Origin: Isoetes taiwanensis
Taxonomy: Eukaryota; Streptophyta; Lycopodiopsida; Isoetales; Isoetaceae
Direction of reading: 5' to 3'
Assembly (NCBI GenBank): GCA_021234155.1
Contig: JAJEKV010000011.1
Coordinates: forward strand, 6,991,132-7,055,131
Length of the DNA: 64,000 nucleotides
Below the pieces are notes generated by a model. That model saw nothing but the letters and a program-made list of their open reading frames with translations. It did not search any database and was not told where the DNA came from. This document shows, one piece after another, positions 1 to 64,000 of the stretch (positions are counted from its first letter, which is position 1; the number at the start of each line of letters is the position of its first letter). The position numbers and the translations under genes are program-made.

Positions 1-830
1 CGGCATATTGGTTACATACCTCTTGAGAACCATCGTCCATTGGGAGCCCTTGAATAACGCCATCTTGGGTAGCCACGGAGAAGAGCTGGGACAAGACTTC
101 TGCCACAATTGTGAAAAGCAAGGATGCTAAGGGACAACCCTGTCGAATTCCTCTACCCACTACAAAAATATCCGATGGCTCGCATACGGAAAAGGATGAG
201 ATCCGGCTGATGTATGGAGCTTCATGACATTCCTTGTGAATGACTCCCCAAACCCAAGTGCAAGAAGACACTTCTCCAAGAAGCCCCAATCAACACTATC
301 GTAGGCTTTAGCAAAATCCAAACTTAAGATACTTTGCTCTATGACCACATGAATCGGGCCCAATATATTCCTTCATATCAGCAGCCACGTTGTTGAGAAT
401 ACAACGGACGAGGGAGAAAGCCGATTGTGTTGACGAGATAGCGTCGGCCAAGATGTCTCGGACTCTTTACGCCAATGTCTTAGCAAAGATCTTGTACCAC
501 GAGAGGAAAGCAATGTAATAGGTCGCCAGTCAGAAATAGTCTTGGGTTCCTTGTTCTTTGGAATGAGAGAGATACAACCTGTATTCAAAATCTTATCAAG
601 GCTCCTAAATCTCTGAAACTCACAAAAGGCATCATATATGTCATCCTCCAACCAGTCCCAGCACTTCTGAAAGAACTCAATAGGAAAGCCATCAAGACCC
701 GGGCATTTATCCCTTTTCAAGAGAGCCACAGCTGCTTTTAAGTCCTCCTTCACAATATTGGACTCAAGAAGCAACCTCTGCTCTTCAGAAACAATGCGAC
801 GCACCTTAGTCAACAGGCCAATTGCATGAT
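1..830 (-). mobile_element. LINE reverse-transcriptase fragment, frameshifted, running off the window edge
   Basis: On the minus strand the translation reads as the N-terminal half of a plant L1-type reverse transcriptase. In order it shows a DKCPGLDGFPIEFFQ block at about 660-720, then ISLIPKNKE and DWRPITLLS at about 500-580, then SLDFAKAYDSVDW at about 290-330, then RQGCPLASLLF at about 105-150. These are RT fingers/palm motifs in the family's normal order. They lie in at least three frames, separated by stops near 370 and 160, so the copy is dead. The catalytic YADD region would lie beyond position 1. The 5' part (endonuclease) is not recognisable beyond about 830. LINEs are copy-and-paste elements primed on nicked DNA. 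What I see is the motifs; inactivity is inferred from the frameshifts. Confidence 0.9.
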
Positions 831-1260
831 ACCCTGATACATTTTCCAGCCCGACAAATCCTTACTCTCGCTTTGCAAATGCCTGTAGCAAAATGAAATC
901 GAACTCTGCAGCTTCCTCCACATCCAACAAATCTCCCAGGTATTTTTTTCTTAATATTTTCTCATTTGTTTGCTGTTTCAAAGCTGCTTCACTGCTTTGC
1001 TTTCTGTTTGTGCTTTCTTGTGTTTAGTTATTGTTTATTTGAATACCTTGTACATGCATCAGTGTTCTTAGATGGTAATAGTAGTGGCAAGCACCCGACT
1101 TAGCAATCCTGAGAGATAGGAAGAAAAGTATTGCATAACAGTAAGAGAACTGTCTATGATTCATAAAAGAAAACTGTATGATTCATAAAAGAACATAACT
1201 ATGCATGAAATTGCTTTAGAGAAACTTAAAATAGGAATTGCCATACAGATTGAAAATTTC
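831..1260. other. No gene seen; AT-rich spacer
   Basis: The stretch between the LINE fragment and the palindrome array is AT-rich with poly-T runs near 945-965. A short direct repeat of about 20 bases (tgattcataaaagaaaact/acat) occurs at about 1157-1200. I see no coding signal. Confidence 0.5.
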
Positions 1261-2200
1261 ACTCACAGCATATCCTCCTTTGCAGGAGAGGTGCGAGAGC
1301 GGGCGGGCTTTGATCGGCGAGAGGGGAATCCCTCACCTTGCCAACAATCAAGAAAGTACGGGCCTTATTCTCGACTTCGCGAAGTCGAGAATGTCTCGAT
1401 CATGAGGCGAGAAGCGGGGAATGTACACTCGGATTGTTGGCTGGTTGAGGGATTTCCACTTTCGCCAATGAGAATAACGCCATTCTTGCATTCTCGACTT
1501 CGCTGAGTTGAGAATGTCATACCTAGCCAATGCCTCTAACCTGTCGACAACACCCGCTAAGACTCAGACACACCAGTGCCGGCTCTAGTGCATTCTACAG
1601 GTGCCTGCAGACAGTCTTAGCCACTCTCCTTCAAACTATCTTGCTCGGATATTGCGAACGGAAGTGGCTTTGGCTGTCTGCCGGCCTAACCCGCAACCAA
1701 TTCTTAGCCCGACCAATTCTCACGTGTATGGTGGCGATGGCCTCTACCCGGTCGGGAGGCCCGTCTCCTTCGAACCATCCTCGTCAAATATTGCGAAGGG
1801 GATGGGCTGGTGGGTGGAGGCCTCTACAACTAACCACGGGGAAACCCGCGAGCTTCTGGCATGCATTCTCGGCTCACAGTGAGAATGCCCTAACCCTTTC
1901 GACACTCCATGTGTACTATCTGGAGTTCTCGATGGAAGGCATTCTCGACTTTGCGAGTGAGAATCTTGGCTGAAAACTACACTTGCATTCTCGACTCGCA
2001 AGTCGAGAATCCCTTAGCCAGCCAATTCTCCTGTGTATGGTCGCAGTGGCCTCCACCCAGTCCGATCCACTCTCCTTCGAACCATCTTCGTCGAATTGCG
2101 AAGGGGAGGGGCTCGGACTGGGTGGAGTCCTCTACAACTAACCACAGGGAAACCACAGAGCTTGCTGTCTGCCTTCTCGGCTTGCGAGTCGACAATGCCT
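1261..2200. repeat. Degenerate tandem array built around about 26-bp palindromes
   Basis: Six copies of a palindrome of the type ATTCTCGACTTCGCGAAG (continuing symmetrically) lie at about 1367-1392 (perfect, 26 bp), 1489-1516, 1864-1887, 1940-1965, 1986-2010 and 2172-2198. Between them a longer unit recurs with a spacing near 310 bp: the blocks at about 1721-1860 and 2031-2170 both carry TCCTTCGAACCATC followed by GCGAAGGGGA and CTCTACAACTAACCAC. A weaker relative starts near 1613. The array is GC-richer than its surroundings. The short ORFs inside it follow the repeat and are not gene-like. I cannot assign it to a named element; terminal repeats or target duplications were not found. Confidence 0.7.
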
Positions 2201-2214
2201 TAACCAGCCAGCAC

Positions 2215-2590
2215 TATCTAAGCAAGAGTGCAGAAAATTTACTATTTCTGTGGCTACTAAGCAAGAGTGCAGAAAATTTACTCGTGTGGCTGCGGATCTA
2301 AGCAAGAAACCTACTCTTGTGCTATGGCAGCTAAATCTAAGCAAGAAATCAACCATCAAACATCAAACACAATAAATCTAACTGTTTCTTTAAAGCAGAA
2401 CTCCTTTCCTTGACGCTATCCAGAGAGCTTGTGCTGCCGCATTTCCACATAACATCTGCAAATGCTCAAACTGGAAACGCCTTTCGACAACCTTTTTCCT
2501 CTCTCCACAAAATAAAAGGCTTTCAAAAATAAACAAAACAAGATAAAAGGCCTTTCGAAAATAAACAAAACAAGATAAAAGGCCAAAAAG
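2215..2590. repeat. Short direct repeats (CTAAGCAAGA family and a 31-bp duplication)
   Basis: CTAAGCAAGAGTGCAGAAAA plus ATTTACT occurs twice (about 2217-2243 and 2257-2282), with shorter relatives at about 2297 and 2336. A separate duplication of about 31 bp (AAAATAAACAAAACAAGATAAAAGG) lies at about 2528-2553 and 2559-2584. No gene is visible between these and the TE-like gene that ends at 2628. Confidence 0.65.
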
Positions 2591-2627
2591 GTGCCAAACT
2601 AATAGACTATCTTCTTATATTATAATG

Positions 2628-4352
2628 TTATTGTGTAAGTGTTGGACCCAGCCCTAATTTTAACGGCCCAGATTTGACCAAACCAATGGCGATGATGATG
2701 CCTATTGTGTCTTCTCCAAAACTTGCCAAACATTGTCTGAATTGTTTTGCTTGCCAATGAGCCTTGTAGTTGTGTGGCACAAATGCTGCCATTGTTTTTC
2801 TTGCATGTTCCTGAAATTCAAAAGGGGTACCAGTCTTGTAGGCCAATCTTGTAACTTTAGTTGGTTTCTTCTTAGGGTTTCTCTTAGAAACAGCTTCTTG
2901 CTGCAAGCAGTAGAATCAACAAATTAGTATAAATGACGTGATCCTTCTAACACAATCTCAACACTAACTTTTTCAAAAACTTTCCAATCCACCAGGTGTT
3001 CTAATGATTTACTTGTTTCCCTTGGACACTTTGGAATCCTGTATAAAGTGGAATAGAGAAAGTACTGTAAGAGAATATTGAAGCTAGATATCATAGAAAT
3101 GAAAAGTTAAACAATATATATGACATATGTTATCTAGATATCATAGAAATGAAAAGTTAAACAATATATATGAGCTATGTTAATAACTTACCTCTTGAGA
3201 CCACATTTCTTGCAGGTCTGCATCAAACATGCATGTTTGTGCCATTCATCTGCTTCTACTTTGGGGCATACCACATTTCTCCAATACTCACTTGTAGATT
3301 TGAAAATATTGTCCTTAGCATTGCATGTTGGACCTGGACCACATACCCTGCATTCGCATTTGCAATCTTTGTGCACACCATAAGGATCAGACCTCATGTT
3401 ATTAATTGCCTGCATGACAAAATCAAGGTGCATGTGGTACTGGCAGCAGCAAGTCTCTCTTTCTTGCAATCTCCTAATATAGCTTGGTTTAAGCTTCTCA
3501 AAGGTTTGCTGGCATATATTGATCTCAGGATACTCTTTCCTGAATTGAAGATAAAACTGCAACTGATCATAACACAGATTCAACAACAATATCATGCAAA
3601 ATACAGAAAAAAAAGAGGCAGAATGTGCTTACTTGTGTCACCTCCAGCAAATGAATAGGATGGTCAATCTTTTCACCTGTTTCACTAACATGTTTTCTCA
3701 CATGTTTTTTATATGGTGAGATCCTAGTATTCTCATCCCAAAAATTCTTTATCTTACCTACTGCTTCATCTGAAAGTGCATCAGACCTTTTTCTCCTCTG
3801 AAACATTGACCAGGGACCTGCTTCAAATTCTGCATACACACGTCTCTGAAATGCTCTTGCCACAGTTCTTCTTGGAATAGATAGAAGCCTTGCTATTGCT
3901 GATTGATTCACTCCCTTTGTTGAAGATGCAGCCATTTGCAGTGTACTCCTTTTTGCTTGAAGAACATCAGTATTTCTATCATATTTTTGAGCTTGAAAAG
4001 TTTCTTTCACATTCAAAATTAAATCCCTCATAAGGGCATTTTCTTTTGGATCTGCTACATCAACATCGAGTGGAAGATGTTTAATCTTCTTGAAGAATCT
4101 CGATGCTAACTTCCCTTTGTCCACATTCGAGGCAAAAGTATTTATAATTTCATTGAAATAATCTTCCAAATTCTTCGACAATTTCTGTAATCTTCTTTCA
4201 CACAAAACACCACAATCTTTGGTATTGGAAGGAGGATTGTTTTCCTTCTCTCTCTGTCTCTTCCTTTCTCGGGATTTTCTTCTATTTTCAGCTTGAATTT
4301 GCAAGAAAATCCTTCTTCTAGTTGAATCGATGCTTTCAGGGGAGCTTTCCAT
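2628..4352 (-). CDS. Four-exon TE-like gene, 477 aa: HTH segment plus Cys-rich region, family uncertain
   Basis: Four minus-strand exons join in frame through GT-AG introns: 4352-3633, 3562-3192, 3038-2969 and 2900-2628 (stop included). The N-terminus is strongly basic (RRKSRERKRQREKEN, residues about 23-38). A helix-turn-helix-like segment, NQSAIARLLSIPRRTVARAF, lies near residue 155. Residues about 265-360 are Cys/His-rich with CKCECRVCGPGPTC and CLMQTCKKCG. The C-terminus has an FxxHxRxxMAxFxxHxYxAHWQxKQF pattern. This order resembles a group of uncharacterised transposon-derived proteins best known to me from invertebrates, where a DFxEN motif follows; that motif is absent here and the ORF ends soon after, so it may be truncated. 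The function as a transposase-like protein is inference. The initiator ATG is preceded by stops. No promoter was identified. Confidence 0.6.
3083..3180. repeat. 48-bp tandem duplication inside intron 2
   Basis: The block CTAGATATCATAGAAATGAA, continuing through GTTAAACAATATATATGA, is present twice in tandem (about 3085-3125 and 3134-3174). It falls within the intron between the second and third exons of the TE-like gene. Confidence 0.85.
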
Positions 4353-4689
4353 TGAAATTCACGAGACAGATTTCACGACTCGAATTACAATTCCAAATTG
4401 AAAATTCAATTGAAACAATGCAAAATTTGTTCGAATTGTATGAATTGGTATTGCAATTCTCTAATTGCAATTCCGAATTCTGATTTCTCCCGCCAACCAC
4501 TAAAGGAAACTTCAACCATCCTCCCCGCCAACGGAGTTCCCGCGTCTTTGGAGATCCTAGTCACTAATCCCTGCCATTCCGGAATTGCATACAATATTCT
4601 TGGTGCATGCCAATTCTGTTTTAATTCGGTTGGACGTCACACGACTAAGGAGGTACTAAGCGCTTTCAGCACATAAAGCACATGTCCGG
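4353..4689. other. No gene seen; short-palindrome-rich spacer
   Basis: This is the 5' flank of the minus-strand TE-like gene. Positions 4380-4480 are rich in AATTG/CAATT runs that pair with one another. No coding signal was found before the copia fragment begins. Confidence 0.45.
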
Positions 4690-5083
4690 ACAGTGCTTTT
4701 TGTACACCAGTATAGAATTTACACCCGTGATAGCCAAAGTTGCATTGCCATTACAAGGAATCCTGTCTTGCAGCAAAGGACCAAACATATTGAATTGCAC
4801 ATGCACTTTATCAGGGAAATGGTTGCCAAGAAATATGTGTCAGTTGAATGTATTTGCACTCAAGATCAAGCTGCAGACATCTTCACAAAAGCTCTTATAC
4901 ATATTAAGTTCAGGAAGTTTCAAACTTTACTTGGTATTGCAGGTCTTAATTCTTCTGAGCAGAATTTTGGTGAATCCAGATGCTTCTCTGAAAGTTATTA
5001 TGTTAACCAAACTTAGAGAATATTATCTGATGGGGGAATGATGTTGATAAGTCAGAACAATATTCTCTGATAATGATGGCAAC
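4690..5083 (+). mobile_element. Ty1/copia retrotransposon 3' tail: RNase H end, polypurine tract and LTR start
   Basis: Positions 4693-5016 translate to the C-terminal end of a copia polyprotein RNase H. Visible blocks are DSQSCIAITRNPV, then RTKHIELHMHFIRE, then TQDQAADIFTKAL and KFQTLLGIAGL, which is the family order. The stop is followed by a purine-rich run (GATGGGGGAATGA, about 5029-5041), and then TGTTGATAAG, as expected for a polypurine tract directly before the 3' LTR (TG start near 5042). The LTR is cut short near 5084, where sequence on the opposite strand belongs to a gypsy element. Integrase and RT upstream are missing, so this is a remnant. Confidence 0.85.
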
Positions 5084-5310
5084 ACTATGAGCTGGCGGTA
5101 ATCGATACACATCCGCAAAGTCCCATCCTTCTTTTTAACAAACAAGATAGGGGCTCCAAAAGGTGATACACTGGGCCGAATAAAACCTAACTTCAAGAGT
5201 TCCTGTAACTGCTTCTTAAGTTCTGCTAACTCAGGTGTACTCATGCGGTAAGGGGCCTTACTGGTAGGCTTGGTACCTAGTTGGAGTGCAATTTCACACT
5301 CTACCCCTTA
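5084..5310 (-). mobile_element. Ty3/gypsy reverse-transcriptase fragment
   Basis: The minus-strand translation reads [10 protein letters not shown], then [20 protein letters not shown], then [20 protein letters not shown] and RMCIDYRQL. This is the start of a Ty3/gypsy RT domain. Homology stops abruptly near 5084 at the copia LTR junction and upstream near 5310. The 5' flank at 5311-5700 has no retained gag or protease. Confidence 0.9.
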
Positions 5311-6795
5311 TTATCCAACTGCAACTGCTGACATATTTGAAAAGCTGTTGGACCGTTCAAACCTGTCAAACTTGTCTTGAACCTATGCGAAAACAAGGAA
5401 ATACATGGAAAAAATACAAGAAATACGCGAAGATTGGCAAAGAATCTGATATATAATACAGAATCAAGAATACAATAGCCTGAAGGCAAGCAGAAACACA
5501 AGACATATGTCTAGAATGCTCAAGACTGAAGTTGAATTGGAATGATTCAACAAGAATGAGGCTCCTCTATATATGTCACTATAAGAGGATGGGTGTTTTG
5601 TGTCAAGCTTTATATTAACAGTTAACATTACATTTTGGATGTGCTCCGATTTCCATGGCAACAAACAAAAAAAAATCAACTCTCAATAATATGGCTACCG
5701 ATAATTTGCTATATTATTACTTAAGTGTCAAGTCATCATAGTGCATGCAACTTCAATAAAAAGATGCCATGCAGCCATTGCCGAATCCCCCCTCCCCCCC
5801 CCCCCCTCTCCCCAACCCACCCACCCACCCAAAACACAACACACACAAACTTCCAAGCAAATGCCTATACATATCACACTTTTGTCATGCCATACTTTAT
5901 CTTGTGTCATCAGCACCAACTTTTCAATGAATGCGTTCAAATAAGGGATGAAATCTTGGGTTTAAATTACACATGTGATTGAGTATGGTTTCTATTTCAT
6001 CCTCACAACGCAATGGTTTAGGCTTCCTACATAACTTAATGGTTCATTACTTTCTCGATATATTCCCTTCATGGCCAAAGATAGTTGCAAAACCATACAT
6101 GGGCAAAAACAAATGCAAAACCAAGCTTACTACTTATTGCACATAATATGTAGGTATCATCTACTTACTTAAAAAGTTTTTGCCCTTTCTCTTTCTTTCC
6201 GGTGTGCCCTTTTTCAGGCGTGACTTTTAGCATCCGAAAACAGTTTTCTGGGCAACACCTTTGCTTTCTGGCGTTCTTTCCCTAGGAAAGTGGATATCAG
6301 GGCAAAGTTTGTGGAGCCGTGATTAGAGGGCATCGCTGAGGTTGAAGCCACTGTGAAAGGTAAATCCATGAAAGGTTTTAGAATGGTTTTTTAAGGTCGG
6401 AATGGTTGTTTAGAATGCTTAGGGATGAAATGGTTCAATCTGCCAATTTTTTTTCCCTTCTGTCATTCTGCAGATCTTTCTTGCGGCCGTTTCTGTAGAA
6501 ACCGACCCATTCTAGACAGATTTGAGGCGCAAATAGTACCTTTTTTGTAGGGTTCCTAAAAATTGAAACATCCCTGGGGTTTTCTATTGAAACAGGTTTC
6601 ACGAGTTTTCTAAAACCCCAACCATCAGTAAAGAAACCAAAGGTGAGTTCCTAAAAACTGAATCATCCTCGGGGTTTTCTTTACTGAAACGAGTTTCTCA
6701 GGTTATAGCCTATTTCGCTCTGATCTGAGCACTGTATCTTTCTGGATAACATCGGAGACATATTTGAAACATTTGCATCTCATGTCTTCTTTCAG
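5311..6795. other. No gene seen; LTR-like and simple-repeat spacer
   Basis: Positions 5786-5830 are a C-rich tract (long C runs followed by CCCA repeats) whose complement is strongly G-rich. Positions 6551-6605 and 6650-6705 are a diverged direct repeat (CCTAAAAA-TGAA-CATCC-GGGGTTTTCT). The short ORFs around the C-tract are low-complexity and were not accepted. Confidence 0.5.
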
Positions 6796-6874
6796 CAGAA
6801 GCATGGACCTGCAATCAGTTTACAATGTTTTAAAAGCTTATTTTATTTATGACAAGAATGTTGGATATGTGCAG
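6796..6874 (+). pseudogene. Isolated TBC (Rab-GAP)-like exon
   Basis: An exon bounded by an AG acceptor (TTCTTTCAG) and a GT donor (CAG/GTAACA) encodes RSMDLQSVYNVLKAYFIYDK followed by NVGYVQ. This matches the TBC-domain segment of the general form nvLkAYxxyDxxvGYvQ. TBC proteins activate Rab GTP hydrolysis. The next expected residues (GM...) are not found in the following exon-like segments, so this appears to be a single captured or orphaned exon. It lies upstream of a Helitron 3' end, which could explain the capture. The family call rests on one short exon. Confidence 0.55.
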
Positions 6875-6937
6875 GTAACATTTTGAATTAATCAATTTCA
6901 TGGTATCCGAGTTGGACACGGCCAATATTGTTGGCAG

Positions 6938-7400
6938 GCATGCATACAGATACTGTCATCAAGGATCCTGGGAAGCTAAAAATGGTGTTTAGTACTAAGA
7001 ATACCATCTTGAAGAAATATGACGGTAGGTATTGATATTATCAACAACTAATTCAGGAATGCTTCATGATAAGATACTGAAGACATACATCTGTGCAGGT
7101 TCAAAGACATATTCCAAGAAGTTTATGAAGATGAATGGAAGTCCAAATATGAGGAAGCTGACATATGATCAGGTCTAGACTTTTCTTTAATAACAAATAT
7201 ACCTGAGTGAAGAATGAGAATGAGCAACTACTTCATGCAAAAGGCACATGTTCTATTTGACAATTTAGAATGGCCTGCAGGTGCAAATTCTTAAATATAT
7301 TAAGTCATATGTTGGAAATAAAGTTGGAATGAAGCCATGCTTTTTGGGAGTCTGCATGCAAAAGTGGGCTGGAACATGTATCCTCAATCTATCAATATGT
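6938..7400 (+). pseudogene. Three consecutive in-frame exons of an unrecognised gene
   Basis: Exon-like segments 6938-7024, 7099-7172 and 7281-7400 are separated by GT-AG introns and stay in one reading frame. They read IKDPGKLKMVFSTKNTILKK, then SKTYSKKFMKMNGSPNMRKL, then VQILKYIKSYVGNKVGMKPC. The last exon runs into a stop near 7398. I do not recognise the family. Splice sites and frame continuity argue for derivation from a real gene. No upstream start connects convincingly, and the TBC-like exon just upstream may or may not belong to the same source gene. Confidence 0.45.
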
Positions 7401-9533
7401 CATTGAATTGCATTTTCAGGGCTGTGTTTCGATTTGCTGCATCCTTTGATTCCTGTTTATGCAGCTTGCTGCAATATCTTGCTCTTCTTATGCACATGTT
7501 TGGAATATATGAGGTTCTTACAACTATCAGAAATGGTGGCCCAACGATCTAGGGGGCTGCCAATTCATCAACCTATTTTAAAACTGCAAAAGCATGACAA
7601 CTAGCTGGTGGCCATTTGAAGACATTACTCAACATCATTCAATGAATGGCTGAGCACCCCCTAGCATATTACTGTTCAATTTAATGTGCAAATGCTCTTT
7701 CAACTTCTTTTTCTTGATATTGAGATTATTAACTTTTCATGTTACATGCAAGAATGCTCATTTAAATAAATTGGAGATAACTTGATGGTGTCCTACCTTG
7801 TACTCTCTCTGATCCGACCTTCATGAGAAGTACCTCCATTCCATCTTCAGGAGGAGTAACTTCACTCCGATTTAGGGTCGATGTTTTGTTGACGTAGCTC
7901 GAACAGGTAGCAAAAATAGGCTTGAACAAGGCTTGCTGTATCTCTGCTATCTCTAAGTTTAGATTGTTACATTGTCCTTCTAGAGCAAGTCGGGTTAACA
8001 TAGCTTTTTTTGCCAAACGTCTCCATTGTCAAACGTGATGTCATGCGATAAAGGGAGTGACGGCTTAATCTATCTTCAGAGGAAGTAGCTCCATTCGCAA
8101 AGGAGCTCTACATCTGGACACCAGCAATCGGTTGGAACAGGTATTTTTTTGTGCTGATCTCTGCCTCATTTTACAACAAGTTTTCTTCTCACGAATCTGA
8201 TTTTTTTATCAGGCTTTTCTTCTTTGATTTTTTATCAGTTTTCTTCTCACAAATTTGTTCTTTTCTATCAGGATTTCTTTATTAGGGTTTCTTCTACGAA
8301 TTTTGGTTATGCATGGCAGGCAACTTGCTGTTCTCAGGTAGAAAGCCCTTATCTAAATGCTTAAGACATTTAATATTTCAAAGGCAGGATCATACCCGCA
8401 CTTCATGAAGCCTGTACAGAGAATTTGGTTATAATAACACATCTTTTACGTTTTAATGACCGTTAGAAAACTATTAGGAATAAAGTTGGTCTGGCAAACA
8501 GTCCTGATATGTTTGTTTTGCCTCAGAAATGCCCATAAATGTTGCAATTGCAGGCATGGACATTTCAGACAACGCATGGGCACATGTTTACTATTGGAGC
8601 ATAGTCAATGTTCCATGCAAATTGTTAGGGATTGCTGGTTGAATTTCTCTGTCCATCTCTCATTGTGTAGCAGTCTGATCATGTTAATGCTGTGTATACA
8701 AACTGGTTGGCTCTTAACCAGAATTAAAATGAAACCAGTCTTTGATATTTGCTTGATGCATTATTCCTAAGGGCAAGTATGCCCTGGGAATCCATGTCCT
8801 CAATTTACGCTGGACAACCAAGCTAATGCCAGCATGATATGAGGTGTTAAAATATATCCATGCATTTTGAAGAAAAAGCAATCTAGGATGTCTTACTATG
8901 TTTCTGTAAACAAGGAGCTCCGTAATGCGCTTTCTCTCAGGATGGCTCAAAATCTTTTCTTCTAGATGCTAAATCCATTACTAGATGCTCTCCTCTTTGT
9001 TACTAGAGGAGGGCATGAAGGCATCTAATAGATCCTCTCCTCTGCCCTAACATTTTCCTAGGATGTTCATCTTGTATATCAGGACAATTTAGGTTATCTT
9101 TTTGGACCCAGAGCTACGTTTTCCTACTCATTCTTTGCAAGATTATTATATTTATTGCAAGACATATAATTAGTCAGACTCCTATGCAATAAGCCAAACA
9201 TAATACACCTGCTTACTAAAAGACTTAAACATAGATTATATGTGAAATGTATGTAGACAAATAATATCAAAGAAGCATCACATTGCTAGGATGCTGCTAT
9301 AACAAAACACATAATTTTATCAAGCGTGACAATGCCGGGTACACATTTTTTAGCAAGTGTTTTGAACATTGTTTTCTCTACTGAAATCTATAAACTCAAA
9401 GTTAATGCATTGATGATACTGTCATTAGACAATTTTAAAAACAAAAATAATTACAAAAGCAAATAATGTCCATTCTTGCCAATTTGCACATATGGACATT
9501 AAAGGCCGAGTAAAAACATATGCCAGGATGTTA
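7401..9533. other. No gene seen; non-coding stretch upstream of a Helitron end
   Basis: Positions 8155-8310 contain repeated TTTTTATCAG/TTTCTTCTCAC(G/A)AAT units. Positions 8966-9035 contain an inverted repeat around AGATGCTCTCCTCT and its complement. Around 9329-9358 there is a decayed relative of the Helitron terminus (ATGCCGGGTACACATTTTTTAG) that lacks one hairpin arm. Several short ORFs exist but none shows a family signature. Confidence 0.45.
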
Positions 9534-9563
9534 GCCCGGCAACGCCGGGCACACGTTTACTAG
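9534..9563 (+). mobile_element. Helitron 3' terminus
   Basis: A perfect hairpin GCCCGGCAACGCCGGGC (9534-9550; 7-bp stem, AAC loop) is followed 9 bases later by CTAG, and the next base is T. Helitrons characteristically end in a hairpin about 10-12 nt before CTRR and insert between A and T. The same 17-nt hairpin with CTAG/T occurs again at 37645-37672. The 5' TC end of this element was not located, so its length is unknown; the gene-like exons at 6796-7400 may be inside it. Confidence 0.85.
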
Positions 9564-10605
9564 TAAAACTTATAGAAATTTGAGCATGCAACAAACACAT
9601 GCTTAGCTCAAGGAGACTGTCAAAGTGCAACACGAGAATTTATGCACGACACATTTGCTATAGCCATAAGTAAGGTAGTCATTCTGGCTGCTCCTGCATC
9701 GCTCAATTTTGCTCAAGTATAGAAGCTGCTACCAGAATCAAAAGCTGCGTTTCGAGAACTGCTAACCCCAGAGAGCAACAGCAGAAGGAGCGGATCTAAT
9801 TTATCCAAAAAAACTCGTTGACTTAAACCCGATATAACTCCCTTAACAAGGGGAAGATAAGATTCAATGTAGATGCTTCCACCTTCCATCTTCAGATAAG
9901 TACCGACCACCGTATCCCATCCCATCCCGAAGAAAAGCAACCACAAATAGGCCACAAATAGAAACACAACCATCTTCATCTGTACAAATAGAACCACTGA
10001 ACAAAAAAACCCAATCTAACGACTGCCATGATTTTCACCGAAAACAAAATTAAACCCGGGCTTATAAATGATTGCAAAACTCTAACATTAGTATAAATGA
10101 ATTTCATAGAAGATATAAAAATCCTTCTAATACCACTAACAATTTGATTGACCTTATCGCATATAGACATGAAGAAGCAACTTGAACCCATCTAGAAGGA
10201 AACTGTTGCTCCCTATGGATCAGAACTAAGCAGAACAATAAAGTAAAACGTGTGACGTATTCCACTGGAGATTGACAGGCTTGATTGCAAAATTGGCAAA
10301 CTTGTCATGAGCTCTGGAGCGCTTTCTCAAAATGAGAAGAAACAAGCACTTGTTCAAATAAATTGATGATGATCAATGACTTCTAGTTCTGTGCAAATAA
10401 AGTGCTAGTATTATAATAAGAACACGTAAAGTTAGCAATAAAGTAGAAGAGTGTATGTTACCTTTTCCTAAACCGCTAGTGCCTTGAAATTCCTCGACTT
10501 TTGAGGCTTTGTTCATTTTAGGTAATTTTTTGGGTTTCAAGTTTGTTGGCGGCGCCGCTTAGAGCACCGCCATTACAAGTAAACAGATCATTTCACTCTA
10601 TTTCT
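9564..10605. other. No confident gene; one hydrophobic minus-strand ORF
   Basis: A 94-codon ORF on the minus strand (9997-9713) begins MVLFVQMKMVVFLFVAYLWL and would form a membrane segment at its N-terminus, but it matches nothing I know. The rest is AT-rich non-coding sequence. Confidence 0.3.
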
Positions 10606-11013
10606 ATGCCTTTTGTTGCTTGTGTTGCCCTTTCCGCTTCTTATGCCATAACTACTTGTGCAGAAAAGAAAAGGCCCAACTCATTGGGCAGCAGATGTCG
10701 GTGGCGCTCTGTATTTCACGGGCGCAATTCTGAGCGATCAATAATGGCGTCGAAGCTTGAAGAGGGTGCCGAACTGGCATCCCAGAGCATTTCCAGCCCA
10801 AAGCAGTCTGAAAATCATCCCGCAGGTGCAGGTCCTGCTGCTTTTAATGATGACAAATTGGTGTCACAAGCAATCGATGGGTTTCAAAATCTTGGGGCTA
10901 GTCAAGAGACTGTGATTGATAAGCTTCAAATTCCTGGAGCAAGAGGCGATAAGGCTATGGTGGAAGCATCAACCGCTGCAGCCGTTGGGAAAAGAGTACC
11001 AAGAATAGCCTGA
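10606..11013 (+). CDS. Hypothetical ORF, 135 aa
   Basis: From the ATG at 10606 the ORF encodes a protein with a hydrophobic, Cys/Ala-rich N-terminus (MPFVACVALSASYAITTC) followed by a basic stretch with RRWR-like content and a Ser/Ala-rich acidic C-terminal half. The frame is also open upstream to 10543, but only from a TTG. An organelle-targeting or signal-like N-terminus is possible. I do not recognise the family. It may be a first exon or a chance ORF; there is no clear donor site at its end. Codon content is less AT-rich than the flanks, which mildly favours coding. Confidence 0.3.
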   Translation: MPFVACVALSASYAITTCAEKKRPNSLGSRCRWRSVFHGRNSERSIMASKLEEGAELASQSISSPKQSENHPAGAGPAAFNDDKLVSQAIDGFQNLGASQETVIDKLQIPGARGDKAMVEASTAAAVGKRVPRIA

Positions 11014-11324
11014 AATTTGCAACAAGATGACCCTGCTGCAAGCCCAAAAAACTCAAACCCAAGCGATCTTGATGGAATGGCAACATGGGTAATCGAAGTC
11101 TACGAGAATTGATGATATCTGGAAAGCCAAGTGAATCCGTCTTCTAGCATCAAGCTCTGTCCGGGGTAAATCTGTTTCAAGGAACGGTTCAAGGCAAGCT
11201 CTTTAACACCTTGCCCTTAGTTCCTGCTAAAAGTAAGATGACTGCAGACTTGCCAAAGATTATGAAAATCCAAGTAAAGTCTGCATGCACAGTAAATGCC
11301 GCAACCCCGGACTCCAAAATCGCC

Positions 11325-11414
11325 AAAATCTTCAAGAAATCGGCAGAACCTAACAAAGTCTTCAAGAAATCGGCAGAACCTAACAAAATCTTCAAGAAAT
11401 CGGCAGAACCTAAC
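11325..11414. repeat. 30-bp tandem repeat, three copies
   Basis: The unit AAAATCTTCAAGAAATCGGC followed by AGAACCTAAC occurs three times head to tail with a single-base change (AAAGTC in the second copy). Because 30 is a multiple of three, both strands stay open across it, which creates ORF artefacts. No gene was accepted there. Confidence 0.9.
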
Positions 11415-11429
11415 AAAATATCTTGATGC

Positions 11430-12781
11430 CTGAAGTCTGAGCTGCCTCAGAACCTACAAAAACAAAAAAAACGACGTCAAAACATCACAAAACAAAAAAA
11501 AAAAAACCCACTAAAAACAATGGCGCCATGCTCCCGAACCTGAAAATCAAGAAAGAACGTGAAGCGCCTCAGTAAATCGACGGATCGCCATCGCCAAAGC
11601 TTCAGCGTGCTCCTCCGTCGCAGGGGAGAAAAGGGGGAAAGAATTGCCACGCCACGCACGAAAAGAAAAAAATTGCCACGTCATCGCCGGAATTTCCCAC
11701 GTGATCACCGGAATTTCAAGGCACTAGCAGTTCACGCTGGGTAGCCGGCCGGATCGAGGGGTTTCCGGCCGGTAAACCGGCAGATATGCTAATGCTTTTA
11801 CGAAAACCTCTTTCTTTGTATTGATAGGCATATGCTCCATTTCACGATCTAAGTTGTGGAGTGTCACTTCTTTCTTAAGAAACTTAACTGGACCGTTGCC
11901 CAATTCACTACTAGTGATACACCAACGACTATATATTGAACACAATCGCGTTACCAATATCTTCTGATTTTATCTGGTATTAATGTTCTATTCTCTCTGC
12001 TGGCCCGTTAGACCTTTCCGTCTTGATGATAAATGCCCGGCTACCATTGAGAAATGTCCGCATCCAAGTAGTCACACAGTAAAAAAGCCCAACCAATCTA
12101 AAACTCACTTTGACATAGTGGCATATCTACTAAAATCATCGATAATTTCAGCAAACTCACCCGGGCTTGGTTGATGGTCTTCCCCAACGCAGCTGACCAA
12201 CTCATGCGCCTTATTCTAAATCCAGCCAATCTGTCCTAAGAGAAGGGCAAGAACTACTCATTTCCATGTCCGGAAAGAAGTGGAAAGAATGTGTCCAATA
12301 CCGGGATGGAATCACAACTATTTACTCGGGCGAGAAATAGTTTTCATTTTCAGGGGGCCCAGCGAGTTTGGCCCAAAAAAAGTTCCGCCAGCATTTGATG
12401 TCATGATGTATCATGCAAAATGGGAGGTATCTGATGCAGCGCTGACATTTTGCCTCGGTGCTGATTGGGCCTATTGCTACAACAGTTCCTGTTTTTATTA
12501 GATCGATTGGAATGCATGCCAATCTATTGCGGAAGAATGGGAAGGAGTTCAGATTTGCCCCTTTCATCCGCGCTGCTTGAAAACAGCCCATTCCTGCTGA
12601 TTTTGACAAATTTAGATAGATGCATGCTGAGGCCAGGTAGGCTTCTCAAATTATTCCCACTTTTATTCACTCAAGCTGAGATATGGCAGATCCTAAATGG
12701 GAAACTAAGAAGGAGCTCTTGAAGAATCGCAGCACCGAGCCACTAGAAAAAAAATAAGATTCTCCTTCCCTATCTCCACGC
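11430..12781. other. No gene seen
   Basis: The stretch holds A-rich runs at 11460-11515 and a modestly GC-rich part at 11580-11780 with repeated CGCCGGAATTTC / CACCGGAATTTC (about 11684 and 11706) and CCGGCCGG motifs (about 11746 and 11768). No recognisable protein was found on either strand. Confidence 0.4.
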
Positions 12782-12799
12782 ATTCTCCACGTGGAGAAT
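12782..12799. repeat. 18-bp perfect palindrome containing a G-box core
   Basis: ATTCTCCACGTGGAGAAT is a perfect inverted repeat whose centre CACGTG is the plant bZIP/bHLH G-box core. Half-sites (CTCCACG, GTGGAGAATG) recur just outside at 12773-12780 and 12811-12820. No adjacent gene start was found, so a regulatory role is only a possibility. Confidence 0.5.
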
Positions 12800-12879
12800 A
12801 TAGGGTAAAAGTGGAGAATGATGGTGGAACGTTGGGAACCTAAACTAAACGTCGGGCTTTAAACTAAATGTCGGACAAT

Positions 12880-12990
12880 TGCGACAGATTGGTTTAGGGC
12901 AATCGCGACAGATTGGTGACGACACGGATTGGTTTAGGGCATTGACGACAGATTGATTGACGACACGGATTGACGACGCGACGGCCGCAC
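12880..12990. repeat. Short imperfect tandem repeats (ACGACACGGATTGG family)
   Basis: Units of the form CGACAGATTGG, GACGACACGGATTG and GGTTTAGGGCA recur several times in about 110 bp. The surrounding 13000-13840 is non-coding AT-rich DNA in which I see no gene. Confidence 0.6.
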
Positions 12991-13871
12991 CTGCATCATC
13001 GCACAATCTTCAGCTAGCATTGTTCAGCGGATGCATCAGGATCGTTTGTCAGGTGACTGATCTTCTGGCTGATCGTTCTTTTTTGATCTTCTTGTCAGGT
13101 AACTAATCTAAACATGTCATCCAGTTCTTTTTTTATCCAAGCCGACAATAGATTTGCAGTCAAGTCTTGAGAGAGTTTTCTTTAGATACTGTTGGTTTAG
13201 TTCCCAATTCATTCCCATTTTTCCTCGCTGAGACAAAAACGGGTTCTTATATCTAAGCTGTTCATGTTTTGATATAAACTGAGATGTTTTGCACCGCACT
13301 TGCAAATTTCATCAAATTAGGTACATAGAGCCACATCATATATCATATACGTCTTCACATTGCCAAATCTAATTTGAATATTGCCTCTTCCACAGATATG
13401 CATCCTCTTCATCTCTTGCATAAGCTTATGTGTCCATAATACGAATCTTCTTATCAATTCCATAAGCTACAGTGCCAATGAATGAAAGGCAATGGCCATA
13501 TATAGTAACTAAAACAAGAAACAACATCTCATGGTAGAGTTGGATATCTACTGCAGAGTTGTGAAGTCTGGCTATAAGCAAAAAGCACCCTGGAAAAATA
13601 CTCCAATGCCAGATTTTGGTTTAAAATCAGAGAAGAATATGTCAAACAACTAGAAAAGCAATTAATATGTGTGCCTTCATCTGAAAATTTCATCTTCTAA
13701 GTTGCTGGGATCTACAAGATAATCATATAATACGAAGAAGGAGGTGATTGAGCTGAGCCGAACATCATTTGACTATAACTATGGCAGTTATTTTATCTTA
13801 TTTATCTTATTATTTTATCTTATTTATTCATTGATGCAGTGATGGCTAGTGAAAGTGATGAGGGCGACGAC

Positions 13872-14574
13872 CAGGGATAGGTTCAATACTGTATACGTTT
13901 TATACGCAATACGTATTTTTCGTTTGATACGGCACAAATTTGACGTTTAATACGTCAAAAATACGGCTAAAAAAATTTCCGGCGTCGAAAACTTTCGCGT
14001 AAGCGAAAACAACTGTTTCGCTTACGCGAAGTCTGGTTCGCGTAAGCGAAACAGTATTTTTCGCTTACGCGAACCAGAAATAGTTTCGCGTAAGCGAAAT
14101 GAACTATTTCGCTTACGCGAAAACATCTTCGCGTAAGCGAAACAGTCAACTTCGCGTAAGCGAACGCGCCTCGAAATATATATAGAAAACTTCGCGTAAG
14201 CGAAAACTTCTGCTTCGCTTACGCGAACCGCCCTTCGCGTAAGCGAAACGCAAAGAATGTTTACGCGAACAAAAAAAAGTTTCGCGTAAGCGAACCTTTA
14301 TACTTCGCTTACGCGAAAAGAGTTTCGCGTAAGCGAACATTGAGGCTTCGCTTACGCGAAAGCCGGCGAGGGGATTCGCGTAAGCGAAAACTTAGACTTC
14401 GCTTACGCGAAAGAAAGTTCGCGTAAGCGAAACAGAAGGTTTCGCTTACGCGAAACTTTTTTTTTCCGGCCGGCGAGTATTAAATACAAAAAATACGTAT
14501 TTTTCCCAAAAATACGTATTTTTGCACTTTATACGTCTGAAAAAATAGTTTCATACGTACAGAACCTATCCCTG
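13872..14574. mobile_element. hAT-type non-autonomous element, copy 1 (703 bp)
   Basis: The element starts CAGGGATAGGTTC and ends in its inverse GAACCTATCCCTG, with identical 8-bp flanks GCGACGAC at 13864-13871 and 14575-14582. An 8-bp target duplication and CAGGG-type ends are hallmarks of hAT elements. Removing the element and one duplicate leaves the host ORF open across the junction, which confirms the boundaries. Sub-terminal parts are rich in ATACG/CGTAT words (for example ATACGTATTTTT on both sides). The interior contains 20 alternating 14-bp motifs and no transposase. It must be mobilised in trans if at all. Confidence 0.93.
13994..14454. repeat. Array of 20 alternating 14-bp inverted motifs
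   Basis: TTCGCGTAAGCGAA (F) and its complement TTCGCTTACGCGAA (R) occur 20 times in 461 bp. Starts are 13994F, 14017R, 14037F, 14060R, 14085F, 14108R, 14128F, 14151F, 14191F, 14214R, 14234F, 14256R (degenerate), 14281F, 14304R, 14324F, 14347R, 14375F, 14398R, 14418F and 14441R. Orientation alternates almost strictly, so neighbours can fold into a chain of hairpins. Spacers of 6-26 bp differ from one another. Clustered sub-terminal motifs in hAT elements are typically transposase-binding sites; that role here is inferred. Confidence 0.95.
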
Positions 14575-17560
14575 GCGACGACAACAACAATGAAGATGAA
14601 TCAGGTGGGAGGAAAAAGTATAAATGTGGTTGTTTCAAATGTAGGGGTAAATCAGTTTGTAGATCCACGTTTTACAGTCATAAAAAGCAATTTATGTTAG
14701 ACAATTTAAACTTAAATGTTATAGAGGATGTTGGGCTAGGGATATTAGCAGACCATTTAGTAGAACATGCCCATGAAAGTGCTTCAGTAGATGTTCAAAC
14801 AGATTTTGATGAGGCAGTTGAGGTAGAATCAGATGAATATGCTCTTGAGAGTTTTGGAGAATAGGAAGACTTAGAACAGGAAGACTTAGAACAGGGGCTG
14901 TTTTCAAATGTTATGCTTGAGCAAGGGCTTGTACAGAAGATTCTCATGCTAAGAGAAATATTTCAATCTAGCCATTTATCTACCAAGTACCAGGAACAAG
15001 TTTTGAAGTTGTTGTTTCAAGATATTGGGAAGCCCGTTCAACGAGTTGAAGACGCTTCCATTGGTCAACTTCTGCGGGCTTTGCCTCAAGGTTGGGATGG
15101 ATTGTTAGGCGGCCAAATAGTTCCAACATCACTCTATCGACTCCAAAGTCCGCAAACTTCGACCCAGCCAGATGATGATGGTATATTTCGTTGGCCTTTG
15201 TGTAGGAAGGTCGAGAGAGTGAACATGAACTTCAAGTCTTTGAGCCAAGTGATGAAGACAAGTATTTCGGTAGAGGCTTACTTCATTGTGGATGCATTCG
15301 TGAAGACGGGAGCAAGATGCTTAAGCGTAATTGTTCTGCTCATGCACAACGGTGCAGCTTATGTCATCAACAACGAAAATACATGATTCCTTTGGATGGC
15401 GTCGCTCCAAAGATTGGCTGCAACAAGTTTTTCTCGATTACCTACATTTGCGCATGAGGGCCTTCGAGCTTGGAGGTGCAAAAATCGTGGGATGATGAAG
15501 TGGGAATAATCAAGGAATTTCGGCATGGTGCAAAATTCAAAGAAATAAGGGCTTTTCTAGATGAAGAGCAAGTATTTGAGCTACCAATTTGTTTGAAAGC
15601 AGATGAATTAACATGTGTACAAAGCTTTTCAGGAGTCTCAAAGGGCACGAGTTAACAACTTTAGGTGATGGCTATGATTTTTGTTGCTCCAAATGTCATC
15701 ATCAAATCAAAGCACCAAAGAGAATTTTGTCACGGGGACCCCAGAAATATTCTTTTCTGAGACTCACATGGATGGGTATCTGATTGGAGAAGGTAATGAT
15801 AAGTTTAAAGGTTCTGGTCATGGAGGCCATGGTCTTAAATCTGGTATGTTTTGTGATTCTATTTTACATCAAGATTATCTTTATCTCCGGTTGTTTGATT
15901 TAGGTGTTTGTTTTTATATTTATTAATTGCGAGGCCATGAAACCACTTTGCAACCTTATCCTTTCATATTTGCTCCAGAAAGTTTGTTGGGGAACGTAAA
16001 TGCATTTCAACTTGCACCTGTTCTTATGGACATTTTTTTTCTCGACGGTTAAGAAGCTATTTCATGGATGGATTGCGGCACTATGGAGAGGGAAGAGTAG
16101 CTGGCCTCGGCGGGGAGTTCACCATGCGGGTTCTTTGGTTCCACCACAATGTTGCACATTGTCAACTTGGTGGTTTTAAAGTAGCAGGCAAAGCCGGATG
16201 CGAAGATGCTTAGTTTTGCGCCGAAAGCGAGATGGCTCCCCGTTCTAGCGAGTATGTTTACAATAATAATCGACGCTGAAGCCGCTTTCCACCAGTCAAA
16301 CGAATCTGCAGAAGACACCTTCAAGCTCTTGAAAGAGGCAGGCAAGATTTCAATCTAAAATCATTTATTGTTGAAACTATTAGTGCTCCAATCATTTATT
16401 GTTGAAACTATTATTGTTGAAACTATTATTGCAGAAAGTGCTCCAACCTAAACGAGAAAGAACAAAAGCTTTTGGACTCGGACTGTCAAAAGCGACATCC
16501 GTCCCGAAGTTGTTTCGATTATATGGTTTCGATCCGGCAACGATTTTTTGTGTTTGATGTTCTTCACACATTAGCACTCAATGTCATAAAAAATACGTTG
16601 ATGATTTCCTTAACAGATTCAAACTTGCAAGAAACTCAACGACTTCTAGATGAGATTTATATTGCTCTACCAAAAACGCTTCGACAACAAGGCGTATATA
16701 TTCTCTCCTTATCTTTGTCATTAATTTAACCATCCTTTTTACAATTTTATTTTTTACGGATGGCCTAAACTTAATAGTCATCATTGAATTGAAGACTGAA
16801 TTCTTCAAGGGCCAGATTACACCAGCTTTGTTCGATGGGTTCTTCCGTCTGCTTTGCACCAATGGCAGGCCCAGGTTGAGAATGAGATCCTCGACTTAGG
16901 CTTCTTATGCATGCAGATTGTTGAGATCTTCTACCAACACTCTCGACAAGGTTGGACAGAGGACTTGATGGAGATAACAAAGACACTATTGCAATCCTGG
17001 CGAATTCGATCTGAAGAATTCTATGGAAAAAATTCAGCAATTTTGGAACATGTTGCAGGTAATTTTTTCTTCATCCTGAAAAGTGTTGCATAAATGTCTT
17101 CATATTTAGGTTCTTAGCTTTTAACTACATAGTTCTCATTTCTCTTTTAGGATGTGGCGAACTGTTGGACGATGTCAAAACACATGGTCCTCACTGGCTC
17201 TATTGGTGTTATAGATATGAAGGTTTTGTGAAACAGTACAAGGCCATATTGACCAACCATAGATCAATTGAGGTTTCTCTTGCATATTTTCACTACAAGA
17301 GAATGAACACAATTGTGCAAGTACAACGGCAGATTGACGAAGATAATAAGACACCGGAAGAACGAGGGGCAATTGCGATACATGAATGTCTAAAGCTTCC
17401 TAGCCATCACGTGCGTCAAACATGTGATCTACAACAATGTTGTTTGGTGGTATGTACTCTACAACATTTACATTTCTCATTCTCAAGAAATAATACAGTA
17501 AATAAAGATAATTATTCAAGATTTACAACCATCCAGATTATTCATAGGATGAACAGTTAA

Positions 17561-18809
17561 AGATATTATGGGCCATGGAATGCTCAACAATGCTCAACAC
17601 GAATTTTTTGTTTGGTTACGCAAGGCATGTTCAGGCCCAGCACATGAAGTGGTGACCAAGATCATTCCATGTTTAATAATTCCATGGGTTCTTCCCATGG
17701 ACTCGAGGCTGCATGTTAGGTTTGTTGATATAGGACTCGAGGCTGCATGTTAGGTTTGTTGAAAAAGCTGAATACAATGGTGCATGGTGAGCCTGCACAT
17801 GAAAATGCATGGTGCATGATATTGGCTCCTTTGACTCTTATCCTTTAATCTGATACGGGAAATCCTGAATGGTATACACCATGTGGCAGAGCAGTAGCTT
17901 GATGCACAGCCACGATAAAATGCATATTCTGCATTATGGATTTGTGGCACTAATAATATTGGACTTGGAATTGCAGGCCCATGCAAATATCTGTCTCATG
18001 GGACTTCGCAAGTGTAATGCACTTAACCCATAGAGCAAGCAAACTTTTGCACCATAAGCATGAACTCTAATACTGCATAGCCCAGTGGCATTGACTATGG
18101 GATAGTAAAATCGGTGCACTTGAGTATGCATATAATGTATACTACAAAGACATCTGTGAGCCAGGAGTATGTACACAAAGGGCTGCCAGTTTATGTAGGA
18201 TGCATGGGTAAGTATACAATGTTTTTCATAAAAATTGAGCATTTGCCAAAAGGGAGAGGTGATATCCATCTTCAGAATGATCCATCTTCATAATGGTTTG
18301 TTTCTAAGTTACAGGACCTATGTTAACATGTAAATGTATGCTAACATTTTCAAGACATGGTTGTGGGCATAATATTTTGCATATTTGTGACTCCGACTCC
18401 CTAGGCTTAGGACCATGTCTAAGCTCTAGACCATGTGGGTCAAGAAGTAAGTGTGCACTAACATGTTGATTCTAGTGCATATGCATGTGTCGCGATCAAC
18501 AGGCTTCCACATCGTGACTATATGGAGCCTAGGACCAAAGGTAAATTGCAAAAATAATGCTTGGCATTATTCTGGTAAGCAAGCCTAGGCAAGACCATCT
18601 GTACTGGATTGGACTTTGTACTAGGCAAGACCATCTGTTAATTTGATATATATGGGTTTTGATATGCAGTAAATTTGATATACTTTAAGTTTGCATGGAT
18701 TATTTAAATAATATATGAACGAGCTAGTGGACATAGAATTTGTAGTACAAATATTTTAGTTATAGATAATACTCGTTTGAAAACTAAGTATTGATGTATG
18801 ATTTTGTAG
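17561..18809. other. No gene seen; probable intron or spacer of the transposase-like locus
   Basis: AT-rich sequence with a short exact duplication (GACTCGAGGCTGCATGTTAG at about 17700 and 17735) and repeated GGCAAGACCATCTGT (about 18589 and 18624). The next exon has a good acceptor (TTTTGTAG) at 18802-18809, so this could be an intron. Confidence 0.4.
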
Positions 18810-20420
18810 GTAACATCTTTTGTACAAGCTTCTAAGATATGGAGTTTGTTACCCCGCATTGCTGATGGTTATAAGCAGCTCATGGAAACGAAGGGGATAA
18901 TTGTGTCCTCAAGGTTCACAGAGTCATTTAAGAGGTTGTTTTGGCGTGGGGAAGGTTATGAAATAGGTGATTATGTAGTGGTCAGAATTGACGGTCTGAG
19001 ACAACATGGTAAAGTCACTGGATTTTTTGTCAAAGAGTCATGTGGTTTCGAAGTTTATTTTACAGCCACCCATTATCAACAAGTTGGTGAAGACTTATCT
19101 CTCCGAATGCCACTGATCGATAATAGGCAATACAATACAACAATTATGAGTACTGTTACCTCTATTGTTTGCAAATGGTTCCCCTCCTTTTATGCCACTC
19201 CAAACACCTGGCTGGTTAATGAGGTTGAGAGGGTTCTGCATCAAGATATGCTACAGTTTGGTTCACCGGGATTTGTCCCTATATTTCCTCAGCAGGGTGA
19301 CGTGGTTGACATTGGGGATTCCTATGGTGTAGTTAGAATAGTTAATGAGCAAGAGAAGACCTTCAAGATGGCAAAGCTTAGGGTCACTGATGCTGATGCA
19401 GAGAATAAGATATGGTCTTCTTCTAGAATTGACATTCAATTTAGGAGTTGGTCCTGCATTAGAAAAATCTTAAATTGGTGTGTGATTGGTTCTAACAGTC
19501 GGCCTAATCGTTTCAGAGAACTCTGAGTCCGATATGGTCCTAAACCCGTAAGTTCTCTTTTTTAGTTTTGGGACATTTAGTAATTGACATATTTAATAAT
19601 GGATGAATGACAAATTTTTCTTTTCAGGCCTTCTCGAAGCATTGTTGAAACCTGGAACACAAAAACTGTGGTGAAGCTAGTAAGGATATTGACTAAGACA
19701 AATGCGTATGATGAACATATCAAATTACATCAGCTTCATGGAGATACTCTTTTGGAAATGACCCTTGACCTTTGGAGGGAAGTTGGTGTGAAGGATCTAC
19801 ACTCACGCTTGAGTCTCATGAGATGGATTTCAAGAGTGAACCAAGAACAACCAATTGCTCTAGTACAGGCTGGTAAGAGTTCTACCAAAAAAAAGTTATG
19901 ATCATGCAAAAAAAAGTTATGATCATGCATACCTATACCTATGACATATATATGCATGCATGTTAGCTCATCTGGCTAATCCTCTTTTTCTCTTTCTTGT
20001 TATTAATAATGATTTAGCTTCTGGCCTACAATCACTTTCAAGTCTGCAAAACACTTCGAGTAGTTTGCAACGAACCTCCACTAGTCAGTCTACATCCTTT
20101 CACTTTCAACAAATTGACCAAGAGAAGATAACTCGATCAAGGGAGGTATTGAGAAAGTCTCAAGAGCTGAATGCGTCAATGGATTCTCCAGCGGTTCAGA
20201 CTGCTCTCAACAGGCACTATGCTAACAACATGGACGCTAAGCCAACATTGAAGCGGATCTCTAACAGGCAATGGATAAAACGACACCATCCTTTGCTTGA
20301 GAAGGCACTGTCTCGAAATTATGCGTTGTATCAGGGATGGTGTTCTCAGCTGCGTGAAGTTCTTCCTACGATATCGCCACATGACAGAAAAACCTATATA
20401 CTTAGTTTCGTAATGGACAG
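18810..20420 (+). pseudogene. Exons of a TE-type gene with a SAM-like domain
   Basis: Three exon-like blocks (18810-19524, 19628-19872, 20018-20420) are bordered by plausible AG and GT sites. The first encodes about 238 residues including GDYVVVRIDGLRQHGKVTGF and YFTATHYQQVGEDL, like the C-terminal region that follows the catalytic part in KDZ/TNP2-like transposases. An in-frame TGA ends it before the apparent donor. The second contains a SAM-like segment: VKLVRILTKTNAYDEHIKLH followed by LHGDTLLEMTLDLWREVGVK. SAM domains mediate protein or RNA contacts. The third is Ser/Gln-rich then basic (KRISNRQWIKRHHP). It may be the 3' part of the transposase locus just upstream, or a second gene of the same element. 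Confidence 0.5.
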
Positions 20421-20442
20421 GTCAGCTCACTTATCACCATAA

Positions 20443-23151
20443 TGCATATCTTTATACTTTTACGTTATGTACTTGCATATCTTTATACTTTTACGTTATA
20501 TACTGTTTGACCACCCTATATGGGTGCTGGCCATGTTCTATCATATTGTTAGACCATATTAATTTCAACCTGCACACCAGAGTTCTTTGAGCAGTATTGT
20601 AATGTCGAACTTTAATCCGGGAAACGTCCCATTCCTTATTGTCCTGCTGACCGTTGTCCATATGTCTTTAGCATTAAAGCCTTTTTGGATAAAGGTTTGT
20701 ATCAGTTTCCAGATATCCTCTGCTGCTGCTTTTGGGTCGTTGTGTACATAGAGAAAAGGCACCTGGGTTCAGAATCTAGACTAAGGCGTAGGTGTAGAAT
20801 TTCTGGCCTACGGATCTAGTTTAGATAGGTTGCATGGCATGCATAGCTAGATATCTAGCTCCTGGCACTAACATCTGAATGTAAATGACTGACTGGAATA
20901 CTAGAATAATATGGTAGCCTTGGTTGTGGAATCTAATATTTAACATTTGATGTAGCCTAATTAGTGTAAAGCATGAAGTAATATGCTGACAGGTCTACAG
21001 AACCAGGCTAATCTTGAGACTTTATTATGGATATGTAATCTCACCTTGTATCTTGATGTATTTGAAAAAACCTCCAAGACTACGGGTCTTCTGAGGTTTA
21101 TTATTGAGAGGTGTTACTGCTGCACAGTTACATAGGCTCCACTTGAGCATGGAACATAAAAATACAGCAGAATAATCTAAGCTTTTATTCTGAGCTTTTA
21201 CACAAGGGCCCCAAAAAAAAATTGTTATTAGTTTTTTATGTTAGTTTTTGTGTTATACCAGTAGGATAAACTAATATTACTTTGTGGGTTAATATGTTGA
21301 ATAAGTAGATGGAGTAGTGTGATTTGTATTTAAGATTTTTCAATGTGGTATATCAACATAATAAGTACCTATACTTTTCCATTACAGTTTGCTGGTATAG
21401 TTTACTACTATTGTTCTTTGTGGTGGTGAACTTTCTTGGTTTCTTGGTGTAGTTTACTACTATTGTTCTTTGTAGTGTTAAACTTTCCTGGTTTATTGCT
21501 ACTGGACATGTGGTTCCAAATAATAGTATAGGCTGTAAACCACTAGTGTCTTTAACTTTAAACAATTGGGCAACTCATTATAGTGTTCCAATCAACTCAT
21601 TAATATCTTGTCACATGAACCATTGATGTTGCATACAATAAGGGCTTAAAGTTTCTTATTAAAACAAATAACACTTTATATTTTAAAATAGTGGTGGCTT
21701 TGTATCTTCAAGACATTTTGTGATGGAGGTAAGCCAATTATGTTTTTAATTATGGGTTCATAATGCTCTAATAAGAAAACTAAGGATCTTCTATTTGTAA
21801 ACCACCAGTGGTTGCATAGAATAAAAGCTTGGAGTTCTTTATAAAACAATTATCAGTCTATCTCTCAAGATAATGGTGGCTTTGCATCTTCAAAGTATTT
21901 TGTTTGGGAGGTAAGCCAATTGTATTTCGAAACCACAATTGATATTAATTTAATAGGAAAACTAAGACATGTTCTATTTGTAAGCTGCCAGTGGATTTAG
22001 CTTGAAGCACTTGTGCACCTCATAGTAGTTGCCATATGAAATCATCAATGTCTTGTCATATGAGCAATTGTTGCTTTACGTAATAAAGCATCCAAGTTTA
22101 TGACAAAAAATAATGCATGTTTTCCATCAAAATCGATAATGGCTTACATCTTTAAAATATCTTTTGTTGGAAGCAAACCAAATGATGTTTTTTGTCATCT
22201 AAACAATATGAGTTTAGAGGGAGCACATTAAAATAACTTAGGTTTCCTTCTTTACCTCATATTGGTGTTCTCATAAAAGTAGTAGTAATTGTGTGTGGAA
22301 CAAACAATAAATTGTTGAAAAACCTAAAGTCTATTCGTTTTATAAACCATTGCCATTTTAATAGAAAAAGATCTATTGTTTAATACTTGTTAGTCCAAAT
22401 AAATTGGCATATAAACCATTACATCTCAAAAGAAAAGAATGTACAAAATAATACATGTTAGTCCAATCAAAATGACGTGTGTTTTTCACCATGGTCTACC
22501 ATTGTCTGATTTATAACCTGTTTATGTTTTGTGATTGAACCACTATGCCATTTGCAGTGGTAAGTAATGCAAAACCGTACTAGTAACCCGTTTATGTTTT
22601 GTGATTGAACCACTATGCCATTTGTAGTGGTTTGTAATTGAACCACTATGCCATTTGTAGTGGTTTGTACTAGAAACTGAATGTAAATTATGATCGTAAA
22701 ACCTCATTGCTCTAAAAAGCATGCATGGTTTGCCAAAATTGTACCATGCTTGATTTTTTTTTAATACCACATTCCAAAAAACAATCTAGTTTTCGTGATG
22801 AGCATAGTTGGTTTTTTTTTTGGAAAACCTCATTCTAAACAGCATGTTATAAAACCTCATTCCAAAAAACAAATGTAGTTTCCGTGATGTGTACCATAGT
22901 TGGTTTTTTTTTGGAAACCCCATTCCAAACAGCGTGTAATATCCATGATATAATTAGTTCAGATTTAAAAACTAGACATGTAAATGGAATGATAAAACAG
23001 AAATGCTTATATTTATCTTATTAAGCATTATAAAAATAGCTGGAGATCCAAAATTGTTGCAAGAACATTGAAAAACTAAATTTGCCTAATTGTGATAGTC
23101 GAACGGTCAAACTTCTGAGTCTTCCATCCCTCTTTGGATATCTGCACTAAC
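20443..23151. other. No confident gene; AT-rich, repeat-bearing region between convergent genes
   Basis: A 65-codon minus-strand ORF (20762-20565, MPFLYVHNDPKAAAEDIWKL...) looks protein-like but stands alone and is unrecognised. Positions 21385-21500 hold a diverged duplication of about 65 bp (GTAGTTTACTACTATTGTTC). Positions 22750-22930 hold repeated GGTTTTTTTTTGGAAA-CC-CATTC blocks. The region separates the plus-strand SAM-like locus from the minus-strand 624-residue gene. Confidence 0.45.
22530..22675. repeat. Imperfect tandem repeats of a hairpin unit
   Basis: GATTGAACCACTATGCCATT-TG(C/T)-AGTGGT occurs three times (about 22532-22560, 22602-22632 and 22636-22666). Each unit contains ACCACTA...TAGTGGT arms and can fold on itself. 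Similar AACCACTA words recur at 37740-37980. Confidence 0.75.
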
Positions 23152-26100
23152 TTATGCTTTACACATAACTGCAAAACGCTTGTAAAGTCCTGGCCCACTT
23201 AGCTTGGACATTTTTGGAAAAGCATTCTTTTGCTTACCATTGAAGTCTTTGCAGAATGCTAGTATGTCTTTGCTACTAATATCGCTAACTTTATCCTTGT
23301 CAAGCGCCACCATGCACACAATTTTATGCTTGGAATAAGTCATGCTTTCTAGCACACTTAAGAGTTTCTCATTGACTTCTACCTGTAATGCACATCACAT
23401 ATGTCAGCTACATCATAATAAACGATTAATTCAATATCGACAAGCTGCAATTTTGCATAAAACTGAAAAATTCCAATCGCCTGACTAAACTAGAAGCCTG
23501 GTTATTAAACTTGAAGCATGTTTGTTCTATTCTGCAACAAAAAAAATCTCTAAATCAGATATGTGCATGATGGTGCATGCACTAAAAAATAGGCTGAGCT
23601 TAAATGGCAATAAAGAAATTTTTAAACATGCATGCTAACATGTCAATGTCAAGACTAATTAAGCTCTATTTGTTCAATACACTTTGTATGGCAGACAAGT
23701 TTGGGCCTCTAATCTTGGAGAAGATGAATGGAATCGATTCATGAGGGTCAAATATTAACAATGTGAAGAATGATCAGGAGCAAACCCTCAGTCCCCCATC
23801 ACCCATCACAATGTTGGCAGAATTTGCAGTCAATGCTTGAAGCCAAGTCTTTGGCTGATACTACACACGATGGCAGGTAAAGGCTCTCTGATTTGGCATT
23901 CAGTTCATTCAAATATTGCCTAACTTAGGTAAAGATAGCTGGTTTCCTGCATATGCAAACACATGTGGCAGACAAGTGGACTGATTCAAGAGAATTATCC
24001 GCCAAACAACAATTCTACAAGGACAATTTCTTGAATATCTCCAGAGGTGGTTTCCTTCGATGTCTTGGATACATAGACTCTGGAATATATTGAGGCAGTC
24101 CGTCAAATATTGAAGTTGGCCAAGGCAAGGGCAATCTGTCAAGTATGCAACTTGTGGGCAGTGGAATCAAAACACTTTATCTTCTTGTGTTCAGCAGCAT
24201 ACTATGATATAAGAGGAAGATACCACATTATCTTCTTATGTTCAGCAGAAAACTATGACATAAGAGGAAGAAGGAGCTTCACATAAAAGAACAATTCCAT
24301 AGATGTTCTGCGACAGGCCTGCAGTGGTTATAATTTGATAAAATATATTAAATGCTTAATTAGGATGCTTTTATGCATGATTTGGAGCAAATAAGCACTT
24401 GCCTTGGCATGCTTAACTTCGCCTTACTGCATGTCCTAATGGGCAGCATAGGGCTGATTTAAAAAGCAACTCAAAAGTTGAGCTTGAAATGTTAAAAATA
24501 CAGCATGGGAAAGTGTCAAGTAAAGCATGGCAGCATGGTACTAATGGCGATATGTTGTAAAGCATGGCAGCATGGTACAAATTTGAAAAGCAATTCAAGA
24601 GCAAAGATTCTAACACTGCTCAAAAGTGGCGCAGAAATTTACTTTGCATGCATGTCTAATCGAAAGGTAACTTTAGAACTACTAATTTACCTCATTGTCG
24701 ATTTCCATGACTTCCCTCTCTTCAAGACGTTTCTTCCTCTCCTTCGCAAGGGAAATTAAATTTTCAGCTTCGCCTTTGGAGATGCGTTCAAGGGCAGATT
24801 TTGGATAACGGATGATCCACTGTTTTGTCTCCTCTCCAAGATCACCAAATGATGTAACTTCATCATTTGCAGGAAAAGGAAGAGAAAGACCTTCACAACC
24901 ATCATGAATAAAATCTATGGTCAATGAGACATTACCCACTCCAATAGGTATTCCATGTGTAAGCTTCATAGGATCGCATTGATGAATCTGACCTACTCCG
25001 ATTGGCTCCGCCTCATGCATTAGACATACATGTTCGCCCTCATGGAAATCTTGCACCTACAATTGTAAATAGGACATAACATTTCATTATTATGCTCATA
25101 ATGCATGCATTGGGAAGACAAACCTGTTCATGATTGTACTGCTTCAATTTTTCAGAATTTGTGCTACAATCACTATGACGCTTCCTGTTTGGTCTACAGG
25201 TTGTCTCCAACTCGTTGCTTATATTATCAATGGCATCTTCCTCGTCATCTTCATCATCAATAGATGCGAATCCCTTTTCAAAGCCCTTGTCCATTGTGGA
25301 CAATGTGAAACATTCAGGCCATAATAATTCATCCTGCGGAAATTATTGTTAGAAACTAGAATGAGCAAAACGTTAGGATTAAACAAAACATAATAAATTA
25401 GGACGAAGGAGCTGAGCTCTATCTTTGACAGTTTTATTGCATTTTTTATACCCATTTACGGATTTAGTAATGGTGCTACTTTTTACAGATCTGGCTATGG
25501 TGTTTTTCTCCTTGCAACCTCCCATGTTTGTGTGCTCTAGCAAGATCCAGCAACAATTTATGGCAGCCAGATCAGTTCTAGGAACAATGGAAGCAGATTC
25601 CTTGAATTCATTCACTTGAATCCCCTAAATTCATTTACTTGCAATGAGAAAACGCGATTTCTAACATCATTAAAGCTCTTACCTCAATGGAAAGATTGCC
25701 GATCTTATGTTGTGATCCTGCATGACAGTTTTCGAACGGAAGGAAGGCATCTTTTCCATTATTGTTTAGACTTGTGATTTTGATTTGAACTTTCTTGTAA
25801 TCACCTTCTTCAACGACATTTTTAACTTGGGCTGTTCCCACTATAAATTCTGCACTTGAAAAGAAGTACGGACGCTCACAACCTGAGGCAAAAAGTTGCT
25901 CAAAAAATTTCAGCTCATGCAACCCAAAAGTTTTCGAGGAGGCAATCAATGTCACTTCAGCACATTCCTGGTAATTTCTTTCATACTCAAAAGACTCAGA
26001 TCTGATCTGCAACCTTCTCTTCTGCCCTGTAATTATCAAACTTATTGTTTCACGAATAAACTTTGGAGGCACTGGATAAGACACTCCAGGCCATGTTATC

Positions 26101-26750
26101 GGCTTGATTCTTCTACTCGCCAATAGATTAGTTACCAACTTATCTCTCTTCTTCCTCCAGTCCTTGTTTTCTTCTCGTGGCATAAAACTTGGTAGAGTAA
26201 AAATTGGGAAAGCATCCATAACAGCATGCCGTATCTCTCTATGGTTTACGACCATTTGCATCCACTGCGAATCATGGCCTGTTTTTTTCAATGCCTTCTT
26301 ACCGCTTCTAACATCGTCCCCTTTACTCAATAAGACAAATACATGACGAGATTCTGGAACTCGGTCCCAACGTATCTGACCGTATTGCACAAGTATACCT
26401 GCCTCACGAAACTTTCTCTGCGCATTTGGATCTGCACCATCCCTTGTGTTGGTGGTACCTGATATAGAATTGCTACATGTGGTTGGTTTAGGAGAAACCA
26501 TGTTGACTGTTGTAGCAGCAGTACATTCCTTCTCTTTGATTTCATCTCTTAATCCCGCAATACCAACTGCTATACCTTTCCCAAATCCTAAATCAAGCCA
26601 GTCAGTAGAGGCATATTTCAAAAATGTCATACCCAAAACCTCGTTTTCCACAATTAAATCTGTGATTATCTCAGACGGAAGAGACGAGAACCGAGCACAT
26701 ATCCTTGGGCTGCCACCTTGAAACAATTGACATGGAAGGTATTTCGACAT
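23152..26750 (-). CDS. Intact four-exon gene for an unrecognised 624-aa protein with a SAM-like segment
   Basis: Exons on the minus strand are 26750-25683, 25333-25124, 25056-24691 and 23382-23152 (stop included). All introns are GT-AG, all junctions are phase 0, and no internal stop appears: 356+70+122+76 codons. Residues about 20-75 look like a SAM domain (SLPSEIITDLIVENEVLGMT, then LGFGKGIAVGIAGLRDEIK). Residues 150-350 are a basic globular region (REIRHAVMDAFPIF, FIRETISLIITGQKRRLQIR). An acidic run (DDEDDEEDAIDN) lies near 375 and a charged helix (AKERKKRLEEREVMEIDNE) near 530. I do not recognise the family. An extra 5' exon is possible because an AG acceptor-like site (CTTCCTTGTAG) lies just upstream of the ATG. 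It is the best-preserved gene in the window; cellular gene versus TE accessory gene is undecided. Confidence 0.75.
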
Positions 26751-27253
26751 CCATAATCTACAAGGAAGAAAACACCAATATAAAACCTGAAAATGTTGAA
26801 TTTTAGACATAGTAAACATGAGTATGGTTTTGTCTTCACTGCTTTGATACTGACTATATTAACGTGATGATGGCCATCCTACACTAGTCAATGAAAGTTA
26901 AGAAAATTGCTTTTGTAAACTCTATGTTGAATCTTTAGCATCTGAACTAACATATATAGGAAAGATAGAAAATCAGTAGAGTGTTTAAACTGACCAGTAA
27001 TCTAAAATAAATGCCTTGTTTCAGTGCATCCCCATTTTTATACTTTGTACTATATTTGCCTTCTCCAAGACAAGAGATCATGGTTTAAGTAACAGAAAAT
27101 TGGTCATTCATTGATATCCTTTAATGATGGCTTTCTGAAGCAATTAATGAGGACTGGAGCGCAATTTAGTACTGAACTGAAAGAGCTTTTTGAACTCATT
27201 TTCACAACTCAATGTAAATTTTGGAAATGATGCCTTTGACACTCAATGATCTG
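26751..27253. other. No gene seen; 5' flank of the 624-aa gene
   Basis: AT-rich, with no recognisable coding exon. It is the likely place for a 5' UTR or promoter of the minus-strand gene, but no element stands out. Confidence 0.4.
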
Positions 27254-28219
27254 CTAAAAAATGCTTTTGACAACTTCGAAAATAAAAAGTGTAAAGACAT
27301 AGGAGACATGCAAGTTGATGTTACTTCTGGTAATACATATAATCAAGGATAGCTGCAAAGTTTTTGGCATAAGCCTGAGTAGCAAAAGCTTGGAGCAAGG
27401 CAGCCCACTGAACCCCTGGCATAATACCACAGTCCACAATATGCACTTTTGACGCTCCTCCAACTGCCTCAAGAATGGTCTGATTAGCAGTTAAATGTGC
27501 AAACTTAATAAATGGACAGGCATCATTCCAGTTTCTGTAAGAAACCACCATGTCCTGCAAACTCTCATCTCTAGCCCTTATCTTCCAACTTCTCTGCAAG
27601 CCCATCTGCAAAATGAGCCACTATTCTCTGTGTTCGATCCCCAAGATGAGATGACCGTTCTCTGCGAATGTTCAGAGTAGTCCTTGCAGACTCAAGATCC
27701 AAGTTGCAGTACTCTCAGATCATGTTCTGCCTGACTTATCATTCTTAAGTTATCATTATATTCCAAAAGTAGCAGCTAATTTAATCACAAGACAGGTTCT
27801 GATTATCAAGATGAGGATTATTACTTGCCACTGAGAAACATGTGATCAGAATCAGATAATTCAATCCTAGAGCAGAGGAAGCAGATGCAGAAGAGATTGG
27901 CTTTGTAGAGATTGGCTTTGTCTGTTATGCATTGCCAGTTCTCAAAAAGAGAGGGGCAGATATAAGAAACGGTGACTCTGAAAGTGATACATTGGACTTC
28001 CTATCTGAATGCTTCTCTTCCAATTCAACAAAAAGAAAAGGGCACAGAGAATTGTGAAGTACCTCTAATCGAAATGCTCAATGTAAGCTTTCTTTGACGG
28101 CTTTGATCCCAAAACAACACCGACTGCCTAAACCCTCCTGCATGTAAAAATTCGAAATTGAATGCTGGACTCATCTGTAACGCCTGCAGCATCGGCCGTT
28201 TTTCCCACGACGTCGACAT
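27254..28219 (-). pseudogene. GRAS-domain transcription-factor pseudogene
   Basis: The minus strand at 27611-27321 encodes part of a GRAS domain: NDACPFIKFAHLTANQTILE, then GGASKVHIVDCGIMPGVQWA and ALLQAFATQA. This corresponds to the leucine-heptad/VHIID region (VHIVD is visible) of the SCL4/7-like or DELLA-like branch. Just upstream, another frame gives LNIRRERSSHLGDRTQRIVA then HFADGLAEKL (about 27590-27680), the preceding helix, so a frameshift separates the two. An ORF with an ATG at 28219 could be the original N-terminus. Downstream PFYRE and SAW motifs are not present after 27321. GRAS proteins are plant nuclear transcription regulators; this copy is truncated and frameshifted. Confidence 0.75.
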
Positions 28220-28396
28220 TGGAAGCTCTCTGAATATTTTTGAAAAAAGAAAAAAAAAATGACCTATCCGGCTGGAAAACTTATACTATGCCTTTGCTTT
28301 TGCCTTGGCTTTATTTTTGCAACGTAGAACATTGCAATATTTGCATTTTTTTCCCCCCAATGTTAATGTCATAAAATTCCAATCGTTAAATTCATA

Positions 28397-30340
28397 TTTT
28401 TTTTTTTGACGAACTGTGTCAGCAATATATTAAAAGAATGGTAATGTTACAAAGCAAGTGAGGAGGAAGGAGAACTGCCCCAAAGAGACAGTGATACCTC
28501 GACACTCCACAACAACTGCAACTCTACTGCTGTACAAACTGGCCATCACCATCTACCACACCCAAGAAGTCCCGCCAAATGGAAAACTTCCGCTCTACTA
28601 ATCCCGGGAACACCAAAAAGCTTTGAAATAGCTTGTACCGAAGTCGAGGAATCGAGAGGCCGCAGTTTTTGAATCCCCCGAAGATCCACAACCGCCGCTT
28701 CCAAATCAACCACACCAACCAAGCCCGCGACGGATGCAAGGCTTGCCGCATCGAAAGCGCCAAGCACCAGGATATACATGAAGCAACAATTGTTGGCTAT
28801 TCAATCTCACCAAACGAGCCCCCGACCCAATCCTGTGCAACACGCAAGTGAGGGCATAAAACCGCACAATGCTCCACGGTCTCACGATGAAGGCCACAAC
28901 AAGGGCAAAGAGGGCTCACACCCGCCTAAACCGACTCACAAGGACATTCACCACGTCTGGCGGTGCACCACCGCCCGAAGCACCCGAACCCGGTGGGGAA
29001 GTGAGCTCCATGTCCCGCCCAAACCGAAAGCCATCGAGAACCCGAAGCTGCAGAGACCACTTGCCCGAAGGGGGCAGAGTGTCATGAATAGCCAACACCC
29101 GGTAACAAGACCGCACAAAAAACAAGAAGATACAACATCCGGATGAACCTTCCAAACCGCACCACCACATCACCACGAGGGACTATAGGTATGTGTAGCG
29201 AATACTCCCCGCCACTTGTTCCCGAATGATAGCCCGGCCATCGCCCTTCAGCGAAAAGCGAAGCTCGAAAAGAACTCCCACGGCTAGCTGACCATCCCAA
29301 TACCAATCCTCCAAGGTGAGCACGCGGCTTCGCCTTCCAACGGCCTCAAGGTCCGAGAGCATGCACAAAGTGGCGACCAAGGGCAAAAAATGCCAGGGGT
29401 AGAGGAACCCACAAGAAAGGAGAAGAGTGGTGATAAACCGAGGCATAATCTAGCTGGAAGAGCACACGACGCGATCCCAAGCCCGCAACACCCCCGCGGA
29501 GAAAAGGGGATGCATGTGGGAAAGGCGGAGACCATACAACAAAGGCCTGTGGCAACTCTACATGCACAGACGACTTTCCAAATGCCACACAATGGCGAAG
29601 AGATTGCCACAATAGTGCCGCACTGGAGAAGATGCTCCATCTGCGGAATGCTCCAAATAAACTTAGAGACCAACACCTTACTATGCGGTGCCAAATCCGA
29701 ATGGCCAAGCCCCCATCCTCCCCGGGCGGAGACACTTCCACCAAGCCACTTTAACAACCGCCCCTTCATCATCCCCCCCCCCACACAAAATTTGAACAAT
29801 CTTATCCAAAGCCCTCAGATCTTACCCTCGAGGAGCTAACATCGCAGATCTCAGTATACACATGAGTGCTACAAAGAAATCGACTTGGCAATAGTGATCC
29901 TACCTGCCATGGACAACTTGCTACCCTTCCACCAATTGAGGTGTTTCTGCAACCCCTGCAAAATCTCATCCCACACCCTCCCCATGGAAACATCCCCTCC
30001 AAAGGGAATACCCAACAGCTTAGTACACACATTACCTGGAAGCACCTTCCAAGGGAATAGAGCCAAACAAGGGGGAGGCGGAGTCAACTGGGCCCATAAT
30101 GCGGAGCATTTGCCCCAATTCAGAAGAATGCCTGAGGCCAAGGAGAAAGTATCCAGCAAACCCTTCACATTCCGCAAATTCCTCTCTTCTGCCACCAAGA
30201 AGAGAAAACCTGTTGAAGGACTTGAAAACCTGTTGTATATATTGTAAAGGATTTGAAACTTTCTCTGGATATATGCACAAGACCAGGGGATCATCAGTAC
30301 ACGTTGTTGGCATTGACAATGGCCCAAACTATTTTCTTTG
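28397..30340 (-). mobile_element. 5'-truncated LINE with poly(A) tail
   Basis: Minus-strand motifs run in family order. A degenerate YADD box reads TDDPLVL at about 30290-30270. Thumb-region blocks SGILLNWGKCSALW, TKLLGIPFGG and LNWWKGSKLSMAGRITIAKS follow at 30130-29890. A zf-RVT zinc motif, LCPCCGLHRETVEHCAVLC, lies near 28900-28845, and a Trp-rich tail (28763-28524) ends at a stop. The element closes with a poly(A) seen as poly(T) at 28397-28409 on the plus strand, directly after ATTGCTGACACAGTTCGTC. Fingers and endonuclease domains are missing, as expected from incomplete reverse transcription. Several frameshifts (30381-29284 alternate frames) indicate an inactive copy. It is GC-richer than the flanks. 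Confidence 0.88.
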
Positions 30341-30357
30341 CACAGGTTGCCATCTAA

Positions 30358-31064
30358 GGCTTCTTCATAACATATCCACACGTGATTGTTATGAAGCGTT
30401 TGTCAATACATGGCATGCATTAGAATGTTATGCCAATATTGCTCTACTATAATGCTCATGGGCATGGTTTTTAGTTGTGGACATTTTGATTTTGCATTCT
30501 CAAGTGGTATCACCCTAAAGGTCTATACTAGTATGCGTGAAGGAGTGTTAGTTAATGCACAACTTTAATCCTGACAAGACTAAATAAGCGTGTAAGTGGC
30601 ACCCCACAATATCTAATGCCTCTTTCTTCTTATCTTTCTAGAACTATCAAACCATAATGCAAGTTCAATCCTCGTAAACATTGCTCTTTGGATTTGTTTT
30701 GTGCAACGGATTTACCATTGATCAATCCCCATAAACAACCCAATATGGCCCGGTCGCATGGGCAAAGAATGTCGAATTGCAATAAGGGTCGTGCATAACA
30801 TATCCACACATGATTGTTATGAGGTATTTGTCAATCATGACATGCATTTGAATGTTATGCCAATAATTTAAGATGTTCATGGGCATGGTTTCCAGTTGTG
30901 GACATCTTGCAATTGAATTCACATTTTCAAGTAGTATCACCCAGAATATCTATGCTAATAAGCATGAAGGAATGTTAGTTTGTGGGAATGCATGACTTTA
31001 TTCCTCAAAAACCAAATAAAAGTGTAAAGTGGCGCCTCACAATATCTAATGCCTCTTACTGACG
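30358..31064. repeat. Diverged direct duplication of about 275 bp
   Basis: Positions 30358-30635 and 30789-31064 are clearly homologous in the same orientation. Shared landmarks are CATAACATATCCACAC(G/A)TG, ATGCCAATA, CATGGGCATGGTTT, GTAGTATCACC/GTGGTATCACC and CACAATATCTAATGCCTCTT. The spacing is about 430 bp. No coding signal is seen, and no LTR-type TG...CA boundaries were found. Confidence 0.85.
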
Positions 31065-31116
31065 ATAAAATCATTCTATTCTATTCTTATATTTCCAGAT
31101 ATCGAGCCACAAAAGA

Positions 31117-32787
31117 ACCCTCCTTGGGCAACGGTTTCAAATTTGGCCCATTGCAATGGCTCGTAACAAAATTTGGACATCATCGACCGGGCATGCATGG
31201 AAGGAAGGCCTAATCCGGCGATTCGACTCTGCAGTTTCCTCCAGAAGGCCAAAGTCACCCCAGGACACATGTTTGAGGGGCAGACGGCTGATCAAACATC
31301 GGATTGCCAAGTACATGCTATGTCTAGACTAGCACACTAGCCAGCGAGTGCATTGGGCAGGAGGTCAAATAGTTTTCCATATCAAGCCGAGTTTGGTTAT
31401 AGATGGTCATAAATATTTGGCCCCTAATGCTTTGGACTCATGCGTCAAGCCAAAATTGCATTTCAAGCTCACTATCGAGGCTTAACTGTGGGAACACGCC
31501 ATTTTCCCGTCTTGCCCCTACGTCGAAAAGGGGGAAATTTGGGGGTTAGTACATCCGTGCGGTTGATGTCCATTTTTTCTTTTTAGAGACGTGTCATGTG
31601 ACATGAGCTACCGTTTGAACGGTGGGATTAGGAGATGGAGCGGTTTTGGTGCCCTGATACGTAAACCCTACTAAATCTGTAGGGTTTAGGTTTTGGCAAC
31701 CTTTCCTGTCTTGGAAGTGGTCAAAAGCTTGCCTGCAGGGTTTTCTCGAGGGTCCGAAGAAAGAGTCTGAGAGGGAGAACAAAAAAACCCTCCATGGGCA
31801 CCGGTTTCAAACTTGCCCCATTGCGATGGCTCGTAACAAGCTAGACATCGTGTGACTCGGCGTGCAAGGAAGGCACGAAACAACGATTCGACTGTGCAGC
31901 TAGATCCAGAAGGCCAAATTTACGCCAAAACACATGTTTGAGGGGCAGACGGCCGATCAAAACATTGGATTGCCAAGTACATGCTACGTCTAGTCTAGCA
32001 CACTAGCCAGGGAGTGCATTGGGCAGAAAGTCGAATAGTTTCCCACATCAAGCCGAGTTTGGTTATAGATGGTCATAAATATTTGGTCCCTAAAGTAAAA
32101 TGGATGCTTTGGACTCATGCATCAAGTCAAAATTGCATTGCAAGCTCGCTAGAGAAGGTTAATTGTGGGAGCACGCCATTTCCCCGTCGTGCCACTACAT
32201 CGAAAAGGGGGAAATTTGGGGGTTGGCACATCCGTGCGGTTGATGTCCATTTTTTCTTTTTAGAGACGTGTCATGTGACATGAGCCACCATTTGAACGGT
32301 GGGATTAGGAGATGGAGCAGTTTTTTTGCCCTGATACGTAAACCCTACTAAATCTGTAGGGTTTAGGTTTTGGCACCCTTTCCTGTCTTGGAAGTGGTCA
32401 AAAGCTTGCCTGCAGGGTTTTCTCTAGGGTCCGAATAAAGAGTCCGAGAGGGAGAACAAAAAAACCCTCCTTGGGCACCGGTTTCAAACTTGCCCCATTG
32501 CGATGGCTCGTAACAAGCTAGACATCGTGTGATTCGGCATGCAAGGAAGGCATGGAACAACGATTAGATGGTGCAGCTAGATCCAGAAGGCCAAAGTTAC
32601 CCCAAAACACATGTTTGAGGGGCAGACGGCCGATCAAACATTGGATTGCCAAGTACATGCTATGTCTAGTCTAGCACACTAGCCAGGGAGTACATTGGGC
32701 GGAAAGTCGAATAGTTTCCCACATCAAGCCGAGTTTGGTTATAGATGGTCATAAATATTTGGTCCCTAAAGTAAAATGGATGCTTTG
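31117..32787. repeat. Tandem repeat of about 670-677 bp, about 2.5 copies
   Basis: Units begin at ACCCTCC(T/A)TGGGCA: unit 1 at 31117-31786, unit 2 at 31787-32463, and a partial unit 3 at 32464-32787 that stops after GGATGCTTTG. Each full unit contains TTTTTCTTTTTAGAGACGTG, then TGATACGTAAACCCTACTAA and TCTGTAGGGTTTAGGTTTTG. Sequence similarity is high by eye, with scattered substitutions and small indels. ORFs in it (for example minus 31883-31686 and 32560-32363) recur with the repeat and are not taken as genes. It could be a short satellite block or tandem LTR/promoter-like units; no coding sequence of an element adjoins it. Confidence 0.92.
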
Positions 32788-34249
32788 TTCTTGCATTACC
32801 ATGTCTCTTATTTTCTTTTCTTTTTTAATTGAACATGCTCAGCCTCCCCGTCTGCTTGCCATCCATACCATGATTGCTCAGACTCTGTATTTTTGCGTAC
32901 AGACATATACCATGATTCTTAGACTCTGTATTTTTATGTGTAGAAGAACTTTAACCAGTAAAAACAAACTAATATCTAGAAAATCATGCATTGCTTAAGC
33001 CCTAGGAGATCAATCGCTATATTCTTTTGCTATTAGTTGTGGCAGTAGCTTGGCTGTAGCTTGGCTGTGGATGGAGCCAGAATGTGCAGGTGAATGGGGA
33101 TGCCCATCACTTAAGGAAACCAGTTGCATATGATGTTTGTATAGACCCCTTTAGATTTGATTTTATATAGACAGAGTATGGTTGATTGCACATTTGTGAG
33201 AATTATTGCTATTGAGAGTCCATCACTATGCTTCTATCATCATTCTGGCCCAAATCAATTCTACAGAGGTGGTAAATCATCTAAGTTGCATTTCAAAAAA
33301 GGCATAGTATAGGCGCTGGCAGTGATCTACATCCACGGTATGTTTTAATATTTGTCATTTTCCTAGATTTAAGAGGGTTTAGTGAGACTTTGTATCTCGA
33401 CCTTCCTTTGCTTTATGTACCAAGGTGTGTCAGCTAATGAATCCATTGTATACAGTGGGATCCTTGAGAACCTGTGGTTTCCTATAAGAGATGCTTTTCC
33501 CAAGACATGAGGAGCCTTGAAAAGCAACAGATCCTAGATCCTAGCCCTCAGGGGTTTCAAATAATGGAGCTTATGAACTTAAGTGTGAAGCATGAAGAGA
33601 TTGGTTTAGAATGTGAGAAAAGGAACCTAAGGATGAGCTATACCCATAGCTTTAATGTAGGCAGTAGTAGATAGCAAGGGGATTGCAGTCTGGATTTCAA
33701 AAGAGTTAATTTATCGTAGTCATCTTTGTTGCTACCCATTCTATGTCTAACTTCTACAATGTTTCCTCCAAGCATCTCTCTTTCAAAGATTTATTGGAGT
33801 TGCTGACCATCTTTCTATTTTGCAGGTCTATCTTTACAGTTTAGATTGACCATGAACATTTGCAGACTGCTCCGGTGCTTTGGAAGCAACATGTAAGGAA
33901 CTTTATTTTCTCCAAACATCTCTTTCAAAGATTTGTTGGTTCACTGACCATCTTTTTATCCTGCAGCTCTATCTTTACAATTTGAAAAGAACATCGAGGT
34001 CTGCAGAATTAGGATCATGTAGGAATTTACTTAGAAGCAATTGCCATTTATGATTTGCTTTTGCACTACATCACCTTGGCAGAAGCAACATTCATTTAGC
34101 ATACGTGAACCTAACTTCTGTCTACATGGGTTTTCTTAAAGTGGTTGCAAGTTTCCTTTGAGCTATCTTTGTTATATTGCTACTTTCTTTAATATATAGT
34201 ATAGTTAACAGCATGATGATCTCATGATGAATGTTCTCAATGCATACAG
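32788..34249. other. No confident gene; possible lost 5' part of the SLT-like gene
   Basis: A 66-codon plus-strand ORF at 33474-33674 is charged and helix-like but unrecognised and starts from a non-ATG codon. Positions 33765-33970 contain a diverged duplication around CATCTCTTTCAAAGATTT(A/G)TTGG. The region directly precedes the SLT-like exons and might hold degenerated N-terminal exons. Confidence 0.4.
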
Positions 34250-35518
34250 GCTATTGCAGAAATTATTACGAGCAAATATACTAAGAAATGGATAGATGTG
34301 GTAAGGAAGCTTACTGAACACATTTGTTTAGGATATTCATATGTTGGCATGGAATGCTACGTGTCTCTGTCAGTAGACTAAAATATGTTGGATAATGTAC
34401 TTATGCAGGCTATGGTTTGCGCAATAGCTGAGATTGAAAGCGATAGACAGCCACTTACCCAACCATATGACCTGTTGAACGAAGAATGTACCAGGTTGAT
34501 GCAAATTTCGAAGTCTAGAGCTGATTGGATTTCCAGGTAATTTCAGTTTTGACATGCATGTTTGCAGTGTATTTTATTTTTTTGCCAGGATAGTAAGTTA
34601 GTAGCCTGTTTATGGAAGTTTGTTAAATAAAGGGTCTGAATTCCCTTTTCCAGAGATATGGGTTGCAGCGCATACACTGTTGACTGGGCGACATCAATGC
34701 TCTATAGGCCTTTTGAAAGCGTTTATTTCGGGGTAGCATAAGTGGTTGTCATCGTATGAGAGAAAGTGAGCATTTTCATGTCATGAATATCTAAACTGAC
34801 ATTAACCATTAAAAACATTGGACTTATATCCAGGAAAAGGAGTGAAGAATTTATTGTCAGGGCATATCATTCTGGCCCAGAGCATGCGGCACATAAATCT
34901 TCATTGCAGTACTGGAACAAGTACTTAATTGCAAAACAAAGTCTACCCTTCCATAGGTTCGTTTAGCATGTAAGGAAGTTTATTTCTTTCAGTTTAAGAT
35001 CAAACTATCTTTTCTCCAATTGTTTCTGTCACAGGAACTATAAATTATTTGCTTTACTCAAATTAGGCATGTTTGTGACCGTATTAGGGGCAAGTGAGGA
35101 TAACTTACGCTGGATTCTTTGGCCCTTCATATTAGGGAAAAGTGAGGATGACTTACACTAGATACTTTAGCCCTCCACAAGAAAAACATTCTCCTTTTTT
35201 CCAGAGGGATCTGAATCTTTCTTTTCGGTAGACTTTCATAACATATAGGGAAACTCATCTTTGAGAGGTAGGTGGGCAGTTTTGTTACAGTGGTTTTGCA
35301 AGAATGATTTGATCGCAGAGGACGCAACTTGGATTACGTATATTTATTAGTCCTTATAGAGCCGATTTGCACCACTATTTTTGACACATTTGTGTTTGTT
35401 TTAAGCAAGTAGATGGCCACTGCTTGAAGATGTACAAATTGATAGAGCCTCCAAAGATTGCACTCCAAATACCTTACTGGATTCCATGATTAAGGCTGCT
35501 CGAAGATCTGATGATTGA
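34250..35518 (+). pseudogene. Transglycosylase SLT-domain (lysozyme-like) plant gene, frameshifted
   Basis: Five exons with GT-AG introns are traceable: 34250-34300, 34409-34536, 34654-about 34766, 34834-34956 and 35410-35518. They encode AIAEIITSKYTKKWIDV, then MVCAIAEIESDRQPL with a Glu in the position of the SLT catalytic acid, then LMQISKSRADWISRDMG, YRPFESVYFGVA, and RSEEFIVRAYHSGPEHAAHK with YWNKYLIAKQSLP. This is the order I know from plant uncharacterised proteins with a transglycosylase SLT domain. A small deletion near 34737 breaks the frame between YFGVA and KWLSSYERK, so this copy is probably a pseudogene. The N-terminal exons are not identified. Intron retention shows it is not a processed copy. 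It lies upstream of a Helitron 3' end, which would fit capture. Confidence 0.7.
35087..35178. repeat. About 46-bp tandem duplication within an intron
   Basis: GGG-(C/A)AAGTGAGGAT(A/G)ACTTAC with GCTGGATTCTTTGGCCCT or ACTAGATACTTTAGCCCT occurs twice in tandem in the last intron of the SLT-like pseudogene. Confidence 0.75.
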
Positions 35519-37644
35519 CGTATGCTTTTATTTGGCTTCCTGGCCTCTGTTCCATGTTCCACTTTCAAGTCAGATCGCATAGCACAGTAGCATAACCACT
35601 CGAATGCAAATGTAGCTTTGCCATTATGGGATTGTCCTTGAATTTTAAGTCAATTGATGCATGTTGTTTGCCATATTCTGTTGCATTAAAGGTATGGGAA
35701 AGAAGCAATTCAATGTGATAGAACACATGTGAAGCAATGGACGAATATGAACTGGACAATAAATGCATTTGTTGGAGCCATACTCATGCACGGACTATTT
35801 TAGCTCAGACTAGATAAATAAATGATCTCTGCGTTTTCAACATCCTATCCTTCACTCTCAGGGCTGCAGTTAATGATGTAAAATACAACGGTAGGAAAAA
35901 ATAATGAGACACAACAGATGCCATTTTTGTCTTTCAAACATGAACTTACCACTTGCTGTCTATTTGTGCAGGATATCTAATTCATGAAGGAAGGTGGATC
36001 ACCCTATTATGGTGTGTGCTCTATAGTCCTCTGGTTTATTACAATGCGATAATAAAAAATTGAAGCCATGTCAACTTTATGACAATATGGCTTTTTTTGT
36101 AGATCCTATGTGTACTCTACCTTACCCTCCTCAAGATTCTAACAAACCAGCTACAATTGCCACAAATATGCTTGGGAAACATTTTGTAGTAATGCAGGTC
36201 ATCAATCATTTAATGCATCTTTTTGTTCCTCAATTTGTGCAGTAGTACATGCAGAAATGAGGTATCTTCAAGTGAAGGAATAGTTGTCCTTCAAGTAGTC
36301 TCTACTGCACACTTAGTTGACAGTTGTCAGGTTTTCTTACTTCTGCTATGATATTTAACAATCCAGGCAAGAACAAAGTGAACACCTATGCGTAATATGA
36401 AATTTATGAATAATGGCTCTATTCAATAAAGTTATGCAAGCCCTTTGTGTATTAATTTCAATATAAAAATGGCTCTTCTCAATAAAGTTATGCAAGTTCA
36501 TGTATCAATTTCAAGCATGGGGTGCCAGGTACAAGACCTAGGCAATTCAACCCGCAATAAAGTGAACATCTATGCATAGGATAGAGTTTATGTATAATGG
36601 CTTTTATTAGGTAGAGTTATTCAAATCGTGTTTCATGTATTAATTTGGAGCTTAAGGTGCAAGTACAAGACCCAGGTTACCCTAAAGAACACATTAATGG
36701 AGCACCATGATAATATTGAAGAAAGAAAGATAGAGAAGTAGGGATTTGTCTTGACATTCGTAGTGCTTTTACATATGCGTATAGCTTTTGTGAACTGGAC
36801 GAACAACACAAGTATATCGCAAGCATGCAAGCAAACATATAGGCAAAACTAAATGTCTATGGTTATAAATGAAATATATGTAGGCACTAAATTATTACAG
36901 AAGATCTTATCAGGATTGCTTGCTATTAGCTGTGTAGCAAATTGGCTAGGGTTCTGCCATTTTATTAAGCTTATACAACAAAACTAGCACTCTGCTTACC
37001 AACAAGAAATAATATTGTCCATCAAGCTTATCTATTTCCGTTCTTACAACATGTTTGTCATCGACCTTCACATCTACCATCCCTCTCAATACAATTATCA
37101 ACTATTGCTTCGAACATTTCAAGAATTGATGCTTTTGTTCTTTCATAGTCATACAAACAGGTCCTAAAACATATATTGCAAGCAATTACTATGTTCAAAC
37201 TTCAACTTCTAATTGAATTGCAAATGGCCCAAAACCACTTCATTGATTAAGCCATTTTTTATAATACACAAAATACTCATCATAAATTCACAACATCCTA
37301 GACAATCTCATTTCCAAGGCATACAAAGCCAATTTATCTACTTATATGAAAACTATCATGACCATATTATAAGCTTTTAATCATGTCATCACTTCCAATT
37401 TTCTTCTTCAGTTAAATGGTTGTAAAAATGTTGCTAAATAGTTAGGTAGTTCATTCCTTTTAGGCACCCCTATCCTCCCTTTTCCTACTTAATTCTGCTA
37501 CATGGAGTTCATATCTTAAATGAGGTTTCATGTATAGAATAGAATAGATTTTTTAGCATCCACAGAAAAGAAGTAGATCCTTGCGAGATTCAAAGTATTC
37601 TAAAGCCTACTAATGCAAAACCATTCTACAATCCACTTGCTAAA
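35519..37644. other. No gene seen; AT-rich with short repeats
   Basis: Positions 36400-36660 carry three diverged copies of a unit around AATGGCTCTT-CAATAAAGTTATGCAA. The remainder is AT-rich with no recognisable exon. This is the interval immediately upstream of the second Helitron terminus. Confidence 0.45.
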
Positions 37645-37672
37645 GCCCGGCAACGCCGGGCACCATAACTAG
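37645..37672 (+). mobile_element. Helitron 3' terminus, second copy
   Basis: The hairpin GCCCGGCAACGCCGGGC is at 37645-37661, followed by CACCATAA and then CTAG, with T as the next base. The hairpin is identical to that at 9534-9550, so both ends belong to the same family. The 5' end was not found; the SLT-like exons at 34250-35518 may lie inside the element. Confidence 0.85.
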
Positions 37673-38461
37673 TTGTTATTATTCATGGTTCTTGAACATA
37701 GTAGACTTCTTCAAATTTTGCCATTATTCATCTAGGGATTATAACAAACCACTACTATTTTTATTAAGCTAGCAATAGTTTTTATAAACCACTATAGTAC
37801 ACAAGTCTTGTAATAAAACCATCTCATTAACTATAACCAGTTTTAGCAAACTACTGTAACATTAGAACTAGCATTATTAACCATGTTCTAAGCCACTATA
37901 AGTTTTGACAGACCACTATAGGGTGTGGTTTTCTTCTATCAAATGAATTGCCATATAAAAAACCACATCTATCATGGTTTTTAGATGGTCTGTTATTGTT
38001 TTTATATGGTAGTTCATTTTTGGGGGCCTTGTGTTACATAATATAGTATTGGACTGTGGCCTTGCCTATATGTTGCTTTATCATTTGAATCAACAGGCTG
38101 GAGAAACAGTAGCATGTCATGGCAACCTACTGCAAAAGCCAATGGTTTAACTTAGATTGGGCAGGGGTCTCTCAGGCCCCTGCAAAGCACAAGGGTAAGG
38201 ATTCTTTCATCTCTATCACCCTTGGTGGATAGGAGAAGACTAGCTTACAGATATTGCCACGGTGTAGTAGGAATATTAAGCATCGGGCATGCACTAAATT
38301 AATATGGTAAACGGGAAGCAGAATAAACCTTCTGCTATTTCAGAATTTCAGGATCAGAATTTCAGGATCAGAATTTCTGCTAGATCATAAACCTTCTGCT
38401 GGATAAACATATCCAGTGTCTTTGCTTGTGTATTAACTACTTTCTAATTTCTATTTTGTAG
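37673..38461. other. No gene seen; AACCACTA-rich sequence
   Basis: Positions 37740-38020 contain many AACCACTA/TAGTGGTT-like words in both orientations, resembling the repeats at 22530-22675. GGATCAGAATTTCTGC/AGGATCAGAATTTC is duplicated near 38345-38375. Confidence 0.4.
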
Positions 38462-39037
38462 ATTTGAAGATGTGTCGGGCTTTACATTTCCGCCTGGTAT
38501 AACTGTTTATTGGACTCCCGAGCTTTTATATGAGAAAATTCGGGATAACAACAATAGCCAACGGAAGTATAGCAAGCGAAAAATTCAACAGTCGCATGCT
38601 GATGACGACGAAGTATGTTCACAGCCTCGAGATGAAGATCATGGTATTATTTGCTTTATTATTTGCTTTATTCTTTGTTTTTTTCTTTTGAGTTTATGCT
38701 TTTGTTGCGCAGAGAAGTATACAGAAGACTAGCGAGTCATCAAAGACTCTAGGACGAATTTTCAGCAAGCAAGACTCGTGCGTCCAACAGAAAAATCCAG
38801 AAATTGGAGCAACTAGATGTCTCACAGGTAAATATTATAGAATGTTGGGTTTGTCTATCTTAGGAGTTAAAAGTTCAAGGCTGATTTAATCTAACATTTT
38901 TTTTAGATAATCCTCCATTGAAGAGGATAAGAAAAGTGAGTGCAAAGCTTGCGGAAAATAAAGCTATTCAACAAGAGCTTCGCGCAAAAGGAGTACCACA
39001 TAAGATGTTTCGATCAAAGGCGAACATTTTGGAATAA
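38462..39037 (+). CDS. 3' exons of an unrecognised gene
   Basis: An exon beginning after the acceptor TATTTTGTAG (38462) encodes FEDVSGFTFPPGITVYWTPE and continues basic/acidic to a probable donor near 38642. Two further exons, 38713-38829 and 38907-39037, join in frame (CTCACAG/GTAAAT donor, TTTTTTTTAG acceptor). They end in PPLKRIRKVSAKLAENKAIQ, then ELRAKGVPHKMFRSKANILE and a TAA stop. The junction between the first and second exon does not keep frame with the sites I can see, so one splice site is wrong or the gene is damaged. I do not recognise the family; the basic C-terminus suggests a nuclear or nucleic-acid-associated protein. Confidence 0.45.
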
Positions 39038-39173
39038 TTTGCAAAAATTTACTTGCGACTTTGTGTTTAGTCCAAACAATTTCAGAAATTTAATACTGTT
39101 GTTTAAAACTTGAAAAGTTACATACTTTAGTTCAGAAGGATTTTATAGTTCTGTTTATATAGTTCTGTTTAGA

Positions 39174-39450
39174 TCAGAAATTTTCAGAAATGAAATGATG
39201 GGGTGAACTTGTCGGAATTGCACGGATAATGGATGGATAATAAAGTAGAAATTGGATGGTGAATTGATGGTGAACATATGGAGAATAGTAGGGGAAATTT
39301 TGATGGTAAATTACAGGTGAATGAAGGGTGAATTCAGTCCAAAATTCACCATCAAGTCTCCAAGTTTCACTGCTCATTCTCCATTTTTTAAGGTGAAAAA
39401 TTCCCTTATGGTAAAGGTGATTCATGGGTGAACGCAGGGTGAATAAAAGG
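39174..39450. repeat. GGTGAAT-rich degenerate repeats
   Basis: Short units of the form TGGTGAAT, GGGTGAA(T/C) and ATGGAGAAT recur about a dozen times over 270 bp in one orientation, with CACC counterparts near 39345. The minus-strand ORF across them is a by-product of the repeats. Confidence 0.5.
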
Positions 39451-39485
39451 TAAATTGTCCTTGGAGAATCAAAATTTTTTTGTAG

Positions 39486-40979
39486 TGGAGCTACAGAAAG
39501 AAGGAGAGGAGGAATTGGCGGGGCTGTTGGCTTCTTTGTTGGACGTTTTGGAAAAGATAGAGTCAATCGTCCAGCAGCATCACGAGCTGTTGGAATCCAA
39601 ATCCAGGAAAACTTGGTTGGGTAATGTCCAAAATTTCTTGGAGGACTCATTACAACTTCCTAATCTTCTCAAGTAAGTCTGTTTGGACCTTGTATGCACT
39701 CAGAAGATTACATGTATATTGGGCTCATATATACAATAGGAAAAAGGCTACGCTTGAAGTGTTATAATTTGTGCCCGGGATTTGAACCCAGAGAAAAACC
39801 AATACACAGCCCTGCCTCCTACCGATTGTTTGTAAATTGGCTTTAACTCTCCCCTTAATTCCTCTGTTTGATAAATCGACTCCTTTCCACAATTCTATGC
39901 CAGCAAATTTCCTTTGCTTCAATCTGCCAAAGTTACTACCAACAGGGCCTACTGAATCGCCCACAACAATCTGCCGAATGCTCACAGCAATCTGGCCGGA
40001 TTTCTACAGCAGTCTGCCGGATCTTCACAGCAATCTGCCCAAGCTCCCAACAACAGGGTCACCAAATTCACCCACACCGTGAATCGCCCACAGCCGGATT
40101 TTCTCAGCTAACAGCCAGAGAATCTTCTGCCTCCTGCCGGTTTTGCTCACAATGGTTTCCTACAGCCGAATCCAAAGCCTCTGTTCAATCTGATTCCTCT
40201 GTGTTACCTTCGATTCATCCGACCATATCCGTTCATCCACCGACTTCCTCTTTTTTCCTTTCTCCATTTTCTTGCCACGTCATCTCAACTTCAAACCATT
40301 AATACTAACATTATTTAGATAGTGCTTGAATGCTGGATGCCAATTTCCAATGAAGATTACATGTATATTGGGCTCATATATACAATAGAAAAAAGGCTAT
40401 GCTTGAAGATCTTGTTGATGTTGGCACAGATGTTCATACATGCTCTCTATTCGCAACAGCTGAATATTCCGATGGAGTCGCTGAAGAAGCACCGCTGGAT
40501 CTTACATGTTCTGTGGTTGGACTGGAAACGAATCTTGAGAATGATTGTTTTTCTTGTATAATAGATCTTACAAAGAAGGTCAATAAATTAGAAGGAAATG
40601 GTAGAGAATATTCGGCTCTCCTCTTCATGGCTGATTATGCCGAAGAGTATGTGGAGTGCTGGAGTAATAATTTTGGCCAAGAATTGAAATTAGGGCTGAA
40701 AGAAGTAGCAGCAATTGCAGCAGAGCTTGCTGCAGTTCTGGAAATGGCCTACCAGTTTTGCATTGGCCTGGTTAAGCTAGCATTCGACTTTATTGGCACT
40801 GTTGTACATGATTTTAGAAAGTACACCCAAATGATGAATAATCTATTAAAACTTCTCATTTCTTCTGAGAGCACTGCTGGCCTAGACTTGATTCTCAGTC
40901 TGCAACGAAAAGTGGAAAGTGATTGCAGGTTTTTAAGCAGTATTATTTTGTTACGCGGCTCCGATGACCTCAAAAACAA
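39486..40979 (+). CDS. Two exons of an unrecognised mostly helical protein
   Basis: Exon 39486-39672 (acceptor TTTTTGTAG, donor AA/GTAAGT) encodes a helical, acidic segment (EEELAGLLASLLDVLEKIES, ESKSRKTWLGNVQNFLEDSL). A second open block, about 40399-40979 (donor AA/GTAAGT), encodes LVDVGTDVHTCSLFATAEYS, then long Ala/Leu-rich helices (EVAAIAAELAAVLEMAYQFC, IGLVKLAFDFIGTVVHDFRK) and ends SDCRFLSSIILLRG. The helical hairpin pattern recalls membrane-active four-helix bundles such as HeLo/RPW8-like domains, but I see no diagnostic motif and make no functional claim. The two blocks do not join in simple phase, so an exon may be missing; a 57-bp direct repeat and about 590 bp of inserted-looking sequence lie between them. 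It could be the 5' part of the zinc-finger gene that starts downstream. Confidence 0.45.
39702..40410. repeat. 57-bp direct repeat flanking an about 590-bp segment
   Basis: GAAGATTACATGTATATTGG and the following GCTCATATATACAATAG(G/A)AAAAAGGCTA(C/T)GCTTGAAG occur at 39702-39759 and 40353-40410, nearly identical. The sequence between has GC-richer Pro/Ser-type coding noise and a tRNA-like B-box (GGTTCAAATCC on the minus strand near 39790). This may be an insertion with an unusually long duplicated flank, or a tandem duplication followed by insertion. Confidence 0.8.
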
Positions 40980-41049
40980 GTAAGTCTTTCTTCTCCACTT
41001 TTGTTTTAAGACATAGTAATGCACAGTTGGTGCGAATTACTGCATTATT

Positions 41050-42801
41050 CTACTCATTTTAAATGCCATAAATGTTCCTCCACCTGTTCACGGCGGCGCC
41101 GCTCAAGCCTTCTCGATTCTTCCGGAAGCATTTCGTCTGCACGGATTCTTAGCATTTCGTCTGCATTCCGGAAGCCTTCTTGATTCTTCGGAAGCATTTC
41201 GTCTTGATTCTTAGCACAGGGTTTCTGGCAGGCAGCACCCAAGCTTTCTTCTGCACGGATTTCTTCTGCCGCCCAAGCTTTTTTCTGCCGCCCAAGCTTT
41301 CTTTCTGCACGGATTTCTTCTGCACCGATTTCTTCTGCGCCATAGCCAAGTTCTCACCAGCACAGGGTTTCTTGAAGTATCTTTCATAAATCTGTAGCTT
41401 TTATATATCTTTTATCTGTGCTTGTTGCCTTTGGCAAAATCTCCAAGAATCTCCAAGAACCTGTTGCCGTTGGCCGAATCTCCAAGAACTTATTGCATTT
41501 GAGCCCCTGCTCACCGAAGGAAGAAAGAATTTTGAACCTGGAATGCTGTATTGCAGGATGGGAAGGGGCTAGGACACCTATTCACGATGCTGCAGAAGAT
41601 AAAGCAGCCATAGCCACAGCTTCCAAAGGTCGATAAAAAAAGGGCATTCTCAGAAAAATCCGAGTATCTTATTCTCTGATTGGGGCGATGGTTCTGCAGT
41701 TTCACATCTATTCTGCTGTTAGATTGAAGCTTAGCCCATCTATTCACAGCGCTGCCTAAGATTCCATGTGTCTTTCTGCAAGATTTGATGCCGGAACAGA
41801 GCTTGCCACCCAAAACAGAGTAAGGAACGTAATTCGCCCAACTGTGCATTACGTCCGGGAAAGTTCCTTGTCTCGGAAGATTCCCTCGGGAATATTCCCT
41901 CGGCGGCGCTGCGGCTTCGCCGCTTGGGCGCCGCCTCGTCTGGCGGGGCCGCCTCAGGAAATTCCCTCGTGGAATTTCCTCAACCAGAACTTTCCCTAGT
42001 ACATAAAGTAAGACCTCCAAATCACTGTGTTCCATAAGGATTTTTCTTCAAGCACGTGAGCTCATGATTGGATTAATGCAACAGACGGAAGTTGGAAGAA
42101 GTCACTGAGCCCAACGAAAATAGTGAGATATTCTAAACTGAACCAGCTCAATGTATTAAAATAGTTAAGCAATTGTTGTTCCGCTCAACTGAAACGCACA
42201 AATGACGTGCTAGCTATACTCGCCACCCAACCACGAGCTCAACACAGATACTGAATGCCCTCTGAGCTCTCCCCCGAGCCTCTTTATAGCTAGCAAACCC
42301 TCTATGGATGCATGCAACCCCTCTATGGACGTCCACGTCCGATGACTATTGCATCAACGCAGTAGAACTATTTATATAATAGTAAGAATAAAATGATCTT
42401 CATCTTCCTCTCTCCCTAAACGAACTGTCCTGACCAAAGACACCACTTTTACTTGGATAATTGGAGTCTCACGTCTATGAATCCTCCCTGGCTTGTGCAA
42501 TCGTGACTGCTGGATGCCACTTTTCAGGTCTCCAGCGATTGTTTGGCAATGGTTTATGCTTCTGCCTATCCTGCTCTTCTGAGCCTGAGACCTCAAGAGA
42601 TTGCTTCAATCTCTCCTTATCTCTAGAACATATCTTTAGAATTAGCATGATGGCATTGATTTGCTGTTAGGGTATAATATTCTGATATTCCATTATTCAT
42701 CCTAGATTAGGCTAATTCTTGTCTTTGATTTGCGCTTGAAAATGAAGAACATTTTTTTATGATACTGTGTTAATTGCGTTATGCATGTGCAATTATTGCA
42801 G
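41050..42801. other. No confident gene; repeats and a GC-rich hairpin segment
   Basis: Positions 41090-41345 consist of reshuffled units (TTCTTCTGCACGGATTTCTT, TCTGCCGCCCAAGCTTTC, CCGGAAGC-TT). Positions 41860-41990 are GC-rich with GGCGGCGCTGCGGCTTCGCC-type inverted repeats and paired GGAAATTCC(C/A)TCG blocks. A possible exon lies at 41559-41630 (after TGTATTGCAG), but it cannot be joined in frame. ORFs here follow the repeats. Confidence 0.4.
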
Positions 42802-44523
42802 ATTATGAAAGTACTCAATCTCCGTTGTCGCAAACACTTGGAAGGTACGATTTTAGTTTATGCGTATATCAAATGAAGGTCATAATTTGCAAACTTCTAT
42901 TGCTCTTGTAGTTTTGGTTTGCTATTTATTGTGTTATGCATAATGCTTTTGCACTAAGACTTATTAATCTGTGCTAAAGTGTTTCCCTGCTAGCCCTCCT
43001 AAAATAAATATTTCCAAATATTCAGAATCTTTGGGGGATGACTCATACAGCAGACCAGTATCTTAATGTGCACTTCTGTTCTGCAGGCTTCTTTCACATC
43101 ATCCGGCTACAAGTGCAGCAGGCTTGAACCAGATGCATGATACAAGCATTGAATTGGTGAAGGTGAGAGTTATGGACCCTTTCAAACCTTTTGCTGAGCT
43201 TAACATATTATTAGAATAACATATGCTTGGATAATATATCCTTTTAACATTTCTGCACTTGGGAGCTCATGTCTTTAGAGCGGTGTTTATCATTTCTATT
43301 TGCAGCATATAGAAGAGTCTGATGGTCTCTTCATTTCATTTTCAGTTATACTCTTCAAAAAATCAATTTGATCTAAGCTCCTGCTCGTTCCTTGGGATCA
43401 ATTGGTAACAAATCCACAAGCGGAGCATCTGACCTGCTAGATAAAGCATCAAAAATTTGTAAATTTGAAGGCTGTGGCAAAGGTGCTAGGGGAGCTTCAG
43501 GTTTGTGCATTGCACATGGTGGAGGGAGACGCTGTGAAAGGCCTGGATGCACCAAAGGGGCTGAAGGGCGGACTATGTACTGCAAAGCTCATGGAGGTGG
43601 CAAGAGGTGCCAGTCACTAGGTTGCACAAAAGACTGACTATTGCATTGCTCATGGTGGAGGCCGCAGGTGCAGCTACCCTGGGGGTTGTACCAAGGCTGC
43701 GAGGGGGCGCTCTGGACTATGCATTAGACATGGCGGGGGGAAAAGATGCAAGCAGGAAGGATGCAGTAAATGTGCCGAGGGCTATACTGGCCTTTGTATA
43801 TCTCATGGTGGAGGAGGCCGTTGTCAAGCTGAGGGTTGTGGCAAAGGAGCACAGGGAAGCACAAATTTTTGCAAGGATCATGGAGGAGGCAAATGTTGCA
43901 TGATCCCGGGCTGCACAAAAGAGGCTGAGGGGAGTACACCACTTTGCAAAACACATGGTGGGGGTAAAAGATGCATGCATGAAGGTGGGGGCCTTTGTCC
44001 AAAAGGTGTCCATGGTGGTACATTATTCTGCGTTGCACATGGAGGCAGAAAATGCTGTGCATCACAGGGATGCACCAAGAGTGCAAGAGGAAGAACAGAT
44101 TATTGTGTTAGACATGGGGGAGGTAAGCGTTGTAAAATGGAAAATTGTGGAAAAGGTGCTGCTGGTAGTACAGACTTTTGCAAAGTTCATGGAGGAGGAA
44201 AACGGTGCACATGGGGACAGGACGAATCCCGGTATGGCCCAAAAAGCTGTAAGGAAGATATTGGCGAGCTTGCCAGGACTCCATGTGAGAGGTTTGCACG
44301 AGGTAAATTGGGTCTTTGTGCTGCTCACAGTGGGCTTGTGCTGGATGGTAGAGTACATGATGCTCCTAATATTGGAAATTCTCTTGGACCTAGTATTTCA
44401 CTAAGTTTGTCTCCTGGTCTTGCATCAGGGCACTTGGCAAAACCACTTTCAATTCGATTGAGCACATCTACTATATCTAAAACTTCTTCAAGTGCAGAAG
44501 AGGAAGATTTGGGAATACAATAG
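42802..44523 (+). CDS. WRKY19-like zinc-finger repeat protein gene (about ten Cys-HGGG units), with an internal frameshift
   Basis: Exons 42802-42844, 43087-43162, 43306-43324 and 43378 onward join in one frame with GT-AG introns (SPLSQTLGR, ATSAAGLNQMHDTSIELVK, HIEESD, APARSLGSIGNKS). The last exon encodes about ten tandem units of roughly 24 residues of the form GCxKxAxGxTxxCxxHGGGxRC, the Cys/His repeat of plant proteins often annotated WRKY19-like; these are thought to be nuclear, and the Cys/His spacing suggests zinc binding. The unit at about 43625-43640 lacks 14 nt relative to its neighbours, which gives a TGA at 43635 and shifts the frame; the rest (43636-44523) is fully open to a TAG with a Ser-rich tail. 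Either this allele is damaged, or the sequence has an error. Upstream exons are uncertain. Confidence 0.82.
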
Positions 44524-44529
44524 AATTGA

Positions 44530-45280
44530 TTTTTAGAGAGTTCGCAGTAAAGTGTGTTCTTTGTTCATGTCCATCCACATTAAGTATGTCAATAAGTAAA
44601 AGTGTTTCCTATATTCGTGTCCATCCACATCAAGTATGTTGGGAGTGCCCAGCTAGCATTTTAATGGATGAATTTAGTATTTACTTGAATTTAGTATTTA
44701 GTATTTCTAGGTAATATTTGTGTTTGGTTTGGTTTGCCTCCAAACTTATGTAAATATTTGTCATTGTTAATGATGCATATGTAATTTGCTTGCTAGTCCT
44801 TTGGGTTAGCAATTAAAAGGTCTTATGTTATGTTAAGTGTTTGTTGGGACATTTAATGTAGCTTCATATGTTCCTATGGGATGCTGCCATGTGGTATGAC
44901 ATAGAAAGTACTATATTTTTGAATGCTAGCATTTTACATCAGCATTCATGCAGAATTTTTATGAATACTTAAAACAAATTGCAATGCCTGGATGGCAAAC
45001 GTTGGTCCTACATCGGTGCTAGCAGTAGCGGCTAGTTGAGGCGGTGGAGAAACAAAGGCTTAATGACGTAGTTGAGGCAGTGGAGAAACAAAGATGGGTA
45101 TGATGGAGGCATCTACAGCTGCCTTAGCAACTGATGGACGAGTTCTCATGCACATCACAAATCTTTTAATGGCAGTTATAGGGTGCTTCTGCGGCAAATC
45201 TTCTAGTCTTGGGATTCTTCTTAAGGTATGACAGTGAGCGCGAAGGCTGCTCTATTTGTTCCGGATGGGTTTGAGCTTGC
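44530..45280. other. 3' flank of the zinc-finger gene; no gene seen
   Basis: AT-rich with a short duplicated block (GTG(T/T)TC-T-TATTCGTGTCCATCCACAT and TTGTTCATGTCCATCCACAT at about 44560-44630) that is probably in the 3' UTR. GTAGTTGAGGCAGTGGAGAA is partly duplicated near 45030 and 45068. Confidence 0.45.
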
Positions 45281-48200
45281 ATCTTTTTTTTTTTTTTTTT
45301 TTTTTGTGAAGGAAGGAAGGAAGGAAGGAAGGTATTTTTATCGTCCATGGAGACCAATCGGTCTATGGGACCTAATACAAAAGCGCAGCAAGCGGATTAC
45401 TACCTGGATTGAAAAACCCCCGCCCCGAAGGGTTTTCGAGGGAAAAACCGTGGCAGCAATCAGTCTGCTGGCCAACTGTTCCAATATACGAAATGCAAAA
45501 ACTCACAAATATATACACTCATGTATCACATTCCATAGTGCCTCGACAGTGGAAAGCAACCGGGGGGGCAAAGGTGGGCTCGCAGATCCAGTACCTCGAA
45601 TGTAACGACCCAGCAGCATGTAATCGACGGTGTGTTCATGTCGGCAAATGTAGGGGCAAGTCCGCTGCATACTAAGGGAACGATATCGCCCGGATCGGTG
45701 AATCTTTGCCGGGCAACTCGAAAGTGTGAGATTCATCCTTAATGGCACCCGCTTGCAAAGACCGACAGAGCTCGTCCCCGGGGGCTCCCAATCCACCGGT
45801 CTGTTCCTCGATGCGGGGATGGTGGGCACCTGTGCGAATGGAGGCAATGAGTCTGCACTTTTTCAGGGGCAGCTGGGAACGCAGGTAGAGCTGCGGGCCC
45901 CGGGGACCAACGCGGGATTGATGTGCTCCTTGTAATGGGCCGTTTTGACCTCGCTTCTAGAGCCGCCGGGTCCCAGAGCTTGCCAAGGAAGCAAGCGCCC
46001 AGGTATTCCGCGGTACATCACGATCGGCCTCTGTGTCCACCCCGCAGCGTGCATTGCTCCCTACGCGTTCCATCGGGCGAACCAGCGATCTCTCTTACCC
46101 CTCCAGCGGGCCGAGGCTGCTGCGGGCCCATTGCCTGGCGTAAGCCCGGTGCGGGGCCGAGCATCACCCATATTAACCACTTTACGAAAATAGGCGGCGT
46201 GTCTATCAAGGTTTGCCCGTGAAGCGGCAAGAATCGAGTTTCTGCGGCCCGAGAATCGATGGGGGGTGAAGGTTTCACCCAAGTGCGTGCCAAAAATGCC
46301 TTCTGCTGCTCCAAGTCATTCAGTCGCCAAAGAGGCGATCGGGACACCTCGACCCGTCTGAAGGGCGAGGCTCGACCCGGCGCCCCTAAAGCGAGATGTG
46401 GTGATGGCCCCAATCATAGAGCTCTGCACGGTGGTATTTGTCGCATGACATAAAAGCTTTCCGGCTGCTTGTCACCGCATAAGCGGATGGGCGTCTCCCA
46501 AGAGAGCGCGAGGAGGGAACTCCACCCCTAGGTATTTGTAGGTGGTAATTGACCTCCACAGTTTCCCCCTCGCTATGTGAGTGCGAGGAGGCGGGGGGTG
46601 GCGTGAAGAGGATATGAGAGCCACCCCGGTCTTGGCCAGATTTCACGCGCATGTCTCAGAGCCCGGGCACGTGTCTAGGGCATCCGGATGAGACCGCATA
46701 GCACGGGGTGTGGGCGGAAAGGTCAACATCGCCCCCGTGATAGATGAGCCGGGCAAGCCGTATGCCATCCCCATGTTCAAGAAGCGAGGGCTCTAACCGG
46801 GTCAATGTAGAGGCCAAAAAGTATTGGTGAGAGGGGGGGCAGCCTTGCCGGACCTCGATACTACCGGTGAATGCTTGCCCCGGCGTCGTGATCCCCGCCA
46901 AACAACTCTCATATTACCAGATATGGCATTACTCGCACGGCGTGGCAGCCCCTGATTGACGCAGATCTCAGCCCATAGCTTTTTCCCGGGACCGACGAAA
47001 GCCTTGAAGTCCACAAAGCAACAATACAAGTCCCGCCGATGGTTTTGGCCGTCTTCAATCGCCCGCAGGTGTAAAGATATGGTCAATCGTTGAGTGGCGG
47101 GGTCTAAAGCCCGCTTGTGTGAGGGCTCGCGACATCCGCCGCCGAGAATGCCGACCAACGGTTTGGCAAATACCGAATCGACCATGATCGTCCGGTAATT
47201 GGTAGGACAAAGGTGGGTCGCCCGCCTTTGTGAATGGGGACAACCACGCTTGTGGTCCATTGTCGGGGAAACCTTCCGCAATGCTCATAAATGTAGTGAG
47301 GATCGGCACCGGGCCGCCCCGCCCATTTGAGTAACTCGGCTCGCGCACACCGCCGAGGTCACCGCCTTCCCATTAGCCCGGCCGTTGCGGGCCCTCCACA
47401 ACATCCTCCTCCGCGAGAACCAATGGAGGGCCATCCCGTGGGGGGTATGGGCGTGACGCGATACCGGGGTGGGTCATAGAGCCGCCGCAAGCACCGCCTC
47501 CCACGCCCGGGTGTGATGTCCCCCTCGAGGGTGGGCTGGCCTTTGAAGCACTCTGGCCAAAAGGTTCGAGGATGAGTGTCCAAGAGGGGTCAACATCTCC
47601 CCCCACCGCGCCTTTGTCTCCTTCCGCCGGGCGGGATCGGCGGTGGTGGCCTCGCAAGGGTGCACCGGATCTTGAATGTGACGGAGCCGGGCGCTATGCT
47701 TTACACTCGCATCAAACCACCGTTACGCTGAAATGTTGTCGCCCCCGAGCGGGCGACGCTGGGAGGAGGAGGAGGAGGGGGGGGGGGGTCCGCCAAAACA
47801 CCCGCTCGCCGCATCCCGTAATAGCTCAATCAACCGGTTCTGCTCTGGCCGCTCTAGTGTGGGGGTCCACGTAATTGCCGGTAGGCGCCCATGAGCATCT
47901 CGGCAGACCTCTCGCCGCCATAATCCGGGGCCGCAAATCGAGGATGGCGAGTGGGGTTCCGCGGCTTGCCAAGCCATGTCCAAATAAAGTGGGAGGTGAT
48001 GAGAAGTCGACCCTCATCCCATCGTTTCGGTGCCCACCCGAAACGACCGATGAGATGCATATCTTGCGCAACTACGAGCACATAGTCCACCACACTAGAC
48101 CCTCCCCGCTGATTGTCCTGTCTGCAGGTGCACTTGTGAGAAGCGGGCCACTGTGACAGGCCATTGCAAATTATCAAGTAAAAAATACCGCATAGCAGGA

Positions 48201-49330
48201 GCAACTGTCTGCCAAAGCGAGTGACCTGGCTATCATCCGATCCTCTGGCCAGGTTGCCTCTGCGGGGCGTAGCTGCAGGACATCGTCAGCGACGGGGTCA
48301 AGTCTCATGGGCTGCTCTACTCCTGTCCGTGCATTGAAATCCCCAAGAAGGACGACCATTAGAGGAAAAATGAGATCACATTTTGTCCCATCAAGGGATG
48401 TTTAAAATGCCATGTCAGCTTTTTAAACTGTCCAATAAGAGAAGAGCTCCAGTATATCTCATTCCAGTATTATGTGGCAGCCTGTAATTAATGCAGCTGC
48501 AACTAACTTCTGTAGAATCATTTTTTCATTATAACTTTTGATCCAGAACTCCGATTCAAAAACTTTTTGTAGCAATGGGTTCATCTTCACAAGATCTATC
48601 TAGTGATAACCCATTCATACATCTTTTACGATATAAATATATAAGAAATAAGCAAAAAATCATATTTTTTAAGGTTAACGCATATGACCATATTGAAATA
48701 CATCATAACCATATATGATTGGAAAGATCTTTTCATTCCGCATCTAATGCAACAAACGCCGCAACATTTTGACAAGTGGATCAAAAGTTATGGGGGAAAA
48801 ACAACAGCAATGAAGTTGTTGGTGCTGCATTAATTGCAGTTAATAGAGGGTAGCCATTCCATTGGAGGATTCTTATGGGGATAAAATGAGATCTCAAATT
48901 TCCTCTAATGCCTACCCAACTGCTTGTGCTGCTGTATGTCATCATATAGATCGACATAAGGGTCCATCCTATCCACATCGGAGTGGCTGCGATAGAAGGT
49001 GCTCTCTGCGTGAGGGAAATAACAGGCGGCCAGAAAAAGAGGGTTGCCACTGGTATTATGCACACGAACCCACAAGTACCGGTTTGTCTGTCTTCTGGAG
49101 GGTAACCGAATGTGCCAAGGTTGTCCGGTAGTAGCAAGCAACCCCACCATGACCCCTCCGGCTCCGCATGTGTATTGAAGACCGAGATCGTAGCTCGCGG
49201 TTCCTAAGATGCTCCCCATGTTCCATGAGAAAGATGAGATCCATATCGGGCTGCCACGGAGTTGAGACTGCCCCCTTCGCCAAGGGAAGCCTCGACAATT
49301 CCATGAGACTACCCTGAGGCACAATTCCTA
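45280..49330 (-). mobile_element. GC-rich LINE (endonuclease plus reverse transcriptase) with poly(A) tail
   Basis: Minus-strand order is as follows. The endonuclease start LRVVSWNCRG lies near 49318. Endonuclease GDFNAR lies near 48340, separated by a TIR element. RT LYCCFVDFKAF lies near 47015-46985. EVRQGCPPSHQYFLASTLTR and HGDGIRLARLIYHGGDVDLS (the YADD region, altered) lie at about 46860-46720. A Cys/His block, RTCPYICRHEH, lies near 45640. The element ends with a CTTCC microsatellite (45310-45333) and a poly(A) read as poly(T) at 45285-45305. Many frameshifts and stops make it inactive. Its GC content is far above the AT-rich flanks, which marks it as foreign to the local composition. 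The endonuclease would nick target DNA and the RT prime on it; this is family knowledge. Confidence 0.88.
48362..48905. mobile_element. Short TIR element inserted in the LINE endonuclease (about 544 bp)
   Basis: The left end GAGGAAAAATGAGATCACAT continues TTTGTCCCAT. The right end, read inward on the minus strand, is GAGGAAATTTGAGATCTCAT followed by TTTATCCCAT, so the imperfect terminal inverted repeats are about 30 bp. The flanks read TTA on the left and TAA on the right, compatible with a TA duplication as in Tc1/mariner-Stowaway elements or a TTA/TAA site as in Harbinger-like elements. The interior is AT-rich without a transposase. It separates two halves of the LINE endonuclease domain (VDLYDDIQQHK | VVLLGDFNAR), which supports the boundaries. 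Confidence 0.8.
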
Positions 49331-50850
49331 TTTGTCAACAAGAAGGGTATGCGCGCACCGAAGTCGCTGGGAGGACGGGAAGCAGAGGCCGAAAGTGAGA
49401 AGTAGATGGAGCGGAGGCAACATGTGGCTGAGAGGGAGTGGGTCGAGGGGGAAGAAGGAGCAGGGAGAAGGGGGGACTGTGGTAGGAGAAGCGAAGCGGG
49501 CCACGCTCACCGCGATTGGGGCTGCGGGGTCCGCAGCAGAGCGGGCGGGGAAAATGTGCATCCCCGCCGAACCAATCTGCGGCACCCCTTGGTGGCGGAT
49601 GCCTCCACCCGACCGACAAGCTCCTCTCGCATGCCTCCTTGTGCGGGGTGAGGTCCCGGTCCACGTCTGGGGATGTCCCCTTCAAACATCTTGCCCCCGA
49701 TGCAATATGGCATCACACACGGGCATCCGCAACCCGGAATATGACAATGCGGATTCTGACGACGGCCGAGCCCCATGGCGGATCGCCGAAATGTGAATCG
49801 CCTGGGGAATGTCATCGATCGAGAATGTGTGTTCGGGGATGTTGTGGGCTTAGACTCTCCCCTCCTCTTCCGGCATGCCTCGGACTACCGTGATTGTGGC
49901 CTCTCCGTCCGCAAGCTCTTGGAGTTCCTGCGGCGCTCATGGGTCAAAAGGTGGGCGAGGGCCGAGCCCCGCGGCCGGGTGGTGGTGGTGGCCGGGATGG
50001 CGTGGGGTGGCTTGAGTGGGGGCAGCGGTCGCGTGGTCCCGGCCGCAAGTGCGGGCCGTGCATACCGGGGGTGGGCGGGGTAGCGGCCCGAGCCGGGCCC
50101 CGGCCTGTGAAGTCGGGAGCTCGGCTCTTGCGGTGGCCGCGGCCGCTTATTTGGACTGCGACCGCGGTGACTATGAACCCTGTGGGGAGACCATGGTCCC
50201 GTTTATGGATGGCTGCCCGCAACCCCCGGAGCTCCGTGCTCGAGTAGCGAGGGCATGATCGAGCCCAAAGACACGAAGTGTCCGTGAGCCGGGCTTGCTG
50301 TTCCGATCGCGTCAAGAAGAACCCGGCCGCGGTTCCGGGTGTGCGCGAAGAGCGCCTGCACTCCCCGTGCCATGGTGGTGGCTTCCTCAACCTCGACAAG
50401 CCGGTGACACGGTGACCATCGCCTCGTGCATTGTCCGGCCCTCCCCGTGTCATGGTGTCCGAGTGATGAACACGAGTCCAGACGGGCCCGCATGTCGGGC
50501 CGAAGCTCTGCGGCCGCCTCGTTGCCGTTCGAAGTGTGCCAGGCCAAGGCCATCTTCTACGTGCTGTGTGCGGGTCTCCAGGCCTGTGATGCGGTTCTTC
50601 TAGACCACCAGTTGCCTTCTGAGCACATGGGGTGCCGAGGACTCCATCTTCACTGCCATGCCGCCCGCGGCCTTTGTTAGCCTCAATCGCGGCACCTTTG
50701 TTAGCCTCCACGCCCGCTTTGACGTGGCTCCAATTCTCTGCCGAGGCAGGAGTTCCTGTGTGGTCTGAGCAATCAATCCCTTCCGGCCGGGCTGGCCACG
50801 CTGAGGGGGCCTTAGCCTTAGTTAGCCCGAGCCTCCTTCTTCATGGAGGA
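49331..50850. other. GC-rich 5' continuation of the LINE (ORF1 / 5' region), no motif recognised
   Basis: Composition matches the LINE rather than the flanks. Several overlapping ORFs exist on both strands (for example minus 50711-49944, plus 49332-49796), as expected for GC-rich DNA with few stops. One minus-strand piece has a Cys-rich start, PHCHIPGCGCPCVMPYC (near 49750). None gave a clear ORF1 signature, so I report the block as probable LINE 5' sequence only. Confidence 0.45.
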
Positions 50851-52654
50851 TGACTCTCCCCTGTCCATGATGGCTGATCGGGACCGTTTCCGTGGCGGCC
50901 CCTCGCCTTGGTTTTCCCAGGCTGGCCCATCTTCTGTGGCCATGACTGGGGGTGCGGCACGTCAAGCAAGGTTTAGGCTATGGCAGGGGCTTGTCAGGTC
51001 CGGCAGGGCTAGGCAGGCTATGGCAGGGCTGTGGCCAGGCTAGGCAAGGCCAAGAGGCAGTTGGTTGGGCTATGGCAATGTCAGGCAAATGTTGGAGCCT
51101 AGCTCAACATTATTGTGTGCGCTGACTTCCAAAGGCTATGGGGTCTCTGGCTGTAAAAATCGTGCTCAGAATCCAATTTGGGGACCCAAAATCGCAGTCA
51201 GAGCACCTTTTGGGGGTTTGGGGGTTTTGGGGCTAGAGAGAGATTGTAAACCCTAGAGAGAGAAAGCCAGAAAGGGGCAAATCAAGGGGGTCTATGCAAG
51301 GGCAGTGAGGGCGCTAGAGAGAGGGGCGCTAGGCAAGATATCTTGCATCTATGCTTTCAAAGTGCAATGAAAACATAGATTCAATGCACTTTGAATCTAG
51401 TTTTCTCGGAGAAACAAGCTGAAAATATGGATCAAAGTCTTCATAACGAATTCAAGGAGCACATCTGCAGCATGGAAGGACGAAAGAAAAAGCCCCGGAT
51501 CGAGGAAGAAATTGCAAGAGAAAGCACAAATAGAAAGCACAGCGTAAGATGGAATTTGAATTTGTGCACGAATCTGTTATCTAATTTTTGAATATGCATC
51601 AAACTAGGCAGTACGAATCCAAAAAGCAAATCTGCAGCATGAAAGAATAAAAGCCAGAGTTAGGGATCAAGCAATAAGCTACAAAAGAAAGCACAAAACG
51701 AGGTAAAAAATAGAAGCAAGCATGTTTTTGATTCAAAAGTGGTTTAAAAGAATGTATTATAATTGTGGATGTAGAAATGATCTCAAAATCCAGCTTCACG
51801 GATGAGCATCAGAGCATTTAAGCAAGCCTAATACAGGGCAAATGCAAGGTTGCAGTTTAATCTGATTCTTAGTTTTTTGCCATGCTAAGCGTGTTTCTAG
51901 TGTGTTTGTAGTCTATTTTCGAGTTCATATATTTAGAAAAAAAATTCTTGTTTTTTAGTTAAACTTAGCTTTTTCGATTATTTCAAAGATTTTCAAAGAT
52001 GATACATTTTATAAGAAAAAACGTTTGGGATTACCTTTTTTTAGGTGAATCTTTTTTTTGGTGAACCTGGACATACTTTTCGCATTAGGCTAAGCTAAAT
52101 GTGAAAACGAGCTTATTAGATTATTTTTTAAGGTGAACTAGACATACGCTAAGTCTGCTTCAATTTTATTGTTTTATTCTGTTCTTTTTGCATATTAATA
52201 ACTTTGTGCTATTATGTAAATGCTAGAATGTGTTTGGCAAGGTGGAATGTCTTCTAGTTTGGACCAGAAAGCCCAATGTTAGGAACTATATATGAATGTT
52301 GTTGTGGAGTAACACTGTGATTTTATAAGACATATAATTTATAATTGAATCTCTTTCTTGTGAACTTGAACTAGACATACTTTTTGCATTATGCTGCTTC
52401 ATTTGTTTTTTTATTATGTTCCATTTGCATGTTTCTAGCTTTGGATGTTTCTTCTATGCGATGCTCAACATTACATAACTCAATTGTTTGTTACTTTTTT
52501 TTTAATCTACTTTTGAAAACAGAATGGAATTGCAATATGCACTTTTTACGTCTCCTTTTTTCTTCTAAAAGGAAAAGCTTGAGTCCCTTATCATGCTATA
52601 TTGTGAAATATTGTCTATTTTCTAAGTAATATGGTATTACGTTTTCATACTGCA
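50851..52654. other. No confident gene; short GGCAGGGCT repeats then AT-rich DNA
   Basis: Positions 50975-51050 are made of GGCTATGGCAGGGCT / TAGGCAGG-type repeats. Positions 51185-51320 are G-rich with repeated CTAGAGAGAG. An ORF at 51391-51591 is charged but unrecognised. Positions 51430-51560 and 51610-51700 look like diverged copies of each other (CATCTGCAGCATG-AAG). The rest up to 52654 is AT-rich; a good splice-acceptor-like site (TTTTCATACTGCAG) directly precedes the duplicated zinc-finger sequence. Confidence 0.4.
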
Positions 52655-53289
52655 GCTACCCTGGGGGTTGTACCAAGGCTGCGAGGGGGCGCTCTGGACT
52701 ATGCATTAGACATGGCGGGGGGAAAAGATGCAAGCAGGAAGGATGCAGTAAATGTGCCGAGGGCTATACTGGCCTTTGTATATCTCATGGTGGAGGAGGC
52801 CGTTGTCAAGCTGGGGGTTGCAGCAAAGGAGCACAAATTTTTGCAAGGAATCATGGAGGAGGCAAATGTTGCATGATCCCGGGCTGCACAAAAGAGGCTG
52901 AGGGGAGTACTCCACTTTGCAAAACACATGGTGGAGGTAAAAGATGCATGCATGAAGGTGGGGCCTTTGTCCAAAGGGTGTCCATGGTGGTACATCATTC
53001 TGCGTTGCACATGGAGGTCGAAAATGCTGTGCATCACAGGGTGGCACCAAGAGTGCAAGAGGAAGAACATATTATTGTGTTAGACATGGGGGCAAGGATA
53101 GGTTCTGTACGTACAAAATTCAAATTCCTGACGTATGTAACGTATTAAAAGGTTGCCAGCCGGAAAAAAAAAAAAAAAATATTTCTCGTACGCGACACAG
53201 TTTTCAAATTTCAAATTCGTAAAAAAAAAGAAAAAAAAAACAATTTTTTTTTATTTATTTTATTTTATTTTATTTTTTTAATTATTGAG

Positions 53290-53834
53290 CGGAAACAAAG
53301 ATGATATTCTTTGCCTAGCAAGAACAAAGAGGATATTCAATTTGACATAAACTCGCAGTTTGAGTTGTCCATTAACATAGATGCTCTATGCTAACTTTGT
53401 GTGCTAAAGGTAATTGGAAGATTGACATAAGATTAGCACAAACTTCACACCACATGCAAAAGCTACATGCCAAAATTATGAGGTACGAAATTCTATTCAA
53501 TGGTATTTACATATTCTCTTTGGTCCTTTAATGGTGGCATGGCTGATAGACGTATATTATCCATAGAAAATATTGGGTAATGGAATTGACAAAAAGATTA
53601 ATATGCATCTCTTTCAATAGGAGCCACTTTTTACATAATCTATGTTGTTGGATGTTCATGTAGTCGGATCTAATATATGGTTCATATTCTAATTCCAAGG
53701 TATGTGATATTTGACCTTTTGACATCATCCCTTTGATTAAATCCACACCACATGGCTCTACTCTGTTAGATATATTTGAAGACATGGATGTCCATCATAT
53801 TGTAAGTAACAACATCTCTTTAAACTATTTTGTT
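53290..53834. other. No gene seen; spacer inside the large insertion
   Basis: AT-rich sequence after a TTTTATTTTA simple repeat at 53250-53280. No recognisable coding or element sequence was found. Confidence 0.4.
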
Positions 53835-53842
53835 ATTAATGG

Positions 53843-54227
53843 CAGGGATAGGTTCAATACTGTATACGTTTTATACGTAATACATATTTTTCGTTTGATA
53901 CGGCACAAATTTGACGTTTAATACGTCAAAAATACGTCCAAAAAAATTTCCGGCGTCGAAAAATTTCGGCGTAAAGCGAACCTTCATTTTCGCCACGCGA
54001 AACTTAAATTTTTTTTAAAGTTTTCAAGAAAGTTTAAACAGGAAGGTTTTCTTTTACGCCGAAATTTTTTTTTTTTTGCGTAAAAGCCCAGTTGAAGGTT
54101 TAAACTTTACGCGAATTTTTTTTTTCGACCCGGTGAGTATATAAAATACGTATTTTCCCCAAAAATATGTATTTTTGGACTTTATACGTCTGAAAAAATA
54201 ATTTCATACGTACAGAACCTATCCCTG
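53843..54227. mobile_element. hAT-type non-autonomous element, copy 2 (385 bp), nested
   Basis: The ends are CAGGGATAGGTTC...GAACCTATCCCTG, and the exact 8-bp duplication ATTAATGG lies at 53835-53842 and 54228-54235. The first about 120 bp and last about 100 bp are nearly identical to copy 1 (ACTGTATACGTTTTATACG; TTTATACGTCTGAAAAAATA). The interior motif array is reduced to a few degenerate units (for example TTCGGCGTAAAGCGAA and TTTACGCGAA). It sits inside the 9.36-kb copy 3. Confidence 0.93.
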
Positions 54228-54235
54228 ATTAATGG

Positions 54236-57200
54236 CTCTTGTAGAATCCTAACCATGTCATTATAGCATTTGCACACTTGGGCAATAATCCTTCCTATAT
54301 AAGGCAGATACATTTTTCTGCCCCGACCTAATTTCTTCCTTACTAATTCTATTTTCATGACACGTTATGGGTTTCGCATTTATTTCAGATTATGCATTTA
54401 TTGCAGAGTATCTATCAGGTATGGGTCGGAGGTTGACCCGCGATGCTGACGGTTAGGCGTCTAACCTAGAGTGTCGAGGAGCAACACAGCCTCAATCCGG
54501 CCGGCAAAGGATGAGCATTTGGATCGAACCATTCCATCAGAAATCTGGGCTGTGCACAAAAGGATTACCGCATTGATGCGATCAATCTCTCCTGAGCATA
54601 ATATGCTGCCCTCTGTTCTTCAGTCTGCTCTTCAATTTCATGCATGTTTCCTCTTCATTCCGCGAAATTGCATCCTTTTGATCGATTTGTTCTTCAGAAT
54701 CCGGCCTACCATTTCTCGCTGCATAAGTATTCCCTGCTTCCCAAGCAGGCCTTGAATTCGGAACCAATCTGTTTAACCGAGCAGCAGAATTCTCTGTAGC
54801 TTGAATTTGAGCTTGAGTAACTCAAAAACGAGTTGCAGAATAACTTCTAGCTAGAATGGGCCTAGAAATATTACCAATTTACGAATTCGACCACCGAGAT
54901 TCTGAGAACGAGAACCCAATGCATCAATTTGATGATCGATGGCATGAATCTGAGCATGAATCTGGGAACCCAAATCACTGTGCTGATGAAAAAGGCGAGA
55001 GTCATGAAAGCGCTCGACGACAATATCGGTACAACAGATGAAAAGGTGATGGGCAAGTTCGAATTTTAGAGTGGAGCCATGTTTTTGAGATCCGCCATAG
55101 GCACCGGAACAGAGAGCGTCTAGCCTGGGGCCTCATGGCAGTAGCCTCGAGTAAGAGGCAATGACCTTGGATGATATTCTAAAAACGCCAAGCCGTCATG
55201 CAAGCAATGGCCCAGTTCGCGGATGGCATCGATATGGCCCAGAGCTGCAGCTCTGGCGCAGAGGGCCACTCCGGCCTTCAAATGCTTAAATCTTTGCCCC
55301 TTTCCGCTGGAAGCAGAAGAACTCTGTTGAAGTCTGTGATAGCACTCTGCAAGGAGTTAAGAACTCTGATGGATCACATTAGATCCGTTGAACATCCGCT
55401 GAACTCTGATGGGGTTAAGAACTCTGATGGATTTTTTGCGCTCTGATGGGGTTAAGAACTCTGTCTGCATAAGCTTGGCTATGGCGCCAGAATACAATCA
55501 AACTATAGCAAACATGGAACCACTGTTGAATGCTGGTATCTTAGCAAAAACAAAGCCAGCTGTTGAATGCCGCTTATGGGTTCCGCCAAACAACTACGAC
55601 TTGGGCATACCGTAAACAAAATCCGACCCATTCATTTAGACTCAATATTGGAATACAGTAGCAGTGGCTTTGGGAAAAACCAGATAACAGAGAACCAAAG
55701 CCAAAGAAAAGAAAATTTCCTTGTGGCCATTCCTTTACAGAGTTATATATAAAAGCATCTGCAAATCCAGACTTTTGAGGAAGCAAAATAAAGTGCTCAG
55801 CTTCACCATGGTGCCGCTTTAGCTCCCCTCTAACCGCACAGAATCGATTGAAAGAGGGGCAAGGTTCTACCAAAATCGATTCCCCGAGAATATTTTGCAG
55901 ATCACGGATCAACCTGAAGAAGACGCCAAGACAAACGCCCAAATCCGAGCACGCATCACCTCAAAAAAGTTAAATGAGTAAAAAAAAAATGATATAGAAA
56001 TTCAAAGACTGGCACGTCCTCGCTAAATGTTAAAAAATAACATATCGTGCTACCTCTTTAATGGCATTTAATTTCGATGGCCTTTTTTATGGACGGGGAT
56101 ATCACAACCCCAAATATTTATTACGATCCAATTATCTCTGTTTAAATATAATAATGTGCCACCTTTACAGCTCATCATGCAGCATTAAATGTGATGCACG
56201 TGGCTAAGAATAATTAATGATGCTTAATTGCTGCCAGTAAAATAATGCCATCTCGTTACATTGTATTAAATGCTTTGAATATAAGTGGCTAAACCTGAAC
56301 AGTAGATCTCACAATCTAGACCATTATAAAAAAAACTCCTTTGAAGACCAATTTATACTTTCCAGGTTTATATGTGGCCTTTTTACCTAGGAGCCTTGGC
56401 TTACCCTTTGATGGAGCCTTGGCTTACCCTTTGATGTGATAACTAATATGCCTAAAAAAATGTAGACATCAAGAAGTATCTTAACACTAGAGTTGTTACT
56501 GGAACTATTCTGGGTTCATCCACCAGAATTGGTCCAGCATACCCTCTGCCACTTAAACCCAGGTATCTAACAAGAGAAATTTCCATTTCACAAGATACCA
56601 CCACTTTTGGAATCTTCACTCGATTCTTTATGGCCATGGAGAATTTCATGACCAATAGATTTACTGATATGTTGTGGTGATTGCCCAAACCTCATTGAAT
56701 TCAGCAGTTTTTACGCCAGGCCAGAACTGCATTCTTCAAACTTTCTAGCATAAAGGGGTCCAAACATTTCTAAAATTGAAAGTAATTGACGTTTTATGAT
56801 AAAACATGTTGATTTGCATGTTTTCATGTTTCGTTGCTATTAGATGGCATTATATGAAGTCGTCAAACCATTTTTAGCTCAAAAAAGCTGTTTGAGGTTG
56901 TGAATTGTTTCTCCTTTACTATAACAAGTTTTGACGTAAGACTTGCGGCCATAAGTTGTCAACTCTAAGAGCTATAGTCCAATAATTTTTTGAAGTGTCT
57001 ATAAGTCATGTTGATCTCAATTTTCACTAAAGAAGATTCGATACAGAATCCAGGACAAAAATAGAACTAACGTGGTTTAACTAAACTCATATATAAGCTT
57101 TCTAAGGGCAATAAATGATGCACTCCATTCATTCCACTTATACATTTATAATAAAGAATTTTATGAACTTAAATATGGTGAATAACCATGTATTCTTTAC

Positions 57201-57980
57201 ATTTAGAAGTGGTTGCCACTACACAAAATTAGAGTTTAGCTAAGGTAATAATACAAAAAACTCATCTTTTATGGTAGGCAATATTTTTTATGAATGTCAC
57301 CCTTCCTTGGCAACATAGATCTTGAATTTCATGTTAAAGTAACATATTATGTACAAGATTTGATTTAAAATAGACATGGACCATTTCTAGTTTGTACTTA
57401 GGCTTGCCATATTTTAAAGCAAGATAGCATTCTTTTTCAACTCATAATTGATGAAACATCTAATAGAAGTTTAAAATATAGTTTGTATCGTCTTAGTGCA
57501 AAACACACGATAAAATCTTTTTATTTTTTACTATCATAAACTTAGTACACGTGTTTGCTGCCTAAGAGTTCCTACTTTAGGTATAATAATAGTAACTTTA
57601 GCTTGTTTTTCATGATAGACTATAATTTTTATGGGTTCAAGCTTCATTGGCAACATAGATCTCCAATTTGATGTTAAAAATAACATACTACTATATGTAA
57701 GATTTGAATATAAATGGGCATGGACCATTATGGTCCACAATTAACGAATTGGATATAGAATTAAATCTCTCTAATTATGATTACCAATTTTATTTATTGT
57801 GTTCATTTGTCACTTATACAATGATATGGTGATTTTCTACCTTCTCTAACATAATTTTTGGAAGGATAAGTGGAGATTCATATAGGTTCAGTTTGCTTGT
57901 GCTTCAACTTTACCATTAAATAATGCAATTCTAGCAACCAACTAATTAAGATGAGGATGTTCTGGCTTCTTGAATGATCA
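54236..57980. other. No confident gene inside the large insertion; one minus-strand ORF noted
   Basis: A minus-strand ORF at 55942-55574 (122 codons) contains RDLQNILGESILVEPCPSFN and RGELKRHHGEAEHFILLPQK, which read like protein but are unrecognised and lack neighbours. Positions 55350-55465 carry repeats of TTAAGAACTCTGATGG. A TATA-like CTATATAAGG lies at 54295. The stretch from 55980 to 57980 is AT-rich. Confidence 0.35.
57311..57735. repeat. Diverged direct repeat of about 85 bp
   Basis: GGCAACATAGATCTTGAATT... at about 57311-57390 and GGCAACATAGATCTCCAATT... at about 57649-57733 share ATGTTAAA-TAACATA, AAGATTTGA and ATGGACCATT in order. They may be remnants of one repeat family or of two LTRs; nothing coding lies between. 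Confidence 0.7.
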
Positions 57981-57997
57981 TAAGCCATGTGGACCAG

Positions 57998-58105
57998 CAA
58001 AGGAAGGAAGGAAGGAAGGAGGGAGGGAGGGAGGGAGGGAGGGAGGGAGGGAGTTTTAACGTCCACGGAACCCAATCGGGTTATGGGAAACAGACATGGC
58101 AGTCT
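57998..58105 (-). mobile_element. LINE 3'-end fragment with a GGAAGG/GGGAGG tract
   Basis: The tract GGAAGG(n) then GGGAGG(n) at about 58000-58052 is followed by TTTTAACGTCCACGGAACCC and AATCGGGTTATGGGA. The GC-rich LINE at 45310-45368 has GGAAGG(n), then TTTTTATCGTCCATGGAGAC and CAATCGGTCTATGGGA in the same relation. This is therefore a very short copy of the same LINE family's 3' end on the minus strand. The expanded purine tract could form G-quadruplex or triplex structures. Confidence 0.75.
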
Positions 58106-59535
58106 ATCTTTATTTTTCATAGTTCTAGCTTTTTATATTTGTTTTTCATTCTTTTGCATTGCTTCCACAACTTGAGAAGATAAAAAATACAAGTTTTGAG
58201 TTCACCATTCAATACATAGGTTTATAAAATCCATGGAACGCGTACTCTAACAGATAACTTGGAATGAACACTAGAAAGTTTATGTTAAACCTCAAGATCA
58301 GGAGCATTGATTATTTTTAATGAATAGAGTAGCTCATGAGGTGCTTATATCCCGCAATTGAAACTGAAATTGATTAACATGAGGGAGTTCTTAATTTTAA
58401 AAAGAAGGTGGACCGGTAATGGTCTCAGGTAATACGAACCTTTCTTGATTTCTTGAAAACAAACGCTATGTTTTTTTTACGTCTTTGTTTTTGGGGTGAT
58501 TCCATATCGTGGTAACCTTTCATAATGTGATTTTTTTGAGGATGACTTTGAATCATTTTACTCCTATATAGACATAAGTTATCATTCACTTGTAATTGAA
58601 AAAATAAAAGAAAATCAAAACCTCATCATCAAGGCTAATGGACATTTTTCATAGATAAAGCAAGTTGTCTAATACTTATATTCAAAATTTTGGGTCAAAA
58701 TTCATTTTCCTACAAAAGTTAGAGATTTGATTTGGGAACAGCTTTTTGGAAACCAGTATTGGTTCACAGAAGACAAGCAGCAGTTTTGACCCTGTCATGT
58801 TCAAACAACCCTATCTCCCTTCTCAGACCTCGGATTGAGGTGCAGTTTTTTGTGCCTTACTCTCTAACTCGTGTAGAAAAATACAAAAATAATGAAAAAA
58901 ATCATAAAAATTGTCTTGCCGAGACAGTTTTACTTTATCTAAACATGTAGTGAAACAGACTGTGTAACTCTCATGAATGGGGATCAATAGATTTTTAGGT
59001 ATTTTTCCCATGCAACATGACTGCCATATATTAACATATAAGAAGGGTTTGACTGATTATTGAACCCCTGATTTTATGTGAATTTTAACGCGAACAGTGC
59101 AAATGCACCTTTTCTGGTACATCATGTGACGACTCTAGTGTTAATGGACGTAATTTGATGAGACTCCCCATTACTAAGCATGGTGTCCACTTCTACATTT
59201 TCCATCCTTTCTTAATAGTGAACAACAAAAAATAAAAATAAAAACAATGTACATATGCCTTTAATAGTATCCATGCAATTCAAGATGATAGTTATCCCCC
59301 CTTTTTTTTAACAATGTCTCCAAAGTATTGTCAAAATTTTCTCTTATTTGCTTTTTCTTATAGGTAAGCAAATCCCTTAAATAATTAAAGTGCACTTGGC
59401 GACTTTAACCCAAAACCTAGTGGTTATATCATGATTAAGGAAATCGATAAACTTCGCAATGGGAATCTCATAGTTGTAATAGTCAAGGTCTTACTATTGG
59501 GAGGGTATTAGAACACTCGGCAAGGAAATGTACGT
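58106..59535. other. No gene seen
   Basis: AT-rich non-coding sequence inside the 9.36-kb insertion. Short ORFs such as 58732-58950 are unsupported. Confidence 0.4.
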
Positions 59536-59655
59536 TTGAATCTTGCATGTTCTAAACATACAGACGAGACGATGAAGAGAAATGTTCGCGGCGGCTTGAA
59601 TCTTGCATGTTCTAAACATACAGACGAGACGATGAAGAGAAATGTTCGCGGCGCA
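59536..59655. repeat. Exact 60-bp tandem duplication
   Basis: The unit TTGAATCTTGCATGTTCTAA, continuing ACATACAGACGAGACGATGA and AGAGAAATGTTCGCGGCG, is present twice with period 60. Its last 20 bases (GAAGAGAAATGTTCGCGGCG) recur at 59996-60015 inside another repeat. Confidence 0.95.
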
Positions 59656-59981
59656 ATAAAGTTCCCACTAGTCCAAATTTGTGAAATATGATTTTGCATC
59701 ACGTTGCTAGACATGGAAAATAAATATTGGATGATGCTTTAAAACCCTAAACGTTGGGATTGTGCCCAAATGCCCATGGTGGTTATGAAAATTGAATATG
59801 TATTCTTTAGACGCTAGGCACTAGCATAGGTCTCAATCTTGCTTATTCCTAGACTGACAGGCATCCACTATTACCAAATGGATCAGTTGAGAGAGATCTT
59901 TGCCTCCACTATTATTAAATAGATCAGTAGAGAGATTTTTGCCTCGAGAGTATTCCCTTCTTCTGACTCACTCTGCCAAAT

Positions 59982-60044
59982 ACAGGGGAGCCGGGGAAGA
60001 GAAATGTTCGCGGCGGCCTTGGCCGCCGCGATAAATTTCTTGTA
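59982..60044 (+). repeat. Hairpin-bearing dispersed repeat, left copy
   Basis: ACAGGGGAGCCGGGGAAGAG followed by AAATGTTCGCGGCGGCC and TTGGCCGCCGCGATAAATTT. The inner GCGGCGGCC/GGCCGCCGC arms form a 9-bp hairpin with a two-base loop. An inverted copy lies at 63731-63799. The element type is unknown. Confidence 0.8.
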
Positions 60045-60370
60045 TTAAAAATTGTACTACGTTGGACTATGCCTCAAAGTGGCATTTTAAGATCCACTTC
60101 TCTAAATTTTGGTTTGGACTTATATAAAGGCTTTTCCAAAGGCCTTTGTAAAGAAAAGGCATGCCTTTTATCTATACATGCATATTGCCAAGTGGCTTCA
60201 AACCAAGTTATTTCTTTCATGCATTTGTTTGCTTCTTGCAAAAAGTTGCAAAAAAGCACATGCATCGTGACCAAAAGTGGTTCCATTTCATCCCCTAGCA
60301 TAAGAAAAAAAAGCCCTCTTTATTTTTGCGGTTACTTTGGAAACATGTTGTGAAATAAAACCCCTTACAT

Positions 60371-60622
60371 CTAGGGTTTTGCCTTGATATCTAACAGCTC
60401 TACAGGGCGCTTGCATTTCCTAAGCGGCGATGGTGATCTGCAAGAGCTCAATCTGCCTGTAACTTTGTTCTTCATGCTGGATGGCATACCCGTGGATGCT
60501 CCCCTTTTGGAAAACTTTGCAGACACTATTTCATAAAGTTGGGATCTACCTTTGCGTTTCAACACATTCATGTTGTTCCAGTTGAAGCTTTTGGCATTTG
60601 TGGAGCTGGCTTTCGGGAGCAT
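60371..60622 (-). CDS. Hypothetical minus-strand ORF, 83 aa, possibly a terminal exon
   Basis: The ORF begins MLPKASSTNAKSFNWNNMNV and ends RKCKRPVELLDIKAKP with a stop. It is basic and Ser-rich, with some resemblance in style to a nuclear protein tail (SCRSPSPLRKCKRPVE), but I do not recognise it. It lies within the 9.36-kb insertion, next to the hairpin repeat. It could be a captured gene fragment or chance. Confidence 0.25.
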   Translation of the reverse strand: MLPKASSTNAKSFNWNNMNVLKRKGRSQLYEIVSAKFSKRGASTGMPSSMKNKVTGRLSSCRSPSPLRKCKRPVELLDIKAKP

Positions 60623-60639
60623 TGTAGCATTGGATACTG

Positions 60640-62210
60640 GGTTCTTTTAAATCATAATGATGGATACAGCATATGATGCAGTTCAATTCAAATTCTAACA
60701 CTACCGATGGTTATGGATAGAAGACTTCAATCCAGGTCTGTACAATTATGGTTTTGAACATGAAAATTCAATGAGCTTGACATGTGAGTAGCTAAAAAAC
60801 AAATCTAGAAAATTCTATGGTGCATTTTTTAATTCTGCTACAAAGATATGAGCTCCAAACTTGTTCTAGATCATTACCAGGTTGAAGCATGTGCTATCAA
60901 TGCCATTATTGCTCCCAGCATATGGATTACAAGTTAGATCTTGTGTTTTTCAGTTTTAGCTTAAATTTGTGAAGTTGTATGTTCCATTATGAAATAAGAC
61001 TCTTTTGAGAACTTTGAGATTAGTTGGACTGAACTTGGTGGAGGGCTAAACTTGAGATACTTCTGAGATCACTGAACTTGTCCGACCTCTGCCATTTATT
61101 TTGGACAGTCTCTCAATTGGTTTATATCAGACCAAAGTTAGAGGTTCTTGTAACATGATTGCATTTTAATGTTTTAGAATATACATGAGGCTTTATTGCT
61201 ATGATCGATTATTGCAGATCTAATCTTGCAGATTCAAGCATTGACATAAAGGTTAACAATTAGCACTTGTTGTAGTATTGACATATGCGATGCTTTTACT
61301 CACATTCTAGTGTCGTACATGCAAAATTGATGGACTATCATAGGAGTTAATGGTCCTGATTGAGTTTCTTTGTGTACAGTTTTGAAACATGTATACATTT
61401 CTGAACAGAACACGGTGAAGGTTATAAGCCGTGGTGTCCCATAGCTTACATGCTAGTCCTTTCATTGTTACCCTACTCAAGCTAACATTTGTCTGGTTGA
61501 CTGCAGGTAACCGGGACTCCACCTCCTTGTTTTTGTTCATGTAGGATGGTGTTACAACTTCTAGTTGTTATCATAATTTGCAAATCCAGATAAGTTATCT
61601 GAACTCTATAATATCATGTGTCTTGCAGTAGAGCAAGAATACATAAATCTTATACTTGGATATTCTATCTTGATGCATGTGCTGTCTTAATGCAGGATAG
61701 CATTTGCTCAACTCCACTCATGGCTGTACATTTAATAAGACAAAGATTAACTGCTGCAAAGCGTTGATTATGGGCTGATTATGGATATGGATTAAGTGCT
61801 GCCAGAGCAATTTTTCAACATGATACTCTACTTTGACTTAGAACAAGTATTCAAAAGTAATGTTTGAACGATTATTATGTATTTTAGCTGTTTTAACTAC
61901 TTATTTTCTGTAGCAGAGTCAACATCTAGACATGCTTGTCAACTTTGACAAAATATATGAATTCTACATGATGTTGTAAATGTTCTATCTTTTTATTAGG
62001 ATATGACATACATATTTTGAATACAATGTTTAAGTATATTCTAGTCTGATATTCTATTCTAACAAGGCATTACGCAGAAATTGTTATCCAAGTCTTGGCC
62101 TAAAGAGAGTTGCACCTATTATCTTTAGGGCTGCTTATTGGACCTTTAAGTCCTCAATCTGCAGATTAGGATGGTAAGGTCAAAAGTCTTGATGGTTCCT
62201 TTTAGGTTCT
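60640..62210. other. No gene seen
   Basis: AT-rich DNA in the right part of the 9.36-kb insertion, up to the poly-T at 62224 where sequence of the hAT family's right end begins. No coding family was recognised. Confidence 0.4.
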
Positions 62211-62822
62211 AGAAAGACTTAAGTTTTTTTTTTTTCTACGCTGTTTATACGATTTCGCGTACGCAAAATTTGAAATAAAAAAAAAAAAAAAAAAAAAAAG
62301 GGTGAAATTCAAATTTCGCGTACGCGAAAATCTTCTGACGCCGGAATTTTTTTTGCCGTATTTTTTACGTTTTATACGGCAAATATGTGCCATATCATAC
62401 AATTCATACATATTCCGTATAAAACGTACAACGTATTGAACCTATCCCTGCATGGGGGAGGTAAGCGTTGTAAAAGGGAAAATTGTGGAAAAGGTGCTGC
62501 TGGTAGTACAGGCTTTTGCAAAGTTCATGGAGGAGGAAAGCGACAGGAGGAATCCCTATGGCCCAAAAAGCTGTAAGGAAGATATTGGCGAGGTTGCCAG
62601 GACTCCATGTGAGAGGTTTGCGCGAGGTCAATTGGGTCTTTGTGTTGCTCACAGTAGGCTTGTGCTGGATGGTAGAGTACATGATGTTCCTAATGTTGGA
62701 AATTCTCTTGGACCTAGTATTTCACTAAGTTTGTCTCGTGGTCTTGCATCAAGGCACGTGGCAAAACCACTTTCAATTCGAGAGAGCACATCTACTATAT
62801 CTAAAACTTCTTCAAGTGCTTT

Positions 62823-63075
62823 TCCTTGGACCCTAGCAGGTGTATGGTAGCCTCATCGCCCTTTCTCTGGGTTAATAAATACAAATACAGTGAAAATCTT
62901 GATGCGTGTGATGGTGGAACATTTTGGAAGGTGATAGATTGTAGTTGGATTGCTGAAGGAGCAGATTGTGAGCAGTACTCTGGGAGCGTGTTGGAGTTGC
63001 AGAAGAAGCAAGCGGGATTTCCAGGTGGGGATCAAGACTTACACCTGGGTTTTCTAGAGTAAGGTTATGTTTGAT
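62823..63075. other. Sequence directly after the zinc-finger copy; weak ORF
   Basis: After homology to the zinc-finger gene ends, a 78-codon ORF (62826-63062, from a non-ATG region; CDGGTFWKVIDCSWIAEGAD...) is open on the plus strand. It is unrecognised and may be chance. Confidence 0.25.
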
Positions 63076-63543
63076 TTAACAGTGATTGCTGCTGGAACTT
63101 AGCATGGATTTAGAGTTGAGTTGTAAGTGCGCGGACATAGACAAGCATGCATGATTGTCTATAAAGATTATTGTAGGATTGCATATCTGAATCTTGTATA
63201 AATTATCACAGATTGAATAAACTCTATCAAGTTGATCACCTAAAGCCATGATAGAAGAAGCTAGGCAGCTTAGAATAGCTAGAACTTCTGCAGAATGGAT
63301 CAAGATCATATTATTTCGGCAGAAACTAGTAAAGACGACATACTTCTCCTTGCATGCCGCTGTCAGAACAACATGATCTTGTTGAATTGGAATGCTTGAA
63401 AAGTATGGAAACTGCCTGGTGGGCCTCAATGAGGTCGAATTGACCAAAGAATATAGAATCAGGGAATTGGAAGCAAGATTTGGCCGCAAATAATCTAATT
63501 TTGGTGGCCACGAACTGCCAAAAACCCATCCGACTTGGCCCAC
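63076..63543 (-). mobile_element. Possible RNase H-like (RVT_3) fragment of a non-LTR element
   Basis: The minus strand is open for 155 codons and contains QDHVVLTAACKEKYVVFTSF, then HSAEVLAILSCLASSIMALG and PTIIFIDNHACLSMSAHLQL. The SAExxAIL helix followed by a hydrophobic strand ending in D is the pattern of the RNase H-like domain found at the end of many plant LINEs and related domesticated proteins. The first catalytic Asp is not visible. The call is tentative; no RT adjoins it. Confidence 0.35.
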
Positions 63544-63730
63544 AAACAGGCCGAGATGATCTAAGAACCCTTTTAAGAGCAGAATCGGGAGGTTCCAGGG
63601 AGATTGGGGTTGGATCCGATGGTCAGAAGGCCAGATCTGTGAGCTGCAAGCCGCGCTCCTGTAAGCTACGTTAGGTTAATGGTAATAAGAAAAGTTATTA
63701 ATAGCTTAATTAAAATTAAGGTTTATAGAT

Positions 63731-63799
63731 TACAAGAAATTTATCGCGGCGGCCAAGGCTGCCACGAACATTTCTCTTCCCCGACTCCCCTCTATTTGT
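63731..63799 (-). repeat. Hairpin-bearing dispersed repeat, inverted right copy
   Basis: Read on the minus strand this is GAGGGGAGTCGGGGAAGAGA followed by AATGTTCGTGGCAGCC and TTGGCCGCCGCGATAAATTT, nearly identical to 59982-60044. The right copy carries two changes in one hairpin arm. The final 200 bases of the window show no gene. Confidence 0.8.
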
Positions 63800-64000
63800 A
63801 AAAGCGAGCATTTCCTCTACGAGACTGACTAAATATTGTTTGATATAAATGGACGTGGATCAAATGATAATTGACATGGCTGAGGGGTTAGTGACCTTTA
63901 TAAACTTAAAATCCTTTGGCACGTTTGCTTATTGAAGCTGGACGGTGCGCATTGGGTTGTCAAGCTCTTATTGATTTTCTATTTGGTGTTGGGGTCAAAT

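Follow-up and report, generated by a model that had tools for sequence, protein, structure and literature searches.

Judged by its sequence, the 703-bp hAT element at positions 13872-14574 of the window (the stretch of 64,000 nucleotides of Isoetes taiwanensis DNA analyzed here) is a non-autonomous, MITE-like derivative of a large family in this genome. Alignment shows that ~261-275 bp on its left and ~417 bp on its right come from longer members that encode transposase, the sequence between them having been lost. The family is of a known hAT kind, with unusually uniform palindromic subterminal arrays whose dyads are putative transposase sites. We give this reading as a whole, including the view that scrambled copies are most likely consensus errors, a probability of about three in four.

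The element, its copies and the origin of its array

The 13-bp terminal inverted repeat CAGGGATAGGTTC at 13872-13884 (plus strand) is the exact inverse of the right end at 14562-14574 (minus strand), and the 8-bp target-site duplication GCGACGAC stands on both sides, at 13864-13871 and 14575-14582, which confirms the boundaries given in a preliminary description of this DNA. The repeat starts with CAG; short terminal inverted repeats beginning with CAG are a feature of the hAT superfamily. The left terminal region (13872-13993, plus strand) is free of dyads, and TACG and ATACGT words are abundant in it. The motif TTCGCGTAAGCGAA then occurs at 19 exact sites within 13994-14454, with a decayed 20th site at about 14257-14269. 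Each 14-bp motif is itself palindromic, with 5-bp arms around a GTAA center (TTCGC-GTAA-GCGAA), which the preliminary description did not recognize. Every site matches the opposite strand at 2 mismatches, and because the motif is palindromic its orientation is visible only in the center, GTAA or TTAC. Start-to-start steps are mostly 23 and 20 bp and forward and reverse dyads alternate, so that the 20 alternating motifs first described largely stand, but the eighth site breaks the alternation (forward where reverse is due). A scan of the window at 3 mismatches found 45 motif matches against 2.70 expected, a number that 0 of 100 shuffles reached.

We searched a genome of 1,658,258,908 bases in 1110 contigs. 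The 18-bp left end has 976 copies (0 for a reversed-pattern control) and the exact motif 1,916 occurrences (2 for its control). A DNA search with the element scored 40 among 2,380 candidates; 28 of these, the window copy counted, are full length at 93-100% identity, seven are full length at 81-86% identity, four match only from 291-292 to the right end, and one matches only positions 1-490. Both ends are present in 36 of the 39 loci examined, and the loci without two ends (L061, L062, and L063) are right ends of larger elements. Identical 8-bp duplications flank 32 of the 36 two-ended copies, and transposase-coding relatives share the ends, which together bear out the hAT identity proposed earlier. 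The duplication preference of hAT elements has the consensus nTnnnnAn, and the family follows it: among 39 duplications, T2 occurs in 25, A7 in 22, and both in 15, with the alternative center TA in 1. The array also belongs to the element, as the preliminary description had supposed. At least 15 exact motifs are present in 28 of the 36 two-ended copies. We also hand-picked 20 motif clusters among the first 100 places listed: of their 64 exact motifs, 60 are no more than 450 bp inward of a family end, and L035, whose end is decayed, accounts for the other 4.

The autonomous-type relative with the same ends that the preliminary description had suggested seeking was found in L021, a transposase-coding element of 6,938 bp with the ends of the 703-bp element and an ATTTGGAA duplication. 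Of the 12 exact dyads in L021, most belong to an array close to the right end. The right end of L021 aligns with positions 287-703 of the 703-bp element (375 identities) and the left end with positions 1-275 (228 identities); for L076, it is positions 1-261 that align with the left end (236 identities). The four partial matches from the genome search, which begin at 291-292, are right ends. Since the element aligns to the left and right ends of coding elements, its 20-site interior amounts to two subterminal arrays joined. The left array (13994-14164, plus strand) has 8 exact dyads and aligns to the left ends of L021, L076, and L074, and the right array (14191-14454, plus strand) has 11 exact dyads and the decayed site and aligns to the right end of L021. 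Local alignments stop at element position 261-275 on the left and start at 287 on the right, which places the fusion zone of left-end and right-end sequence at 14132-14158. Hence, the interior is not the single array of the preliminary description but consists of 8 left-derived and 12 right-derived sites. The earlier statement that the interior goes beyond ordinary subterminal sites is right insofar as the array is unusually long, uniform, and palindromic; its extent, however, comes from two subterminal arrays brought together by an internal deletion.

The element thus has the marks of a MITE or other non-autonomous element, being 703 bp long and noncoding, with ends that match L021 and L076. 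Relative to Ac, Ds is an internally deleted non-autonomous hAT. The Isoetes element resembles MITE and Ds-like elements in that both ends are kept, no open reading frame of 65 aa or more is present (the longest overlapping one has 64 aa), and many near-identical copies occupy different sites; it differs in that the interior between the terminal regions is nearly all an array of putative transposase sites. A literature search on Isoetes, hAT, and MITE found no report. The element is inserted in a frame that continues across the empty site (window 13840-14800) with an acidic stretch followed by a Cys-rich KCGCFKCRGKSVC stretch, and a 70-residue peptide of this frame had no match in Pfam.

Possible function of the dyads

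What could such an array do? By analogy with other hAT systems, we infer that a multivalent transposase-binding platform is the best explanation. We hypothesize that the TTCGC arms serve as docking points for transposase subunits, suggesting two subunits per dyad, and that the dyads in this way load many transposase subunits near each end. The loaded transposase would assemble the end complex, leading to excision by the hAT cut-and-paste pathway, and the short copy, with both arrays complete, would be well suited to mobilization in trans. Binding, the number of subunits, and the need for the array are extrapolated here from hAT precedent, namely, Hermes. In Hermes, one end has 17 and the other 14 subterminal AAGT/AAGC sites, and a pair of subterminal repeats makes up a quasi-palindrome to which two BED domains bind (PMC10368747).

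The Isoetes family resembles Hermes, Ac, Tag1, and Tol2 in its short inverted ends, 8-bp duplications, and hAT dimerization domain and in having many short repeats in the first few hundred bp from either end. The putative sites here are 14 bp long and nearly identical, whereas those of Hermes are 4-bp and irregular. Also unlike Hermes, the Isoetes array has 20- to 25-bp steps, mostly alternates, and starts about 120 bp inside the end. Of 24 distinct loci other than the window element, 16 have an array that starts 111-125 bp inward of an end; for the remaining 8, the distance from the end to the nearest motif is 103-208 bp. We also compared the left array with that of L074, an older transposase-bearing copy whose dyad changes look like ordinary point changes. 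The motifs are identical at 106 of 112 positions, the spacers at 40 of 61, and the first 118 bp of the terminal region at 104 of 118; the steps are 23, 20, 23, 25, 23, 20, and 23 bp in the window element and 23, 21, 23, 25, 23, 20, and 23 bp in L074. In this one pair of arrays, the motifs are kept better than the spacers, which suggests that the dyads are under constraint. We count both the mostly set distance of the array from the ends and the motif identity with L074 in favor of binding sites; the 8 loci with arrays that start elsewhere, the single pair behind the comparison, and the low zf-BED scores of the transposase zinc finger (below) count against them.

It is unlikely that the array instead works as a DNA or RNA structure, with hairpins or cruciforms that aid replication or excision or yield small RNAs without a sequence-specific protein. 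As single-stranded DNA, 13994-14454 folds at -187 kcal/mol, against -89.1 kcal/mol for shuffles, of which 0 of 100 reach the value of the array, but any row of alternating palindromes would fold so. The usual distance within opposed pairs, 23 bp in 8 of 8 cases in the window element and in 27 of 41 cases in 16 other loci, would also suit a structure. In the same 16 loci, 16 of 26 diverging pairs have a step of 20 or 25 bp. Spacing is partly inherited and is therefore weak evidence alone. Against a structural role, the L074 comparison indicates that the dyad sequence itself is kept, beyond complementarity, the arrays stand at a set distance from the element ends, and an Rfam search of the window gave no family match. 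Against the binding-site reading, in turn, stands the outcome for helical phasing of the dyads, an idea that was dropped: at 10.5 bp, R is 0.40 for the left 8 and 0.28 for the right 12 dyads, values reached by 25% and 34% of random spacings, respectively.

About as unlikely is the idea that the arrays are functionless debris of tandem duplication, uniform through recent amplification; 87-nt direct-repeat units, 66-82% alike, inside the 703-bp element indicate that the array did grow by duplication, but the spacers have diverged from those of L074 and the motifs have not, and related elements have another center at nearly all sites, at both ends in L083. If the dyads are transposase sites, as we favor, the family provides an unusually clear end platform whose sites can be counted (20 within 461 bp, almost identical), together with natural copies that have fewer sites and two site types with separate transposases. 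The number of bound transposases needed per hAT end would then become directly testable.

Transposase, site types, and accessory frames

L021 encodes a Dimer_Tnp_hAT match of 21.9 bits (curated cut-off, 21.4), and a 766-aa frame in L073 matches DUF659 (4.2e-24, 85.4 bits) and Dimer_Tnp_hAT (2.7e-9, 37.1 bits). The L073 transposase also matches Hermes (3.5e-5); the ends of the L073 element were not found. We dropped a candidate left end of L073 with 2 mismatches, since the sequence behind it is not family sequence, and L074 as a 3.58-kb element, since its second end lies inside the transposase frame and the flanking 8-mers differ. At least 150 places in the genome match the transposase C terminus (150 scored among 1,327 candidates), and dN/dS relative to L073 is 0.11-0.70 over 24 rows. 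In the N-terminal zinc finger of the transposase, C-x2-C and H are invariant. Two of 6 members match zf-BED with E-values of 0.032-0.18, and a fragment does so at 0.1, all below the Pfam cut-off; the model of the finger has a pLDDT of 64 (low confidence), and a fold search with it gave no match at an E-value of ≤0.001.

The perfect palindrome TTCGCGTACGCGAA has 961 occurrences in the genome (control, 3). In L083, an element of 5,335 bp whose duplications match at 7 of 8 bases, the dyads at both ends are mostly of the GTAC type; it contains a transposase piece of 85% identity. Over the loci examined, some of them overlapping, the dyad centers are GTAA in 639 cases, GTAC in 31, and others in 34. 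Loci are nearly uniform for one center or the other, and the few mixed ones have 1-2 GTAC sites (L018, L031, and L063) or one GTAA site among GTAC-like sites (L094). The transposases divide similarly: their DNA is 92.0-97.2% identical among GTAA rows, 93.7-96.4% among GTAC rows, and 83.6-89.6% between the groups, and the scrambled GTAA row L076 is 88.8-91.8% identical to GTAA rows and 81.1-86.4% to the other group. With L095 as the root, the tree groups the GTAA rows as a clade (support, 75) but not the GTAC rows, of which L090 joins the GTAA side at a support of 100. Site and gene are linked in one element, and these data therefore describe a change of the whole set of sites and do not imply co-evolution.

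Large copies contain protein kinase and RING frames between the transposase and the right end, on the opposite strand. A kinase frame lies at L075:7474-8112 (minus strand; also in L021, L076, and L078), and a 621-aa kinase frame lies at L100:175-2037 (plus strand; Pkinase, 4e-8). A RING-finger frame lies at L076:4746-5234 (minus strand; also in L073, L074, L075, and L078), and one of 448 aa lies at L100:2380-3723 (plus strand; zf-C3HC4 above the cut-off and zf-RING_2 below it). The RING frame is placed between the transposase and the kinase. Counts of neighbors rest on 150 scored matches for each protein, among 1,327 candidates for the transposase and 1,248 and 785 for the others. Among the matches listed, a RING frame lies within 8 kb downstream of the transposase and opposite to it in at least 52 cases (52 of 150; controls, 0, 0, and 0), a kinase within 12 kb downstream and opposite in 41 of 150 (controls, 0, 1, and 0), and a kinase upstream of a RING frame, both on one strand, in 64 of 150 (controls, 0, 0, and 0); in 52 of those 64 listed pairs, the distance between the two is 2.0-2.4 kb.

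Relative to L100, the dN/dS of the kinase is 0.23 in L076, 0.32 in L078, 0.66-0.76 in L101, L075, L021, and the overlapping L042, and 0.15 in L083, over 163 codons and with dS saturated. For the RING frame, it is 0.16-0.28 in L078, L073, and L074 and 0.40-0.76 in L101, L076, and L075. We suspect that the high values are inflated by assembly errors. The kinase frame is inside the complete element L021, and the copies with the RING frame are not delimited at both ends. From this layout and the low dN/dS in some comparisons, the family apparently includes a three-gene hAT with a transposase, a kinase, and a RING protein, and a literature search on hAT elements with RING, protein kinase, or accessory genes found none. 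Should both frames be confirmed as element genes, this would be a hAT with its own regulatory genes. A broader proposal, which we advance tentatively and at slightly less than even odds, is a three-gene lycophyte hAT lineage with its own kinase and coiled-coil RING protein, in which the ends have long uniform arrays of palindromic dyads re-specified as sets (GTAA or GTAC) and each subfamily would act only on its own end complexes and array-only derivatives.

The window contains other members of the family. A large one of 9,358 bp (53093-62450, plus strand), recognized by its ends and the duplication CATGGGGG at 53085-53092 and 62451-62458, interrupts a WRKY19-type zinc-finger frame that continues across the empty site. 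A search of the window, this member included, for transposase, kinase, and RING reported no match. Nested in it is a second short member of 385 bp (53843-54227, plus strand) with the duplication ATTAATGG, whose dyads are decayed or scrambled. Close to its right end, the large member has GTAC-type dyads at 62254-62267 and 62315-62328.

Scrambled copies and the quality of the assembly

In seven of the 36 full-length copies (L054-L060), most differences from the window copy fall on the dyads. These copies have 0-5 exact motifs and 64-101 differences per 279 motif positions, and the terminal differences per 242 positions are 0 in L054, 7 in L055, and 4 in L057. The eight copies with fewer than 15 exact motifs (L054-L060 and L064) have, per position, 0.26 differences in motifs, 0.14 in spacers, and 0.055 in terminal sequence; the corresponding values in 27 near-intact copies are 0.017, 0.045, and 0.010. 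We consider the scrambling of the dyads to be very probably a nanopore consensus artifact. This reading follows from the published assembly, which was made from nanopore R9.4.1 data with Guppy 3.1 flip-flop, racon, and pilon (PMC8566536), and from known repeat miscalling: nanopore callers can convert one repeat into another, as at telomeres (PMC9414165). The likeness is that one repeat is systematically rendered as others; there it was seen in reads, whereas here it is deduced from an assembly and concerns another motif, which makes it an analogy only (PMC9414165).

Insertions assembled twice bear on the same point. L079 and L080, with identical left flanks, are one insertion assembled in two contigs. 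Of 990 columns, 38 differ between them, and 34 of these differences form five clusters, four on the four dyads of the insertion and one just outside. These clusters contain CG in 5 of 5 cases against 2.41 expected (P = 0.03), a weak enrichment. In the dyad-free duplicate L081/L082, 6 of 6 clusters contain CG against 1.34 expected, which 0 of 500 placements reach. The pair L029/L030 has CG in 4 of 6 clusters against 3.22 expected, which is no enrichment, and L046/L047 has no difference clusters in 2,615 columns. L077 and L078 were dropped as duplicates, since they are not homologous, and each was used singly.

It is very unlikely that the dyads were truly rewritten in living plants, by cutting of extruded hairpins and faulty repair or by a targeted mutator, with spacers and ends spared. 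The concentration of changes on the motifs of L054-L060, the nearly untouched ends of L054, L055, and L057, the position of four of the five L079/L080 clusters, and the recurrence of one rewritten dyad form (144 occurrences in the genome; control, 2) would suit such a process, and the two pairs with no CG enrichment or no clusters speak against an artifact; however, similar clustered differences occur in L081/L082, which has no dyads, failure of short-read polishing in repeats would yield just such a division between near-intact and scrambled copies, and the sequencing chemistry and the behavior of nanopore callers cited above point the same way. The likely consensus errors in L079/L080, L081/L082, and L029/L030 call for caution in repeat work on this assembly. 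In nanopore assemblies of this kind, dense CpG palindromes in repeats may look hypervariable, probably without being so.

The rewritten forms themselves differ between the site types. By eye, L077, the left end of a GTAC member, has recurrent rewritten forms in which GTCTG replaces GTAC, and the rewritten forms of the GTAA type are GTTTAAA, as would be expected of an error that varies with the true motif.
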